Source of the DNA: Acinetobacter lwoffii | GTDB lineage: Bacteria > Pseudomonadota > Gammaproteobacteria > Pseudomonadales > Moraxellaceae | Direction of reading: 5' to 3' | Assembly (NCBI RefSeq): GCF_019048525.1 | Contig: NZ_CP077369.1 | Coordinates: 2,542,001-2,606,000 of the forward strand | Length of the DNA: 64,000 bases | In this document: one piece after another, positions 1-64,000 of the stretch | How positions within the stretch are numbered: position 1 is the stretch's first letter | How the letters are laid out: each line of letters begins with the position of its first letter | Program-made: the position numbers and the translations under genes | Notes under the pieces: generated by a model | Seen by the model: the letters and a program-made list of their open reading frames with translations, nothing else | The model's database searches: none | What the model was told of the DNA's origin: nothing

Positions 1-2
1 AA

Positions 3-401
3 AGTATCAAACCAATTCGGAAAAGAATACATGTTTACTTTTTAATGACAACTTATATGCTCTATCACATGCTCAATTCAAACCGAACCATCCTGTTTCA
101 TGTCATTGAAGAGCGTTTAACCAATAACGAAAAAAATCTGAAAGAGTTATTTCAGGAGCTTTATCGGATTCGTGAAGAACGGATTATCCGGATTAAAGAC
201 ATCACCCATGATTATCTGGTGGCTTTAGAAAGTGCCATGTCGATTCGCGATTATTTGTCTTATATCTGGACAGTCACCTATGGCGCTTCGCTGTTATTAA
301 ATTCGACCAATTACCAAAAAGCGATTGGATCACGCGAACGTTTGATTAAGCTGTATATTAATCAGGCGCTGATGACGCCAGATAAAATCTCATCGGTATG
401 A
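3..401 (+). CDS. C-terminal part of a probable TetR-family regulator (5' end outside window)
   Basis: The reading frame is open to the left edge of the window, so the ATG at 45 is probably internal and the true start lies outside. The visible part is helical and charged, ending in a segment (YIWTVTYGASLLL, then SRERLIKLYINQAL) that looks like the ligand-binding C-terminal helices of TetR-type repressors. No DNA-binding domain is visible because it would be upstream. A strong terminator follows 11 bases after the stop. The family call rests on general resemblance only; another helical regulator is possible. Confidence 0.45.
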   Translation, partial: SIKPIRKRIHVYFLMTTYMLYHMLNSNRTILFHVIEERLTNNEKNLKELFQELYRIREERIIRIKDITHDYLVALESAMSIRDYLSYIWTVTYGASLLLNSTNYQKAIGSRERLIKLYINQALMTPDKISSV

Positions 402-411
402 TCACTAGAAT

Positions 412-446
412 AAAAAATGCCTGATTCAATCAGGCATTTTTTATTT
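412..446 (+). terminator. Rho-independent terminator, bidirectional
   Basis: The stem AATGCCTGATT/AATCAGGCATT is preceded by an A-run and followed by a T-run. It lies between the plus-strand regulator ending at 401 and copZ on the minus strand, so it can serve both. Confidence 0.85.
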
Positions 447-494
447 GGCTGTATGAGTGCATAAGATCACTTTCGCAATCTAACTCGACAATGA

Positions 495-689
495 TCAGGC
501 TGCCACAGGCGGGAAACCATCTTCGGTTAAAGCTGCCACAATCTCAGACTCATTGACTGTCGATTCAACTTCAACTAGCTTAGTCGCCACATCAATATTC
601 ACAGTGGCATTTTCATCCAGATCTTTAATCGTAGCCGTGACACTGCGCGCGCAGCCACCACAAGTCATATTTTCAATACGGAATTTCAT
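495..689 (-). CDS. copZ: CopZ-like copper chaperone (heavy-metal-associated domain)
   Basis: A 64-residue protein made of a single HMA (ferredoxin-like) domain, with metal-binding motif MTCGGC near residues 8-13. Such proteins carry Cu(I) in the cytoplasm and hand it to the N-terminal domains of a CopA ATPase. I chose the ATG at 689 rather than 701 because a GGAG lies about five bases before it and the product then begins directly with the first beta strand (MKFRIENMTC). It is the last gene of the minus-strand run copA-cueR-copZ, 49 bases after cueR, so transcription with copA is likely. Function is by family. Confidence 0.9.
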   Translation of the reverse strand: MKFRIENMTCGGCARSVTATIKDLDENATVNIDVATKLVEVESTVNESEIVAALTEDGFPPVAA

Positions 690-738
690 GTTTAGCTCCA
701 TAGGATCGGTTTAAAAATTGATGTGAATACAGCGCATG

Positions 739-1149
739 TCAGTGCTGTTCAGTTCCGACACCCTGTTCAATCTGTTTTAAAATCTGGCAATCAGACTGTT
801 CATTGCCGGCACACTGCTCAACCGATTGCTGTAAAATTAATAGCATATGCTGCATATCGGCAATTTTCTGTTGTAAAAACTGGATATGTTTTTGTGCCAG
901 CTGTTTGACCTCACTACTCTGGCGTGAGCTGTTCAGCCACAGGCCGAGTAACTCTTTCATCTGCTCTGAAGAAAATCCAAGTTCACGTGCATGCTGAATA
1001 AAACTTAATGTTTTAATGTCCGCATCACTATAAATCCGATAACCTGTATCACTGCGTTTCGGAGCCGGCAACAAGCCGATTTCTTCATAATATCGGATCA
1101 TTTTTGCAGAGATGCCGGACCGTTTTGCGGCCTGACCAATATTCATCAT
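739..1149 (-). CDS. cueR: CueR-type MerR-family copper-responsive regulator
   Basis: A 136-residue MerR-family activator: N-terminal winged helix-turn-helix (about 1-70, with the signature RYYEEIGLL), a dimerisation helix, and a C-terminal metal-binding loop with two cysteines separated by seven residues (CAGNEQSDC), the spacing seen in Cu(I)-sensing CueR. The start overlaps the copA stop (ATG over TGA) and the AAGGAG at the end of copA is its ribosome binding site, so the two are translationally linked. It should activate the promoter upstream of copA, which has the 19-base spacer typical of MerR-family targets. Encoding the regulator inside its target operon implies feedback. Confidence 0.9.
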
Positions 1150-3839
1150 ACTAACTCCTTAAACTGCACCGGTTGATAAGCTTTTAATCTCAAGGCATTA
1201 CTAACCACAAACACAGAGGATAGTGCCATCGCGCCTGCGGCAAACATTGGTGATAACAGAATGCCCCAAAACGGATACAGTACACCTGCGGCAATCGGAA
1301 TTAAGGCAATATTATAGACAAAGGCCCAGAACAGGTTCTGCCGGATATTGCGCATAGTGGCCTGACTCAAGCCGATGCCTGTAGCCACATGCTGTAAATT
1401 GCCTGACATCAATACGACATCGGCTGCTTCAATCGCGACATCAGTGCCGGTACCAATCGCCATGCCAACATCGGCCTGTGCCAATGCCGGAGCATCATTG
1501 ATTCCGTCCCCGACAAAAGTGAGCACACCGTATTGCTGCTGGAGTTGACGTACTGCATCGACTTTTTCATGTGGCAAAACTTGCGCAATCACCTGATCAA
1601 TTTTCAGCTGTCTGGCAATGGCCTGCGCGGTATGCTGGTGATCCCCGGTAATCATTGCCACTTTGAGGCCTTGGTCATGTAAGGCCTGAATCGCGCTATA
1701 AGTAGTCGGTTTAATCGGGTCAGCGACAGCAATAATCGCAGCCAGCTTTTGATTAATCGCCACATATAAAGGACTGCGGCCTTGATCACCGAGCTTTTGT
1801 GCAGTGGCTCTAAACAGATTGACATTTAGACCCAAGTCTTGCATCAGACGTTCTGCACCGATATGCAATTGCTGCCCAGCAACCTTTGCTTTGACCCCTG
1901 CACCCGTAATTGAATCAAAATCCGTCACTTCACTCAGTTCCAGTTCTTGCTCACGGGCAGCCTGAACAATGGCGTGGGCAATCGGATGTTCAGATTTAGC
2001 CTCCACCGAAGCCACTAGCTGCAATACAGTCTGCTGATTAAAATCTGCCGTAACTTCAAAGTCGGTCAGCAGCGGTTTTCCTTCAGTTAAGGTTCCAGTT
2101 TTATCCAAAGCGACAACTTTAGTTTGTTGCAGTAACTGTAAAGCTTCACCCTTACGAAATAGCACGCCCAGTTCTGCTGCACGGCCAGTTCCGACCATAA
2201 TCGAGGTAGGGGTCGCCAGTCCCATTGCACATGGACAGGCAATAATCAGTACGGCGACTGCATTTACCAAGGCGTAGGTCAGATTCGGCTCAGGCCCAAA
2301 CAGGAACCAGACCATAAAGGTCAAGGCCGCCAATGCCATAACAGCCGGCACAAACCATAAAGTCACTTTATCGACCACGGCCTGAATTGGCAGTTTTGAG
2401 CCTTGTGCCTGTTCCACCATCTGAATAATCTGCGCCAGTACCGAATCCTGACCGACCGCAGTAGCCTTGATTTGCAAGGTTCCGTTCTGGTTTACCGTAC
2501 CGCCGACCACCTGATCGCCAGCCTGTTTGGCCACAGGTAAAGGCTCACCGCTAATCATCGCTTCATCAATATAACTTTGCCCGGCAACCACTTCACCATC
2601 GACGGCGACTTTTTCACCCGGACGGATTTCAATCAGCATGCCTTGTTGTACATCGGCAATTGCCAGATCAATCCAGTGATCATTCTGTTGTACTCGAGCT
2701 GTTTTCGGTTGCAAGCCGACCAGATACTGAATCGCTTCCGAGGTTTTACCTTTGGCTTTGGCTTCCAGATAACGCCCCAGTAAAATCAGCGCGACAATAA
2801 CGGCGGCCGCTTCAAAGTACACATGTACGGTGGACTGGGGTAACAACTGCGGAAAAAAGGTCGCAATACAGGAAAAGCCATAGGCGGCAATGGTCCCAAC
2901 GGCCACCAGCGAGTTCATATCTGGTGCCAGACGCAATAAAGCTGGAATACCATGCTGATAAAAACGCCGCCCCGGAATAATCAGCACCAAAGTGGTCAGC
3001 ACAAACTGCAGATACCAGCTGTTCTGGGTTCCCAGCGTATGGGAAATAAAATGATGAAACGCCGGAATCAGGTGCGAGCCCATTTCCAGAATAAATACAG
3101 GCGCTGTCAGAATGACTGCAAGCCATAAATCGCGTTTCAGCTGTGCCGTTTCATTGGCTTTCTTTTCCTGAAAAGCAACATGATTCTCTGCTGAGAGATC
3201 GGTACCGGATTTTAGGGTGGCTTTATAACCGGCTTTCTCCACAGCAGCAATCAAGGCCGGAAGCTGGGCATGCGAAGCTTTCAACCAGGCAGTTTCGGTG
3301 GCTAGATTGACCTGTGCTTCGCTGACACCTTCTACTTTCAATAAAGCTTTTTCAACCCGTGCCACACATGAAGCGCAAGTCATACCTTCAATTGCCAACT
3401 CAATCCGATTGCTCTGAATATCAAAACCGGCTTTTTGCACTGCCTGAGTTAGTTTGGACAATGGTACAGAGTTGATCGCACTCACATGCGCCTTTTCAGT
3501 GGCCAGATTCACTTGTGCATCCAGCACGCCTTCCACTTTTTTTAGGGCTTTTTCTACGCGAGCCACACAGGATGCACAGGTCATGCCTTCAATATTTAAA
3601 TCAAACTGTTGCGTCGGTACATCAAAACCGGATTTTTCAATTGCTTGAACCAGCGCAGCGGCAGCAATTGGCTGCTGGCTTTTAATAAAAGCTTTTTCAG
3701 TCGATAGATTGACAGATGCCTCGACCACGCCTTCAATTTTTTTCAAGGCTTTTTCTACCCGAGCTACACAGGAGGCGCAGGTCATACCGCCAATCTGCAC
3801 CTGCTGTTCATATAAGCGGTTGCTATCTTGTTCTGCCAT
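1146..3839 (-). CDS. copA: CopA, Cu(I)-exporting P1B-type ATPase with three metal-binding domains
   Basis: Inner-membrane ATPase that pumps Cu(I) from the cytoplasm. From the ATG at 3839 it is 897 residues: three N-terminal HMA domains, each with GMTCASC (about residues 18, 85 and 152), eight membrane helices with the CPC transport motif near 535, the phosphorylation site DKTGTLT near 579, an HP motif (SEHPIAHA), and the hinge GDGINDAP. Most bacterial CopA proteins have one or two HMA domains; the three here are close copies, pointing to internal duplication. The ATG at 3851 is also in frame, but TGGAG sits just before 3839. Upstream is a CueR-type promoter; downstream cueR overlaps. Confidence 0.95.
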
Positions 3840-3875
3840 GCCCATCTCCATGCTTCAACTCACTGTTGAGCTTAT

Positions 3876-3906
3876 AGCTTAAACATTCCCATCATGGTAA
3901 GGTCAA
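3876..3906 (-). promoter_or_regulatory. CueR-type copA promoter and operator
   Basis: On the minus strand TTGACC (3906-3901) and TAAGCT (3881-3876) are separated by 19 bases, the overlong spacer characteristic of MerR-family promoters. The spacer holds an imperfect dyad (ACCTTACC / GGGAATGTT) matching the general form of CueR boxes. Predicted transcription would start about 30 bases before the chosen copA start. Confidence 0.7.
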
Positions 3907-3967
3907 GTCTTTCATCTGACTATTTTAAAAATAATGCAGCGTCCTGCTGCGATTTAAAACCACCCAA

Positions 3968-3995
3968 TAAAAAGCCCGAAGATGACTTCGGGCTT
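3968..3995 (-). terminator. Terminator of cysK
   Basis: The 10-bp stem AAGCCCGAAG/CTTCGGGCTT has a four-base loop and is followed on the minus strand by TTTTATT. It lies 36 bases beyond the cysK stop. Confidence 0.85.
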
Positions 3996-4030
3996 GTATG
4001 GCAGTATTTAAAATATAAAATGCATCAATG

Positions 4031-5029
4031 TTATTCGGCAGAAATATCTTCAAATAAGATCGAAGACAGGTAACGTTCACCACCGTCTGGCAAAATCACC
4101 ACAATATTTTTACCGGCATTTTCAGGGCGAGCCGCCAATTGTGCCGCTGCTGCCATAGCCGCGCCACTTGAAATGCCGACCAGGATACCTTCCTGAGCTG
4201 CCGTTTTACGTGCCCACTCGACTGCATCTGTGCTATTAATGGCAATCACTTCATCAACGAGGTCTAGGTCCAGATTGCCCGGAATGAAGTTGGCACCAAT
4301 CCCCTGAATTTTGTGTGGTCCAGGTGTAATGTCTTCACCGCGTTTGGCCTGACCAATAATCGCAGACTCAGCGGGTTCCACCGCCACTGAATATAAAGGC
4401 TTATTTTTTACTTTTTCAAAGTAACGTGAAATACCGGTAATAGTTCCACCCGTTCCGACACCTGCGACCAGAATATCGACATTGCCCGCAGTCGCTTCCC
4501 AGATTTCTGGGCCTGTAGTTTCTTCATGAATTTTAGGATTGGCCGGATTTTCAAACTGTTGTGGCAGGTAGTATAGTTCAGGATTTTCATTGACTAGACG
4601 TTGTGCTTCTTCAATCGCGCCCTTCATGCCTTTGGCCGGATCAGTCAAAACCAGATTGGCACCCAATGCTTTCACCACCTTACGGCGTTCGATACTCATA
4701 CTTGAAGGCATGGTCAAAGTAATGTCATAACCTTTGGCTGCCGCAACAAAAGCCAATGCAATACCGGTATTGCCGCTGGTTGGCTCGACAATATGCATGC
4801 CGGGTTTGAGCTTGCCAGATTTTTCTGCATCGTTAATTAATGCTGCACCAATACGACATTTGACTGAAAAGGCCGGATTACGGCTTTCAATTTTCGCAAG
4901 TACAGTGGCTGGACCGGAAATCACACGATTAATACGAACAAGCGGTGTATTTCCAATCGCGTCTGCATTATTACTATAAACCGCTATACCTAAATTATTC
5001 GGTGTTGGAAAAGCTGAATCTGTACTCAT
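4031..5029 (-). CDS. cysK: Cysteine synthase A (O-acetylserine sulfhydrylase)
   Basis: PLP enzyme that makes L-cysteine from O-acetylserine and sulfide in the cytoplasm. 332 residues, close to the usual 310-330. The PLP lysine is K57 in NPAFSVKCR, the phosphate/substrate loop TSGNTG is at 84-89, and a glycine-rich [10 protein letters not shown] loop follows near 190. It is monocistronic, with its own terminator, and is divergent from an ArsR-family gene across a 281-base gap. The neighbourhood includes a sulfur-sensing type regulator and a SulP transporter, so a sulfur theme is plausible but not proven by the sequence. Confidence 0.93.
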
Positions 5030-5255
5030 GATGATATCCCTAATGTTATTGGTTCAAGTCGCTTAAACATCATACAAGCATTTTTTTGCTTTGTAGATGT
5101 TTGATGAAACTTGCACTTCATTGCACGAATGTGAACTAAAATACTTTCTACACTATGCAATAAATTTATCTTATCTATCAATATTTAAAATATAATTTTA
5201 ATTGATAATTCAATTCATTAAAAACCATAAAACTTAACTGTTTTTAGCAAGGTAT

Positions 5256-5277
5256 TACGGGCTAAGACCCGTATAAT
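5256..5277 (+). promoter_or_regulatory. Candidate promoter/operator of the ArsR-family gene
   Basis: A perfect -10 hexamer TATAAT (5272-5277) overlaps the dyad TACGGG-N6-CCCGTA (5256-5273), 34 bases before the ArsR-type start. A dyad on the -10 region is where an autoregulating ArsR repressor would bind. I see no good -35 at 17 bases. Inference only. Confidence 0.4.
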
Positions 5278-5310
5278 TAGCGGGCTGTAACTTTATAATG
5301 GACATATTGA

Positions 5311-5628
5311 ATGAAAACCGATTTTGAAATCACGACTATGCGCGATTCAGCAGAACAGGTCGTCGGCATTTTAAAATCTCTGGCCAATACCGACCGTCTT
5401 CTTATTTTATGTCATCTGTCTCAAGCGGAACTGAATGTTTCAGAAATTGAGGAAATAACTGAGATTAAACAGCCGACACTTTCCCAACAGCTCATGATGT
5501 TGCGCAAAAGCGATGTGGTAGATACCCGGCGCGACGGCAAACAGATTTATTATTCAATTAAAGATCAAAATTTGATTGTGGTCTTAAATACCCTTTATCA
5601 ATTGTATTGTGGCAATCCAGCTAAATAA
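5311..5628 (+). CDS. ArsR-family regulator of the BigR/SqrR persulfide-sensing type
   Basis: A 105-residue winged helix-turn-helix repressor. It lacks an ArsR metal box (ELCVCDL type) but has two lone cysteines, C34 (LLILCHL) and C100 (QLYCGNP), 66 residues apart, as in SqrR (C41/C107) and BigR, where the pair forms a tetrasulfide or disulfide bridge on exposure to reactive sulfur. The recognition helix region is QPTLSQQLMMLR. It precedes a SulP transporter by 216 bases in the same direction and is divergent from cysK. The assignment rests on cysteine position and general sequence; the target genes are inferred. Confidence 0.75.
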   Translation: MKTDFEITTMRDSAEQVVGILKSLANTDRLLILCHLSQAELNVSEIEEITEIKQPTLSQQLMMLRKSDVVDTRRDGKQIYYSIKDQNLIVVLNTLYQLYCGNPAK

Positions 5629-5844
5629 AGAATCTTTCTTTTTTCAGTGATCAAGATAAGTTTCTTTAAACTCTTATTGAGGTCGTTCTACACCACTAAG
5701 ATCACGATCATAGAGTTTTTTAAATGATCTGCGACTGACCCAGATGTTTCATTTTAAACATGATTCATCAAGAATCTAGATCAGCTAAGACTTCTTAGCA
5801 GAATTTGTGCATAATATATCTATATTTGTGATTTAGACCTTTTT

Positions 5845-7593
5845 ATGCAAAATTCCAAGTCTAAACTTCTGCATAGACTGCCTGCCTGGGCATGGTTAAG
5901 CCACTACACGCCGGTCAAATTTAAGTCTGATGTGCTGGCTGCCCTGATTGTGGTGGCGATGCTGGTGCCTCAAGGGATGGCCTATGCCATGCTGGCAGGA
6001 TTGCCGCCGATCATGGGCTTATATGCCAGCATCCTGCCGATGATCATTTATGCCCTGCTCGGTGGGAGTTCGACTTTATCGATTGGCCCCGTGGCCATCA
6101 TTTCCATGATGACTTTTGCTACGCTCAATCCACTTTTTGAAGTCGGCTCACCGGTCTATATCGAAGCTGCGACCCTATTGGCACTGATGGTCGGCATTAT
6201 TTCCCTGCTTTTGGGATTATTTCGTTTTGGTTTTATGATCCAGTTGATTAGTCATCCGGTGATCCAAAGCTTTATTATTGCCTCTGCCTTATTGATTGCT
6301 TTTGGACAGTTAAAGTTTTTGGTCGATCTTCCCTTAAAAGCCAATAACATTCCGGAGTTCGCCAGCAGTCTGCTGCAATATTTCCCGCTACTGCACGTGC
6401 CGAGCCTGATTTTCGGCCTGCTCTCTATCGGTCTACTGATCTATCTGCCCCAGTTATTAAAATCTCAGGCTGTACAAAGCCGGATCGGCTCTACAGATTT
6501 TTTAGTCCGTGCGGTGCCCCTGATTCTGGTGTGTCTCGGCATTGCAGCAATTGTATTTCTGGATTTAAAGCTTCAGGGCATTAAAACGGTCGGTGCAATC
6601 CCATCCGGTTTCCCGCCCTTGTCCTTTCCTCACTGGAACTGGGAACTGGTCATGACCTTGTTACCGGGTGCCAGCATGATCGCCATGATCAGCTTTGTGG
6701 AATCCTTGTCGATTGCTCAAGCGACAGCCTTACAGCAACGCAGTCATTTAAACAGTAATCAGGAGCTGATCGCACTCGGTCTGGCCAATATCAGTGCAGG
6801 CGTGAGTTCAGCTTTTCCTGTCACGGGCAGCCTGTCACGGACTGTAGTAAACGCCGATGCCGGTGCCAAATCACCTATGGCCGGTGTTTTATCCTCGATT
6901 CTGATTATTTTCGTGAGTCTGTTCTTTACCGGATTTTTTGAAGATCTGCCGCTGACCATTCTGGCCGCGACGATTATTGTTTCCATCTGGAAGCTGGTTA
7001 ATCTCCAGCCATTTTTTGATGCCTGGCGCTATTCCAAGGCAGATGGCCTTGCCATGTGGATTACTTTTCTGGGCGTGGTCCTGATTGATATTTCCACCGG
7101 TTTGATTATTGGAATCGTCTCGACCTTTGTGCTGATGTTATGGCGAATCAGCCGTCCGCATATTGCAGTTGTCGGTCTGGTCGAAGGAACCCAGCATTTT
7201 CGTAATATTCAGCGGCATCAGGTCAGTACCTCCGACCGGGTGCTGTCACTACGGATTGATGAGAATCTGACGTTTCTGAATGCCAATAGCTTCAAAGGTT
7301 ATCTGATCAATGAGATCAGCCTGAATGACCAGCTACAACATGTGATTATCAACTGTTCCAGCATCAGTGCGATTGATCTGAGTGCCCTGGAAATGCTGGA
7401 AGATTTAAATGCGGAACTGGCCAAACTGGATATTCGTCTGCATTTTGCCGAAGTCAAAGGTCCGGTCATAGACAAGCTGCAAGCTTCTAAATTGATGACG
7501 CATTTGAGCGGGCGCATTTATCTGACCCATTTTCAGGCGATTCAGGACCTGGCGCCAGAGATCTTTGAGCAGCATAAAGATTATACAATTTAA
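5845..7593 (+). CDS. SulP-family anion transporter with STAS domain
   Basis: A 582-residue inner-membrane protein. The N-terminal part (about 20-430) has many hydrophobic helices, with SulP features GLPPIMGLYAS and the SLSRTVVNADAGAKSPMAG region. The C-terminal part (about 455-570) is a cytoplasmic STAS domain. SulP proteins carry sulfate, bicarbonate or dicarboxylates, usually by proton or sodium symport; substrate cannot be read from sequence. The BigR/SqrR-like repressor just upstream would favour a sulfur anion. No carbonic anhydrase domain is fused or adjacent, which weakly argues against a bicarbonate role. Confidence 0.88.
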   Translation: MQNSKSKLLHRLPAWAWLSHYTPVKFKSDVLAALIVVAMLVPQGMAYAMLAGLPPIMGLYASILPMIIYALLGGSSTLSIGPVAIISMMTFATLNPLFEVGSPVYIEAATLLALMVGIISLLLGLFRFGFMIQLISHPVIQSFIIASALLIAFGQLKFLVDLPLKANNIPEFASSLLQYFPLLHVPSLIFGLLSIGLLIYLPQLLKSQAVQSRIGSTDFLVRAVPLILVCLGIAAIVFLDLKLQGIKTVGAIPSGFPPLSFPHWNWELVMTLLPGASMIAMISFVESLSIAQATALQQRSHLNSNQELIALGLANISAGVSSAFPVTGSLSRTVVNADAGAKSPMAGVLSSILIIFVSLFFTGFFEDLPLTILAATIIVSIWKLVNLQPFFDAWRYSKADGLAMWITFLGVVLIDISTGLIIGIVSTFVLMLWRISRPHIAVVGLVEGTQHFRNIQRHQVSTSDRVLSLRIDENLTFLNANSFKGYLINEISLNDQLQHVIINCSSISAIDLSALEMLEDLNAELAKLDIRLHFAEVKGPVIDKLQASKLMTHLSGRIYLTHFQAIQDLAPEIFEQHKDYTI

Positions 7594-7920
7594 GACAGCA
7601 GATACTTGAACTTATGGCCGGAAATTCCAACCTGTCATAAGTTCTAACTTCTTAAATTTTCAAATATAATTTGAATTTATCTATTTAACTTTGATATTTA
7701 TTTCATGAATACAATTTTAAAAGTGGTGATTTATTCATCATTTTAAGAAGTTTTTCTTCAATATAAGCAATGTTTTAAAGCAATTAATTTTAGAATAAAT
7801 CAATAATATCAATATCTTGGTTTTTATATAAAAATATATTTTAAGCCTTGTTTAAATTAAGTATAAAATAGCGCAACTTTTTCCCAAATTTAGCCCTCGT
7901 AATTTTCACAAGGCAACCTT
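7594..7920. other. Non-coding, A+T-rich gap between sulP and sstT
   Basis: No convincing ORF. A 9-bp inverted repeat (GAACTTATG/CATAAGTTC, about 7610-7645) with a long loop and no T-run follows the SulP gene. The rest is very A+T-rich and presumably holds the sstT promoter, which I cannot place with confidence. Confidence 0.5.
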
Positions 7921-9117
7921 ATGTTTTCTGCCCTTATGCGCATGAGCTTAGTCTCTCGAATCATCATCGCCATTATTTTAGGTGTGGGTGTGGCTGTGGT
8001 ATTTCCCGAAGCTACTCCCTCATTAAGCCTATTGGGCGACCTGTTTATTAAAGCCTTGAAGTCTGTTGCACCGATTCTGGTTTTCATTTTAGTGTTAGCT
8101 TCTATCGCGAATTTTAAGGTGGGTCAATCCAACACCCCCATCAAACCGATTATGATCATGTATGCAGTGGGTATGTTCCTTGCTGCACTGAGCGCCGTGG
8201 TTGCGAGTATCTTATTTCCAAGTACGCTGTTTCTGGATATCGCTGCACAAGCTGACTTACAGCCACCTGGCAGTCTGGTAGAAATCCTGAAGAATTTACT
8301 GCTCAGTTTTGTTACCAATCCGGTCGTTGCGATTGCTGAAGCAAACTTTATTGGTATTCTGGCTTGGGCAGTGGCCTTGGGTATTGCCTTCCGTCATGCA
8401 TCTGATAGTACCAAAACGCTTTTAAATGATGCGGCCTTTGCAGTGAACTATGTGATTCGTTTAGTGATCAGCTTTGCACCTGTGGGTATTTTTGGTCTGG
8501 TTGCGGTGACTTTTGCTGAATCTGGTCTGGACACGCTGACCAGTTACGTACATTTACTTGCTGTGTTGCTCGGAACGATGGTTTTCGTTGCACTGGTAAT
8601 TAATCCGCTTCTGGTTGCCTTAATGACACGCAACAACCCGTATCCACTGGTATTCACTTGCTTGCGCGAAAGTGGCATTACCGCTTTCTTTACCCGTAGT
8701 TCGGCAGCCAATATTCCAGTCAATCTGGACTTGGCAAAACGTCTGGGCGTCAAGGAATCAACTTCAAGTATCGCAATTCCTTTGGGTGCTACGATCAACA
8801 TGGCAGGTGCTTCTGTGACCATTACTGTATTGTCATTGGCGGCTGTAAATACTTTGGGGATTAGCGTCGATTTCAGCACTATGCTCATTCTTTCTGTGGT
8901 GGCAACCGTTTCGGCATGTGGCGCTTCAGGTGTTGCAGGCGGTTCATTACTATTGATTCCAGTTGCATGTGGCCTGTTTGGTATTTCTTCGGATATCGCC
9001 ATGCAAGTGGTCGCCATTGGTATGGTCATCAGCGTATTGCAGGATTCTACTGAAACCGCGCTAAACTCATCGACTGATGTTTTATTTACTGCAGCAGTAG
9101 ACCGCGCATCAAATTGA
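7921..9117 (+). CDS. sstT: SstT, Na+/serine-threonine symporter
   Basis: A 398-residue inner-membrane protein of the dicarboxylate/amino acid:cation symporter (DAACS) family. Hydrophobic helices fill the length; the conserved family core includes a serine-rich stretch ([13 protein letters not shown]) and the [10 protein letters not shown] motif, both part of the substrate site in the re-entrant hairpins. Overall resemblance is to SstT, which imports serine and threonine with sodium, rather than to GltP/DctA, which have different signatures. The length agrees (E. coli SstT 414). Monocistronic or leading the next gene, 42 bases on. Confidence 0.9.
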
Positions 9118-9159
9118 TTTTATATTGATTAATCAATATGTTTAGCCAATGATGTTGTT

Positions 9160-9825
9160 ATGCCATTACAGCGTTTACCTACCTGGGTACAATTAGGGGC
9201 GTTTTTTCTTGCGGTCAATGCCGGCATGATTAACGTCTTGGGTCTGGTGACGGTACTGCACCAGTCTGTTTCACATATGACCGGCAATGTCAGCATGCTG
9301 GCTATGGCCCTGCTGAACTGGCAACCAGAACAGATGTTGTATCTCTTTTTGGTCACACTCTGCTATGTCATTGGTTCATCCTATAGCGGGCTCATTCTTG
9401 GAAATAGTCACTTTCGCCTGGGGCAGCTTTATGGTTACCCTTTAAGCCTGGTGGCTATTTTTATTTTGATCTGCTGGTTATTATTGCCCTATTTCCCGCG
9501 CTACGCCTTGTTATGGGCCTGTGTTGCCATGGGTGTGCAAAATGCCATGGTTAGCCACTATAAAGGTGCCATCATTCGCACCACGCATTTATCTGGCGTA
9601 CTGACCGACCTCGGCTTGGCAATGGGTTACCGTTTGCGCGGTTTAGAGGTAGAATCACGGCGCGTGGTTCTGCATCTGCTTATTTTGCTCGGTTTTTTAA
9701 GCGGTGGCATTCTTGCCAGCTGGCTATATCCTTATTTAAAATTAAATGCATTCCTGATCCCGGCAGTACTGAGTCTGGTTCTCAGTCTCATCTATTGGGT
9801 GATTTATTTACGTTATCGACATTAA
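9160..9825 (+). CDS. YoaK-like DUF1275 membrane protein
   Basis: A 221-residue protein with about six membrane helices. The beginning (AFFLAVNAGMINVLGL, then SHMTGNVSMLAMAL) matches the DUF1275/YoaK family, whose members have a conserved N-terminal GxID-like turn and a TGN motif. No biochemical function is established for the family. It lies 42 bases after sstT and 24 bases before the DUF2058 gene in the same direction, so the three may be co-transcribed; the link in function is unknown. Confidence 0.8.
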   Translation: MPLQRLPTWVQLGAFFLAVNAGMINVLGLVTVLHQSVSHMTGNVSMLAMALLNWQPEQMLYLFLVTLCYVIGSSYSGLILGNSHFRLGQLYGYPLSLVAIFILICWLLLPYFPRYALLWACVAMGVQNAMVSHYKGAIIRTTHLSGVLTDLGLAMGYRLRGLEVESRRVVLHLLILLGFLSGGILASWLYPYLKLNAFLIPAVLSLVLSLIYWVIYLRYRH

Positions 9826-9849
9826 CACGACTAATATCTGGACATTCTC

Positions 9850-10386
9850 ATGGTTAAAAATGCATTGCAGGCACAATTGTTAAAGGCAGGATTGGTCGAT
9901 AATAAAAAAGCCAAAAAACTGTCTAAACAGGCTGTGCATGAAAAACGCACCGGTGACAGCACTGAGGCTCAAATCAAGGCCAAGATTGAACAAGACAAAC
10001 AGCAAAAAATGGCCAAAGACCAGGCCATTGAGCAAGAGAAAAAAGCCCAGTTGCAGGAAAAAGAGCTGAAAGCTGCAATTATGCAAATGATCAATCAGCA
10101 CAAAATCCGTGATACTGATGGCGATGCGGTGTATCAGTTTATTGATGACAGTAAAATCAAGAAAGTCTATTTAAATCAGCAAATCTATAATGCGCTGGTG
10201 GCAGGCAGTCTGGTGATTGCCCGTGAAAATGACAGCTATGCTTTCTTGCCTAAAGCTCTGGCAGATCGTATCAATGCGAAAATGCAGGGCTTTATTATTG
10301 TGAATAATTCAGAGAAAAATGAAGAAACCACCGATGAAGAAGATCCATATGCTGCTTATGTTATTCCTGATGATTTGATGTGGTAA
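9850..10386 (+). CDS. DUF2058 (YaiL-like) protein
   Basis: A 178-residue soluble protein. The first 80 residues are a highly charged, Lys/Gln/Glu-rich coiled coil starting MVKNALQAQLLKAGLVD, typical of DUF2058; a globular part (about 85-155) contains VYLNQQIYNALVAGSLVIAR, and the tail is acidic (EETTDEEDPYAAYVIPDDLMW). E. coli YaiL is annotated as a nucleoprotein/polynucleotide-associated protein, but no precise role is established. It is followed by a strong terminator. Confidence 0.85.
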   Translation: MVKNALQAQLLKAGLVDNKKAKKLSKQAVHEKRTGDSTEAQIKAKIEQDKQQKMAKDQAIEQEKKAQLQEKELKAAIMQMINQHKIRDTDGDAVYQFIDDSKIKKVYLNQQIYNALVAGSLVIARENDSYAFLPKALADRINAKMQGFIIVNNSEKNEETTDEEDPYAAYVIPDDLMW

Positions 10387-10422
10387 GCATCGCGATATCA
10401 TTACTGAAATCTTGAAGATCAG

Positions 10423-10448
10423 AAACCGGCGAATTCGCCGGTTTTTTA
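10423..10448 (+). terminator. Terminator after the DUF2058 gene
   Basis: Perfect self-complementary stem AAACCGGCGAATTCGCCGGTTT followed by TTTT, 37 bases beyond the stop. (Split as AAACCGGCGAA / TTCGCCGGTTT.). Confidence 0.85.
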
Positions 10449-10551
10449 GTTGTAGGCACTTTTATTGAACGATTTGCACCAATAGATATGTTTTAAAAAG
10501 TTATCCAATATTAAAAAATCTGATCCAAACCTATAAACTTGATCTAAATTT

Positions 10552-11826
10552 TTGATTGAAGAGAAAGATCGTTTGGAACAGTTTAATTTTATTCGGAATA
10601 TTCAAGAATGGGCAAATCAGTACCCATGGCTGGAAATGCTATCTTCACTGAGTATTGTGATTTTACTGGCGATTCTTGCCAATCTATTTGCCAAACAGAT
10701 TGTGGTACGCGGAATACGTCAACTGATTTCCAGAATGCCTTTTGCCAATAATCAGATTTTTGCTGAGCATAGCGTGATTCGCCGGATTGCCAATATTGTT
10801 CCGGCAGTAGTGATCATGAACGGGATTACCACAGTACCGCATTTATCTGACAAGGTTGAGTCCTTTGTGCAAATGGGGGCACAGGCTTTTATTTTCCTGA
10901 CGATTGCCTTAGCTCTTGGTGAATTACTGAATATTTTTAACCTGGTCTATCAGCGTAATCCCAAGTCACGTAACAAACCGATTAAAGGTTATTTGCAGCT
11001 GGTCAAGCTGATTATCTTTATTGTCTGTGGCCTGATGATTCTCGGCACTTTCCTGAAAAAGGATGTCTTTACCTTGCTGGCTGGCTTCGGTGCCATGGCC
11101 GCGGTGTTGATGCTGGTCTTTCAAAATACCATTTTGTCGCTGGTGGCGTCGGTTCAGATTTCATCCTATGACATGGTGCGTATTGGCGACTGGATCGAAA
11201 TGCCCTCGCTGAACGCGGATGGCGATGTCATTGATATGTCATTACATACCATTACGGTACAGAACTTTGATAAAACAGTGACCACGATTCCGACCAATAA
11301 ACTGGTGACGGATACCTTTAAAAACTGGCGTGGTATGCAGGAAGCCGGTGCGCGCCGGATCAAGCGCTCGATTCATATTGATCAAAGCAGCGTACATTTT
11401 ATGTCGGCTGAAGAACAGAATAAGCTGAAAAATTTTATTTTGCTGGATCAATACCTGAATACCAAATCAGAGGAACTGGAACAATTTAACCTGCAACTGA
11501 GCCATCATTCGCAATATAACCAGCGCCGTCTTACCAATTTAGGAACCTTTCGTGCTTATGTAGAGTTTTATCTGCAACAGCATTCGGGCATTAGTAAAAA
11601 TCATTCCCTGATGGTGCGCCAATTGCAGCCAACCAGTGAGGGTTTACCGCTAGAGATTTATGCCTTTACCAATACCACCGCCTGGGTGGAGTATGAAAAT
11701 ATCCAGTCGGATATCATGGATCATCTGCTGGCGATTATTCCGGAATTTGGTTTAAAGGTGTATCAAGCGCCTTCAGGTCTTGATTTAAAGGAAGCATTTA
11801 CTCAACCGTCTTCCATTATTACTTAA
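10552..11826 (+). CDS. MscS-family mechanosensitive channel (YbdG-like)
   Basis: A 424-residue inner-membrane protein with several N-terminal helices, the MscS pore helix region (about 175-205, GFGAMAAVLMLVFQNTILSLVASVQI) and a cytoplasmic beta/alpha domain. Length is close to E. coli YbdG (415), a minor-conductance osmotic channel, and the extended C-terminal domain also fits YbdG more than MscS. There is no ATG in the open frame upstream: translation starts at TTG 10552, or at TTG 10573 where a purine-rich GAAGAGAAAG precedes it. Monocistronic, between two terminators. Confidence 0.82.
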   Translation: MIEEKDRLEQFNFIRNIQEWANQYPWLEMLSSLSIVILLAILANLFAKQIVVRGIRQLISRMPFANNQIFAEHSVIRRIANIVPAVVIMNGITTVPHLSDKVESFVQMGAQAFIFLTIALALGELLNIFNLVYQRNPKSRNKPIKGYLQLVKLIIFIVCGLMILGTFLKKDVFTLLAGFGAMAAVLMLVFQNTILSLVASVQISSYDMVRIGDWIEMPSLNADGDVIDMSLHTITVQNFDKTVTTIPTNKLVTDTFKNWRGMQEAGARRIKRSIHIDQSSVHFMSAEEQNKLKNFILLDQYLNTKSEELEQFNLQLSHHSQYNQRRLTNLGTFRAYVEFYLQQHSGISKNHSLMVRQLQPTSEGLPLEIYAFTNTTAWVEYENIQSDIMDHLLAIIPEFGLKVYQAPSGLDLKEAFTQPSSIIT

Positions 11827-11845
11827 ACACAAGTCATCCAATCTC

Positions 11846-11880
11846 AAGCCTGAAATGCTGCTGCATTTCAGGCTTTTTTA
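11846..11880 (+). terminator. Terminator of the mechanosensitive channel gene
   Basis: The 13-bp stem AAGCCTGAAATGC/GCATTTCAGGCTT, loop of four, then a T-run. Confidence 0.9.
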
Positions 11881-12052
11881 TTTCATCATCTGTTTAAATC
11901 CTGACTGGCATAAATCTGGCTTTAGTTTAATTTTTATAATCTAAGTTTTAATTGAGTGAATCATTTTGTGGCAATTTCACCCAATTACGGGCTTAAAAAA
12001 ACAGAATCCTTTATAATTCCCGAAAAGCAAAATGCATGATAAGAGTACGATA

Positions 12053-13906
12053 ATGTTTCGATGGCTTGAAAGACTGGTTGACCCCTATCCCACCAAAAAC
12101 CTAAATCAACCTTTACCGACCAAGTTTTTTCCATTTGTCTGGCAGGCAGCCTATGGCGTCCGCCGTTATTTACTGATTCTGGTGCTGTGTACCGCCGGTG
12201 CTGCCAGCTTCGAAGCTTTTCTGTATTCAAAAATTGGTGAGCTGGTGAACTGGCTCAGTAAAAGCCAGCCCGATACTTTTCTGGAACAGCATGCCAGTAA
12301 TTTAACCTTACTGAGTATTGTTCTTCTGGCCAATATTTTTTTCGCCAGCGCCCAATCCCTGATCAAGCATCAGATTCTGTATAGCAACTTTCCCATGCGT
12401 TTACGCTGGCGCTTTCATAATCTGCTGATGAAACAAAGCCTGGATTTTTTCCACAATGATTTTGCCGGACGATTATCGGCCAAAGTCATGCAAACCGCTC
12501 TGGCAGTACGCGAATTCTGGGTGATTCTGGGTGACATGCTGGCTTATGTGCTGATTTATTTCATCACCATCAATATTGTTTTGGGTGCAATTTCACCCTT
12601 GCTGATCATTCCATTGATGGTCTGGCTAGCCTTGTTCATCTGTGCAGCTTGTTACTTTATTCCTCGTTTGAGCAAAATTTCCAATGCTCAGGCAGATGCC
12701 CGTGCGGTCATGACCGGGCGTATCACAGATGCCTATACCAATATCCAGACCGTGAAGCTGTTTGCCCATGCTGGTCGTGAAAGCCAGTATGCCAAAACTT
12801 CGATGCAGGAATTTATGGTAACGGTATATAAACAGATGCGTCTGGGTGCGCAATACGAAATCAGTATTTTACTGCTGAGTGTAGTGTTATATGGCGGCGT
12901 ACTGGGTACCGCGATCTGGTTGTGGATGGAAGGACAGGCCGAGCTGGGCATTATTGCCGCAACTACGGCAATGGTGCTGAAACTGAACAGTATTGCCGAA
13001 TTTATGATGTGGCAGACCTCTGCCCTGTTTGAAAATGTCGGTACCATTCAGGATGGTATGAAAACTTTAGGCCGAAAAATTGCCATTGAAGATAAACCGG
13101 GTGCCAAAGAGCTACAGCTCAATCATGGTGAAATCAAATTCGAAAATGTCAGCTTTGCCTATAATGATAAAAACGTGATTGATCAGTTTAATCTGACCAT
13201 TCGCCCAGGCGAAAAGATTGGTATTGTCGGCCGTTCAGGTGCCGGGAAATCTACCTTGATTCAACTGTTGCTGCATTTTTATCATATCAATCAGGGTCGT
13301 ATCTTAATCGATGGTCAGGATATTGATGAGGTCACTCAGGACAGTTTGCGCAAGAACATTGCATTAGTGACTCAAGATACCTCGCTGCTACATCGCACGG
13401 TCGCGGAAAACATTAAATATGGTCGTCCGGATGCGACTGATGAAGAGATGTTTGAAGCTGTGCGTAAAGCCAAAGCGGAAGAGTTTATTCCCAATCTGAC
13501 GGATTTGCGTGGCAAAAAAGGCTATGAAGCCTATGTCGGTGAACGTGGCGTGAAACTTTCCGGCGGACAGCGTCAGCGAATTGCAATTGCACGTGTATTC
13601 CTGAAAGATGCGCCGATTCTGATTCTGGATGAAGCCACCAGTGCGCTGGATTCTGAAGTCGAAGCCGCTATTCAAAACAGTCTGGACGACTTGATGCAAG
13701 GTAAAACCGTGATTGCCATTGCGCATCGCCTGTCTACCATTGCCCAGATGGATCGTCTGATTGTGCTGGATCAAGGTCGAATTGCCGAGCAAGGCACGCA
13801 TGATGAACTGGTGGCATTAAATGGCATCTATGCCCAGCTTTGGCAGCGTCAAACTGGTGGCATGCTGATTCAGCAACAGGTCAAAGCATCAAAAGATCAT
13901 GAATAA
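12053..13906 (+). CDS. ABC exporter, fused membrane and ATPase domains
   Basis: A 617-residue half-transporter (from ATG 12053). Six membrane helices (about 35-330) precede an ABC ATPase with Walker A GRSGAGKST (393-401), signature LSGGQRQRIA (near 502) and Walker B ILILDEATSALD. This is the type IV (MsbA-like) exporter fold, working as a dimer; substrate could be lipid, drug or peptide. I prefer ATG 12053 over 12032 because AAGAG lies seven bases before it and the product then begins MFRWLERL. It has its own terminator. No partner gene suggests a substrate. The lpxB gene is far away, so MsbA identity is not supported by context. Confidence 0.85.
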   Translation: MFRWLERLVDPYPTKNLNQPLPTKFFPFVWQAAYGVRRYLLILVLCTAGAASFEAFLYSKIGELVNWLSKSQPDTFLEQHASNLTLLSIVLLANIFFASAQSLIKHQILYSNFPMRLRWRFHNLLMKQSLDFFHNDFAGRLSAKVMQTALAVREFWVILGDMLAYVLIYFITINIVLGAISPLLIIPLMVWLALFICAACYFIPRLSKISNAQADARAVMTGRITDAYTNIQTVKLFAHAGRESQYAKTSMQEFMVTVYKQMRLGAQYEISILLLSVVLYGGVLGTAIWLWMEGQAELGIIAATTAMVLKLNSIAEFMMWQTSALFENVGTIQDGMKTLGRKIAIEDKPGAKELQLNHGEIKFENVSFAYNDKNVIDQFNLTIRPGEKIGIVGRSGAGKSTLIQLLLHFYHINQGRILIDGQDIDEVTQDSLRKNIALVTQDTSLLHRTVAENIKYGRPDATDEEMFEAVRKAKAEEFIPNLTDLRGKKGYEAYVGERGVKLSGGQRQRIAIARVFLKDAPILILDEATSALDSEVEAAIQNSLDDLMQGKTVIAIAHRLSTIAQMDRLIVLDQGRIAEQGTHDELVALNGIYAQLWQRQTGGMLIQQQVKASKDHE

Positions 13907-13963
13907 TATGATCTGTAGAAGATTTCAAAACTTCTGATCATTTGCTCGTCCTTAATATTGAAC

Positions 13964-14004
13964 AGGTCTGGAAAAAGGAAAACTTTGCCAGACCTCTCTT
14001 TTTA
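13964..14004 (+). terminator. Terminator of the ABC exporter gene
   Basis: The stem AGGTCTGG/CCAGACCT encloses a 16-base loop and is followed by CTCTTTTT. Confidence 0.75.
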
Positions 14005-14355
14005 AAATTTTCTCTACAGATGAACAGCAAGTTGCCATCTATCTGGTATTTTAATGAAATGACATAACTCTCTAGTTCTGAAAGCTCTCTGAAGAAGTCC
14101 TATTCAATGCTTAAGCAATTTCCTTGTCCTTAGTCAGCCAATGCAGAGATGTGTCCGGTTCAATAAAATAATTTTAATTTCATCAATAAAATTATGTGGT
14201 TTAAATTGATTTTAATGCTGAATTCAGGCTAATCTGCCAGTGGCAGAGTCACAATCGCCAAAATTTTGTCCAACAATTTTAATGAAAAATTTGGCGGCTT
14301 CATGCCAATATCTATTTATAAATAAAAAAATTTGAATGAGTGCAACGGATCGCGC
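14005..14355. other. Non-coding gap before the AraC-type regulator
   Basis: About 350 bases between a terminator and the AraC gene. An A+T-rich stretch (14160-14215) probably contains the promoter. A 154-codon frame on the other strand is an antisense shadow of the AraC gene. Nothing else is evident. Confidence 0.5.
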
Positions 14356-15384
14356 ATGAAAACAATTGCTCCACGCCAAGACCAAGGAATTCCAGGTGTT
14401 TACGGTCTCCTGCTTCTCGATGTCATTTCCCGCTGGGGTTATAACAATGAATCGCTTTTCCAACCTTTTAGCCTGACCAGTGAACAGTTGGCAGATCCTG
14501 ATTTTCGTATTCCAACCCCTGTTGCCAACGAACTGGTCAAATATGCCCTGAAACTGACCGGAGAGCCGACCTTGGGTTATCATCTCGGCACACAGATGCG
14601 GATCTCGATTCATGGCTTTATTGGCTATGCGATTATGACGGCGAATAATATTACCGATGCGCTGGTACTGGCGAACCGATTTATTCAACTTCGTTTACCC
14701 TTCCTGCAACTGTTTTTCTCGACTTTTGGTGCTAAAGCCACGGTACAGCTGCAAACCGATATTCAGCTTGAACCGCTGCGCACCGAAATTTCCATTGCCT
14801 TGATGATTGGTCTGATCAGTATGGCCAAAGCCATTACAGGCGTTACCGATGCCACGGGAGAAATCGACTTCGATTTTAAGAAGCCGGAAGGTTTTGAACG
14901 CTTTATGGCGAAGTTTCCAACGCATCAGTTCCGTTTTGAACAACCGCATTTAATTCTGAGCTTTGATAAAAGTTACCTGATGAATAAGCTGGTGCACGCC
15001 GATCCGATTGCCAGCCAGATTGCGATTAACCAGTGTGAAACGGAACTTTCTGCCTTGGGCGAACGGCATCGGATTGCGATGCGCGTCCGAGATATCTTGA
15101 CCCATGCCGAGCAGCATTATCTGAGTATTGAAAGTGTGGCAGATCGCTTACACATGTCTGACCGCACCTTAAAACGTCAACTCGCCGCCGAAGGCACCTC
15201 CTTTTCTACCCTAGTCGATGAAGTTCGTTACCGGCATGCCACCTCATTATTGTCCCGGACAGATTTCACTCTGGAACAGATTGCCGATGAACTGGGTTAT
15301 AGTGATGTCGCCAATTTTAGCCGGGCGTTTAAACGCTGGAGTGGCCGCAGCCCGAGCAACTGGCGCAAAGATCCTTATTTATAA
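14356..15384 (+). CDS. AraC-family regulator with arabinose-binding-like N-terminal domain
   Basis: A 342-residue regulator (from ATG 14356; ATG 14332 would add eight residues). The N-terminal domain (about 10-190) matches the type seen in OruR/ArgR-like and related AraC regulators (GYHLGTQMRISIHGFIGYAIMT segment region). The C-terminal domain (about 235-340) has two helix-turn-helices, the second with the family signature LGYSDVANFSRAFKRWSG. Its effector and targets are unknown. It is 82 bases before gcvH in the same direction, without a clear terminator between, but gcvH has its own strong ribosome site. Confidence 0.82.
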   Translation: MKTIAPRQDQGIPGVYGLLLLDVISRWGYNNESLFQPFSLTSEQLADPDFRIPTPVANELVKYALKLTGEPTLGYHLGTQMRISIHGFIGYAIMTANNITDALVLANRFIQLRLPFLQLFFSTFGAKATVQLQTDIQLEPLRTEISIALMIGLISMAKAITGVTDATGEIDFDFKKPEGFERFMAKFPTHQFRFEQPHLILSFDKSYLMNKLVHADPIASQIAINQCETELSALGERHRIAMRVRDILTHAEQHYLSIESVADRLHMSDRTLKRQLAAEGTSFSTLVDEVRYRHATSLLSRTDFTLEQIADELGYSDVANFSRAFKRWSGRSPSNWRKDPYL

Positions 15385-15466
15385 AGGAGCATAAGCCTTT
15401 TGTTTTTCTTAAAAAGAATGTATAAAACATGTCAAAAATGATCTTAAGATTTTTAAGGAGTTATCA

Positions 15467-15841
15467 ATGAATCATCCTGCAGAATTAAAGTACGCAAGTA
15501 CACATGAATGGGTCCGCATTGAGGGTGATCTTGTTGTGACCGGTATTTCCGATCATGCACAGGATGCGTTAGGCGATTTGGTCTATGTCGAAGCACCAGA
15601 TCTTGATTCACATATCACTGCGGGCGAACAAGCTGGCGTGGTTGAATCAGTAAAAACAGCTTCTGATATTCATGCGCCGGTGTCTGGTGTGGTAGTTGAA
15701 ATCAATCCTGATCTTGAAGATGATCCTGATTTCATTAATGACGACCCATATGGCAAAGGCTGGATTTATAAAATCAAGCCAGACAATATGGCAGATGTCG
15801 AAAAGCTGCTTTCCAATACAGAATATGAAGCTGGCCTCTAA
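15467..15841 (+). CDS. gcvH: Glycine cleavage system H protein
   Basis: A 124-residue lipoyl carrier protein that shuttles the aminomethyl group between the P, T and L proteins of glycine cleavage. The lipoyl lysine lies in ESVKTASD, near residue 64, in the expected beta hairpin, and the length is normal (about 125-130). An AAGGAG sits seven bases before the ATG. No gcvT or gcvP is adjacent, and no glycine riboswitch precedes it, although one is present elsewhere in the window at 55.1 kb. GcvH also acts as a lipoyl relay for other dehydrogenases in some bacteria. Confidence 0.93.
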
Positions 15842-15860
15842 ACTGGTCTAAGATTCAGAT

Positions 15861-15886
15861 AATCAGCCTCCGGGCTGATTTTTTTA
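15861..15886 (+). terminator. Terminator of gcvH
   Basis: Stem AATCAGCC/GGCTGATT with a four-base loop, followed by a T-run. Confidence 0.88.
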
Positions 15887-16081
15887 TTAAAGATTAATCG
15901 TTGTATTTCCCAGTTCAAATTAAATTTCATGCATTTATCATGAAATATCATTGTATTTTTCACTTATTTTTCCTAAAGTCTTGCTCATATCCATTTCGCT
16001 CCTGAATAGGTCGCGCTTATTTATAACAATAATTTCCCATGCTGAGCCCAGCGTCTTACAGCATATCATTTTAGGAAAATC

Positions 16082-17257
16082 ATGAACGCCAATGCAGCGC
16101 CATTATGGACCAAGTCATTTGTGCTTTGTCTGGCCAACAACCTGTTTTTATTTATTTTCTATTTTGCGCAAACCACAATTTTGCCGATTTATATCTTAAA
16201 AGAATTAGGCGGCAACCTGACCCAGGCGGGGCTGGCCATGACTTTGTTTATGGTCTCTGCCATTGCAATGCGACCTTTTAGCGGTTTAATTATCGAAAAA
16301 TTTGGGGTACGTAGAACCCTGATTATTTCAGAAGTGTTTTTTAGCCTGTTTTCACTTACTTATCTGCTGGCAGATCAGCTCACGATTCTGTTTATCATCC
16401 GTTTCTTCCATGGCATCTGGTTCAGTATATTGACTACAGTTTGCGTGCCTGTGGTGAACCAATTTATTCCGGAGCAGCGTAAAGGCGAAGGCATGGGCTA
16501 TTTTGTCATGTCGGTAAATCTGGGGATTGTCTTGGGTCCTTTAATTGGTCTGAGCCTGATGGAATACTGGTCTTATTTTCAGGTCAGTACGCTATTGATC
16601 GCCTTAGTTTTTATCGGATTTGCCTTCTGCTTTTTAATTCCGGTAAAAGAGCCTGAAAAAATCATCAAAAATACTAACAAGAAAACCTCGCTTGAGCTGA
16701 CAGATTTTGTGGAAAAGAAAGTGCTGCCTGTCGCGGTACTGGCCATGCTGATTTCTTTTTCTTATGCCAGCATCATGTCTTTTATTGCACCATATGCAGC
16801 CAGCAAGGATTTAATGGCCTATGCCGGCTTATTTTTTGTGATTTTCGCCATTTCCATGATGAGCCTCCGTCCGATCACCGGGAAAATTTATGATCGTAAA
16901 GGTCCACAATATGTGATTTATCCGGCGTTGCTGGCCTTTAGTCTGGGCCTGTTTTTACTTAGCCAGATTCAGACCTTATGGGGATTCATGCTGGCTGCGG
17001 TCATGGTTGGCGTGGGTTTTGGTAGTGTACAACCATGTATTCAAACCTTGGCGATTCAGGGTGCACCCAAGCATCGAATTGGCTATGCAACTTCAACTTT
17101 TTATACTTTTTATGATCTGGGGATTGCCATTGGTTCACTGCTGATTGGTGCCATCATTGCAGCTTACAGTTATCAGTTTGCTTTTATGCTATGCGGTATT
17201 TTAACCTTAAGCAGTATTATTTATTTTAAGCTGGTGGTGCAACGTAAAACCGTCTAG
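16082..17257 (+). CDS. Major facilitator superfamily transporter
   Basis: A 391-residue protein with about twelve membrane helices. The MFS motif between helices 2 and 3 appears as RPFSGLIIEKFGVRR (near 62-76) and its repeat as RPITGKIYDRKG after helix 8. The family includes drug and metabolite exporters; substrate is not predictable. It resembles the second MFS protein of this window (41.4 kb) in length and in the opening APLWTxxF, so they may be distant paralogues. No linked regulator. A bidirectional terminator separates it from pilU, which is convergent. Confidence 0.82.
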   Translation: MNANAAPLWTKSFVLCLANNLFLFIFYFAQTTILPIYILKELGGNLTQAGLAMTLFMVSAIAMRPFSGLIIEKFGVRRTLIISEVFFSLFSLTYLLADQLTILFIIRFFHGIWFSILTTVCVPVVNQFIPEQRKGEGMGYFVMSVNLGIVLGPLIGLSLMEYWSYFQVSTLLIALVFIGFAFCFLIPVKEPEKIIKNTNKKTSLELTDFVEKKVLPVAVLAMLISFSYASIMSFIAPYAASKDLMAYAGLFFVIFAISMMSLRPITGKIYDRKGPQYVIYPALLAFSLGLFLLSQIQTLWGFMLAAVMVGVGFGSVQPCIQTLAIQGAPKHRIGYATSTFYTFYDLGIAIGSLLIGAIIAAYSYQFAFMLCGILTLSSIIYFKLVVQRKTV

Positions 17258-17298
17258 TTTTATGGATTGAATCGAATAATAAATAAGATCAATAAAAA

Positions 17299-17327
17299 AC
17301 AGGCAGAAAATTCTGCCTGTGATTTTT
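17299..17327. terminator. Bidirectional terminator between the MFS gene and pilU
   Basis: Stem ACAGGCAGAA/TTCTGCCTGT with a two-base loop, preceded by an A-run and followed by GATTTTTT. It lies between convergent genes. Confidence 0.85.
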
Positions 17328-17338
17328 TGAGCAAATAT

Positions 17339-18535
17339 TTATTCTGACACCGAAGTATTCTCTGCTTGTTTCTCTTCCGCTTTTGGCTCTTGCATCATGG
17401 TGAATTGGGTTGCCTCTGTGGCTACGGTAGTGTCCTGTCGGTTACTTTTCAGCTTGATTTGTAAGCGCAGTTCATTGGTCGAATCGGCATTGCGCAAGGC
17501 TTCTTCATAAGAAATTTCACCCTGGTTATACAGGTCAAATAAGGCCTGGTCAAAGGTCTGCATGCCCAGTTCACGGGATTTAGCCATAATGGCTTTCAGC
17601 TCATGAAACTCGCCTTTCAGGATCAGGTCGGAAATCAAAGGCGTATTCAGCATGATTTCAATCGCTGCCCGACGGCCTTTACCATCTTGAGTCCGAATCA
17701 GACGCTGTGAAATAATTGCCTTCATATTTGAAGACAAATCCATCAATAACTGATTCCGGCGTTCTTCAGGGAAGAAGTTGATAATCCGATCCAAAGTCTG
17801 GTTGGCATTATTGGAATGCAGAGTTCCCAAACACAAATGGCCAGTTTCCGCAAAAGCAATCGCATGTTCCATAGTTTCAGTATCGCGAATTTCCCCGATC
17901 AGAATTACATCCGGAGCCTGACGCAAGGTATTTTTCAGTGCATTATGCCAAGAATGGCAGTCCACTCCGACTTCACGATGAGTAATCATGGATTTTTTAT
18001 GTTTATGCACATATTCAACCGGGTCTTCTACGGTAATGATATGCCCGGCCGAATTTTCATTACGGTAGTCAATCATCGCCGCGAGTGAAGTTGATTTACC
18101 TGAACCCGTTCCACCGACCACCAGCACCAGTCCGCGTTTTTCCATAATCACATGTTTCAGCGATTCCGGTAATTTCAGTTTCTGGAAGTTTGGAATTTCT
18201 GCAGTAATGGTACGAATTACCATGCCGACATTGAGTTGTTGCTGGAACACATTGACCCGGAAACGGGAAACACCTGGCACGGTGATGGCAAAATTGCACT
18301 CGAGTTCAGTTTCAAATTCTTTACGCTGTTTATCATTCATCAAGCTGTAGGCAAACAGCTTGGTTTTTTCAGCCGTGAGTTCCTGCTGTCCAAAAGGTTT
18401 CATTAAGCCCTGATGTTTAATACTAGGTGGAAAATCAGCCGTAATAAATAAATCTGAACCGCCATATTCCACCACCTTAGTCAGCATGTGATGCATGAAT
18501 TTTTTTGCTTCGTCCAACAATTCTGCCGTGAACAT
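17339..18535 (-). CDS. pilU: PilU, type IV pilus retraction ATPase (accessory)
   Basis: Cytoplasmic hexameric secretion-type ATPase that assists PilT in pilus retraction (twitching, DNA uptake). 398 residues from ATG 18535, which follows a GGGGGA ribosome site; the frame could extend ten codons upstream but without support. An N-terminal PAS-like domain (SDLFITADFPPSIK) precedes the ATPase with Walker A GGTGSGKST (141-149), the Asp box, Walker B and a His box (LGTLHSNNA). The tail beyond the core (about 355-398) is typical of PilU, not PilT. PilT, usually adjacent, is not here; a truncated second copy lies 3.5 kb away on the same strand. Confidence 0.88.
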   Translation of the reverse strand: MFTAELLDEAKKFMHHMLTKVVEYGGSDLFITADFPPSIKHQGLMKPFGQQELTAEKTKLFAYSLMNDKQRKEFETELECNFAITVPGVSRFRVNVFQQQLNVGMVIRTITAEIPNFQKLKLPESLKHVIMEKRGLVLVVGGTGSGKSTSLAAMIDYRNENSAGHIITVEDPVEYVHKHKKSMITHREVGVDCHSWHNALKNTLRQAPDVILIGEIRDTETMEHAIAFAETGHLCLGTLHSNNANQTLDRIINFFPEERRNQLLMDLSSNMKAIISQRLIRTQDGKGRRAAIEIMLNTPLISDLILKGEFHELKAIMAKSRELGMQTFDQALFDLYNQGEISYEEALRNADSTNELRLQIKLKSNRQDTTVATEATQFTMMQEPKAEEKQAENTSVSE

Positions 18536-18976
18536 CTTTTCCCCCGGAAATGCACAACGGCACAAATCTCAATCTTAGATTTATGCCAAAATATTTTGAT
18601 TTCATTGTGCAGCGTTTTTTTTAAAGCCTCAAACATATTTGATTTATAAAGAAAATATTTTAAATTTTTTATGTGATTTACTTCAATAAAAATGAAATTA
18701 ACCTGCAATATGTACGCTTTTTTAAAGCAACTCTGCTCAAAAAGAAGATTGTCATTTAAATGGTAAAACTCTATCAGACGACTCATAATTTGTCTTTTAC
18801 GACATATAGAGTGTTATTTTTTTCCTTATGATTACCAACTTCCCTATTTTTTATGTACCAATTTCGGTTCTACCACATGTAATAATGACTTATGAAAAAT
18901 AGGACAATATTTATAAAAGTTGAACAAAACCGTGGAATTTTGCTCAAATAATAGGCGTGTAACTTCATAAATTATT
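18536..18976. other. Non-coding A+T-rich gap upstream of pilU
   Basis: About 440 bases before the insertion sequence. A 101-codon minus-strand frame (18786-18481) overlaps pilU out of frame, has no family resemblance and no good ribosome site, so I do not call it. The region should hold the pilU promoter. No pilT remnant was recognised. Confidence 0.5.
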
Positions 18977-18988
18977 AAAAAAAGCCTA

Positions 18989-19827
18989 GGGGGTGTCCTC
19001 ATTTGAAGAATTGGTTTTAAATACTTAAAATCCTCCTTTGAGTTATTTTTATTTCTATATTTTCAATGGCACGTACTCTTCTTACCGATGATATCTGGCA
19101 GCAAATTCAAGATACTATGCGATTACATGGTTGCTACCGTTCAAAGAATAGTAGAAATATCATGGAAGCGATCTTATGGAAACTGCGTACAGGCGCCACA
19201 TGGCGTGATATTCCTCAAGAATTTTGTCCTTGGCAAACTGCTTATAATCGTTTTAATCGTTGGGCAAGCAAGGGATTGTGGAATAAATTTTTTTTAGATT
19301 ACGAGGCGTCTTGGATCAAGAATGGGTATTCATTGACGGAAGCTACATACGCGTGCATCAACATGCAAGTGGAGCTCGGAATGGTTTCGAAAGAGCAATT
19401 GGACAATCACGTGGTGGACGAACAACAAAAATACATCTTGCAACCGACGCGAATGGATTACCGATTGATTTTAAAATCACTGGGGGTGGCGTCCACGACA
19501 GTCAAGTTGCAAAACAACTGATTGATACTGTAGGCGAGGCAACTTATCTCATTGCTGATAAGGGGTATGATGCTGAGCACATTAGAATATATGCCCAGAA
19601 CAAGGATATGATTCCCATCATTCCAATGAGATCAAATAGTAAAAGATCGAATAAGGAGTTTGATAAATATCTATATAAATTAAGACATTTAGTTGAAAAT
19701 GTGTTTGCGAGATTGAAGCATTTCCGAGCGATTGCAACCCGATTTGATAAGCTTGCACGAAATTACCAGTCTATGATTTACATTGCTTGCATGTTTATTT
19801 GGTGTAAAGCCAAATGAGGACACGCCC
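18989..19827 (+). mobile_element. IS5-family (IS427-type) insertion sequence, 839 bp, probably complete
   Basis: Terminal inverted repeats GGGGGTGTCCTCATTTG (left) and, read inward from the right, GGGCGTGTCCTCATTTG differ at one base. They are flanked on both sides by TA, the two-base target duplication usual for this group. The element carries one transposase in two overlapping frames. Length fits the group (about 800-1000 bp). Confidence 0.88.
19066..19817 (+). CDS. IS5-family transposase made by -1 frameshifting
   Basis: The first frame begins at ATG 19066 with the DUF4096-type N-terminal domain of IS427-group transposases (TDDIWQQIQDTMR, KLRTGATWRDIP). The DDE part continues in the -1 frame (VFIDGSYIRVHQ, ADKGYDAEHI, VENVFARLKHFR), giving two catalytic aspartates and a glutamate. 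A run of eight T at 19288-19295 lies in the overlap and allows a shift from the first to the second frame, making a protein of about 250 residues. This is a normal arrangement for the group, so I treat the gene as intact rather than broken. Confidence 0.82.
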
Positions 19828-19893
19828 TAATTCAGCTAAGTTAGGCTTTTTATTTTACTATAAGAATATGATTTATATAAAATAAAATAGAGA

Positions 19894-19921
19894 ATTTCGT
19901 ATAAGGTGTATTATGTTAATT
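19894..19921 (+). promoter_or_regulatory. dif: dif-type XerC/XerD recombination site
   Basis: A 28-bp site with XerC arm ATTTCGTATAA (19894-19904), six-base centre GGTGTA, and XerD arm TTATGTTAATT (19911-19921). It has the arm-6-arm architecture of dif (E. coli XerD arm TTATGTTAAAT) and agrees with the form known for Acinetobacter dif and plasmid pdif sites. It could be the chromosome dimer-resolution site, or a pdif-like site beside an acquired gene. Only 66 bases separate it from the right end of the IS. Confidence 0.8.
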
Positions 19922-20009
19922 TTAGGAATTCTTTAAATTAATCATTAATTCTGACTTATATTTCATTTAGTTATAGAATGTGCCAATTTATAACTTAACT
20001 ACTTTTTTC

Positions 20010-21919
20010 ATGCAATTTAGATACGATATAAACGGACTACGAGCAATCGCTGTTCTTGCTGTTGTCATTTTTCACTTTAATCCACAATGGTTACCAGGTG
20101 GATTTGCTGGGGTTGATGTTTTCTTTGTCATTTCTGGTTTCTTAATGACATCGATTATTTTTGGTGGTGTAGAAAAGAATATTTTTAAGTTATTCAAATT
20201 TTACAATGCTCGAGCAAATCGAATTATCCCTGTATTAGCTGCTATGTCAGCTGTTTTACTTGTATTTGGTTGGTTCTATTTAACCCCAATTGATTATCGT
20301 GATCTAGGACGTCAAGTTGAGAAAAGCTCCTTATTTATCTCAAATCTTTTATTTGCAAAAGGTGGTGGTTATTTCGATACAGCAGAACATACAAAATGGC
20401 TATTACACACATGGTCTTTATCTGTTGAATGGCAATTCTATATCTTCTTTCCTATTTTCATTGTTATTCTAAAACAATATTTAAGTTTCAAAAACCTAAA
20501 ACGTGTTGTTATAGGATTATTTCTAGCGAGTTTTATTTACTGTATTTATACAACTTACAAAGACAGCAAAACTGCTTATTTCTTACTGACAAGCCGAGCT
20601 TGGGAAATGTTACTCGGTGGATTAGCTTTCCTATATCCCTGGTCACTTAAAAATAAGATCACAAAAATTACAGTTCAATCCTTAGGTATTGTTCTTATTG
20701 TTACGTCTTATTTCTTTATGTCAAAAGATACATTGTGGCCAGGTTATATGGCACTAATACCTGTGTTTGGTGCATATTTAATTATTATAAGTAATTATCA
20801 AAATAATTTTGTTATCAATAATCCTATTTTTAGCTATATCGGTAAATGGTCTTACTCCATTTATGTATGGCACTGGCCTTTAGTAGTTTTAGGATTCTAC
20901 TTTACATTTAAAAACTGGTGGATGTATGGCATTCCACTTTCTCTCTTACTTGGATTCTTAAGTTATCAATTTATTGAAAAGATCAATTTCCCAAGATATT
21001 CGTCATGGAAAGAGATATATAAAGTTAAACCGTTTTATATATTTTTAGTCATTTTAGTCTGTGGTTATACTATAAAAAAACTGATGGAATGGAATTTCGT
21101 GTTTCAGAAAAAATTACCACCATTTTAAATGAGGCTAACAACGATTTTCCTCAAAGATGCGAGTCCGTATTCGCTTCTGAAAAATTTGAAACATGCATAA
21201 TTGGAAATAAAGACAATATTAAAGCTATTATTCTTGGGGATAGTCATGCAGATGCTATTGCATCATCTATAACTAGTATTTTGAATTTAAGTAAAGATGG
21301 AGTCATATATGCTGCTAGATCTGGCTGCCCTTATATCTTAAATGCAAGCTTCAATGAAGATATTTCATTTTGTACTAAAATAAATGAAGATCGTCATCAA
21401 TATTTGAAGCAACATAAAAATACTCCTATTTTCATTGTAAATAGATACTTAGAAAGAATGGAAGGCGAAAATAATATTGATAGAGCGAATTCACAAATCA
21501 TTTATTTTAGTGATAAAAAAAGCACAAAGAAGGAAAAATACCTTGAATTTCAAGATAATTTTGAAAAATCAATTTGTGATATCTCTCCAAATTCACCAGT
21601 CTATATAGTTTCTACAATTCCAGAAATGGGGATTAATATTCCTCCTTTAATGGCTAAACAAATTATGAAATATGGAAAATTCGAAGAAAATGGAATTTCC
21701 TATACAAAATATAAAGAACGATCTGACAGAATTAACAATATATTAGCATCCACTGCAGAACAATGTAGGGCTACATTCCTAGATGTTTCAAAAGTATTAT
21801 GCAATAAAAACGTATGTATTTCAGAATATAGAGGACGACCAATTTATCGTGATGGGGATCATTTAAGTGAGTATGGTAATAAACTTTTAAAGCCTATATT
21901 TAAGGGAATATTTGAGTAA
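20010..21919 (+). pseudogene. OafA-type acyltransferase with C-terminal SGNH domain, frameshifted
   Basis: Two frames together form the usual two-part O-acyltransferase that acetylates surface polysaccharide. The first (20010-21128, start MQFRYDINGLRAIAVLAVV) is the integral membrane acyltransferase-3 domain, ten or eleven helices, with catalytic-type H in VIFHF and R in the YNARANRI region. The second (frame of 21089-21919) is a periplasmic SGNH domain with GDSHA (nucleophile serine) and DGDHLS (Asp/His). They are offset by one base at a run of seven A (21074-21080); eight A would fuse them exactly between the last helix and the SGNH domain. The gene is far more A+T-rich than its neighbours, indicating transfer. 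It may still give two working pieces. Confidence 0.8.
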
Positions 21920-21934
21920 TATACTTATTAGATA

Positions 21935-21978
21935 AAGTATCCATATTTCTTTCTCTAAGAAACATGGATACTTTTTTT
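21935..21978 (+). terminator. Terminator of the acyltransferase gene
   Basis: Stem AAGTATCCAT/ATGGATACTT plus an inner TTCTT/AAGAA pairing, followed by TTTTT. It lies 16 bases past the stop. Confidence 0.88.
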
Positions 21979-22006
21979 ATTTAACATAAAATCTCTTAAC
22001 TGTCTG
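21979..22006 (-). promoter_or_regulatory. Degenerate dif-like site with an intact XerD arm
   Basis: On the minus strand TTATGTTAAAT (21989-21979) is identical to the E. coli and pdif-consensus XerD arm. A six-base centre (GAGATT) and CAGACAGTTAA follow at the XerC position; the latter is a poor XerC arm and coincides with the broken end of pilU'. Orientation is opposite to the site at 19894, as in pdif-flanked modules. A single 11-base arm can occur by chance, so this is tentative. Confidence 0.4.
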
Positions 22007-22661
22007 TATCATGAATTTCACCGATCACAATCACATCGGGTGCCTGCCGCCTAGTATTGATAAGCGCGTTATGCCAGGAAATACAATCCACCCCGATCTC
22101 TCGCTGGGTAATCATCGATTTTTTATGCTGATAGACATATTCCACCGGATCTTCAATAGTAATAATATGTCCTTCGGTATGGGTATTACGATAATCAATC
22201 ATGGCAACCAGTGTCGTAGATTTTCCAACACCCGTTGCCCCCACCACCAAGATCAGTCCACGTTTTTCCATAATGACCTGCTGCAATGAACTCGGCAAGC
22301 CTAACTGCTGAAAGCTCGGAATGTCTGTGGTAATGGCCCGAATGACCATACCGACATTGTGCTGTTGCTGGAATACATTCACCCGAAAACGCGAAACACC
22401 CGGCACGCTAATGCCAAAATTACATTCCATGACCGATTCAAATTCCTGAATTTGTCGCTCGTTCATTAAGGCATACGCAAATAAGCGGGTCTTATCCGGC
22501 GTGAGTTTCTGCTGACCAAAGGGCTTCATCAGGCCCTGTCGTTTAATACTGGGTGGGAAATCTGCAGTAATAAAAAGGTCTGAACCATTATATTCAACCA
22601 TCTTGGTCAGCATATGGTGCATAAATTTACGTGCTTCATCGAGCAATTCGGTTGTATACAT
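21996..22661 (-). pseudogene. Second pilU copy, 3'-truncated after the Walker B region
   Basis: A 221-codon frame that by eye matches residues 1-220 of the complete pilU at about three quarters of positions, with Walker A GATGVGKST and the Asp box present. It stops at GEIHDTDS where the intact protein continues DTETMEHAIAFAETGH; the His box and the C-terminal half are missing, so it cannot form a normal ATPase. The stop codon falls in sequence unrelated to pilU that contains a XerD-like half site. It is on the same strand as pilU. The divergence shows an old paralogue rather than a recent copy. Confidence 0.82.
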
Positions 22662-22907
22662 ATCGAGATTCCTGAGATCATGACTGGTCAGCCGTGTAGA
22701 ATCAGCTGAAGCAAGACCTCTAATAAATTATTGTTATTGTTTATTTTTTAATTTAATTATTTTTTATTCAATTTATAAAATCGTTCTAATCATTATTTTT
22801 ATTTTCAAACGCCGTGATGAGCTAGTTTAAGCATCTGGGAGATGCGCTGATCGGCTTCATCCGATTCTGTCTTTCCCCAATCAATTGAGGAAAGACATCA
22901 TTCAGTT
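22662..22907. other. Gap between pilU' and aroG
   Basis: A+T-rich sequence carrying the former promoter of pilU' (minus strand). A stem-loop (22870-22897, GTCTTTCC/GGAAAGAC) lies just beyond the aroG stop but lacks a T-run in either direction, so it is an uncertain terminator. Confidence 0.4.
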
Positions 22908-23957
22908 TTAAGCACTACGCTTCAAACCTTCGAGCCGTAGTGAGTCAGTCATATTTAACAATAGTTGTTCGGTTTTTGTCCAGCCCAGACATCCATCAGT
23001 TACAGACTGACCATAAGTCATTTGCTCAGAAATTTTCTGGTTGCCGTCAACAAGATGACTTTCTAGCATTACGCCACGAACATTGGTCTGTAAGCGTTCT
23101 GCCACGATCTGCTCCAATACTTCAGGCTGCAGCATCGGATTTTTTGAGCTATTGCCATGATTACAGTCAATCACCAATGCCGGTAAGTCGATCTGATGTT
23201 TGGCCCGGATTTTCTCAATTTCTGACAATTGGTAATTTGGTCCGCTATTCGAGCCACGTAAAATCAAATGTGCTTTAGGATTACCTTGCGAGTGTAAAAT
23301 GCATGGTAAACCAGACTGGCTCATCCCCAGGAATTGATGAGGATGAGAGGCAGACTGAATGGCATCTAATGCAATCTGGATCGAACCGTCAGTACCATTT
23401 TTGAAACCGATGCTGTACGGCATATGGCTGGAAATTTCGCGATGAATTTGCGATTCGCTGGTACGTGCGCCAATCGCACCCCAAGCTAATAAGTCATCGA
23501 AATAAGCAGTTGCCATCGGGCTAAGAATTTCAGAGGCAATGGGCAGACCCATTTCAATGATTTTTAGGTATAAGTCACGAGATTTTTCCAAGCCCAATTG
23601 CATATTGGATGAACCATCCAGATTTGGATCGTAAAGGAAACCTTTCCAGCCTACGGTAGTCCGCGGTTTTTCGATATAAGCACGCATCACCAGGAAAATC
23701 TGATCAGATAGCTGTGACTGAAGCTGTTTTAATTTTTCTGCATAGTCTAGCGCCGAAGCTTCATCATGAATGGAACATGGGCCGGTGACCACCATCAAAC
23801 GATGATCCTTGCCTTCTAATATATTTTGAATGATTTGACGATGTTCAGCGACTTGGCTGGCCAATTGCGGAGACAGTGGCAATTGCTGCTTAAGCTGCTG
23901 AGGTAAAATTAAAATGCTTTCAGCATGATGTTGTTGTGATGTATTTGGGGTATTCAT
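22908..23957 (-). CDS. aroG: DAHP synthase, class I AroF/G type (attenuator-controlled copy)
   Basis: First step of the shikimate pathway: phosphoenolpyruvate plus erythrose-4-phosphate gives DAHP. 349 residues, normal for the AroFGH type. Motifs include GPCSIHD (PEP site), EKPRTTVGWKG, IGARTSESQ, GFKNGTDG and DCNHGNS (metal histidine). A second, clearly different DAHP synthase lies at 50.8 kb. This copy is preceded by a long leader with an attenuator whose short ORF is rich in Tyr and Phe, which suggests that this isoenzyme responds to Tyr/Phe supply. AGGA is nine bases before the ATG. Confidence 0.92.
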   Translation of the reverse strand: MNTPNTSQQHHAESILILPQQLKQQLPLSPQLASQVAEHRQIIQNILEGKDHRLMVVTGPCSIHDEASALDYAEKLKQLQSQLSDQIFLVMRAYIEKPRTTVGWKGFLYDPNLDGSSNMQLGLEKSRDLYLKIIEMGLPIASEILSPMATAYFDDLLAWGAIGARTSESQIHREISSHMPYSIGFKNGTDGSIQIALDAIQSASHPHQFLGMSQSGLPCILHSQGNPKAHLILRGSNSGPNYQLSEIEKIRAKHQIDLPALVIDCNHGNSSKNPMLQPEVLEQIVAERLQTNVRGVMLESHLVDGNQKISEQMTYGQSVTDGCLGWTKTEQLLLNMTDSLRLEGLKRSA

Positions 23958-23970
23958 GACTTTAATCCTG

Positions 23971-23987
23971 GGACTGGCAATCAGTCC
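23971..23987 (-). promoter_or_regulatory. Stem-loop immediately before the aroG ribosome site
   Basis: On the minus strand GGACTG/CAGTCC forms a 6-bp stem with a five-base loop, ending one base before the AGGA of aroG. It has no T-run. Its 5' arm overlaps CTGATT, which could pair instead with AGTCAG inside the second leader ORF. Role in translation is a guess. Confidence 0.4.
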
Positions 23988-23993
23988 AAACTT

Positions 23994-24098
23994 TTATTTG
24001 AGCGTTATGGGTCTAATCGAAAGTGTTGTAAGTGTCATTAGCTGACTAAAATAAGACCAATAAAAGTTGTTAAAGTATGAATAGTTAAAGTTTGTCAT
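23994..24098 (-). CDS. Second aromatic-rich leader ORF upstream of aroG
   Basis: A 34-codon ORF, too short for normal gene calling, with GGAG seven bases before its ATG. Residues 4-17 (FNYSYFNNFYWSYF) hold nine aromatic residues (four Phe, four Tyr, one Trp). It ends 36 bases before the aroG start. It lies downstream of the attenuator terminator, so it would be made only in read-through transcripts. The composition is that of a leader peptide sensing charged tRNA-Tyr and tRNA-Phe, but no T-run terminator follows; a translational switch on the stem before aroG is possible. Confidence 0.6.
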   Translation of the reverse strand: MTNFNYSYFNNFYWSYFSQLMTLTTLSIRPITLK

Positions 24099-24133
24099 GG
24101 CTGTCTCCAAAATATTTTAAAAAATGAAAGGCA

Positions 24134-24245
24134 TAAAAAAACCTGATCAGGGTTGCCGATCAGGTATAAACTGGTGGGCAACCTTTTCATTGCCCAAACG
24201 CATTCAGGCAATTAGCTAAACTGCCAGAAATAAAAATATGCGTTT
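24134..24245 (-). promoter_or_regulatory. Attenuator of aroG: alternative hairpins and terminator
   Basis: Four segments in minus-strand order: 1, AAACGCAT (24245-24238, inside leader ORF 1); 2, ATGCGTTT (24203-24196) running on to GGTTGCC (24183-24177); 3, ACCTGATCGGCAACC (24165-24151); 4, GATCAGGT (24148-24141) followed by seven T. Segments 1 and 2 pair (8 bp), 3 and 4 make the terminator (8 bp), and GGTTGCC of 2 pairs with GGCAACC of 3, which would prevent the terminator. This is the layout of classic ribosome-mediated amino acid attenuators. Confidence 0.75.
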
Positions 24246-24268
24246 GAAATGATAGGTTGCTTTAACAT
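24212..24268 (-). CDS. First aromatic-rich leader peptide of aroG
   Basis: An 18-codon ORF, MLKQPIISNAYFYFWQFS, starting about 30 bases after the predicted transcription start. It has Tyr-Phe-Tyr-Phe-Trp-Gln-Phe at residues 11-17. These codons begin in hairpin segment 1, so a ribosome stalled there for lack of Tyr or Phe would free segment 2 to pair with 3 and let transcription continue. The ribosome site is weak (AAAGA). The role is inferred from position and composition, by analogy with leader peptides such as PheL. Confidence 0.7.
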   Translation of the reverse strand: MLKQPIISNAYFYFWQFS

Positions 24269-24301
24269 GTTATGTCTTTCATAAAATGTGATTCTGAAAT
24301 T

Positions 24302-24330
24302 AAAATACGCGCTCTGTGATCATTTGACAA
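24302..24330 (-). promoter_or_regulatory. Promoter of the aroG leader
   Basis: Minus-strand TTGTCA (24330-24325) and TATTTT (24307-24302) with exactly 17 bases between. Predicted start is near 24295, giving a leader of about 340 bases. Confidence 0.7.
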
Positions 24331-24414
24331 GCATTAAATATAAAAAAATATTTATTAACTTTTCTACTTTTATTTATCGATCAATCAAACCGTGATATGT
24401 ATCACTAAAATTAG

Positions 24415-24443
24415 TAAAACCCACAAACCTATTGCGGGTTTTA
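24415..24443 (-). terminator. Terminator of the glycine-zipper gene
   Basis: AAAACCC/GGGTTTT stem with internal loop, 36 bases past the stop; the descending arm ends in TTTT on the minus strand. Confidence 0.55.
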
Positions 24444-24478
24444 CCAAAGAAACTTCAGTTTAATCCAAAGATTAAAAA

Positions 24479-25009
24479 TTAACGTGAAACACGATTCCAG
24501 GCATCACGCACTGCAAATTTAGCCTGTTCCCAGTTTAAACGTGATTCGCCTTTTATTTGTTCCCATTTCAGTCTCAAATCAGGTTCTACGTCTTCAAAAC
24601 GGGTATGGGCATCATAGCTGCCACGGTTTTCATAACCGACTCGATAGGCCGTATCATAATCACGGTCATAATCCAGATCGCTATAGGTAGTACGGGCATC
24701 TGAATAGTATGGCGTATTAATCGAATTATCACGCCAGTAAGCCTGTTCTTCAGTTGGATTTATAGCTTCGCCTACACCTTTACCTGCCAGACCGCCAACG
24801 ACCGCACCAACAACACCACCGACAGCGACACCCACCGGACCGCCTGCAGCACCAATAGCTGCACCTGCTGCTGCGCCACCTGCAGCACCGACACCTGTAC
24901 CTACAGGATGTGCGCCAGGTTCACCAGTAATTGGATCAGCATTTAAATCATCGCGGACATCTTTAGGCGCATTCTTAATTACATCACGATCAAAATTATC
25001 ATTCGACAT
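24479..25009 (-). CDS. Glycine-zipper domain protein of unknown function
   Basis: 176 residues. Residues about 38-82 form an uninterrupted Gly/Ala/Val-rich glycine zipper (GAAGGAAAGAAIGAAGG, then VGVAVGGVVGAVVGGLAG), likely membrane-associated or oligomer-forming. It is flanked by a polar N-terminus (DVRDDLNADPITGEPGAHP) and a Tyr/Asp-rich C-terminus ending in repeated helices (LRLKWEQIKGESRLNWEQAKFAVRDAW, split here for clarity as two similar WEQ units). There is no signal peptide. Similar small proteins in proteobacteria are stress-associated, but no function is established. Monocistronic, with terminators on both sides. Confidence 0.75.
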   Translation of the reverse strand: MSNDNFDRDVIKNAPKDVRDDLNADPITGEPGAHPVGTGVGAAGGAAAGAAIGAAGGPVGVAVGGVVGAVVGGLAGKGVGEAINPTEEQAYWRDNSINTPYYSDARTTYSDLDYDRDYDTAYRVGYENRGSYDAHTRFEDVEPDLRLKWEQIKGESRLNWEQAKFAVRDAWNRVSR

Positions 25010-25173
25010 AGAGCTTATCCTTATTCTTTAAAATGGTTTTAGCACGTATTTTCATACGTCCTATTTAATATAAGCATCTGGTATGTAATGACATTAGCAG
25101 GCGTGTGTTGTTTCAGTGACTCTCTGTGAGGCTTTCATGCACTAATGTATCCTGAATCAAGTGAAAGCCGCAT

Positions 25174-25205
25174 AAAAAAGACCGGTTTAATACCGGTCTT
25201 TTTTA
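25174..25205. terminator. Bidirectional terminator after frmA
   Basis: AAAAAAGACCGGT/ACCGGTCTTTTTT stem with a five-base loop, 13 bases beyond the stop of the formaldehyde dehydrogenase gene. Confidence 0.88.
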
Positions 25206-25217
25206 GATTAAAACAGC

Positions 25218-28008
<2,791 letters not shown>

Positions 28009-28176
28009 TGACATTAGAATGACCTCACAATTACGACGACATGAAAAGCCTGTATTTTGAGAATGACCGCTTAAATTAACTTAGTCCAATCATCGTTTAA
28101 AGGGTTTTACAGTCTATTGCGCTTACTTTAGAATTACATTTTTCTCGTATTTTGCGATTGTTCGCCCTCCACTCCC

Positions 28177-28614
28177 ATGCAATTTTTTGATCTAAGCCGT
28201 CAGTTTAAGTTCAGTGATATTCTGACGCCTGTAAAAACCCTCCATGATTTATCCCAGCAAGAATGGTATTTGGCCAAAATTCGGGTGGAACATGACTGTC
28301 TGTCCGACTCCGATACGGTCGAGGGACAGGTGGTTTTGAAATCCAGTGAAAATATTCAGCTCGAACTGGAATGGCTGATTCAGGATAGCGGTTATGAATT
28401 ACAGGTTTTATTTAAAGGTGTAGAAACTAAAGCCACTGATGAGACCGGCATTATGTTGAAAGGTGCACAACTGGTCGATGAGCAGCAGCAAGTACTCTCT
28501 GCCCAAGCGTTGAGTTTATGGATTGATGGCACTCTTTTGCCGATGTTGCCTGAGATCCGTCAGGAAATTAAAGCACGTTTAAATTTGTGGGATTATGTCG
28601 AATACGATGGCTAA
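28177..28614 (+). CDS. Uncharacterised cytoplasmic protein
   Basis: A 145-residue protein I do not recognise. It starts MQFFDLSRQFKFSDILTPV, is acidic, and alternates beta-prone stretches (VVLKSSENIQLELEWLI; YELQVLFKGVETKA) with a C-terminal helix (MLPEIRQEIKARLNLWDYV). No signal peptide, membrane segment or known motif. Codon use and a following terminator support a real gene. It stands alone between the PLD-like gene and the broken flavin-binding gene. Confidence 0.65.
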   Translation: MQFFDLSRQFKFSDILTPVKTLHDLSQQEWYLAKIRVEHDCLSDSDTVEGQVVLKSSENIQLELEWLIQDSGYELQVLFKGVETKATDETGIMLKGAQLVDEQQQVLSAQALSLWIDGTLLPMLPEIRQEIKARLNLWDYVEYDG

Positions 28615-28636
28615 TCGCCGAGTTTTGCATTTTTTT

Positions 28637-28660
28637 AAAGAGCCCATGTGGCTCTTTTTT
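28637..28660 (+). terminator. Terminator after the uncharacterised gene
   Basis: AAAGAGCC/GGCTCTTT stem with a five-base loop, followed by TTT. Confidence 0.85.
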
Positions 28661-28775
28661 ATAATCTAAATAATGATTTAGATTGATTAAACTGCCCTAT
28701 CTTCAATTTTTTCAGGCAATGTCAAGCTAAATAAGTTGTTATAAAATTTATAAAAAATAAAAAGAGAATCAAGAC

Positions 28776-29252
28776 ATGATTTCTGATAATGAATGGCAAC
28801 AGATTCGCCAGGTGGTCGCTGATGCACAACGGGCTGCCATGCACTGCTCTATTGCAACGGTCAACTCTAAAGGTTTTCCTAGCATTACTCCGATCGGAAC
28901 CGTATTCCTCAACAAAAAGACCAGTACGGGTTTCTTTTTTGATACTTATTCCACTACTTTTTCTGAAAATTTACAGCATCAGCCGATGGCCTGCATATAG
29001 GCTGTGAACAGTAGCAAACTGTTTTGGTTTCATGCGTTGCTTAAAGGTAAATTTAAGCGTTATCCAGGAGTACGCTTATATGCAGAAATTGGTCCTTTAC
29101 GTCCGGCCTTGCCTGAGGAAGTACAACAAGTGGAGTCGCGTATTCGAGCTTTAAAATGGACCAAAGGTAGCCAGCTAATCTGGTCCAGCTTTCATTATGT
29201 CCGGGAGATTAAGATCAATAGCTATCGCTGGGTCGAATATCCAAATATGTGA
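28776..29252 (+). pseudogene. PNPOx-like flavin-binding split-barrel protein, interrupted by an in-frame TAG
   Basis: Two frames in the same phase (28776-29000 and onward to 29252) together read as one protein of about 158 residues resembling pyridoxamine 5'-phosphate oxidase-like proteins (CSIATVNSKGFPSITPIGTVF, then YPGVRLYAEIGPLRPA). The only break is a TAG at 28998-29000 between ACI and AVNSS; a single C-to-T change of CAG (Gln) would explain it. No frameshift is present and the downstream sequence is well preserved, so the change is recent, a sequencing error, or a suppressed stop. The second half may not start on its own, as there is no ribosome site. Confidence 0.75.
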
Positions 29253-29267
29253 ATAAATGAAGCTACC

Positions 29268-29292
29268 AACTTACAAATAGTAAGTTTATTTC
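29268..29292 (+). terminator. Weak terminator after the PNPOx-like pseudogene
   Basis: AACTTAC/GTAAGTT stem with a five-base loop followed by TATTTCTT. Confidence 0.45.
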
Positions 29293-29347
29293 TTATTTAT
29301 AGCCTAAAACCTATTTAATCATTTTTATCAGATTATTGGATTAAATA

Positions 29348-29932
29348 TTAAACCAGACCCACATGCTCAAACATTGTCCGGTAACTTTCAGCTTTTTTCT
29401 CTAGAGAAACCGGATATGCTCGAGAAGATGAAGGTATGCGATATAAATACAGATCACGTCCGACAAAATGGGCCTCGCTAGGCTGACCAATACTCGGCTT
29501 TAAAGTCCCTTCAGGCATAGACAGCATCATGGTGTCTGTGGCCTTGTCGCCTGTGGTCATAATATGATTGCACTGCGGCATTTGGCTGAGTAGTTGCTCA
29601 ATATTGGTAGGTACTACAATTTCCAAAAATTTGTCTGAAGCATTGCCCTTTAAACGCCGGATCTGATAGCCACTATCAAAAATCGCAATCCCCGTTTCTG
29701 TTAAAAACTCCCGGATCAATTGTTCCTGAAATTTTTTATTGGGTAGATCTAAAAAGTAATCTTTATTTTCAAAGAAAATCAGTCCAAAAATCCGCCACAT
29801 ATCATTCTGATAATTCGGATAATAAAAGTTCATTTTCCAGCGTGTGGCAGGTGGCGGAAAACTACCCAACATCAGTAATTTGGCATTGGGCGGTAAAAAT
29901 GGCGGTAGCGGATGCGTTTCAATATCAGACAT
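29348..29932 (-). CDS. Uracil-DNA glycosylase superfamily protein
   Basis: 194 residues from ATG 29932 (the frame extends nine codons to 29959). It opens with LMLGSFPPPATRWKMNFYYPN and QNDMWRIFG, which match the active-site region of UDG superfamily members, especially the family 6 (hypoxanthine-DNA glycosylase-like) group, in which the loop reads GSxPS and a YY/NxFW segment follows. The C-terminal motif (IPSSSRAYP) is the place of the HPSP/SxS loop. Whether it removes a damaged base, and which, is not known. It begins 32 bases after the SGNH hydrolase gene and is probably co-transcribed with it. Confidence 0.7.
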   Translation of the reverse strand: MSDIETHPLPPFLPPNAKLLMLGSFPPPATRWKMNFYYPNYQNDMWRIFGLIFFENKDYFLDLPNKKFQEQLIREFLTETGIAIFDSGYQIRRLKGNASDKFLEIVVPTNIEQLLSQMPQCNHIMTTGDKATDTMMLSMPEGTLKPSIGQPSEAHFVGRDLYLYRIPSSSRAYPVSLEKKAESYRTMFEHVGLV

Positions 29933-29964
29933 AGAATTAACTAAATTGAGAGATTTCAACTATT

Positions 29965-30675
29965 TTAGAAGGTCTTCCGAATCTTGCCAGCTACTTCTTG
30001 TCCCCAAAGTGTATAAACTTCCTTACTCGGATGAAAACCATCTGCAGCCATTTGTAAATTCATGGCACGATACTTCTCAATATCGTATTCAATCCATTGC
30101 ATATTCACTTGCTGATTCACAAAATTTTCTAGTTGCTGGTTCATCTGTTTAGCATACTGGCCAAATAGCCAGGCTAAAGGATTCGGTAGCGCCGGAAACA
30201 TATTCATTGGCGGCACACCGGCAGCAATGATCAGTTTCGGACTAAATTTTTGCTGAATTTTACTATAAAGCTGTTCCTGTTTCTGAATCCAAACCTCGAC
30301 AGGTATCAGTTTGGTCACATCATTGACGCCAACCGACGTGACGATTACATCATAGTGCTGGACTTCTATTTGGTCCAAAGCATGAATTACTTTTGAGCTG
30401 GTATCGCCTGTTTTGGCCTGTAATTTCCAGTCAATTTCAAAGTCATCTTTCAGTTCATGCAGAATTGCACCCAGTAATGCGTCATCCTGATGTTCTACTC
30501 CTACACCTGCTGCTGCCGAATCCCCTAAAATCAGCAGAGACAGTTTGTTGCCGGTTCCGGTTTGACCTTCACGTGCACCTTCAGGTTCCGGCAGTCTTAG
30601 GGTATTTTTCTTGACACGATTACCCTGAATGACAAGTGCAGGAATCAAGGCAATGGTGGCGGCTTTCAGCAACAT
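29965..30675 (-). CDS. SGNH/GDSL-family hydrolase
   Basis: A 236-residue esterase-type hydrolase. Block I GDSAAAG has the nucleophile S53; block III GVND is at 115-119; block V DGFHPS near 214 supplies Asp and His. A hydrophobic N-terminus (LLKAATIALIPALVI) suggests export or membrane anchoring without a clear cleavage site. Family members cleave esters such as lipids or acetylated sugars; substrate cannot be assigned. It is upstream of the UDG-fold gene on the same strand, which looks incidental in function. Confidence 0.8.
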   Translation of the reverse strand: MLLKAATIALIPALVIQGNRVKKNTLRLPEPEGAREGQTGTGNKLSLLILGDSAAAGVGVEHQDDALLGAILHELKDDFEIDWKLQAKTGDTSSKVIHALDQIEVQHYDVIVTSVGVNDVTKLIPVEVWIQKQEQLYSKIQQKFSPKLIIAAGVPPMNMFPALPNPLAWLFGQYAKQMNQQLENFVNQQVNMQWIEYDIEKYRAMNLQMAADGFHPSKEVYTLWGQEVAGKIRKTF

Positions 30676-30845
30676 AGCGGGCTAATTTATATAGGGATAT
30701 ACTTAATTTTACCTGAGTTTATTCTTTTGAACTATTTCCTCAACAGTCATTTTAAATGAATGTTCACCTAAATTTAACTAAGATAGGATTCTTGCAAAAT
30801 ACAGGCTTATACATCTTGCCATTGGGTAAAACATCAAGGATAAAT

Positions 30846-30876
30846 ATAAAAAAATCCCGCTTAAAAACGGGATTTC
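30846..30876 (-). terminator. Terminator of the desaturase gene
   Basis: AAATCCCG/CGGGATTT stem; on the minus strand a run of seven T follows. It lies 17 bases past the desaturase stop. Confidence 0.85.
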
Positions 30877-30892
30877 TTATGGAAATTAAAGC

Positions 30893-31951
30893 TTAGATTT
30901 TATAGTCATTCCAGCGATTCATACGCTTAAAAGTTCCCACATCATTAAAACGCACGCCCACTTCTTTCATTACTTTATGCGCCGTTTTGGACGTCAGTTG
31001 ACGGATATAAAATGGCTCTTTGACCACAAAATGATGAATCGCATGGGTCGAACCAAAATTACAGCAGAATAACTGGAACGGAACCATCCACCATGGATTG
31101 AGCACTTGGGTTTGTTTGATCACATCACGTGGATCAATATCGCCATAGTAATGCATATTTGAGCTGACAAACTGCAAGCTAAAAGAACGGATAAAGTTCG
31201 GAATCACCCAGATGACTGCCAGCAGATTTACAATCGGCATCGCGTCGACAATGCCTTGCGACCAGAGCATCTCATAACCGAATAGCGGTGAAACTGCATT
31301 TAAACCATGAAAGACCACAAACAGGTAGCACAATCCATAGTAAATAATGCTGAGAGGTAAAAAGCCAAATAGCTGAGAAATCATGGCAATTTTACGTTCT
31401 TTTTCAGGCTGTTTTTCCAGAAAAAGATGAATCATTTTAATCATCTGAAATGGACGCAGATACACTGACATCAACTGGTCACTAATCACCAGAATTCGGC
31501 GAATGCCCCAAGGCATACCATTACTGATGCCACGTTCTTCCAGGTCATGTTCAGTGCCTGAATATTTATGATGATGCAAATGTAAACGACGACGTGCCCA
31601 CGGACTGATGGTGTTTGGACGTGCCAACCAGACCAGTGCCAGCATCAGATGATGTGCCCAAGGTGTTTTTTTGAAATACATATAATGAATCAGGTCATGT
31701 TCCAATTCATGGGTCAATGACGCAAAAATCGCAATCAAGGGAATGGTAAACCATGCTGAGAGATAACCTGTTCCATATGCTACCGCGCATGCAATCATGC
31801 CTGCCCAGGCAAAGCCTAAAATACTCGCACCTATAAAGTTCTGATGTTTGAGTATGGGATAACGAGCACGCACCTCTTCCCCGGCCTGGGTAACGATACT
31901 TCTGACCTTGGAGATTCGCTGCTGGTCAGTCATATCCGCAGATGTAGACAT
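30893..31951 (-). CDS. Membrane fatty acid desaturase/hydroxylase family protein
   Basis: 352 residues with hydrophobic segments near 42-65, 70-85 and 195-225. Three histidine boxes that bind the diiron centre are visible: HELEHDLIH (81-89), HLHHH (124-128) and HAIHH (near 300). This is the membrane desaturase family that introduces double bonds or hydroxyls into fatty acyl chains. It differs from the AlkB-type protein at 46 kb, which has different spacing. No redox partner is adjacent. The promoter would be in the long A+T-rich gap upstream. Confidence 0.82.
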   Translation of the reverse strand: MSTSADMTDQQRISKVRSIVTQAGEEVRARYPILKHQNFIGASILGFAWAGMIACAVAYGTGYLSAWFTIPLIAIFASLTHELEHDLIHYMYFKKTPWAHHLMLALVWLARPNTISPWARRRLHLHHHKYSGTEHDLEERGISNGMPWGIRRILVISDQLMSVYLRPFQMIKMIHLFLEKQPEKERKIAMISQLFGFLPLSIIYYGLCYLFVVFHGLNAVSPLFGYEMLWSQGIVDAMPIVNLLAVIWVIPNFIRSFSLQFVSSNMHYYGDIDPRDVIKQTQVLNPWWMVPFQLFCCNFGSTHAIHHFVVKEPFYIRQLTSKTAHKVMKEVGVRFNDVGTFKRMNRWNDYKI

Positions 31952-32312
31952 ATGGACAACCTTTAATTTCTGAACGGTTGTACATTAAAGGAAATTCTAA
32001 AAAAGAGAAGTTATCTTTCCACTTTTAGAGTGAGTATGTCTAAGTTTTGGACAGTTTGGAAAAGTTCTTAAAATTGGCGAAAATTAGGAAAAGTAAAAGA
32101 TGGTCTTTCTCATGAAACGAAAATTTAAAAGTAATTGATTTAATTGCAAATTCATCAATAAAATAAAAATATAATTTTTGATAATTTAAAACTTTATTTT
32201 AATAATCAATATATTAGGATTTATAAAATTTCGCTTTTTTGTAAATTCAAGCTATACATTTTTTAGAAAAAAATACTGATTCAGAAATTTTTCTCAGTTT
32301 GTCATAAAAAAT
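31952..32312. other. Non-coding A+T-rich gap upstream of the desaturase
   Basis: About 360 bases without a plausible ORF. Near the desaturase end there is an imperfect dyad around GTCTAAGTTTTGGAC (32039-32053), a possible operator. The remainder is strongly A+T-rich. Confidence 0.45.
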
Positions 32313-32346
32313 AAAAAGAGAAGCGCTCTAGCTTCTCTTTTTATAG
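32313..32346. terminator. Terminator of the SDR gene
   Basis: A 12-bp stem AAAAAGAGAAGC/GCTTCTCTTTTT with a six-base loop; T-rich on both strands. It closes the minus-strand acyl-CoA cluster. Confidence 0.88.
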
Positions 32347-32360
32347 ATCTAAGAGCGCTT

Positions 32361-33104
32361 TTAACCTAACTTGTTCACCAGTTTAAGTGGTAATACTTTC
32401 ATGGCTAGACCGAGTGGCAACCAAGGCCATTTCGGCACATAAGCCTTAACTGGTGCTTTTTCAATTTCTGCTGCCAATAAACGCGAACCAGTTTTTTCAT
32501 CTACTTCAAAAGGTAGCTTTTTTGCCCCTTCATTAATTTCAGTACGAATATATCCTGGGAAAATGGTGGTCACTTTTATTGGCGTATCGATCAATTCAGC
32601 TCGAATGCCTTCCGCTAAATGAGCCACGCCGGCCTTACTTGCACCATAAGCCGTTAAATGTTTTGGCATACCGCGCATTGCACTCATAGATGAAATCATC
32701 ACCAGATGGCCAGAGTTTTGTGCACGGAAGATTTCAACTGCAGCTTCACATTGTGCTAATGCCGAAATAAAGTTGGTTTCAACCGTGGCTTTATTGATAG
32801 CAAAATTACCTTTACCAATCCGGCGGCCCTCACCGACACCAGCATTCACAATAACTCGGTCAATGGTGCCAAAGTCTTCTTTAAAAGCACGAAACACTTC
32901 AAACACTTGATCGTAATCGGTGACATCTAGTGTTTTGGCAATGACTTTGATGCCATATTGGCTTTCCAGTTCCTGCTTTAAGATTTCCAGACGCTCCAAA
33001 CGACGTGCACAAATCGCCAGGTTATAGCCTTTTTTCGCAAATTCACGTGCCATACCGGCGCCGATCCCTGAACTTGCACCGGTAATTAAAATTGTTTTAG
33101 CCAT
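32361..33104 (-). CDS. Short-chain dehydrogenase/reductase
   Basis: A 247-residue Rossmann-fold oxidoreductase with TGASSGIG (7-14) for NAD(P), a catalytic serine in MISSMS and YGASK with the catalytic Tyr/Lys near 152-156. The C-terminus (PKWPWLPLGLAMKVLPLKLV) is hydrophobic and could touch membrane. It is the last gene of a minus-strand run: acyl-CoA dehydrogenase, phosphotransferase-like, phosphoglycerate mutase-like, SDR. In such clusters it probably reduces or oxidises a fatty-acid-derived substrate. Substrate unknown. Confidence 0.85.
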   Translation of the reverse strand: MAKTILITGASSGIGAGMAREFAKKGYNLAICARRLERLEILKQELESQYGIKVIAKTLDVTDYDQVFEVFRAFKEDFGTIDRVIVNAGVGEGRRIGKGNFAINKATVETNFISALAQCEAAVEIFRAQNSGHLVMISSMSAMRGMPKHLTAYGASKAGVAHLAEGIRAELIDTPIKVTTIFPGYIRTEINEGAKKLPFEVDEKTGSRLLAAEIEKAPVKAYVPKWPWLPLGLAMKVLPLKLVNKLG

Positions 33105-33144
33105 GTATTTACCCTATTCCTTTATTTTTCTAGCGTATTAGGTT

Positions 33145-33843
33145 TTAAATCCAGGTCAATAAGTCTGGACGCTGTGCTTTAATAAAATGATGTTCATTTA
33201 AACTGAGTAGGTGCGGTTCATTACCCACCAGACGTAGTGTCGTGATACTGGTATTGGTAATCGCCCAGTTCAGAGCAAAGGTTTTCTCCGGACTAAGGCC
33301 CAAAATTTTGCCTACAGCCACAGAAATCACCCCACCTGAGGTATAAACTACTGCATAGCGTGGTCGGCTTTTGGACAACTGGTCACACAGATTTTCTAAG
33401 CCGCTTTCCACGCGTGCTTTGAAACTTGGCCAAGATTCATCATATTCATGGTGATAATCATCGCCAGTCCAGCGTGCAATTGCACCGCTAAAAATCTTGC
33501 TCAGATAATCCCGTGGATTTTCATGTTCTGATACATCCTGTTTCAGCAATTCAGGCTGATTAAAGCGCGGCTCATAACGGGCGAATACCTGCTGATGATT
33601 AAATTCATTCCAGGCACTATCGGTCAGAATCTCACTTTCCGGAAAACATTTGTTCAGTGATAATTGCGCTGTCTGTTGATGGCGTTGCATGGAACCAGCC
33701 ACCACATAAGGCGCTTCTTTCAGGATTTCGTCAAAATAGCGACCCAAAAGCTTTGCCTGTAACTCGCCGTTGGGCGAAAGTTGATCGTAACTTTCTGCGC
33801 CAAAAGAGGCCTGGCCATGCCGGATCAAGTAAATGGTTGTCAT
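33145..33843 (-). CDS. Histidine phosphatase (phosphoglycerate mutase-like) protein
   Basis: A 232-residue phosphatase-fold protein with the catalytic RHGQAS near 8-13 (RHG motif) and the second histidine in VYTSGGV, where many active members have a SHG; here it is TSGG, so the second catalytic histidine appears absent and activity is uncertain. It overlaps the preceding phosphotransferase-like gene by four bases (ATGA) and is followed 40 bases later by the SDR gene, supporting one transcript. A metabolic role with acyl-CoA compounds is guessed from context only. Confidence 0.75.
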   Translation of the reverse strand: MTTIYLIRHGQASFGAESYDQLSPNGELQAKLLGRYFDEILKEAPYVVAGSMQRHQQTAQLSLNKCFPESEILTDSAWNEFNHQQVFARYEPRFNQPELLKQDVSEHENPRDYLSKIFSGAIARWTGDDYHHEYDESWPSFKARVESGLENLCDQLSKSRPRYAVVYTSGGVISVAVGKILGLSPEKTFALNWAITNTSITTLRLVGNEPHLLSLNEHHFIKAQRPDLLTWI

Positions 33844-34961
33844 TTTGGCATTATCTCTTTAAATTTAAGCACATACTTTTGTGCAATCTCATTGGCTTCC
33901 AGTTTTTGCTTGCCAATCAGTTTTAAGGCACGAATATGCAAGGCATGAATCACCACCCAAAAATCCTTGAACGCTGGATTATTAGTCTGTTTATGGTAAT
34001 AACGATAATAGATCTGCTGGGCAATCACCGCGAGACGGAAAATTCCGAACACCTCATAAAACGCCCAGTTTTCCGGTTGCAGGCCGGTTTTTCCCAAGTA
34101 GTAATCCACCACTTCTTTACGGGTAAACATACCTTTTAGATTGGTCGGCTGGCGGCGTGTTGCCTTAAAGATGGCATTGTCAGTATCTTCCACCCAATAG
34201 GCTAAAGCAGAACCTAGGTCCATGAGCGGATCGCCGAGTGTCGCCATTTCCCAGTCCAGTACGCCAATCACTTCAGTCGGATTTTCCGGATTTAAGATGA
34301 CATTATCAAAACGCCAGTCATTATGAATCACACAGGTTTTAGAATCTGAAGGAATATTATCTTTAAGCCAGTTGCGCACATATTTAAACGATGGAACATT
34401 TAAAGTTTTAGCCTTTTCATAACGTACATCCCAGCCTTCGACCTGGCGGCGACAATAGCCTTCACCCTTACCGAGATTTTCAAGTTCAGTTCCTTGATAA
34501 GGCACCTGATGCAATTCGATCAGTTTATCAATCACATTGATACATAAAGTCCGGATATCGGATTCAGTAAGCTGCAGCTCAGCTGGCATTTTGGCGCGAG
34601 GAATAATTCCTTCAAGCCGTTTCATCACATAGAAATCACAACCAATCACTGATTCATCCTGACAAAGCGCGACCATTTCAGGCACCACCGGATAATGCTC
34701 AGACAAGGCTTTTTGTACATGATATTCACGTGCCATATCATGGGCTGATTTGGCTTTGGTACCTTGCGGCGGACGACGTAAAATTAGATCGGCATTGGTA
34801 TACTGTAAACGGTAGGTCCAGTTTGAAGCTCCGCCTGAATATTGGGTCACTTGCACAGGGCCTTCAACATTCACATTTTGCTGAATTAGCCAATTGGTGA
34901 TGGCTTGTACATCCAGTTCTTCACCTTGACGAACTGCTCCACCTACATCAATAACCGCCAT
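33840..34961 (-). CDS. Aminoglycoside phosphotransferase-like kinase (ACAD10-type)
   Basis: 373 residues with the APH kinase fold: nucleotide-binding N-lobe (SGGASNWTYRLQY), the catalytic loop CVIHNDWRFDNVILN (H-x-D-x3-N near 218-228) and metal-binding VLDWEMATLGDP. This type is common beside acyl-CoA dehydrogenases in bacteria and is fused to one in the mammalian ACAD10/11 proteins, which process hydroxy-acyl-CoAs by phosphorylation. Here the neighbour 52 bases upstream is an acyl-CoA dehydrogenase, so the same chemistry is a reasonable hypothesis. It is not an antibiotic resistance determinant on this evidence. Confidence 0.85.
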   Translation of the reverse strand: MAVIDVGGAVRQGEELDVQAITNWLIQQNVNVEGPVQVTQYSGGASNWTYRLQYTNADLILRRPPQGTKAKSAHDMAREYHVQKALSEHYPVVPEMVALCQDESVIGCDFYVMKRLEGIIPRAKMPAELQLTESDIRTLCINVIDKLIELHQVPYQGTELENLGKGEGYCRRQVEGWDVRYEKAKTLNVPSFKYVRNWLKDNIPSDSKTCVIHNDWRFDNVILNPENPTEVIGVLDWEMATLGDPLMDLGSALAYWVEDTDNAIFKATRRQPTNLKGMFTRKEVVDYYLGKTGLQPENWAFYEVFGIFRLAVIAQQIYYRYYHKQTNNPAFKDFWVVIHALHIRALKLIGKQKLEANEIAQKYVLKFKEIMPK

Positions 34962-35013
34962 AATTTTTCCTTAAAATTTTTTAATACATTGCAATTTTCT
35001 AGTTAAAGCCAGC

Positions 35014-36255
35014 TTATTTTTTGCGACGAGTACTGTAGCCACGTTTTGCCAGTTCCAGTTTGGCAATCATGCCCTTATGCACTTCATCCGGGCCATCAGC
35101 CAAACGCAAGGCACGTGCCTGAGCAAAGAATCCAGTCAGTGGCGTATCACGAGAGACTCCGGCACCGCCGTGGATCTGAATCGCCATATCGACAACTTTT
35201 TCCAATACACTTGGCGCAACGACTTTAATTGCAGAAATTTCAGTCAGTGCCGCCATATTCCCTAAAGTATCCATTTTATAGGCGGCATACAAGGTCAAAA
35301 GGCGTGCCTGATCAATCGCAACCCGTGCTTCCGCGACACGCTCCAGGTTGCCACCGAGTTTTAAAATCTCTTTGCCAAATGCTGTCCGGCTCATACCACG
35401 GTCAATCATCAACTCTAAGGATTTTTCAGCCGCGCCAATACAGCGCATGCAATGATGAATACGACCTGGTCCTAAACGACCTTGAGCAATTTCAAAGCCC
35501 TGACCGGCACCGCCAATAAAATTCGAAACAGGGACACGGACATTTTCAAAGCTGACTTCGCCGTGGCCATGCGGAGCATCGTAGTCACCAAACACTGGCA
35601 GCATACGTTCAATTTTTACCCCTGCGGTATCTACCGGAACTAGAACCATCGAATGCTGATGATGACGGTCTTTTGTTTCATCTGGAGTATGTGCCATAAA
35701 AATAATGATTTTGGCGTTAGGATCGCCCAGACCTGATGACCACCATTTACGGCCATTCAAAACAATCTCATTACCTTCCACCATCGCCGTTGCCTGCATA
35801 TTGGTGGCATCACTGGATGCAACTGCAGGTTCAGTCATACAAAAGACTGAACGGATTTTTCCTTCTAAAAGTGGCATCAGCCATTCTTGTTTTTGTTCTT
35901 CAGAACCATAACGCCACAATACCTCCATATTGCCGCTATCTGGCGCATTACAGTTAAATACGACTGGTGCAATCAGGCTACGACCTGAAAGTTCGGCAAT
36001 ATGTGCATATTCCTGAACTGATAAACCTTGGCCACGTTCAGGACAAGGGAGAAACATATTCCAGAGGCCAGCTGCCTTGGCTTTGGCTTTTAAGCTTTCC
36101 AGTTCTGCTGGCCATTGCCATTTGGTCCAGTCACCGCCTTGATTCAACTCATGAACCTGCTGCCAGAAATCAGCTTCAACTGGTTCAATTTCCTCAGCAA
36201 TAAATTTTTTGGTTCTATTTAAATAATCTTGTGCACGTGCTGAAAGCTCAAACAT
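35014..36255 (-). CDS. Acyl-CoA dehydrogenase (ACAD10/11-like partner)
   Basis: A 413-residue FAD enzyme of the acyl-CoA dehydrogenase family. FAD/substrate motifs CMTEPAVASSDATN (near 142) and KWWSSGLGDPNAK, and the C-terminal IQIHGGAGVSRD with DGPDEVHKG are visible. The ribosome site GAGGGATAAAGAG lies just before ATG 36255. It leads a four-gene minus-strand operon whose order suggests breakdown of a phosphorylated hydroxy-acyl-CoA. A LysR regulator is divergent, 121 bases away, and is its likely regulator. Confidence 0.87.
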   Translation of the reverse strand: MFELSARAQDYLNRTKKFIAEEIEPVEADFWQQVHELNQGGDWTKWQWPAELESLKAKAKAAGLWNMFLPCPERGQGLSVQEYAHIAELSGRSLIAPVVFNCNAPDSGNMEVLWRYGSEEQKQEWLMPLLEGKIRSVFCMTEPAVASSDATNMQATAMVEGNEIVLNGRKWWSSGLGDPNAKIIIFMAHTPDETKDRHHQHSMVLVPVDTAGVKIERMLPVFGDYDAPHGHGEVSFENVRVPVSNFIGGAGQGFEIAQGRLGPGRIHHCMRCIGAAEKSLELMIDRGMSRTAFGKEILKLGGNLERVAEARVAIDQARLLTLYAAYKMDTLGNMAALTEISAIKVVAPSVLEKVVDMAIQIHGGAGVSRDTPLTGFFAQARALRLADGPDEVHKGMIAKLELAKRGYSTRRKK

Positions 36256-36376
36256 CTCTTTATCCCTCTAAATATTCTAATTCATACGCTTTACAACACC
36301 TTAACCCAAAACCTATTATGAATAAAATGATTTTACTCCATACATTATTATGCATAGCATTCATTCTAAAACAGTC

Positions 36377-37267
36377 ATGGACCTGCGAAATTTTCATCGT
36401 ATCGACATTAACCTTTATCCGCTTTTTATGGCAATTTATGAGCAGAACAGTATTTCTAAAGCTGCACAGATTTTATCAGTTAGCCAGTCTGCTGCCAGTC
36501 ATGCTTTACAACGTTTAAGACAGCATTTACAGGATGATTTATTTGTACGTACTGGCAGCAAAATGCAACCTACGCCGTTTGCGGAACAGATCTATCCTGA
36601 GCTGAAGAATGCACTTTTTGCGATTCAAAATATTTCAATACAGCATCAGCACTTCAGACCGGAAATGATTCAGAGTTTGAAAATTGCCGTACATGATGAA
36701 ATTGAGCCAATGATCTTTCCCAGACTGGTTCAGCACTTTCAACAACTCAATCTGGAAATTCAACTTAGCAGCATGAAGCTGGACCGTAAAAATATAGCAG
36801 CAGACCTCGCCTCTCAACAGGTCGATTTTGTCATAGATCTGGAACAAAACATTGCTGAAAAAATCCAGTTTGAGCGTCTGGTTCAAGATGAATTTGTAGT
36901 GTGTACACAATTAACAGAAATGAATGAGCAGATTTATCTTGCCTCACCTCATATTGGCGTGTCATCACGCCGTACTGGCGTTTTAGTTGAGGATATTTAT
37001 TTAAGCCGTAAACAATATTCACGACAGATTTTTTTACGCTGTCAGCATTACTCAACTGCTCTGCAAATTTTGGAACAACAAAAGACAGCTATGCTGACTA
37101 TTCCTAAAAATGTATTGGTACATTTACAATTGGCTACCAGTCTAAATATTTTTGAAGTCCCTGTGGAACTGCCGAAAATTAATATGGGGATATATTGGCA
37201 TAAGGATTTGCACGAGAATAAGAGACATCAATTTTTGAGAGCTGAAATTTATAAAATTTTTAATTAA
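36377..37267 (+). CDS. LysR-family transcriptional regulator
   Basis: 296 residues from ATG 36377 (MDLRNFHRIDINLYPLF), the normal LysR start; the frame extends nine codons further upstream without a ribosome site. The N-terminal helix-turn-helix (NSISKAAQILSVSQSAASHALQ, positions about 24-45, given here as NSISKAAQILSVSQ and SAASHALQ) is followed by an effector domain to the end. It is divergent from the acyl-CoA dehydrogenase operon, which is the probable target. The effector is unknown. Base composition is A+T-rich in the second half. Confidence 0.85.
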   Translation: MDLRNFHRIDINLYPLFMAIYEQNSISKAAQILSVSQSAASHALQRLRQHLQDDLFVRTGSKMQPTPFAEQIYPELKNALFAIQNISIQHQHFRPEMIQSLKIAVHDEIEPMIFPRLVQHFQQLNLEIQLSSMKLDRKNIAADLASQQVDFVIDLEQNIAEKIQFERLVQDEFVVCTQLTEMNEQIYLASPHIGVSSRRTGVLVEDIYLSRKQYSRQIFLRCQHYSTALQILEQQKTAMLTIPKNVLVHLQLATSLNIFEVPVELPKINMGIYWHKDLHENKRHQFLRAEIYKIFN

Positions 37268-37435
37268 GCTATTTATAAAGAAATTTAAATTGCTTAGGCT
37301 ATTTTATATATAAGTTTAGATGGTTGCAGATTCATCTTTTCGCCAGAAAAATATACTTAGGCTATTTTAGCTGGTACAAAACTAAACACTGAGTGATTAG
37401 CTTTTAAGCCGTAGATCTACTGGCTTTGCTCTAAA

Positions 37436-38047
37436 ATGGCTCGACTTTTAGCTGTGATTTTACAGCTGGTTTTGCTGATTTGGATCTTGCCTTTGTTAAA
37501 TCTCTCCATCACCTGGCAAATTGTGCTGGGCCTCGTACTGCTGTGTTTTTCTTATTATCTGCTGCATAAAATTACAGTTTATTTAAAAGATGTTTTCCGC
37601 CCCTTTAAGAAAGGCAAAAAATACTGGTGCCGTGTAAAAGCCGTAAGTGATGGTGATACCCTCACCTGCTACCGTTTTAATATTCGTCGCTCTGAGACCA
37701 AATTGCGCTTTGCTTTTGTCGATGCCCCTGAATCATCACAAGCCTATGGCAAGGAATCGCAACGTTTGGTCAAAAGCATGGTGAATAATAAAATGGTTCG
37801 GGTCAAGATTACCGACATTGACCGTTATGGCCGCTGTGTGGGTGTCGTCTATCGCTATCGCAAAAATATCAATGAAGAGATTGTCAAACGTGGTGCAGCG
37901 TGGGTCTATGAAGAATATATCAAGGACAAAACCCATTTACGCTATATGATGGAACTGCAAAATAAAGCCAAGAAACAGAAAAAAGGCCTTTGGAAAAGTA
38001 GCCGTCCTGTACGTCCAAGTGTTTATCGTAAACAGGTAAAATCGTAA
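37436..38047 (+). CDS. Thermonuclease (SNase) family protein with membrane anchor
   Basis: 203 residues. Two hydrophobic segments (about 4-22 and 26-46) suggest a membrane-anchored form. The SNase OB-fold follows: VSDGDTLTCYR, LRFAFVDAPE, GKESQ and DRYGR supply the Asp, Arg and Glu residues of the staphylococcal nuclease active site. It probably cleaves nucleic acid at the cell envelope or outside it. Two copies of the sequence CTTAGGCTATTTTA lie in the gap upstream (37293, 37356). A terminator follows. Confidence 0.8.
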   Translation: MARLLAVILQLVLLIWILPLLNLSITWQIVLGLVLLCFSYYLLHKITVYLKDVFRPFKKGKKYWCRVKAVSDGDTLTCYRFNIRRSETKLRFAFVDAPESSQAYGKESQRLVKSMVNNKMVRVKITDIDRYGRCVGVVYRYRKNINEEIVKRGAAWVYEEYIKDKTHLRYMMELQNKAKKQKKGLWKSSRPVRPSVYRKQVKS

Positions 38048-38080
38048 ATTTGGTTTTATCAAAGATAAATGGCAAATAAT

Positions 38081-38113
38081 AAAAAGTGATCAGGACATTC
38101 AGATCACTTTTTT
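38081..38113. terminator. Bidirectional terminator between the thermonuclease gene and cyd operon
   Basis: AAAAAGTGATC/GATCACTTTTT stem with a ten-base loop, T-rich on both sides, between convergent genes. Confidence 0.85.
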
Positions 38114-38134
38114 CATTTTTTTAGTTTTACTAAT

Positions 38135-38242
38135 TTAATAAGCCAAATGCACCAGAAAGCGGAATGCGCCAGCAATCAGGGCCAGCGTTAAAAATCCTGC
38201 CAGCCATAATCCTACAAACCATAATGCCTGTTTGCCTTTCAT
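38135..38242 (-). CDS. DUF2474-like small subunit of cytochrome bd oxidase
   Basis: A 35-residue single-helix protein (MKGKQALWFVGLWLAGFL, then TLALIAGAFRFLVHLAY) too short for normal gene calling. GGAG lies five bases before its ATG and it begins nine bases after the cydB stop. The WFVGLWLAGFLTLAL core matches the DUF2474 type found after cioAB/cydAB genes, comparable to CydX in E. coli, which stabilises the oxidase. Position, ribosome site and composition together make it a convincing gene. Confidence 0.82.
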   Translation of the reverse strand: MKGKQALWFVGLWLAGFLTLALIAGAFRFLVHLAY

Positions 38243-38251
38243 GACCACTCC

Positions 38252-39256
38252 TTAATGATAGCCATCATCGCCGACCCTGACCTTATGCCGGAATACCCAA
38301 TAGGACATACCGGTATAAATCACAATAATTGGAATCAGGATCAAGGCGCCAATCAAGGCAAATAGCTGGCTATTTTCATGCGCTGCTGCCTGCCAGATAG
38401 TCACGCTTGGCGGAATAATATATGGCCATAGACTTATCAAGAATCCGGTATAGGCAAGGAAAACCAGAACAAGCATATAGGTAAATGGGCCTAATTCACT
38501 GCGTCTTTTACAGGCACGCAAAGCCAGCCAGGTAAATAGCAGAACCAGAACTGGAACTGGCATAAAATAGGTAAATTGTGGCTGACTAAACCAGCGTTCA
38601 GCAATCTGAGGATGAGTCAACGGCGTATAAATACTGACAGCACCCAATATGATCAGCAAGGCAATAATCAGCTTAGGCATCAGTTTAAACATTCGATCCT
38701 GCAAGTCATCTCCGGTTTTATAGATGAGCCAGCCACAGCCTAATGCCGCATAGAGCACCACCACACTGATTCCGGTGAAAATACTGAATGGAGTGAGCCA
38801 GTCCAGACCACCCCCAACATAGACACCATTTCGGGTTTCAATGCCCTGAATATAGGCGCCTAAAATCATGCCTTGCAGGAAACTGGTGATCGCAGAACCA
38901 CCGATAAAGGCTTTATCCCACCAATGCTTACTGCGGTTTGCCTTGAAGCGGAACTCAAAAGCCACGCCGCGGAAAATCAAGGCAATCACCATCAGAATAA
39001 TTGGCATATACAGTGCCGAGAGTACGGTCGAGTAAGCAAGTGGGAAAGCTGCAAATAACCCTGCACCACCCAGTACCATCCAGGTTTCATTGCCATCCCA
39101 GACCGGAGCCACGGTATTCATCATGACATCACGTTCATCCTGATGCGGAAAGAAAGGAAACAAGATGCCGATGCCCAGATCGAAACCATCGAGAATGGTA
39201 TAAATCAATACACCCAAACCAATAATCACAATCCAGATTAATGATAAATCAATCAT
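38252..39256 (-). CDS. cydB: Cytochrome bd oxidase subunit II
   Basis: 334 residues with about eight or nine membrane helices. The N-terminus (MIDLSLIWIVIIGLGVLIYTILDG, positions 1-24, core FDLGIGILFPF) carries the CydB signature YxxLDGFDLG, and APVWDGNETW (50-59) is the conserved quinol-oxidase motif. It is subunit II of the membrane quinol oxidase that reduces O2 to water. It overlaps cydA by four bases (ATGA) and is followed by the small subunit gene. The length and partner indicate the cyanide-insensitive (CioB) subtype. Confidence 0.92.
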   Translation of the reverse strand: MIDLSLIWIVIIGLGVLIYTILDGFDLGIGILFPFFPHQDERDVMMNTVAPVWDGNETWMVLGGAGLFAAFPLAYSTVLSALYMPIILMVIALIFRGVAFEFRFKANRSKHWWDKAFIGGSAITSFLQGMILGAYIQGIETRNGVYVGGGLDWLTPFSIFTGISVVVLYAALGCGWLIYKTGDDLQDRMFKLMPKLIIALLIILGAVSIYTPLTHPQIAERWFSQPQFTYFMPVPVLVLLFTWLALRACKRRSELGPFTYMLVLVFLAYTGFLISLWPYIIPPSVTIWQAAAHENSQLFALIGALILIPIIVIYTGMSYWVFRHKVRVGDDGYH

Positions 39257-40707
39257 TTTTTGTCCTCCTGATCCGGTTGTTCAGGAACTTCTTCGATACG
39301 TTCGCGAATACTACTTAATGGTCGACGCGAGGCCTGAACCACATCGCTATCTGATTCATGATCTGGTCGGGTATGAATAAAATCCGGGCCTTTGTGCATC
39401 AGGCGCAACATGTAGTAAATCCCGATACCAAATACCACACAGTAGACAACTACAAAAATAATCAGGGTCAGCCCCACCTGTTCAGCGGAAACCGGAGACA
39501 ATGCATCCTTGGTTCGCATGATGCCGTAGACTACCCAAGGCTGACGGCCGACTTCTGTGGTAAACCATCCCGCAAGCATGGCAATAAATCCGGAAGGTCC
39601 CATAATCAGGGCAAATCGGTGCAATGCACGGGACTCATAAAAGCGACCACGGGTACGTGCCCACGCTCCCCATAACGCCAGTAACAGCATCAATACGCCG
39701 AGTCCGACCATAATCCGGAAGCTCCAGAACACCACCAGCGAATTCGGCCGGTCTTCAGGCGCAAAGTCTTTAAGTCCTGTAACCTTTCCATCCATCGAGT
39801 GGGTTAGAATCAGGCTACCCAAGTTGGGAATTGCGACTGCATATTTGGTTTCTTCGGCCTCCATATCTGGAATACCAAAGAGATATAAGGGCATGCCTTC
39901 GTCATGATTGGTTTCCCAGTGCCCTTCCATGGCTGCAAGTTTGGCTGGCTGATGTTCAAGGGTATTAATACCGTGCATATCACCGACGATGACCTGTAAG
40001 GGCGCGAGTACCAGAAGCAGCCACATCGCCATGGAAAATGAAGTCTTGACCAGTGCATCACGACGGCCTTTGATGAGGTGCCATGCGGCTGTAGCAGCGA
40101 CCAGTAAGGCGGAAACCAGAAAGGCAGCCATGGCCATATGGGCCAGACGATAAGGGAAAGATGGGTTAAACACGATAGCAAGCCAGTCTTGCGGAACAAT
40201 CAGGCCATTTTCAATCGCAAAGCCTTGTGGGGTCTGCATCCAGCTATTGGACGATAGAATCCAGAACATGGAAATACAGGTGCCTATCGCAACCATCAAG
40301 GTCGAGAAAAAGTGCGCCTTTGGTCCCACTCGCCCCCAGCCAAATAACATGATGCCCAGAAAGCCCGCTTCCAGAAAGAAAGCGGTGAGTACTTCATAGG
40401 CCAATAAAGGTCCAGTCACGCTGCCTGCCACCCGGGAAAACTCACTCCAGTTGGTTCCAAACTGGTAGCTCATGACCACACCAGAGACGACACCCATCCC
40501 GAATGCCACAGCGAAAATTTTCACCCAGAATTTGAATAGATCCTGAAAAATCGGATTTTGGGTTTTGAGCCAGCGCCATTCCAGAATGGCCAGAAAGCTG
40601 GCCAAGCCAATAGAAATTGCCGGAAAAATGATATGAAAAGATACAGTAAAGGCGAACTGTATTCGTGCTAACTCTAATGCAGTTAAACCCAGAGTCATAA
40701 GCTTCAC
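39253..40707 (-). CDS. cydA: Cytochrome bd oxidase subunit I, short Q-loop (CioA) type
   Basis: 484 residues, close to CioA (about 490) and shorter than E. coli CydA (522). Haem ligands are recognisable: a histidine near the N-terminus (VSFHIIFPA), H in RLAHMAMAAF and M in the long helix IV-V region; the quinol-binding loop after GDMHGINTLEHQPAKLAAMEGHW is short, the mark of the cyanide-insensitive class. Found with cydB and the small subunit in one minus-strand operon. It provides high-affinity O2 respiration and tolerance to inhibitors such as cyanide. The promoter lies in a 256-base gap shared with a divergent MarR gene. Confidence 0.92.
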   Translation of the reverse strand: MKLMTLGLTALELARIQFAFTVSFHIIFPAISIGLASFLAILEWRWLKTQNPIFQDLFKFWVKIFAVAFGMGVVSGVVMSYQFGTNWSEFSRVAGSVTGPLLAYEVLTAFFLEAGFLGIMLFGWGRVGPKAHFFSTLMVAIGTCISMFWILSSNSWMQTPQGFAIENGLIVPQDWLAIVFNPSFPYRLAHMAMAAFLVSALLVAATAAWHLIKGRRDALVKTSFSMAMWLLLVLAPLQVIVGDMHGINTLEHQPAKLAAMEGHWETNHDEGMPLYLFGIPDMEAEETKYAVAIPNLGSLILTHSMDGKVTGLKDFAPEDRPNSLVVFWSFRIMVGLGVLMLLLALWGAWARTRGRFYESRALHRFALIMGPSGFIAMLAGWFTTEVGRQPWVVYGIMRTKDALSPVSAEQVGLTLIIFVVVYCVVFGIGIYYMLRLMHKGPDFIHTRPDHESDSDVVQASRRPLSSIRERIEEVPEQPDQEDKK

Positions 40708-40963
40708 CTATGCATTGTTATTTGGCATCTTTGCCCTTCAATTTTTAAGTCATGAATTTTTCTAGTGACATGGCTAGCTTAGGCGTGGCTGTTATAAAAA
40801 GTATGTAGTCTTTTGTTGATTATTTTTTAATCAGGTTAAACTATGTAACTCTTGCTGATAAAGAAAATATTACTCTGAATAATTTTTAAAACTCTCCTCT
40901 TGAGCTTTAGATAAAACAGGCGTAAATTAGGCCTAAATTTAGTTACCCAGGTTAACTAACCAT

Positions 40964-41407
40964 ATGTTTTCCGAATCTCCCCGACTTCGTACGCTGTTAT
41001 TACGCTGCGCACGACTGATGAGCGATGAGATCAATACGATCTTGTTGTCATCTCAATTAAATTATTCCTTATGGCAGGTGTTATACGTCATCCAGTCAAA
41101 GCAACAATGCACGCTGGCAGATATTTCCAGTTATCTCAATGTATCCAAGCCCGGTATTACTAAGCGGATTCAGCAACTGGTTGAACTCGATCTGATTGCC
41201 CAACTCGAAACTGAAGACAAACGTCAAAAGCTGTTCAAGTTGAGTGAGCAAGGAATTGAGACCTTTGCGATGTGTTCCAAACAGATCGATACATTTGAAG
41301 ATCAGTTGCTTGAGCACGTTGAATCAGATGATCTTGAAGGCAGTAAAAATACCTTGATGCAACTCATTCAGCAGTTATATCCCTCATCTCAGGACAGACC
41401 TCAATGA
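40964..41407 (+). CDS. MarR-family regulator
   Basis: 147 residues with a winged helix-turn-helix (ADISSYLNVSKPGITKRIQQL, positions about 50-70, given in parts ADISSYLNV and SKPGITKRIQ) and flanking dimer helices. MarR proteins repress efflux genes and respond to small aromatic compounds. It overlaps the MFS gene downstream by four bases, so it probably controls that transporter and itself. Divergent from cydAB. Ligand unknown. Confidence 0.85.
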   Translation: MFSESPRLRTLLLRCARLMSDEINTILLSSQLNYSLWQVLYVIQSKQQCTLADISSYLNVSKPGITKRIQQLVELDLIAQLETEDKRQKLFKLSEQGIETFAMCSKQIDTFEDQLLEHVESDDLEGSKNTLMQLIQQLYPSSQDRPQ

Positions 41408-42606
41408 GCCAAGAACAAGAAGCGCCTTTATGGACGCCCAATTTTATCCTGATCAGTCTGGTGAATTTCCAGCTGGTTCTGGTGTTCTACTTACTGGTGA
41501 TTGTGATTGTCGGCTACTCAGTGGCTGAGCTAGGGGCTTCGACTGCACAAGCCGGTCTGGTATCAGGTCTGTTTATTGTCGGCACCCTATTCGGACGCTT
41601 ATTGATCGGAAAATTACTGAATCGTCTGGGTTTGAAAAATACGCTTGTCATTGGCCTGACTGGCTTTCTGCTCTTTTCCGGACTGTATATGATTCCGGCC
41701 AAGCTGGAAGTTTTATTGGGTATCCGCCTAATACACGGTTTTATGATGGGTATGGCTTCTACTGTACTGGGTACAGTGATTGCACAGACCATTCCTGCCA
41801 CACGGCGTGGTGAAGGAATTGGATATTTCAGCATGAGCAGCACCCTTGGCACAGCGATTGGTCCCTTTGCCGGAATCTGGCTGATGACAAATTTTAATTA
41901 TCAGGTAATTTTCATCTTTACCAGTATCGTTGCGCTCAGCTGCCTGATTTGTGGCTTGTTCATCCAGCCACCACGCCTTAAGGCAGGTCATTCGTCAGCA
42001 GATTCTACTTCGCAAAGCACCAGTAAACTGGCCCAGTATATTGAACCGAATGCCCTACCGATTGCACTGATTGTACTGCTGGTGGCTACTTCTTATTCAG
42101 GTGTACTGTCCTTTATTCATTTTTATGCCAAAGACATTAATCTGGTCGAAGCAGCATCATTCTTTTTCTTAATGTATGCCTTTGCCATTTTGCTTTCGCG
42201 TCCTTTTACCGGCCCGCTCATGGATCGTAAAGGCGAAAATATCATTATCTATCCTGCCATTGTGATTATGGCACTGGGGATATTGCTACTCAGTCAGGCG
42301 CAAAACTCTGTGATGTTACTTGCCAGTGCTGCCTTGCTTGGTTTTGGTTTTGGTAATATCCAGTCGGTGTGTCAAACCATTGCGGTGAAAAGTACGACAT
42401 TGCAGCGTATGGGACTCGCAACCTCAACCTTCTTTATTGCCCTGGATGCCGGTCTTGGTTTTGGCCCTTATTTCCTGGGTATGCTGCTGGATCAGATCGG
42501 TTATCGCCAGCTTTATCTGTTCTCGGCGCTGCTCACCCTGAGCTGCCTGGTCTGGTATTACCTTCTGCATGGCCGTAAAGCAGGAAAAGTACAGCCTTCT
42601 CATTAA
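41404..42606 (+). CDS. MFS transporter, MarR-linked
   Basis: 400 residues, about twelve helices, with the helix 2-3 motif GRLLIGKLLNRLGLKN (near 58-73) and its second-half counterpart RPFTGPLMDRKGEN. It shares length and overall layout with the MFS protein at 16.1 kb. An ATGA overlap with marR points to coupled translation and to a drug- or aromatic-compound efflux role by analogy with marR-efflux pairs. Substrate not identifiable. Confidence 0.85.
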   Translation: MSQEQEAPLWTPNFILISLVNFQLVLVFYLLVIVIVGYSVAELGASTAQAGLVSGLFIVGTLFGRLLIGKLLNRLGLKNTLVIGLTGFLLFSGLYMIPAKLEVLLGIRLIHGFMMGMASTVLGTVIAQTIPATRRGEGIGYFSMSSTLGTAIGPFAGIWLMTNFNYQVIFIFTSIVALSCLICGLFIQPPRLKAGHSSADSTSQSTSKLAQYIEPNALPIALIVLLVATSYSGVLSFIHFYAKDINLVEAASFFFLMYAFAILLSRPFTGPLMDRKGENIIIYPAIVIMALGILLLSQAQNSVMLLASAALLGFGFGNIQSVCQTIAVKSTTLQRMGLATSTFFIALDAGLGFGPYFLGMLLDQIGYRQLYLFSALLTLSCLVWYYLLHGRKAGKVQPSH

Positions 42607-42612
42607 AAGCTT

Positions 42613-43593
42613 TTAAAAGCGCCGGCTAAACCGGCGCCGGTATTCCAACGGCGTCAGACCGGTTTTTTTATGAAATAAACGGCGGAATGAACTTGGATCC
42701 TGATAGCCGACATTTTGCATGATCACATCCACAGCTTGATCGGTTTCTTCCAGTCGTTTACGGGCAGCTTCAATTCGGATCGCTTGTAGATATTGATTGG
42801 GCGGTATGTCTAAGGCTTGTTTAAAGCGTCGAATCAGGGTTCGGCCAGTCACATTAAACTGCTCTGCCAGCTGGTTCAAACTAAAATCTTCATGAAAATG
42901 CTGCTCTAGCCAGTTCTGGATTTTTTGTACCAGTTCATCATGGTGCGGCTGGCCAATATTCAGCAATGAATAAGACAACTGGCTATCACGGCGGTAATCA
43001 ATTACGAAAGATTTAGCCGATTGCATGGCCACCTCAAAGCCATACAAGCGCTCAATCAGATGCAAACCCAAGTCAAACCAGGCCAGGCCTCCACCCGCGC
43101 AATAGATATTCTGATCCCGGCTAATCATCAGATCGGCATTCAGTTTCACCTTAGGATAGCGTGAACGAAACACTTCCTGAAAACCCCAATGCGTTGTTGC
43201 AACTCGGTCATCTAAAATGCCTGCTTCTGCCAGAAAAAAATTCCCCGTACAGTTTCCTGCAATTAAAGTCGCCTCTGCATGTGCAGATTTTAAAAAATGA
43301 ATCAGTTCTGGATTCTGTTGCAATACATCCTGAATCGGTGCAGCGATGGTCGGTACCACCAGAATATCTGCAGTTTGAATCTCTTGATAAGAAAAATGTG
43401 CCTGCAACTGCAGCCCATTGATACACCGAATCGGATGTCCCTCCGGACTGGCGATACTCACCTTAAACAGGCGCTGTACGTCCTGCTGCTGGATCCGGTT
43501 CCAGCTTACGCCAGCCATGGTAAATAAATCGACCACACCCGTAATGGCCGAAGCCAGAGCCCCATGAAAGCCTAAAATCACCACCTGTTGCAT
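42613..43593 (-). CDS. GlxA-family regulator (DJ-1/PfpI plus AraC)
   Basis: 326 residues. The N-terminal half (about 1-175) is a DJ-1/PfpI-like domain, with a nucleophile-elbow-like cysteine in LIAGNCTGNFFLAEAG. The C-terminal half (about 225-320) has two AraC-type helix-turn-helices, the second reading VGYQDPSSFRRLFHKKTG. Such regulators include GlxA, CdhR and ArgR of Pseudomonas, which control amino acid, carnitine and betaine catabolism. It is divergent from an acyl-CoA dehydrogenase 114 bases away, which it may control. Effector unknown. Confidence 0.85.
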   Translation of the reverse strand: MQQVVILGFHGALASAITGVVDLFTMAGVSWNRIQQQDVQRLFKVSIASPEGHPIRCINGLQLQAHFSYQEIQTADILVVPTIAAPIQDVLQQNPELIHFLKSAHAEATLIAGNCTGNFFLAEAGILDDRVATTHWGFQEVFRSRYPKVKLNADLMISRDQNIYCAGGGLAWFDLGLHLIERLYGFEVAMQSAKSFVIDYRRDSQLSYSLLNIGQPHHDELVQKIQNWLEQHFHEDFSLNQLAEQFNVTGRTLIRRFKQALDIPPNQYLQAIRIEAARKRLEETDQAVDVIMQNVGYQDPSSFRRLFHKKTGLTPLEYRRRFSRRF

Positions 43594-43625
43594 ACTTTAC
43601 TAATTGTCACTTTTCACCCGATTCA

Positions 43626-43639
43626 TGTCATTATTGACA
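43626..43639. promoter_or_regulatory. Palindrome TGTCA-TTAT-TGACA upstream of an acyl-CoA dehydrogenase
   Basis: A 14-base site, also containing a consensus -35 (TTGACA), 68 bases before the start at 43708. The same palindrome form (TGTCA-N4-TGACA, preceded by ATTCA) occurs 66 bases before the other C-terminal-domain acyl-CoA dehydrogenase gene at 62.1 kb. Likely operator. Confidence 0.5.
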
Positions 43640-43707
43640 ATCCTCCTCAATAAAAGCAACTGCTAGTCTTAATGCTATCTTAAGAATTGCACATTCAGGA
43701 TAGTACC

Positions 43708-45495
43708 GTGACCCAACTGATTAATAATAAAGATCTGCATTTCCAGCTTTATGACGTATTCAAACTTGAAGCGCTGACTAAACTGCAACGCTATCAGGAT
43801 CATGACAAAAATACTTTCGACAGTATTCTGGAAACGGCAAAAGGTATCGCGACTGATTATTTTGCGCCGCATAATGCCAAAGCTGATCAACAAGAACCGA
43901 ACTTTGATGGCAAACAGGTCAAAACCATTGATGAAGTGAAGACAGCCTGGCAACAGTTTGCCGATGCCGGCCTGCTTTGCGCCCAGCATGATTATGCAGA
44001 TGGTGGCATGCAACTGCCCACTTTGGTGAATATGGCCTGCAATGCGTATTTCATGTCGGCCAATCCGTCCACCGTGGCTTATTCTTTTCTAACGGCCGCT
44101 GCGGCGAACCTGATACAGGCTTTTGCCTCCCCAAAACAAAAGCAAATATTCCTACCGCATATGTTGAGTGGCCGCTTTGCTGGCACCATGGCCATGACAG
44201 AGCCGAATGTAGGTTCCTCTTTGGGCGATCTGACCACTAAAGCCATTCCTCAGGCAGATGGAATTTATAAAATTAAAGGCCAGAAAATGTTTATTTCGGG
44301 TGGCGATCAGGACATTAGCGAAAATATTGTGCATCTGGTCTTGGCGCGGATTCAGGATGCGCCGCAAGGCGTGAAAGGAATTTCCCTGTTTATCGTACCA
44401 AAATTCAAAACCAACGAGGATGGTTCACTCGGTGAAGCTAATGATGTACAGCTGGCTGGCTTACTGCACAAAATGGGCTATCGAGGTACTACATCTACAG
44501 TTTTAAGCTTTGGAGAAAATGATAATTGCTTAGGCTATTTAATTGGTGAACCCGGTCATGGCTTAAAATATATGTTCAAGATGATGAATGAAGCACGTGT
44601 GGGTGTCGGTCTGGGCGCAGCCATGATTGGTTATCGTGGCTATCTGGAATCTCTGGATTATGCTAAAAACCGTCCGCAAGGCCGGCCAGTTCATGAAAAA
44701 ACACCTGACTCGAAACCAGTAAATATCATTGAACATACCGATGTCAAACGCATGCTACTGGCGCAAAAGTCATATGTAGAAGGTTCGCTGGCACTTTGCT
44801 TATTTGCAGCCCGATTAATTGATGAACTTCAGGCAGCTCAAGATGAAGATAGTGCAATTCTGCTTGATCTCATCACCCCGGTGGTCAAATCTTTCCCTTC
44901 TGCCTATGGTCCGAAAGCCAATGATCTGGCTATTCAGGTCCTGGGCGGCGCGGGTTATACTCGTGAATATCCGGTGGAGCAATGTTATCGTGATAACCGG
45001 CTCAATCCGATTCATGAAGGAACTTACGGCATTCAATCTCTGGATCTGCTGGGACGTAAACTCTGGCAGCATAATGGCAAAGGGCTCAATCTGCTCATGC
45101 AGCGCATCCAGAAGACCTTGTCAGAGATTCATGAACCTAAGATAGTGGAACTCGCAAAGATCTATAAACAGCATCTTGCCACTGTGCAAAAGACTACACA
45201 GATTTTAGGCCAGGCCTTGCATCAAGGCAAAGTCAGCGAAGCTTTGGCCAATTCAGGCCTGTATCTGGATATGATGGGTAAGACCATCCTAGCCTGGCTA
45301 TGGCTGGAAATGGCGAATCAGGCTCAACTCAAGTTTGGCACATCTTCGCAGGCAGAAGATCAGACTTTTCTGGCAGGGAAAATTCAGGCAGCTCAATATT
45401 TTATTCGCTGGGAACTCCCTGAAATTGAACATCAGGCCAAATTACTGATGCATCTGGATGATACTTGCCTGAATATGCAAGCCGACTGGTTCTAG
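43708..45495 (+). CDS. Acyl-CoA dehydrogenase with C-terminal extension (DmdC-like length)
   Basis: 595 residues from GTG 43708, preferred to TTG 43687 because AGGA lies eight bases before it. Longer than normal acyl-CoA dehydrogenases (about 400), it is of the AcdA/DmdC type with an additional C-terminal domain (about 470-595). Visible: AMTEPNVGSSLGDL (FAD/substrate), KMFISGGDQD, GHGLKYMFKMMNEARVGVG, and the catalytic Glu region YRDNRLNPIHEGTYGIQ. Its substrate is probably a medium or long-chain acyl-CoA. Followed by an insertion-split terminator. A possible operator precedes it. Confidence 0.87.
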   Translation: MTQLINNKDLHFQLYDVFKLEALTKLQRYQDHDKNTFDSILETAKGIATDYFAPHNAKADQQEPNFDGKQVKTIDEVKTAWQQFADAGLLCAQHDYADGGMQLPTLVNMACNAYFMSANPSTVAYSFLTAAAANLIQAFASPKQKQIFLPHMLSGRFAGTMAMTEPNVGSSLGDLTTKAIPQADGIYKIKGQKMFISGGDQDISENIVHLVLARIQDAPQGVKGISLFIVPKFKTNEDGSLGEANDVQLAGLLHKMGYRGTTSTVLSFGENDNCLGYLIGEPGHGLKYMFKMMNEARVGVGLGAAMIGYRGYLESLDYAKNRPQGRPVHEKTPDSKPVNIIEHTDVKRMLLAQKSYVEGSLALCLFAARLIDELQAAQDEDSAILLDLITPVVKSFPSAYGPKANDLAIQVLGGAGYTREYPVEQCYRDNRLNPIHEGTYGIQSLDLLGRKLWQHNGKGLNLLMQRIQKTLSEIHEPKIVELAKIYKQHLATVQKTTQILGQALHQGKVSEALANSGLYLDMMGKTILAWLWLEMANQAQLKFGTSSQAEDQTFLAGKIQAAQYFIRWELPEIEHQAKLLMHLDDTCLNMQADWF

Positions 45496-45507
45496 ACAGA
45501 ATTTATC

Positions 45508-45849
45508 AAAAAATGCGCCTGTATTAGGTAATGCCAGTCACTTACAAAATTGACTGGCATTTTCTTTTTTAAATTCATGGCTGTATTTGATATGTAGAAA
45601 AGTCATCCGCAACTGTTTGAGGCCGGACTACATTAAAAAATGATTGTTTCTGCGATAAATTTGTTAGTTGATAGGGGCTGACGAGTTTTGCGGATGAAAA
45701 ATGCCTTTGGTTACTTTGGGCGAAACCAAAGTAACAAATGAGCTGCAAAATTTTGATTTAAAACAATAAGGCTCCGCTAAAAATTAAGGAGTTTATTTCT
45801 AAACTCCTTAACTGATCAGCATTATCTGTATTAGGCGCATTTTATTTTT
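45508..45849. terminator. Former bidirectional terminator split by a 297-bp insertion
   Basis: The arms AAAAAATGCGCCT (45508-45520) and AGGCGCATTTT (45833-45843, then ATTTTTT) pair perfectly for 11 bp. With the insertion and one repeat copy removed they face each other across the loop GTATT, a bidirectional terminator between convergent genes. Confidence 0.7.
45529..45825. mobile_element. MITE-like non-coding insertion with 10-bp direct repeats
   Basis: A 297-bp segment bounded on both sides by the direct repeat CTGTATTAGG (45519-45528 and 45826-45835). Its ends are imperfect inverted repeats: TAATGC-N3-TCA-N-TTA at the left and the same pattern read inward from the right (12 of 16 matching). 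It carries no ORF. Inside are three hairpins: AATGCCAGTC/GACTGGCATT (45530-45563), GTTACTTTGG/CCAAAGTAAC (45710-45739) and AAGGAGTTTA/TAAACTCCTT (45786-45809). The first has a T-run and can replace the lost terminator. It resembles a miniature mobile element moved in trans; the family is unknown to me. Confidence 0.6.
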
Positions 45850-45856
45850 TGAATCA

Positions 45857-47071
45857 TCAAGCTGCGGATTCTTGCACATCAAACTTTTTAAAAAGTTTGG
45901 CACGTTTGGAAGGCAAAATGTTAGCTTTCGTCAGATCGCCCTGATAATGCTGATATACCCGCTGATCCATGATTTTGTACCATAAAGGTGGAATCAAGGC
46001 TGGAATCAGCATGGTTGCATAACCGCTCGGTAATTCTGGCGCTTCATCAAAATGCCGCAATGCCTGAAATGGCCGGCTTGGAAAGGCATGATGGTCAGAA
46101 TGGCGCTGTAACTGGTATAAAAACAGATTGGTCACGATATTGTTGTTATTCCAGCTATGTTCCGGCAAGGTTCGCTCATAACTGCCATCCGCTTTCTGTC
46201 CGCGTTTCAGTCCATAGTGCTCGATATAATTCACAATCTCAAACAGGCTGACGCCATAAAATGCCTGTGTCAGTGTATAAGGAATAATTTTCTTGCCATA
46301 CGCCTTTAGCATCAAGGCATGATAGCCGGCACTCATGGCCCAACCATGAAACAGCTCATTTTCCTGATTAAAGAATTTCAGTCCCTTACGCTCGAGCCGT
46401 CTTTTTTCAATCTGGATTGCAGATTTTAATCCGCCTATTACGGTACGTGGCCAGAAACGGTAAAAAGATTCACCCATTTTTGAAGATGCCGGATCTTCTG
46501 GTGTCGCCACCCGTTTATGGTGTCCATAAGGATGTTCGATCCGGAAATGGTTATAGCCCAAAGGCATCAGGCTGGCATGAGACCAGTAATGGTCTCTTTT
46601 CTGAGGGCGATGGCTCAGCTCATGTGCAGTATTCACGCCGATTCCATTAATCGCCCCCATAGATACGCCAAGTAGCACCTGATCGATCAGAGAAACATTT
46701 GGGCGGGATACGATATAGCCTGCAAAAGCATTGGCAGCCATTTGCAATGGGATAAACATCTTCACGATCCGATCATAATAAGGATCTTTGACCAGAGCCT
46801 GAATCTGCTCATCATTTGGATTATTGGCATCATCACCAATTAAAGCATCTAATGTTGGGATAATCCCATGTAATAATAAAGGCCCACCCATCGCAAAGAC
46901 TTTTTTAGTGGCTTTGGGACCAAAATGATAGCCAGCCAGAATTCCCATTCCGATCACAGGCAGACCTGGGCTGAGCAACCAGCCAAAACGTTTTTTATCC
47001 AGCTTGACACCTTTTAGTGCCGACGCTTCCTGCGTAAACTGCGCTTTCTGGATTTGTGCAGGGGCATTCAT
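45857..47071 (-). CDS. alkM: AlkB-type membrane alkane 1-monooxygenase
   Basis: 404 residues, as AlkM of A. baylyi (408). Membrane diiron hydroxylase that oxidises the terminal methyl of n-alkanes, using rubredoxin. Histidine boxes HELSH (150-154), HPYGHH (180-185), NYIEHYG and LQRHSDHHA are all present, and the AlkB-specific NYIEHYGL segment separates it from desaturases. A divergent AraC-type gene (188 bases away) matches the alkR-alkM arrangement in Acinetobacter, in which AlkR activates alkM with alkanes. No rubredoxin gene is adjacent, as is usual in this genus. Confidence 0.9.
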   Translation of the reverse strand: MNAPAQIQKAQFTQEASALKGVKLDKKRFGWLLSPGLPVIGMGILAGYHFGPKATKKVFAMGGPLLLHGIIPTLDALIGDDANNPNDEQIQALVKDPYYDRIVKMFIPLQMAANAFAGYIVSRPNVSLIDQVLLGVSMGAINGIGVNTAHELSHRPQKRDHYWSHASLMPLGYNHFRIEHPYGHHKRVATPEDPASSKMGESFYRFWPRTVIGGLKSAIQIEKRRLERKGLKFFNQENELFHGWAMSAGYHALMLKAYGKKIIPYTLTQAFYGVSLFEIVNYIEHYGLKRGQKADGSYERTLPEHSWNNNNIVTNLFLYQLQRHSDHHAFPSRPFQALRHFDEAPELPSGYATMLIPALIPPLWYKIMDQRVYQHYQGDLTKANILPSKRAKLFKKFDVQESAA

Positions 47072-47258
47072 TGCGACCTTCCTTTTTTATGTTACTCTGC
47101 ACTTATAGTTGAATATTTCAGCAGCAGCGAACAGTATTCAACGTCCAGAAAAGCTATGTCAGCGTCTTTGGCACATGCTGCCAAATTCTGGCCTATAAGC
47201 ACAAATTTAAAATACTTATAGTCAATTAAATGAAATAAAATAGAAGAATAGAGTTAGC

Positions 47259-48209
47259 ATGGATGCTTTAAGTAAAATTTTTGATGATATTCATCTGGAA
47301 AAATCGGAATATCTTTATCTGAATGTATTTCATCCAGGCGGCTTTGACTATCAGCATGAGCCTTTTATGCTGGCCTATATCCTGTTACAGGGACAGGCGC
47401 AATTAAAGTTCATAAATGGTGATCGGCTGGAGCTGCAGCAAGGTGATCTGGTGCTATTACCTGCAGGTTCTGCCCATCATGTTTCCTGCCCAGACAATGC
47501 CGATTTTTCTGAGCACCATGCGATTAATCCTTATTTTCAGAGCAATGTACAGCAATGTATTGATCTCAATCGGGAAAATTCGGCGGAGCATAGTTTCATA
47601 CTGGCTATTCGTTTTAGCTTGGATATCCAGATGGCCAAACCTCTTTTGAGTACATTACCTAAATACCTGCATATTCAACATATTCTGGGTGATACCGCAC
47701 CGGAATGGTTACAGGTCGGCTTGCAATTTCTTGCACTGGAAACCCAGCAGCTTCGTCCCGGACGTGACAAAATTCTGGATCATCTGGTCAGTATTTTACT
47801 GATTGAATGCGTGCGAGATTATATTTTAAACCTGGAAAATGCCTCGAGCTGGCTGAATGCTCTTTCGCATCCGGAACTATCCAATGCACTGGCAGCGATT
47901 CATGGCAAACCTGAACAATTCTGGACTGTAGAAAGTCTGGCCGAACAATGTCATATGTCACGTTCCAAATTCGCCCAGTTATTTACCCAGATTGTCGGTG
48001 AACCGCCCCTTGCCTATCTGCAACAGCACCGCCTGCGTCTGGCAGCGCAATATTTGAGAAATAGTGGATTTGGTATCCAGCAGATCGCTTATCTGGTTGG
48101 TTATTCATCCGAGACGGCGTTTAGTCAAAGTTTTAAAAAACAGTTTGAACAGACGCCGACCCAATACCGGCTGAATTGTCAGAAGAACCAGTCTTTATTA
48201 CCAGACTAA
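47259..48209 (+). CDS. alkR: AlkR-like AraC/XylS regulator of the alkane hydroxylase
   Basis: 316 residues. N-terminal cupin-type sensor (about 25-95, with LLQGQAQLKFINGDRLELQ in 48-66 and PAGSAHHVS) and a C-terminal AraC DNA-binding domain (about 210-310), whose second helix-turn-helix ends VGYSSETAFSQSFKKQF. It is divergent from alkM, the arrangement of AlkR, which activates alkM in response to medium or long alkanes. Identification rests on context and domain type. It ends two bases before lpxB on the opposite strand. Confidence 0.82.
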   Translation: MDALSKIFDDIHLEKSEYLYLNVFHPGGFDYQHEPFMLAYILLQGQAQLKFINGDRLELQQGDLVLLPAGSAHHVSCPDNADFSEHHAINPYFQSNVQQCIDLNRENSAEHSFILAIRFSLDIQMAKPLLSTLPKYLHIQHILGDTAPEWLQVGLQFLALETQQLRPGRDKILDHLVSILLIECVRDYILNLENASSWLNALSHPELSNALAAIHGKPEQFWTVESLAEQCHMSRSKFAQLFTQIVGEPPLAYLQQHRLRLAAQYLRNSGFGIQQIAYLVGYSSETAFSQSFKKQFEQTPTQYRLNCQKNQSLLPD

Positions 48210-48211
48210 AA

Positions 48212-49384
48212 TTACTGGACTAATGCCAATACTGCTGTGACCGGATCTTCGCTATTGCCAGAAAGTAGCTGCTTGTGCATGGTGATATGCTGCATAACCT
48301 GAATCTGCGCTGCTTCAATATCCATCAGTTTTTCAATTTCAGCTGCCAGATTTTCAGGTGTAGCAGCGGATTGGATGAGTTCTTGAATCACTTTTTTGCC
48401 AGCAATTATATTTGGTAATGAAAAATATGGGATTTTTACCAGTAATTTGGCAATTCGATAGGTCAGCCAGTGCAATTTATAAAAAGTCACCATCGGACGG
48501 TGCAGCAACATCGCTTCAAGCGTTGCAGTTCCAGACGCCAGTGCAATAATATTGGATGCATTCATGACCTGACGGCCAATTTTGGATTCAGCGCTGGTAT
48601 TTTCCATCAAGCGAATTTGGGGTTTTAAGCTCTCAGGATAAGTGGCCAGTAAACTTTCGATTTGCTGCTTGCGTGCATCATTAATCGCAGGAATCAGAAA
48701 GGTATAATCCGGATATTTGTGATGCAGAATATTAGCTGCATCCAGAACCAAAGGTCCCAAACGCTCAATCTCGCCACGGCGGCTTCCCGGTAATAATGCA
48801 ATATATTTCTGATGTGGATCGAGGCCTAATTCTGTCTGAGCCTCCAGAATTGGATTTTCAAGCGGCAATTGGCTAGCGAGCGGATGTCCGACAAAAGCTG
48901 CAGGAACATCCCATTTTTTAAAGAACGCTTTTTCAAATGGAAACAGGCACAGCACCAGATCAATACTGGCTTTAATGCCATGTATACGGCCTTGACGCCA
49001 TGCCCAGACCGAAGGACTGACGTATTGCACGGTTTTAATCGGTAACTGTTTTTGTTTAATGGTTTTTGACAAACGCAGGTTAAAATCAGGCGCATCAATC
49101 CCGATAAAAATATCGACCGGATCTTTAGTCCAGGTTTCCACCAGACCATCCCGCACAGCAAACAGTTTTTTAATATCTTTTAAAACTTCGACAATGCCCA
49201 TCACCGATAAAATATCCATCGGATAATAGCTTTTAAAGCCTTCAGCGATCATTTGTGGCCCACCGATACCTTCAAATTCAGCATCAATGCCTTGCTCACT
49301 AAAACGGCGAATCAATTTTGCGCCAAGCGTATCTCCAGAAACTTCACCGACCACGATTCCAATTTTAAGTTTTCGATTTAGCAA
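48212..49384 (-). CDS. lpxB: Lipid-A-disaccharide synthase
   Basis: 390-residue glycosyltransferase (GT19) that joins UDP-2,3-diacylglucosamine and lipid X to form the lipid A disaccharide at the inner membrane. Motifs include VGEVSGDTLGAKLI, SVMGIVEVL, YVSPSVWAWRQGR, PFEKAFFKKW and GHPLASQ, and ALLPGSRRGEIERLGP. The length is the family norm (about 380-390). It stands alone rather than with lpxA, fabZ and lpxD, as is common in Acinetobacter. Convergent with alkR. Confidence 0.95.
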   Translation of the reverse strand: MLNRKLKIGIVVGEVSGDTLGAKLIRRFSEQGIDAEFEGIGGPQMIAEGFKSYYPMDILSVMGIVEVLKDIKKLFAVRDGLVETWTKDPVDIFIGIDAPDFNLRLSKTIKQKQLPIKTVQYVSPSVWAWRQGRIHGIKASIDLVLCLFPFEKAFFKKWDVPAAFVGHPLASQLPLENPILEAQTELGLDPHQKYIALLPGSRRGEIERLGPLVLDAANILHHKYPDYTFLIPAINDARKQQIESLLATYPESLKPQIRLMENTSAESKIGRQVMNASNIIALASGTATLEAMLLHRPMVTFYKLHWLTYRIAKLLVKIPYFSLPNIIAGKKVIQELIQSAATPENLAAEIEKLMDIEAAQIQVMQHITMHKQLLSGNSEDPVTAVLALVQ

Positions 49385-49771
49385 GTGGGTTTCCTCTCAG
49401 ATCCGCATGGAAATTTATTGAATCGGGATTCTAACATAATCCTATGGCTATTCCGGAAGAAGCTTAAGTATCTTCTAATTTTAAGAAACCCACCGTTTAG
49501 AATAACTTAGTCAATAAGGGAGCTTGCATAAAAAGAATTAAATCGACATTTACAGGTACATTCAATTAGACAGAAATGGGGCAAATCGGACAGTTAAAAT
49601 CAATCATTATATTCGCACTTTATACATAACCCAGTGAATAAACATGAAAGATCACCTAATATTCTTCACCTAGCTTTATCTTTTTTATGCATAAGTAAAT
49701 CAATAATCAAGACAACGACTTATATCCAAAAGTCATAAGATATGCTCGTTTTTTGATTTTGGCATATATGC
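49385..49771. other. Non-coding gap between lpxB and the TauE/SafE gene
   Basis: 387 bases between divergent genes. A+T-rich, with no ORF, repeat or hairpin that I can defend. It must contain both promoters. Confidence 0.5.
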
Positions 49772-50662
49772 ATGTTTGGTCCGATTGAATTTATTTTAGC
49801 AGGCGTTCTGGTAGGTTTTTGTGTAGGTGTCACCGGTGTCGGTGGCGGTTCATTAATGACGCCAATTCTTATCAGTTTATTCCGGATTGAACCGCATATC
49901 GCGATTGGTACTGACCTGCTCTATGCCGCGATTTCTAAATTCTGTGGCTCGTTTGTGCATGCCAAGAAAATGAATATTGTCTGGCCGATTGTGATCTGGC
50001 TGGCCGTTGGCAGTATTCCCGCATCTTTTGCAACGCATTGGGTACTCGAGAACTATCTGAGCCAATCGACGCATTACAAAGCCGTCCTGACCATGGTCTT
50101 GGGCTTTATGCTGACTATTACCGGCTTATCCATTCTGTTTCGCACCCAGATCGAAAATCTTTTTAATAAATACAGAAAACAAGAACTACCGGATATGACG
50201 CAGGATCTGGAAAAAGTGAAGCTGCAAGCCAAAGAAAAGCGCGTTGCTATCATCATCATGGGCATTATCTTGGGCATATTTGTCACGCTATCTTCAGTGG
50301 GTGCCGGTGCATTTGGTATCATGGCACTTGTAGTGATGTTCCCGAATCTGCCGATGATTCGTATTATTGGCTCTGACGTGGTGCACGCGGTATTACTGAC
50401 ACTGGTCGCAGGTCTAGGTCATATGTCTTCAGGCAACGTCGATTTCATGCTGCTCATGTGGTTATTGGTGGGGTCTATTCCGGCGATTATTGTCGGCACT
50501 TTACTCAGCTCACGTATGCCGGAAAAACTGATCCGCAAAATTTTAGGTATTACCCTATTTGCGCTGGGCGTGAATTTCATGATTAATCCTGTGAAATCAA
50601 AACCGGCTCAACCTGCTGAAACAGCAATGATAATTGTGAATCAAAATTCCCCGTCCGTTTAA
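49772..50662 (+). CDS. TauE/SafE-family membrane transporter
   Basis: A 296-residue inner-membrane protein with about eight helices. It opens with the family pattern LAGVLVGFCVGVTGVGGGSLMTP (about 9-31, core GVTGVGGGSLMTP) and repeats it after residue 165 as SSVGAGAFGIMALV. The family exports sulfite, sulfoacetate or related organic anions. The loop at about 120-155 is charged and cytoplasmic. No sulfonate-degradation genes are near, so the substrate is open. Confidence 0.85.
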   Translation: MFGPIEFILAGVLVGFCVGVTGVGGGSLMTPILISLFRIEPHIAIGTDLLYAAISKFCGSFVHAKKMNIVWPIVIWLAVGSIPASFATHWVLENYLSQSTHYKAVLTMVLGFMLTITGLSILFRTQIENLFNKYRKQELPDMTQDLEKVKLQAKEKRVAIIIMGIILGIFVTLSSVGAGAFGIMALVVMFPNLPMIRIIGSDVVHAVLLTLVAGLGHMSSGNVDFMLLMWLLVGSIPAIIVGTLLSSRMPEKLIRKILGITLFALGVNFMINPVKSKPAQPAETAMIIVNQNSPSV

Positions 50663-50768
50663 GTTAACTATCCGATTCATCACTTTTTTTTCAAAGAAGT
50701 ATTCATCTTTTTTATAACAAAGTGACGCATCATTCATGTTATATTCGGGCTATTAAACAACCTTTTGT

Positions 50769-51881
50769 ATGATCGAACCAGTGACGGCAATGAATACACA
50801 ACAGTCAAATCCTATTTCAGCATCAGATATTGATGACGTGAATATCCACAGCATGATTCCTCTTGTAACCCCTGCTGAGCTTAAAGCAGAGTTACCGTTG
50901 ACTGAAACTGCTTATCAAACCGTACTGCATGGTCGTGAAACGATTCGTAAAATTCTGGATGGTGAAGACAAACGCCTGTTCGTTGTAATTGGCCCTTGTT
51001 CTATTCACGATCCAGAGGCGGCGCATGAATATGCTGAGCGCTTAAAAGTGCTGAGCGAAAAAGTTAAAGACAGCTTATATATCGTGATGCGGGTTTATTT
51101 TGAAAAACCACGTACTACCGTAGGTTGGAAAGGTCTGATCAATGACCCAGACATGAATGATTCATTCAATATTGAAAAAGGTCTGCGTATCGGTCGCAAG
51201 CTATTACTTGAACTGAATGAAATGGGCTTGCCATGTGCCACTGAAGCACTTGATCCAAACTCGCCACAGTATTACCAAGACCTGATTTCATGGTCAGCAA
51301 TTGGTGCACGTACCACAGAAAGCCAGACCCATCGTGAAATGTCTTCTGGTCTTTCTTCACCAGTCGGCTTTAAAAATGGTACTGATGGCGGTTTAACGGT
51401 CGCGACCAATGCGATGCAATCTGTGAAACATGGTCACAGCTTCCTCGGTCTGAATGATCAGGGTCAGGTGGCTGTGATTCGCACTTCAGGCAATCCTTAT
51501 GCTCACGTGGTACTGCGTGGCGGTAATGGCAAACCGAACTACGATGCAGGCTCGGTTGCCGATGCAGAAGCTGCTCTAGTCAAGGCCAAAGTCAGCACCA
51601 AGATCATGATTGATGCCAGCCACGCCAACTCTAACAAAGACCCGTACCTGCAACCACTTGTACTTAAAAACATTTCCGAACAAATTCTTGATGGAAACAA
51701 GTCAATTGTTGGTATTATGGTAGAAAGTCATCTTAAGGGTGGTCGTCAGGACATTCCGGCGAACCTGAATGATATGGAATACGGTCAATCCGTTACGGAT
51801 GGCTGTATCGACTGGGAAACGACTGAAAAAGTTTTACTCGACATGCATGAGGCATTGAAAGACATTTTACCTAATCGTTAA
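50769..51881 (+). CDS. DAHP synthase, second isoenzyme
   Basis: 370 residues, AroFGH class I. Motifs GPCSIHD, EKPRTTVGWKG, GARTTESQ, GFKNGTDGG and DASHANS are present. Starts at ATG 50769, or 50790 (MNTQQSN), the latter common in the genus. It differs from the aroG copy at 23 kb: it is longer at the N-terminus, and no leader ORF or terminator precedes it. The N-terminal extension could carry a different feedback site. Followed 64 bases later by a PTP-like gene. Confidence 0.9.
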   Translation: MIEPVTAMNTQQSNPISASDIDDVNIHSMIPLVTPAELKAELPLTETAYQTVLHGRETIRKILDGEDKRLFVVIGPCSIHDPEAAHEYAERLKVLSEKVKDSLYIVMRVYFEKPRTTVGWKGLINDPDMNDSFNIEKGLRIGRKLLLELNEMGLPCATEALDPNSPQYYQDLISWSAIGARTTESQTHREMSSGLSSPVGFKNGTDGGLTVATNAMQSVKHGHSFLGLNDQGQVAVIRTSGNPYAHVVLRGGNGKPNYDAGSVADAEAALVKAKVSTKIMIDASHANSNKDPYLQPLVLKNISEQILDGNKSIVGIMVESHLKGGRQDIPANLNDMEYGQSVTDGCIDWETTEKVLLDMHEALKDILPNR

Positions 51882-51945
51882 ATGATCTGACCAACGCCAT
51901 CGCCAAGATGGCGTTTGCATTTCTAGAACAAGGAAAATTTATCTG

Positions 51946-52470
51946 ATGAATGATATTGAAACGGCATTAAGCCAGATTGAGAATTTTCAGTTCATACACG
52001 AACATCTGTTTAGCTCCGGTCAACCGACCACTACCCAATTACAGCTGATGAAAGAATACGGTGTATCTACAGTCATCAATGTGGCGTTGACCGATAGCGA
52101 ACAGTATCAGCCGCATGAAGATAAAATTTGCCTTGAGCTGGGACTGAACTATATTCAGGTTCCGATTTCCTGGGAAACCCCTTCAGACAATCAATGCCTG
52201 CTGGTACTGGACCTGATCGATCATCTGGTAAAAGAGCAAATGGTCTGGGTACATTGTTCGCAAAACTACCATGTCAGCTGTCTGATGTACTTATATCGTC
52301 AGTACTATATGGATATCGATATGCCTACAGCACAAGAACACTTGCATCAGATCTGGGAACCAAATGAAACCTGGACCGGTTTAATGCATGCGGTTGCCCT
52401 ACAGCTACAAGGTCGTAAAGCAACGCAGGAACTGGAACTTTCCCTGATTAATCCAAATTATTTTGCCTGA
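51946..52470 (+). CDS. Protein tyrosine phosphatase-like protein, degenerate P-loop
   Basis: 174 residues of the DSP/PTP-like type found in proteobacteria (beta-lactamase-hydrolase-like domain), opening with FSSGQPTTTQLQLMKEYGVSTVINV. The catalytic signature HC-x2-G-x2-R-S/T is altered: H103-C104-S-Q-N107-Y-H-V110-S111, with the glycine replaced by Asn and the arginine by Val. Loss of the phosphate-binding Arg makes normal phosphatase activity doubtful; it may bind a phosphorylated ligand. It follows the DAHP synthase gene in the same direction and is convergent with ispF. Confidence 0.72.
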   Translation: MNDIETALSQIENFQFIHEHLFSSGQPTTTQLQLMKEYGVSTVINVALTDSEQYQPHEDKICLELGLNYIQVPISWETPSDNQCLLVLDLIDHLVKEQMVWVHCSQNYHVSCLMYLYRQYYMDIDMPTAQEHLHQIWEPNETWTGLMHAVALQLQGRKATQELELSLINPNYFA

Positions 52471-52472
52471 TT

Positions 52473-52970
52473 TTATTTACTGTGGCTCAACAGCACGGTT
52501 GCCATGGACATAATGCCTTCCTGACGACCGGTAAAACCTAACTGTTCAGTGGTGGTGGCTTTAATACTGATTTGAGTCACATCAACATCCAAGACATCTG
52601 CAATACTTTGACGCATCGCCAGATTGTGCTTAGCCAGTTTTGGACGTTCACAGGCCACGGTAATATCGGCATTATTCAGGTGATAACCACGATCCAGAAT
52701 TAGCTGATAAACATGCTTGAGTAGTACCCGGCTATCTGCACCTTTAAACCCAGGATCTGTATCTGGGAAATGCTGGCCAATATCTCCAAGCGCCAATGCA
52801 CCCAACAAAGCATCACAGAGTGCATGCAGAACCACATCACCATCCGAATGTGCTTTCAGACCGTGAGTATGCGGAATTTGAATGCCTGCCAGAGTGACAA
52901 AATCACCTTCTTCAAATGCATGCACATCCAGACCCTGGCCAATACGAATTTGTGCAATCACCTTATACAT
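52473..52970 (-). CDS. ispF: 2-C-methyl-D-erythritol 2,4-cyclodiphosphate synthase
   Basis: 165-residue homotrimeric enzyme of the MEP isoprenoid pathway that cyclises CDP-methylerythritol phosphate. GLDVHAF supplies the zinc Asp/His, [21 protein letters not shown] (core HSDGD) the third ligand, and the C-terminal [15 protein letters not shown] the substrate loop. Length is normal. ispD is not adjacent, although in many genomes the two are together. Monocistronic and convergent with the PTP-like gene, two bases apart. Confidence 0.94.
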
Positions 52971-53061
52971 CCTTTAGAAATAGCCCATTGAAATCTTGTA
53001 CACTTGCTTTCTATTTCGCTATAGTTAGACCAAGCGTAACACAGTGAAAGTATAAGCGATC

Positions 53062-53715
53062 ATGCTACTGAAAACTGATATAAATATGTTGAAAATAATT
53101 GGCCTGATGCTCGTTCTGGGGATGATTTCTACGGGTAGCTCAGCGATCACACTAAACTGTAGCGATGACAGCAAAAAAAAGGCTGCCATGAATAAAGTCT
53201 GCTCAGCATCGCTGGCTGAATCTCGTGAAAAACTCACAGACCAATACTTTACTGCTTTTCTGATTACTGATGCACCTGTGCGTTTATTGCAAGATAGCCA
53301 ACAATTATGGGCCACGCGTTTACAGCAGTGCAAAACGCTAGACTGTTTTAAACAGCAATTCGAATGGCGTTTAGATGATTTAAATGTCTATATTTCGCTG
53401 AATCAAAGTCTGACCCAGCATTATATTAAGTTTGAACAGGGGCAAATTGCCAAGCAGCCCGTGCATCTCAAGATTCATCAACTGACCAAAGACCGGATCA
53501 AGATTGAAGGCCTAGCGTATCGTAATCCGAATAACCGGACCGAGAAGCAGATCATTCCTTTTTTAGCCTATACTACGCCTCAGACAAAAAACCAGATCAC
53601 CGATAATGAAAATGACTGCCGCTATGAGTTTAACTATAGTAAAGCCATTTTAGCGGTCAGTAGCCAGCAAAAAGGCTGTGAACGTTTTACCGGTATTTAT
53701 CGACTATATGATTGA
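53062..53715 (+). CDS. Secreted protein with LprI-like N-terminal part
   Basis: 217 residues (or 209 from ATG 53086, MLKIIGLMLVLG). An N-terminal signal peptide ends near SSAI. The following part (about 35-112) resembles the LprI/DUF1311 pattern: paired cysteines, LxxxxxQLWATRLQQCKTLDCFKQQFEWRLDDLN. That family includes lysozyme inhibitors. The remainder (about 113-217) contains beta-prone segments and two cysteines (NDCRYEF, KGCERF). I cannot give a firm function. It precedes the DadA-like gene convergently; no clear operon. Confidence 0.6.
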   Translation: MLLKTDINMLKIIGLMLVLGMISTGSSAITLNCSDDSKKKAAMNKVCSASLAESREKLTDQYFTAFLITDAPVRLLQDSQQLWATRLQQCKTLDCFKQQFEWRLDDLNVYISLNQSLTQHYIKFEQGQIAKQPVHLKIHQLTKDRIKIEGLAYRNPNNRTEKQIIPFLAYTTPQTKNQITDNENDCRYEFNYSKAILAVSSQQKGCERFTGIYRLYD

Positions 53716-53767
53716 TTTAGTTTCAAAATATTATAATTTATTGTCATATAAAATGAGATTTTTGGTG

Positions 53768-53793
53768 TAAAAAATAGCCCGCAAGCGGGCTAT
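53768..53793 (-). terminator. Terminator of the DadA-like gene
   Basis: ATAGCCCGC/GCGGGCTAT stem, then six T on the minus strand. It lies four bases beyond the stop codon. Confidence 0.85.
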
Positions 53794-53797
53794 CAAT

Positions 53798-55042
53798 TTA
53801 AGCAGGATAGTATTGCGCAATTTCCTGACTGATCATTGCGGCCGTTGCAGCTGATAAAGTCCAGCCCAGATGACCATGTCCGGTATTGTAAAAGACTCGC
53901 TCATGTTTGCCACGACGTACCACAGGCATCATATTTGGCATCATGGGGCGTAAGCCTGCCCAAGGCAAGACATGCTCAGTACACAGATCAAAATTACGAT
54001 TGGTCCAGTCAATTAAAGGTTGAATCCGGTCAGCTCGAATATCCCGGTTATAGCCATTAAACTCGGCTGTTCCTGCAACACGCAAACGATCCTTGCCTAG
54101 ACGTGACAAGACAATTTTGGCGCTTTCATCCAGCAAACTGACCCAAGGTGCGTTGTTCTGGCTCTGCTCATCATTGAGTTGCACGGTAATCGAGTAGCCT
54201 TTGACTGGATAAACATTGACACGTTCACCAAGAATCTCAGCCAGTTGATAACTGCCAACACCTGCACAGATCACAATGGCATTTGCATTAATTTCTAGAA
54301 CATCCTCTGGAGAGGAATGGACATTTTCAGTACTGGGTTTGCATTTAACCCGAATATTTTGAGCCTGATGATCAATAGCGAAAACATCTTGACCAAACTC
54401 AAATTTCACGCCTTTTTGCATACAGGCTTTGGCCAGAACGGTACTAAATTTATGAATATCCCCGGTGGCATCGCTCTGGCAGTAAAATCCTGCGTAATAA
54501 TCGCCCGTTAATGCGGGTTCGATCTGTTTGATTTCTGCATTAGAAATTGCGTTGCGCTCCAGACCACCGCTACACAACAGATCATTCACTTTGATCGCAA
54601 CATCATAATCCGTCTTGTTATGATAAAAATGTAAAATGCCGCGTTTTTCCAGATCGAAATCAATATTTTCTGTTTCGGCAATTTCAAATAAGCGTGCTCT
54701 TGCCAGTAAAGCCAGCCGTACCGTTTCTCGGGTATTGGCTTCATAATGTTTGATATTGCCCAGAAATTCCATGAGCCAGCTGTATTTATGTATACTGAAA
54801 GAAGGATTGAGCAAAAGTGGTGCGGTTTTTTGTGACATCCATTTGATGCCTTTGAGTACCGTGGCTTTCTGGTTCCATACTTCGGCATTACAGGCAGAAA
54901 GCTGGCCGCCATTGGCAAAGGATGTTTCCATTGCCGGATATAGATGCCGATCAACCACGGTCACTTGATAGCCTGATAATGCCAGCTCATAAGCTGTGGT
55001 TACTCCAGTAATCCCGGCCCCAATCACCACGACATGACGCAT
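53798..55042 (-). CDS. DadA-like FAD-dependent amino acid dehydrogenase
   Basis: 414 residues from ATG 55042, preceded by the excellent ribosome site AAGGAGG; the longer frame to 55078 has no such site and would enter the riboswitch. FAD-binding GAGITG (about 8-13) opens a Rossmann fold; the C-terminal GHGHLGWTLSAATA completes the FAD site. The family oxidises D-amino acids (DadA, D-alanine) and includes glycine- or proline-linked members. The tandem glycine riboswitch in front suggests that glycine is a substrate or a signal. No racemase gene is adjacent. Confidence 0.85.
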   Translation of the reverse strand: MRHVVVIGAGITGVTTAYELALSGYQVTVVDRHLYPAMETSFANGGQLSACNAEVWNQKATVLKGIKWMSQKTAPLLLNPSFSIHKYSWLMEFLGNIKHYEANTRETVRLALLARARLFEIAETENIDFDLEKRGILHFYHNKTDYDVAIKVNDLLCSGGLERNAISNAEIKQIEPALTGDYYAGFYCQSDATGDIHKFSTVLAKACMQKGVKFEFGQDVFAIDHQAQNIRVKCKPSTENVHSSPEDVLEINANAIVICAGVGSYQLAEILGERVNVYPVKGYSITVQLNDEQSQNNAPWVSLLDESAKIVLSRLGKDRLRVAGTAEFNGYNRDIRADRIQPLIDWTNRNFDLCTEHVLPWAGLRPMMPNMMPVVRRGKHERVFYNTGHGHLGWTLSAATAAMISQEIAQYYPA

Positions 55043-55083
55043 AGACACCTCCTTGATTGTATTGATGTCTTTTCCCATCTGTC

Positions 55084-55256
55084 ATGTGTACCTGAGAGCT
55101 TCGGTAGATACATTGCACATCAATGCGGCCACCTTCCCCTTCGGTGAGTGATTCAACACTTCTCTCCAGAGTCTTTATCCATTATCACAGTCCTTTTGCC
55201 TGAGAGTTTCCTGGGACCTTGCTCCTTCGGCGAATGCAGAAGCATTTCTCTCCTGC
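55084..55256 (-). promoter_or_regulatory. Tandem glycine riboswitch
   Basis: Two aptamer-like halves upstream of the DadA-like gene. The first (55256-55187) reads GCAGGAGAG, GCCGAAGGAGCAAG, then AAACTCTCAGGCAAAAGGAC; the second (55172-55084) reads CTCTGGAGAG, ACCGAAGGGGAAGG, then AAGCTCTCAGGTAC. These GGAGAG, CCGAAGG and CTCTCAGG elements are hallmarks of the glycine riboswitch (Rfam gcvT). The linker is 14 bases. About 40 bases follow before the start codon; I see no T-run terminator, so control of translation is more likely than termination. Confidence 0.88.
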
Positions 55257-55260
55257 AATA

Positions 55261-55565
55261 ATGTTTTATTATCATGAGCAATTTATATACCATTTTTAGG
55301 AGAAACACAGTTTTTATTTATGTTAATTCACGTGAATTTATCCATGATTCTTTTTTTTAATTAACAGTATACATGTGTGATAGAGGATATTGCCTAGATA
55401 TTAAATTTTTAGATTTTGCTGCCGTAAGTAAAACGAGTAAGTTCTACCCTTTATAAAATTCCAGAACTTATTTAATTTTGGCGCTTAAATAAAATTTAAC
55501 CTTTTTTTTGCTTAGGCTATTTTAATAATTCAAAATGTAGAGTTTTCCTTATCCATTTTAGAATT
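55261..55565. other. Non-coding gap between the riboswitch and the AEC transporter gene
   Basis: Contains the riboswitch promoter (minus strand), not placed with confidence, and A+T-rich sequence with a copy of GCTTAGGCTATTTTA at 55510. No ORF of note. Confidence 0.45.
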
Positions 55566-56474
55566 TTAGATAATCCAAGAAAGCATCAGTACTAAGCTTC
55601 CTGCTGCGACCACTGTTTGTACACTGATAATACTAGCCATTAACTCACTATCGCCACCATACACCCGGGTTAAGACATACGAAGCTGAGGCGGTAGGAAG
55701 TGCAAAGAACAAGACCAATACCTGAGTAGTTAATGCATCAATCTGGAAAATTTTACACACTAAAAATGCAATCAGCGGCATTCCGAACAGGCGACCAAAG
55801 GTTATCAGGCTGAGTGGTAGAACGTCACGCTGAAAACCCTGAAACTGTAAGGCTGCTCCCACACACATCAAACCGAGCGGCAAACTGCACAGTGCAATCT
55901 GTTTAAGGAACTGCTCTGCTCCAGTCCAGAGTGACAAACCAGAAAGATTAAATAAACCACCCACAATACAGCCTAGAATTAACGGATTTTTAGACAAATC
56001 GAGGATGATTTTTTTCAGCTGCATATCGTGACTACAGGTAAATGCCAGCACTGACAAGATATTTACCAAAGGAATACACAGCACCATGATCACAGCGAAG
56101 ATGGTCATGCCCTGCTGATGGAATAAGGTACTGACTGCTGCAAGTCCGATATAAGTATTAAAGCGCAGCAAGCCCTGAACATAGACGCCGAATCGCGCAT
56201 AAGAGATCTGGTAAATATGACGCAAAATATACAGTGCAATACTGACCACAACCATGATACTAAATACGACCAGCACTACATCCTGAATGACATCTAGTTG
56301 AATCTTGGCTGTGGCCAGATTTAAAAACAGCATCACCGGAAACAGTGTATAATAATTTAACTTTTCTGCACCTCGCCAAAAATCTTCACTCAACCATTGC
56401 CTGTGCTTAAGCAGATAGCCAAAGCTGATCAGTCCGATGAGAGGAAATAAAGAAGTTAAAATAATATGCAGCAT
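55566..56474 (-). CDS. AEC (auxin efflux carrier)-family transporter
   Basis: 302 residues with about ten helices across the length. The pattern FPLIGLISFGYLLKHR at the start, an unwound helix motif around NPLILGCIVGG, and the final PTASASYVLTRVYGGDSELMA (core ASYVLTRVYGGD) are of the AEC type. Bacterial members carry malonate, malate or other organic anions. Substrate not assignable. Upstream, 125 bases away, a GNAT gene lies on the same strand. Confidence 0.82.
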   Translation of the reverse strand: MLHIILTSLFPLIGLISFGYLLKHRQWLSEDFWRGAEKLNYYTLFPVMLFLNLATAKIQLDVIQDVVLVVFSIMVVVSIALYILRHIYQISYARFGVYVQGLLRFNTYIGLAAVSTLFHQQGMTIFAVIMVLCIPLVNILSVLAFTCSHDMQLKKIILDLSKNPLILGCIVGGLFNLSGLSLWTGAEQFLKQIALCSLPLGLMCVGAALQFQGFQRDVLPLSLITFGRLFGMPLIAFLVCKIFQIDALTTQVLVLFFALPTASASYVLTRVYGGDSELMASIISVQTVVAAGSLVLMLSWII

Positions 56475-56599
56475 ATGACATCCTGGTCTGTTTTCTGCCT
56501 AATCTTAAGTCACTTAGACTGAACAGAAAACTTAGCATGTTCAGGAGCTTTCCCACTACTCAATTTAAGCAGTAAAAAGCTTGAATTTTCATCAACTAA

Positions 56600-57121
56600 T
56601 CATATTGATTTGCTGATTTTTCCTAAGATTAGCAAATGTAACGGAATCAACGGCTCTCCGACATTTTGATCCAGTGGATATGCTTTAATCTTTTCAGTCA
56701 GCTGATAGCCACGGCGCTGATAATATGCCAGCAGTTCAGTACGGACATTTAATACTGACATCTGAATCACTTTCTTCTTAAATATTTCGAAAATATGGGA
56801 TTCGGCGAAGTCCAATAATTGCTTGCCATAACCCGAGTTTTGCTCAGCAGGTGCAACAGCAAAGCTTCCAATCTCTGCTATCTGCTGTCCTAGGCTCACG
56901 CCAATACAACCAAGAAGCTTATTTTCAATTTCCAGCACAAAGAGCTGAAAATTTTCTAAATTGAGCAATTCATATAACTGTTGTTCTTGAATACGATCAC
57001 CCTGGATCATTCCTGCTTCAGTCGTCCATCCACCCAGAGTACGATAAGCTGTATTCATCAGTATGGTAAGTTGCTGAATATCAGCCTTGTTTGCCAATCG
57101 TATATTTTTATAGTGATTCAT
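56600..57121 (-). CDS. GNAT-family N-acetyltransferase
   Basis: 173 residues with the GNAT acetyl-CoA fold. The N-terminal RLANKADIQQLTILMNTAYR precedes strand beta4 and the acetyl-CoA-binding motif A, IAEIGSFAVAPAEQNSGYGKQLLDFAE, positions about 85-110 (core QNSGYGKQLL). The C-terminal strand has AYYQRRGYQLTEK. It acetylates an unknown amine substrate. Between aroC, which lies upstream of its terminator, and the AEC gene; each appears separately transcribed. Confidence 0.85.
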   Translation of the reverse strand: MNHYKNIRLANKADIQQLTILMNTAYRTLGGWTTEAGMIQGDRIQEQQLYELLNLENFQLFVLEIENKLLGCIGVSLGQQIAEIGSFAVAPAEQNSGYGKQLLDFAESHIFEIFKKKVIQMSVLNVRTELLAYYQRRGYQLTEKIKAYPLDQNVGEPLIPLHLLILGKISKSI

Positions 57122-57130
57122 TTTATAAAT

Positions 57131-57158
57131 AAAAAAAGTCAGACCGGAGTCTGACTTT
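57131..57158 (-). terminator. Terminator of aroC
   Basis: AAAGTCAGAC/GTCTGACTTT stem with a four-base loop, then a T-run on the minus strand. About 31 bases after the aroC stop. Confidence 0.88.
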
Positions 57159-57188
57159 AAAACAATTTCACTTTAAAGTTAAAGCAAA

Positions 57189-58283
57189 TTATTTAGGTTC
57201 AATCGGTGCAAATGGCGCAACTACATCGGCATTTTGCGCACGGTGACGCATGAAGTGATCCATAAGAACAATCGCCAGCATCGCTTCAGCAATCGGCGTT
57301 GCACGCACACCCACACAAGGATCATGACGGCCTTTAGTCAGTACGTCCGTATCTTCACGCTCAATATTAATGGTTTTACCCGGCGTGGTGATAGATGCCG
57401 TCGGCTTCAAGGCAATTGCGACACGAATGTCCTGACCGCTAGAAATACCACCTAGAATACCGCCAGCATGATTGGCCAGGAAGCCTTCTGTGGTGAGTTC
57501 ATCACGGCTTTCATGACCAAACTGTTCAGCAACGCCAAAACCATCACCGATTTCTACACCTTTAACGGCATTAATCGACATCATGGCATGCGCGATGTCA
57601 GCATCCAGACGATCAAAGACTGGCTCGCCCCAACCCACTGGCACTTTAGATGCAATGATCTCGAGTTTAGCGCCACAACTGGTGCCTTGCTCACGCAAAG
57701 ACGTCACCAGCGCTTCAAAACGTGGTACTGCATCCACATCGCCACAGAAAAACGGATTATTTGGAACTTCATTCCAGTCCAGTTTCTCTGCTTTTTCAGT
57801 ACCAATTTGAGTCACATGGCCACGAATCTCAATACCAAATTTCTCAAAAAGGAATTTCTTAGCAATTGCACCCGCTGCGACACGCATTGCCGTTTCACGG
57901 GCACTTGAACGGCCACCACCGCGGTAATCACGGAAACCATACTTTTGGGTATAGGTATAGTCGGCATGACCCGGACGGAAAGTCTGCGCGATATTGCCGT
58001 AGTCTTTCGATTTTTGATCCGTATTACGAATTAACAAACCAATTGAAGTACCAGTCGTTTTACCCTCAAACACACCGGAAATAATTTCTACTTCATCGGG
58101 TTCTTTACGCTGGGTTGCAAATTTCGATGTACCCGGCTTACGGCGGTCCAGATCTTTTTGCAAATCAGCTTCAGTCAGCTCAATGCCGGGTGGAACCCCA
58201 TCGATGATGGCCATCAAGCCAACACCGTGAGATTCACCACAAGTCGTTACACGGAACAGTTGCCCTATACTATTACCTGCCAT
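57189..58283 (-). CDS. aroC: Chorismate synthase
   Basis: 364 residues from ATG 58283, with AAGGAG before it; the 379-codon frame extends too far upstream. Final step of the shikimate pathway: EPSP to chorismate using reduced FMN. Motifs [18 protein letters not shown] (16-33), [30 protein letters not shown] (core [10 protein letters not shown]) and SGRHDPC-like [19 protein letters not shown] region are typical. Downstream of prmB by 13 bases, an arrangement common in gammaproteobacteria, so the two are one operon. With two DAHP synthases in the window, it covers both ends of chorismate synthesis. Confidence 0.95.
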
Positions 58284-58296
58284 GTCAAACGACTCC

Positions 58297-59307
58297 TTAT
58301 GCTTGAATAGACTGAATGAATAAATCACGGTAGGTACGGCATTGCTCTGCAGTTAATGCAAAGATACCAGTGCCACCTTTCTGGAATTGTAACCAGTAGA
58401 AATCAACCGAATTGAAGTTTTGGCGCATTGCCCATTCTGAGTTACCCACTTCGATCACGATCAGGCCATTCTCAGTCAGATAATCTGCAGCTTGAGCCAG
58501 CATTTTACGTACTAGATCCAGACCATCCTGACCTGCAGCAAGCGCAAGTTCAGGCTCATGATGGAATTCTTCAGGCAAATCAGCCATATCTTCCGCATCG
58601 ACATACGGCGGATTAGATACGATTAAATCGTATTGATTTTCGGCTGGAATTTTTTCAAACAAATCCGATTCAAGCAATGCGATCTGATATTGCTTGTCAT
58701 GATGCTCAGTATTGATTTGCGCAACTTCTAAGGCTTCTTTGGAAATATCAGTCGCATCCACTTCCGCTTCAGGGAAAGCATAAGCCAAGGCAATCGCGAT
58801 ACAGCCTGAACCGGTACACATATCTAGAATACGTTGAGGCGTCTTTGGATTCGGGTTTTCCGGCAAGTTATTGACTGCCTCACCCATTTGACCATGTTCA
58901 CCCAGGCAATACGGGGCAAAACGGTTTTGAATCAGTTCAGCAATCGGTGAACGAGGGATTAGCACGCGCTCATCAACGTAATAAGGTTTACCGTCGAAGT
59001 AAGCCAGGTTCAATAAATATGAAGTTGGAACTTTTTCATTAATACGGCGTTCCAGCAGACTTAAAAATTCGGCTTTTTCACTTGGTAATAATTTGGCATC
59101 TAGAATTTCAGCGTCCGCTTTCCATTCTAGTGACAGGGTTTGCAGCACTAACGCTGAACTTTCAGCAAAATAATCTTCTGTGCCTTGGCCCAAATGTGCA
59201 TCGTATTGACGTAATGCTGTCACACCAAAACGAATAAAATCACGAATGGTGGTTAAATTTTCAGCGGCTTCCTGCATGTGTTCAGGGCTAATAGTCGGTC
59301 GATCCAC
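58297..59307 (-). CDS. prmB: PrmB, N5-glutamine methyltransferase of ribosomal protein L3
   Basis: 336-residue AdoMet methyltransferase that methylates Gln150 of ribosomal protein L3 during assembly. An N-terminal helical substrate-recognition domain (about 1-110) precedes the Rossmann methyltransferase, with [15 protein letters not shown] (near 172) for AdoMet and the NPPYVD motif (near 240) that binds the glutamine amide. Length is slightly above E. coli PrmB (310). First of the operon prmB-aroC. Confidence 0.93.
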
Positions 59308-59511
59308 TTAAGGTGTCTCCAAGGTCATTTTTTTAAACGCCTTATGATACCTTGTTTTGCCTGCTTTTATAATGCTAAAAGCATGAAAAACACGAATTCT
59401 CTACGCCCACAAAAATTATAAAATTCCTGTTTTTGTGAGCGATTACGCAGATAAATGTTTATTTTATTCAGAGATGTTTGTGTTAAATGTCGATGCTAAT
59501 GCTATGAAGAT

Positions 59512-59898
59512 TTATCGAAACCCGGATGCATAAGAACGGGATTGATAAAGATTGGCTTGATCCATAATCAAAGCCAACATACATTGACCTTGCTGCTGCT
59601 TGGCATATTTTCCTGACATTCTAAAATTACATTGCTGGGCCAGTTTACGCTCCCACAATATATGCTGACTGCGAATGGCAGCGGTCTGGTTCGGATTCAA
59701 TTTAAGATAAGTTTTATAGTTTTTCTTCAGACGTTTATTGTGAACTTTCAGCTCTTTTTCCAGGCATTTTTCCGCTTTAGGTGTATTACCATAACTAAAA
59801 TTCATGCATTGTGTATATTCCTTGGAATACCCAATAGCAGCCTGTGTCTGAACCGCAGTACCCGCAAAAATTGCAACTAAAAACCATGCAAGACGCAT
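59512..59898 (-). CDS. Secreted LprI/DUF1311-like protein
   Basis: 128 residues from ATG 59898, preceded by GGGGAAG. A Sec signal peptide (MRLAWFLVAIFAGTAVQTQA) ends with TQA. The mature domain has four cysteines (QCMNF, EKCLEK, QQCNF, GQCML) and the pattern LxxxYKxYLKLNPNQTAAIRSQHILWERKLAQQC, positions about 55-88 (core SQHILWERKLA) of the DUF1311 type, which includes bacterial lysozyme inhibitors. Periplasmic or secreted. Function by analogy only. Confidence 0.72.
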   Translation of the reverse strand: MRLAWFLVAIFAGTAVQTQAAIGYSKEYTQCMNFSYGNTPKAEKCLEKELKVHNKRLKKNYKTYLKLNPNQTAAIRSQHILWERKLAQQCNFRMSGKYAKQQQGQCMLALIMDQANLYQSRSYASGFR

Positions 59899-60098
59899 AA
59901 CTTCCCCTTGACCGAAACCGGTACAATCCCAATAAATGTTTAACAATCAATATTGTTTAAATTATCCACTGATATTAACGCAGTCCGGACAAAAATCCTA
60001 TGCCTTTCTCGGACTGAAAGATTAAACAGTTGCACAATTGAAAATTGGCACATGACCCACATATAATCCGCATTCAATCTTCAAATGAGCCCAGATCT

Positions 60099-60407
60099 AT
60101 GAGCTATAAGCACAATAATCTTATGGCGATGCGCCAGAATTACTGGAATGATCAAGCCTCCAGTCAGGTGCAGCAAGAAAAGGTATTTTTGCAGTCGACC
60201 TTAATGCAGCATGGCGTATTTACCGATGCGACACTGGAAGATGCCAAATATCTGTTTTTTGGCTTGCCAAGTATTGTGATTGTAAAAGGCTATGCTTTGG
60301 GCTTTATGCATGACAGCGTACAGCGCCTGATTCATCAACATATTCAAACAAATAAACAACAGTTACAGCAACGATCTGAATTAAAAATCCAATTTCAAAT
60401 GGCATAA
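60099..60407 (+). CDS. Uncharacterised small protein
   Basis: 102 residues from ATG 60099 (MSYKHNNLMAMRQNYWND), the likely start; the frame reaches 60045 but its first 18 residues look non-coding. Mostly helical and Gln-rich, ending VQRLIHQHIQTNKQQLQQR. I recognise no family. No signal peptide, membrane helix or motif. It precedes the ABC1-kinase gene by 160 bases; co-transcription is not evident. Confidence 0.55.
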   Translation: MSYKHNNLMAMRQNYWNDQASSQVQQEKVFLQSTLMQHGVFTDATLEDAKYLFFGLPSIVIVKGYALGFMHDSVQRLIHQHIQTNKQQLQQRSELKIQFQMA

Positions 60408-60567
60408 TGCCCTGTCTAAACTGATACAAGTTGGTGAATAAATGAAAGCTTGCCTAGCTTTTACTATAAATTCAGCGGCTTAAACTTTTTTAATACGTGC
60501 AGAAACGCTACTATCCCTTACAATGATTTATTCTGCTTCATGCTGATGATGAAAGGATCGAGTTTAC

Positions 60568-61944
60568 ATGTCAGATCAGAACGATAAGCTTAAACAACTG
60601 AAAACCTCCTCTATGGATCGACGCTTATCGATCGCGAAGGCATCCTTGCTAGCAGGCACGCGTTGGGCGGCTTCTAGTGCAAGCTCCATGTTCTCGAGCG
60701 AAGAAGAAAAAGAAAAGAAACGTAAAAAAGCCATGAAAGAACAGGCCGATTATCTAGTAGCAGAAATTGGTAAGCTGAAAGGGTCTATCGTTAAAATTGG
60801 CCAGATGATGGCGCTGTACGGTGAGCATTTTCTGCCAGAAGAAGTCACTCAGGCTCTAAATACCCTGAACAATCAGACGGTGGCATTGGCATGGCCAGCC
60901 ATCAAGACCCAGTTACAGCAACAACTCGGTTCAAAACTCGACGATCTCACCATTGATCATGAACCTTTGGGCACAGCTTCTTTGGCACAGGTACATCGTG
61001 CCACCCGAAAATCTGACGGCATGGAACTGGTGTTAAAAATTCAGTATCCGGGTGTAGCAGAAGCGATTGATTCGGATATGAGCCTGTTTAAAAACATGCT
61101 GAAATTGACTCGTATCGTGCCGCAGACCCGCGAATTCGACCAATGGTTCGATGAAGTCCGTGAGATGATGCACCGTGAAGTAAATTATCAGATTGAAGCA
61201 GATACCACGCGTCGTTTCGCTGCACGTTTAAAAGATGACCCGCGCTATATCGTACCAACGATTATTAATGAATATTGCTCAGATCGTGTGCTGTGCATGA
61301 CCTTTGAACGTGGTGTGCCGATCAACAGCCCGGTGATGTTGTCCCTGCCCCAAGAACGCCGCAACCAGTTAGGTGAAGCGTCTCTGGAAATTGCAGTGCG
61401 TGAAATCTTCGAATGGGGCGAGATGCAAACAGATCCGAACTTTGGTAATTATCTGGTTCGTCTGGGCAATGGTGCTGATGTGCATGACAAGATTGTTCTG
61501 CTCGACTTTGGCGCAATCCGTCAGTTTGACCAGCATTTGCTCAGTGTTGCGCGCAACCTGATTCAGGCAGGCTATCATCATGACTCGGATATGATGGTCA
61601 AGGCCATGACCGGCTATGAATTTTTTGATTCAATTCCGCAAAGCATCAAACCGGATATGGCCAAGGTCTTCTTATTAGCTACTGAAGCGTTTAGTTCACC
61701 GCTAAATAATCAAGAATTGCCAGCTGGCATCATGGATGAACATAATCGCTATGACTGGAAAAAAAGTCAGCTGCATAGCCGTGTGATGCAACAGGCGTCG
61801 AGATCTATGGCTTCACGTTATTTCAGTGTTCCACCCAAAGAATTTATGTTTATTAGCCGTAAATTTATTGGTGCTTACACCTTTATGACCGTGATTGATG
61901 CCAAAACCAATGTGCGTGCCATGATTAAACATCATCTCTCTTAA
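60568..61944 (+). CDS. ABC1/UbiB-family atypical kinase
   Basis: 458 residues. N-terminal basic region (about 30-65), then the family KxGQ motif (IVKIGQMMALYG, near 77), the alanine-rich loop GTASLAQVHRA (residues about 137-147), catalytic lysine in ELVLKIQYPG, the Glu-rich helix and a D-F-G-like VLLDFGAIRQF. UbiB-like proteins are atypical ATPases or kinases linked to ubiquinone synthesis or lipid handling. It is not UbiB itself by length (UbiB about 540), lacking its C-terminal helices, so it may be a paralogue. Followed by a strong terminator. Confidence 0.85.
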   Translation: MSDQNDKLKQLKTSSMDRRLSIAKASLLAGTRWAASSASSMFSSEEEKEKKRKKAMKEQADYLVAEIGKLKGSIVKIGQMMALYGEHFLPEEVTQALNTLNNQTVALAWPAIKTQLQQQLGSKLDDLTIDHEPLGTASLAQVHRATRKSDGMELVLKIQYPGVAEAIDSDMSLFKNMLKLTRIVPQTREFDQWFDEVREMMHREVNYQIEADTTRRFAARLKDDPRYIVPTIINEYCSDRVLCMTFERGVPINSPVMLSLPQERRNQLGEASLEIAVREIFEWGEMQTDPNFGNYLVRLGNGADVHDKIVLLDFGAIRQFDQHLLSVARNLIQAGYHHDSDMMVKAMTGYEFFDSIPQSIKPDMAKVFLLATEAFSSPLNNQELPAGIMDEHNRYDWKKSQLHSRVMQQASRSMASRYFSVPPKEFMFISRKFIGAYTFMTVIDAKTNVRAMIKHHLS

Positions 61945-61964
61945 AATAAAACCTGCATCAAAAA

Positions 61965-61998
61965 GACCCGGATGATTTTGTCATTCGGGTCAATTTTT
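61965..61998 (+). terminator. Terminator of the ABC1-kinase gene
   Basis: GACCCGGATGA/TCATTCGGGTC stem (one mismatch) with a five-base loop, followed by AATTTTT. Confidence 0.8.
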
Positions 61999-62100
61999 AT
62001 CCAAAATGGATTTTTTGTATTTTTATCTTTCTTTTTAATTTTCATTGATTTATTCGTTCCTTTCTTCAATCCCAAAAACCTAAAAATTGTCAATCATTCA

Positions 62101-62114
62101 TGTCAGGGATGACA
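62101..62114. promoter_or_regulatory. Palindrome TGTCA-GGGA-TGACA upstream of an acyl-CoA dehydrogenase
   Basis: The same site form as at 43626, again with ATTCA in front and 66 bases before the start. The rarity of the ten fixed bases and the matching position suggest one shared regulator. Confidence 0.5.
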
Positions 62115-62180
62115 TAGTTTTATCTCTGAGTGCATGTCAGTATTAAAAAATAACGTGACAACACCTTTAGGATAATCAGA

Positions 62181-63095
62181 ATGAATAATATGGTGAATAA
62201 AGCCCAAGGATTTGGCTTGTCCATACTGACCAAAATCGCGGGCAGCGAAGTATTAGATCAATTAAAACTGCGTAAATTTGTAGAAAAATCGCTTTATCAA
62301 AGTTCAAAAGCAGGATTCAAAACCCTGAGTCAAACTCAGAAAATCCTGAAATCTGGCCAGAAGATTCAAAAACAGCGTCTGCCGCATCAGTCTAAATCCT
62401 TATTTGATCTGAATCTGACTCAAGAACAGCAAATGACCTGTAATGCCATGCAGCAATTTGCCCAAGAGGTGCTGTATCCCTTAGCGCATAATGCAGATCA
62501 GCATGAATTATTCCCCCATGAACTCTGGCAATACAGCACTGATTTAGGTTTGAATTTCTATGCCCTGCCTGAAGCATTGGGGGGCGTTGCATCAGAACAG
62601 AATATTGTCAGCAATATTTTAATCGCTCAACATTTGGCTCAGGGTGATTTCAGTCTGACGGCTGGCTTACTTTCGACTTTTAGTGTCATTAACGCCATTA
62701 CCCGCTGGGGCTCAGAGCAGATTCAGTCAGAATATCTGGGCGCTTTCGCAGAAAATCCTGAATTAAAGGCTACCTTTGCGGTGCAGGAAGAAACAGCAGC
62801 GTTTAACCCGGAGCAACTTAAAACTAAAGCTGTTGCACATCAGGGATATTATCTGATTCGGGGTCAAAAGACCTTGGTGCTCTTGGGAGAAAGTGCCGAT
62901 CTATACCTGGTCAGTGCTGATCTAGATGGCAGAGCTGAGGTCTTTGTGGTGCAACGCGATAGTACCGTCACTGCGAAAAAATCGCCGGCTATGGGATTAA
63001 AAGCTACTGAAACCGTTACGCTCAAATTTGAAAATACTCCGGCATATCGTCTGGGAGATGTGGATTTTGATTATACGGGGCAGAGTAAAACTTGA
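62181..63095 (+). pseudogene. Acyl-CoA dehydrogenase, 3'-truncated by the IS30-family insertion
   Basis: 304 codons. N-terminal acyl-CoA dehydrogenase domains are present (QQMTCNAMQQFAQEV, ALPEALGG, ATFAVQEETAAF, GQKTLVLLGES), but the reading frame stops at the left end of the insertion, with the last residues and TGA probably supplied by the element boundary. The C-terminal helical domain with the catalytic Glu is missing, so the protein should be inactive. The remaining piece would belong beyond the insertion, outside the window. Confidence 0.82.
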
Positions 63096-64000
63096 AGTGC
63101 GACATAAACCACCTAATTAATTTAAAGGGTTTATGGAGTATATAAAATTGTCATACCATCATCTTAACTTTGAAGATCGTACTGCATTAATGCTTGAGTC
63201 AAGAAAAGAAGGCTTTTCAGCCAGAAAATTTGCTGAACTTATTAAAAGACATCCTAGTACGATCTATCGTGAGCTTAAAAGAAATAGCATCAATGACGTT
63301 TATCAAGCTCGATATGCTTCTGATAACACTTTTGCTAGACGTAGACGTGGTCACAGAAAACTCAAAATCGATTCAATCCTCTGGAAATTTATTGTTGAAG
63401 CGATCCGTTGTTTATGGTCTCCTCAGCAAATAGCAAAGCGTTTAAAGACATTTCCTGATTTGGATCAAACAATGAATGTAAGCCATACAACGATTTATTC
63501 AACGATACGAGCATTACCCAAGGGTGAGTTGAAAAAAGACTTATTATCCTGTCTACGTCATGAAAATAAAAAGCGAAAAGCTAACGGTGAACCTAAAAAA
63601 GATTCTATATTACAGGATATTAAAACTATTCATGAGCGCCCAGCCGAAGTTCAAGAAAGAAAAATACCGGGTCATTGGGAAGCTGATTTAATTAAAGGTA
63701 AAGACAATAAAAGTTCGATAGCAACACTTATTGAACGAAATACACGGCTCTGTATCTTGGCAACATTACCTGATGCAAAGGCAGAATCAGTGCGCAAGGC
63801 TTTAACTGAAGCTCTGAAATATTTACCTGCAGAACTGCGTAAAACGTTGACCTATGACCGTGGACGCGAGATGGCAGAACATAAAATACTTGAAGAAGAT
63901 TTAGGCATAGATGTATATTTCTGTGACCCACATTCACCCTGGCAAAAAGGCACATGCGAAAATATGAATGGTTTAATTAGGCAATATTTACCTAAAGGGA
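63091..64000 (+). mobile_element. IS30-family insertion sequence, left part (ISAba125-like)
   Basis: Begins at about TGAAGTGCGACATAAACC, where the acyl-CoA dehydrogenase breaks. The coding frame of the transposase runs to the window edge. The sequence is like that of IS30 elements frequent in Acinetobacter such as ISAba125, but I cannot verify the exact element, and the right end is not visible. Confidence 0.8.
63148..64000 (+). CDS. IS30-family transposase (3' end outside window)
   Basis: About 284 codons are visible, running open to the last base. Start probably TTG 63148 (MSYHHLNFEDRTALM), with GGAG nine bases before; an ATG in frame at 63133 is the alternative. Helix-turn-helix region FSARKFAELIKRHPSTIYRE (core KRHPSTIYREL) precedes the DDE core: the first Asp in GHWEADLIKG, the second in TYDRGREM, and the Glu in GTCENMNGLIRQYLPKG. 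Intact as far as seen. Confidence 0.88.
   Translation, partial: MSYHHLNFEDRTALMLESRKEGFSARKFAELIKRHPSTIYRELKRNSINDVYQARYASDNTFARRRRGHRKLKIDSILWKFIVEAIRCLWSPQQIAKRLKTFPDLDQTMNVSHTTIYSTIRALPKGELKKDLLSCLRHENKKRKANGEPKKDSILQDIKTIHERPAEVQERKIPGHWEADLIKGKDNKSSIATLIERNTRLCILATLPDAKAESVRKALTEALKYLPAELRKTLTYDRGREMAEHKILEEDLGIDVYFCDPHSPWQKGTCENMNGLIRQYLPKG

Follow-up and report, generated by a model that had tools for sequence, protein, structure and literature searches.

A likely two-stage tyrosine/phenylalanine leader upstream of aroG in Acinetobacter, with a probable counterpart in the P15 RNA of pseudomonads

Introduction

Aromatic amino-acid synthesis begins with DAHP synthase, an enzyme targeted in metabolic engineering. 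In the pheL/pheA, trpL and his attenuators of Escherichia coli, control codons overlap the first segments of a set of mutually exclusive pairings that includes an intrinsic terminator. Translational attenuation of the erm type with two leader peptides relies on tandem leader ORFs, and there a drug-stalled ribosome is the signal. The P15 RNA, said to have been discovered in the work of Livny (2006), presumably lies near a DAHP synthetase gene, and we know of no function for it. Rfam lists it (RF00627) as a gene, described as 'Pseudomonas sRNA', and not as a leader.

Attenuators have also been associated with DAHP synthase genes. As the accessible text of PMC11802643 and PMC4046766 describes it, the aroR-aroF attenuator of Corynebacterium glutamicum (Neshat et al. 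2014) has a leader peptide with Phe-Tyr-Phe upstream of a DAHP synthase gene, and transcription of aroF rises under Phe limitation. In Vibrio, an attenuator was predicted before the class I DAHP synthase gene of aroA(I alpha)-tyrA, according to predictions by Merino that are cited in PMC1173090.

Here, we describe the leader of aroG in a 64,000-nucleotide stretch of Acinetobacter lwoffii DNA (contig NZ_CP077369.1, positions 2,542,001 to 2,606,000), which is called the window and in which all coordinates are given. Like aroR-aroF, this locus has a leader peptide with aromatic codons upstream of a DAHP synthase gene; unlike it, aroR-aroF is actinobacterial, and the accessible text of PMC11802643 and PMC4046766 mentions neither a second ORF nor a hairpin. 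The Vibrio case is likewise an attenuator 5' of a class I DAHP synthase gene, but it is a prediction alone. With the E. coli attenuators the Acinetobacter leader shares control codons that overlap the first segments, mutually exclusive segments and an intrinsic terminator. Its six-segment pairing chain resembles that of the his attenuator, whereas the downstream gene is a DAHP synthase gene, an extra pairing arm (a:D) lies in the first codons of the leader ORF, and a second leader ORF follows the terminator. Tandem leader ORFs before a start site are shared with the erm two-leader systems, in which, by contrast, the signal is a drug-induced stall and no intrinsic terminator separates the leaders. 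An earlier note on this DNA knew of no described attenuator of aroG in Acinetobacter, and we also found none in the open literature (Merino's predictions lay outside the scope of this search), where C. glutamicum offers a DAHP synthase precedent as far as its accessible text goes. Nor did the open literature yield a tandem Tyr/Phe leader or any published role of P15.

Results

The gene preceded by the leader and its Shine-Dalgarno sequence are located as follows.

22908..23957, minus strand: aroG, class I DAHP synthase isoenzyme of 349 aa
23966..23969, minus strand: Shine-Dalgarno AGGA of aroG, read in the sequence

The enzyme is a class I DAHP synthase: it scores 407 bits with NCBIfam TIGR00034 and 484 bits with PRK12755, each over cut-off, an assignment at the level of the class that leaves the feedback type (AroG, AroF or AroH) aside. 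Its protein is 99% identical to those of the named A. lwoffii loci. A second DAHP synthase gene of the window (50847-51860, plus strand) encodes a protein 48% identical to AroG, which clusters with copies from five other Moraxellaceae in a tree of 29 rows (L059 was omitted because of an in-frame stop). Upstream of this second gene, no Tyr/Phe leader was seen by eye. The only match in an Rfam scan of the window at gathering level was a glycine riboswitch elsewhere (RF00504, 55178-55265, minus strand, 66.8 bits, E 1e-11), with none at the aroG leader.

Several features of the surroundings were noted in passing. Downstream of aroG, an ORF at 21996-22661 (minus strand) resembles, by eye, a shortened PilT/PilU-type ATPase, and adjoining it an apparent acyltransferase gene at 19980-21919 (plus strand) is split in two overlapping ORFs. 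Several A. lwoffii contigs stop soon 3' of aroG, as at a variable junction. The omitted L059 (Acinetobacter sp. B51(2017)) has its in-frame TAA at codon 192 of aroG, and stops inside the DAHP synthase match were also present in G008, G056, G120 and G143, among the matches listed.

The first part of the leader comprises a candidate promoter, a short ORF and a chain of pairing segments.

24302..24330, minus strand: sigma-70-like promoter, TTGTCA-17-TATTTT, from a consensus scan
24212..24268, minus strand: leader ORF1, MLKQPIISNAYFYFWQFS followed by a stop
24254..24260, minus strand: segment a, GCAACCT, in ORF1 codons 3-6, pairing with D in the MFE fold
24238..24248, minus strand: segment A, TTCAAACGCAT, immediately 5' of the Tyr/Phe codons, pairing with B
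24199..24211, minus strand: segment B, TTGCCTGAATGCG, right behind the ORF1 stop, pairing with A or C
24189..24198, minus strand: segment C, TTTGGGCAAT, pairing with B or D
24176..24183, minus strand: segment D, GGTTGCCC, pairing with a, C or E
24135..24165, minus strand: intrinsic terminator E:F, ACCTGATCGG-CAACC-CTGATCAGGT, with a T run

The promoter with a 17-base spacer proposed in the earlier note was recovered at 24330-24302. Since the consensus scan gave 5 promoter-like sites per 600 bases where 2.5 were expected, this match is weak by itself; by eye, a TTGTCAAA...GCGTATTTTA pattern recurs 5' of ORF1 in most of the Acinetobacter loci inspected. The 18-codon Tyr/Phe ORF that the note had pointed out is present as ORF1 (24268-24212), in which 6 of 18 residues are F, Y or W (33%). 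Such a Tyr/Phe/Trp density is unusual: among the 184 ORFs of 17-40 aa that follow a strong Shine-Dalgarno within 400 kb of this genome, two reached 29% and one 38%. This set is not a matched control, ORF1 itself lacking a strong Shine-Dalgarno. Indeed, none was found 5' of ORF1 in any of 67 loci, the window having GAAAG at best. Nearest-neighbour codon differences in ORF1 (56 synonymous to 102 nonsynonymous) indicate no strong purifying selection.

The leader folds with -52.2 kcal/mol (z -5.7; 0 of 200 shuffles equally low) and can adopt two mutually exclusive folds, namely a:D around A:B together with E:F, which is the MFE structure, or B:C together with D:E. The helix C:D provides a third means of holding D, with a ribosome at the ORF1 stop over B. 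The three pairings named in the earlier note, AAACGCAT/ATGCGTTT, GGTTGCC/GGCAACC and ACCTGATC/GATCAGGT with seven T, all occur in the window, and the chain is longer than described there by B:C, C:D and a:D. The terminator stem counts 10 pairs (24165-24141) and is followed by the seven T.

Conservation of the helices was assessed in 96 loci (omitting the near-copies L003, L004, L006 and L066 and the repeats L171, L192 and L196), which gave 90 distinct rows, by counting uninterrupted helices of 5 or more pairs with G-U allowed. C:D, D:E and E:F could form in 90/90 rows, with at least 6 bp for E:F in every one, and B:C in 89/90; a:D was possible in 71 and A:B in 73. The stems are diverse in sequence: B:C occurs as 42 distinct helices and A:B as 35 (examples are AACGC:GCGTT and ACTTC:GAAGT), and the terminator appears with GATC/GATC, GATT/AATC or GAGC/GCTC. 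C:D and D:E give scant covariation, since the core of D is almost invariant, while the extension of a:D past this core covaries, with a mean of 2.44 pairs compared with a maximum of 2.10 over 2000 permutations (39 rows with the core, a statistic in which the kinship of rows stays). These counts, together with the a:D covariation, show that the mutually exclusive antiterminator and terminator have been kept in evolution. The first pairing of the earlier note, A:B, stands for the 73 rows with at least 5 bp but falls below 5 bp in the other 17, some of which pair just beyond a rough search window; A:B is thus not essential, and occupancy of B by a ribosome at the ORF1 stop could substitute for it. 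A previous scan with a narrow A:B pattern, which missed 43 of 96 rows, found own pairings mostly no better than swapped ones (5/46 at or below 0.1). In an exhaustive search for covarying column pairs, alignment A1 was too conserved to be informative and the top pair of alignment A2 fell in the hairpin H2 described below.

Collectively, these data support the earlier proposal of a ribosome-mediated attenuator, for which the note had suggested folding the leader and comparing it across Acinetobacter. In the untranslated leader, or with a ribosome at the ORF1 stop, a or C would hold D, so that the E:F terminator forms. A ribosome stalled at the Tyr/Phe codons would cover A, thus allowing B:C and then D:E to form, and RNA polymerase would read through.

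The distribution of the leader was examined in 72 loci of relatives, including 66 from Acinetobacter. A covariance model of this first leader, built from 60 distinct sequences, matched 169 of 175 Acinetobacter genomes; ORFs were read in the 66 named loci and in 33 further ones, the rest of the 169 genomes being represented by the model match alone. ORF1 and the terminator were found in 66/66 named loci, and both ORF1 and the second leader ORF, ORF2, in 33/33 further loci, some of which are from the same species. Six genomes had no leader match (G116, G128, G129, G147, G148 and G168; three are 90-91% complete and one 65%). Their best DAHP synthases have E values of 2e-84 to 6e-102, in the range of the paralogue, which gives 1e-99 in the genome that contains the window, compared with 1e-114 and 6e-115 in the weakest leader-bearing genomes. 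Since the leader-less genomes score at paralogue level, the leader and the isoenzyme seem to be gained or lost jointly, with a reservation for incomplete genomes. The earlier note had regarded relatives that keep aroG and lack the ORF or the pairings as evidence against its reading, and the outcome of this search favoured the attenuator.

In 173 other Moraxellaceae genomes, the leader model gave one weak match (E 0.002) with no DAHP synthase near it, and the 34 of these genomes that were searched for the enzyme contained only copies 46-50% identical. The weakest leader matches overall (G244 and G070:C1, E 0.002) were rejected as chance, no DAHP synthase being nearby. No match of the Acinetobacter model was obtained in 194 other genomes of the order. 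Six loci of one clade (L164-L169, from G070, G076, G077, G084, G100 and G153) have a DAHP synthase 52-56% identical, yet their first leader is nearly unchanged.

Between the terminator and aroG, beyond the region covered by the earlier note and missed by it, a second ORF and a hairpin occupy 24098-23971.

23994..24098, minus strand: leader ORF2, MTNFNYSYFNNFYWSYFSQLMTLTTLSIRPITLK followed by a stop
23971..23987, minus strand: hairpin H2, GGACTG-ATTGC-CAGTCC, lying 3' of the ORF2 stop and 5' of the aroG Shine-Dalgarno, from the RNAalifold consensus

ORF2 is intact in 65 of the 66 named loci. The exception, L065, is one base short relative to its aligned neighbours and therefore out of frame, by a real change or a sequencing error. 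ORF2 has its own Shine-Dalgarno, TTTTGGAG in the window, and a strong one precedes it in 65/67 loci. Its sequence drifts and remains Tyr/Phe-rich in every Acinetobacter clade read, for instance MNNMTYSYFSNFYWFYFCLP.. in the baumannii-calcoaceticus group, MTYQFFSSARFYQYWTLTQ.. in the G070 clade, MADQFNFYFIYSQF.. in L213 and MFNTTYFSAFSTPYYF.. in L216. Position 8 is Tyr in 64 and Phe in 2 of the 66 named-set sequences, with the Tyr codon alternating between TAT (34) and TAC (30), which indicates that the amino acid is held and not the base. Synonymous to nonsynonymous nearest-neighbour differences (69:127 in codons 1-19 and 18:64 in the last 8) give no sign of strong purifying selection. We consider ORF2 a likely Tyr/Phe sensor. 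In most species the last codons of ORF2 keep GCTCAAATAA (23994-24003, minus strand), with variable bases nearby; no pairing partner was found for this conserved end.

In H2, three of the five consensus pairs of RNAalifold show changes on both sides. Alternative stems such as GGACTG/CAGTCC, AGACGC/GCGTCT, GGGT/ACCC and GAGCA/TGCTC occupy the same place, and 14 distinct stems were counted among the 66 loci; a wider list holds 33, some of them A/T-rich chance stems from clades without H2. The distance from the ORF2 stop to the aroG ATG ranges from 32 to 44 nt (sd 2.8; 66 loci) when taken raw. With H2 folded out, it narrows to 15-22 nt (median 19, sd 0.9), a constancy that is partly a consequence of conserved flanks. 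Two loci without H2, L207 and L211, have 16 and 17 nt. In L164-L169, another Tyr/Phe-rich frame takes the place of ORF2 and extends over the start of the gene, and in L216 the ORF2 stop lies within the Shine-Dalgarno region. Since the spacing is held, the H2-less loci have 16 and 17 nt and L164-L169 show an overlap, we take it that selection keeps the ORF2 stop near the start of aroG. An upstream stop held near a downstream start, here at a median of 19 nt with sd 0.9, is the arrangement of termination-reinitiation.

The link to P15 was reached solely through a sub-threshold match: in a permissive Rfam scan, the window leader scored 19 bits (E 0.05-0.11) against P15, whose gathering cut-off is 70, and no P15 match at E of 0.001 or below was obtained in the window's genome. 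Pseudomonas massiliensis (L067), among the 72 loci the only non-Acinetobacter relative with an enzyme more than 50% identical, has P15 above cut-off (82 bits, L067:1049-1169), ending 226 nt 5' of position 1396, where the gene begins. Of 96 genomes sampled evenly across the order, 7 contained P15 (4 above cut-off), in 7/7 cases ahead of a DAHP synthase. Within one genus, probably Pseudomonas, P15 was present in 25/25 genomes and overlapped an ORF1 with GYWFS, after which came ORF2 and DAHP synthase; L253 has a second, sub-threshold match with no DAHP synthase near. The Pseudomonas-type ORF2, for example MNTTYYRYYRNSDWRFSSALRATQRALPRTLR, is followed by a GC-rich hairpin and AAGGA; no ORF2 was located in L226, and the one of L228 contains little Tyr or Phe. 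In 30/32 loci, ORF1 codons can pair with bases behind the stop through GGGTA:TACCC or a variant of it (CTGGTAT:ATACCAG in L228).

In the enzyme tree, the P15-linked and Acinetobacter enzymes form one group against the Moraxellaceae paralogues, with support of 100/99. P15 and the Acinetobacter leader thus precede DAHP synthases of the same group, and around P15 the same elements recur, namely a Tyr/Phe/Trp-rich ORF1 overlapping it, a terminator, ORF2, usually a hairpin, and the gene. Unlike the Acinetobacter leader, P15 is GC-rich, and the window stays at 19 bits against the cut-off of 70. As the Acinetobacter model had no match outside the window's genome in the sample of the order, the RNA has diverged past recognition by that model, with the layout kept. 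Because the same two-step layout stands before an orthologous DAHP synthase, P15 is probably the terminated product of an equivalent attenuator in pseudomonads.

Three further observations concern these loci. At L067 1378-1395, the Shine-Dalgarno AAGG sits in the loop of GGGCGAT-AAGG-ATCGCCC before the start, the order elsewhere being hairpin and then Shine-Dalgarno. By eye, TGGCRATTTAG is common to Acinetobacter ORF1 (W-Q-F) and Pseudomonas-type ORF2 (W-R-F), and TATTGGTTT to Pseudomonas-type ORF1 and Acinetobacter ORF2. An ancient duplication may link the ORF1 and ORF2 leaders.

Discussion

Ribosome-mediated transcription attenuation upstream of aroG is well supported by the presence of the leader in 169/175 Acinetobacter genomes and of the core helices in 89-90 of 90 rows. 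This first stage is of a kind already known, with a precedent in aroR-aroF as far as the accessible text on C. glutamicum describes it. We regard as likely the fuller reading in which ORF1 attenuates transcription, ORF2 reports the same amino acids to the translation of aroG, and P15 is the pseudomonad counterpart. Read-through RNA would expose ORF2, with H2 holding the ORF2 stop about 19 nt from the aroG start. Given this nearness, ribosome traffic over the Tyr/Phe codons of ORF2 would be expected to affect initiation at aroG; most probably, completed translation of ORF2 would repress aroG and stalling would relieve the repression. This way of acting and its sign, repressing aroG or feeding it, we infer from evidence that supports them in part.

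Stage 1 by itself would account for a starvation response. ORF2, which drifts strongly between clades, is missing from L226 and out of frame in L065, might then have no regulatory role, as a decaying copy of a leader for instance. Such a reading seems to us decidedly unlikely, because ORF2 stays Tyr/Phe-rich despite its drift in the Acinetobacter clades read and in 25/25 genomes of the P15-bearing genus, H2 changes on both sides and the spacing to aroG is held. The effective spacing of about 19 nt would also suit ribosomes that finish ORF2 and reinitiate at aroG across H2, so that aroG translation needs ORF2; L164-L169, where ORF2 runs over the start of the gene, and L216, where its stop falls inside the Shine-Dalgarno region, fit such positive coupling as well. 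On the other hand, Tyr/Phe starvation would then lower aroG, contrary to stage 1, and aroG has a strong Shine-Dalgarno of its own (mostly AAAGGA or CAGGA, by eye), which makes this coupling rather unlikely. By eye, ORF2 seems rich in C and poor in G towards its 3' end, as might be expected if it guarded or exposed a Rho site; a role for Rho, whose simple sign would be wrong, or stabilization of the mRNA by stalled ribosomes, is highly improbable in our view.

Repression relieved by stalling could, within the two-stage reading, take an erm-like form, in which direct pairing with the Tyr/Phe codons of ORF2 would occlude the aroG start until a ribosome stalls on them; for stage 2 this is the simplest route. 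In the window's ORF2, TATTCATACTTTAA is complementary, apart from one bulge, to TTAAAGTCATGAATA at the aroG start. Across 34 lineages, a modelled stall cut the cost of opening this start by 1.67 kcal/mol on average, compared with 0.11 in codon permutations (0/30 as low), and ORF2 codons paired better with their own aroG start than with swapped ones (p at or below 0.05) in 12 of 20 lineages of the core genus. A wider swap test was less favourable, with 14 of 39 lineages at this level (median p 0.10; 12/26 core and 2/13 divergent), these being related lineages whose counts are not independent. Furthermore, simple duplexes with the starts of other genes were often equally strong, the aroG start ranking at or below the 15th percentile in 15 of 26 lineages and above the 40th in 8, a comparison that is not decisive and that took in misplaced starts for L060 and L061. 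In the core genus, modelled folding thus speaks for a repression that stalling would relieve; in the divergent clades it does not, and we hold the erm-like form as a tentative possibility. A pairing seen by eye between the ORF2 Shine-Dalgarno (TTTGGA) and the aroG site (TCCAAA) was dropped because it is lost in part of the baumannii group.

The two-stage reading can be extended to an old device of the Pseudomonadales with two tiers, in which leader 1 would decide on transcription and an independent, Tyr/Phe-sensing leader 2, kept by a hairpin at a fixed distance from the start, on translation, P15 being the terminated first tier; for this broader proposal, we see the chances as evenly balanced. 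The new parts are the tandem leader with its hairpin and the proposed identity of P15, an RNA listed merely as an sRNA, for which the analysis proposes a function and a gene that it would control. For the metabolic engineering of DAHP synthase, keeping or omitting such a leader would matter. Furthermore, two tandem sensing leaders before one gene would make it possible to test cleanly if the same aminoacyl-tRNAs are gauged twice in bacteria, in transcription and then in translation.
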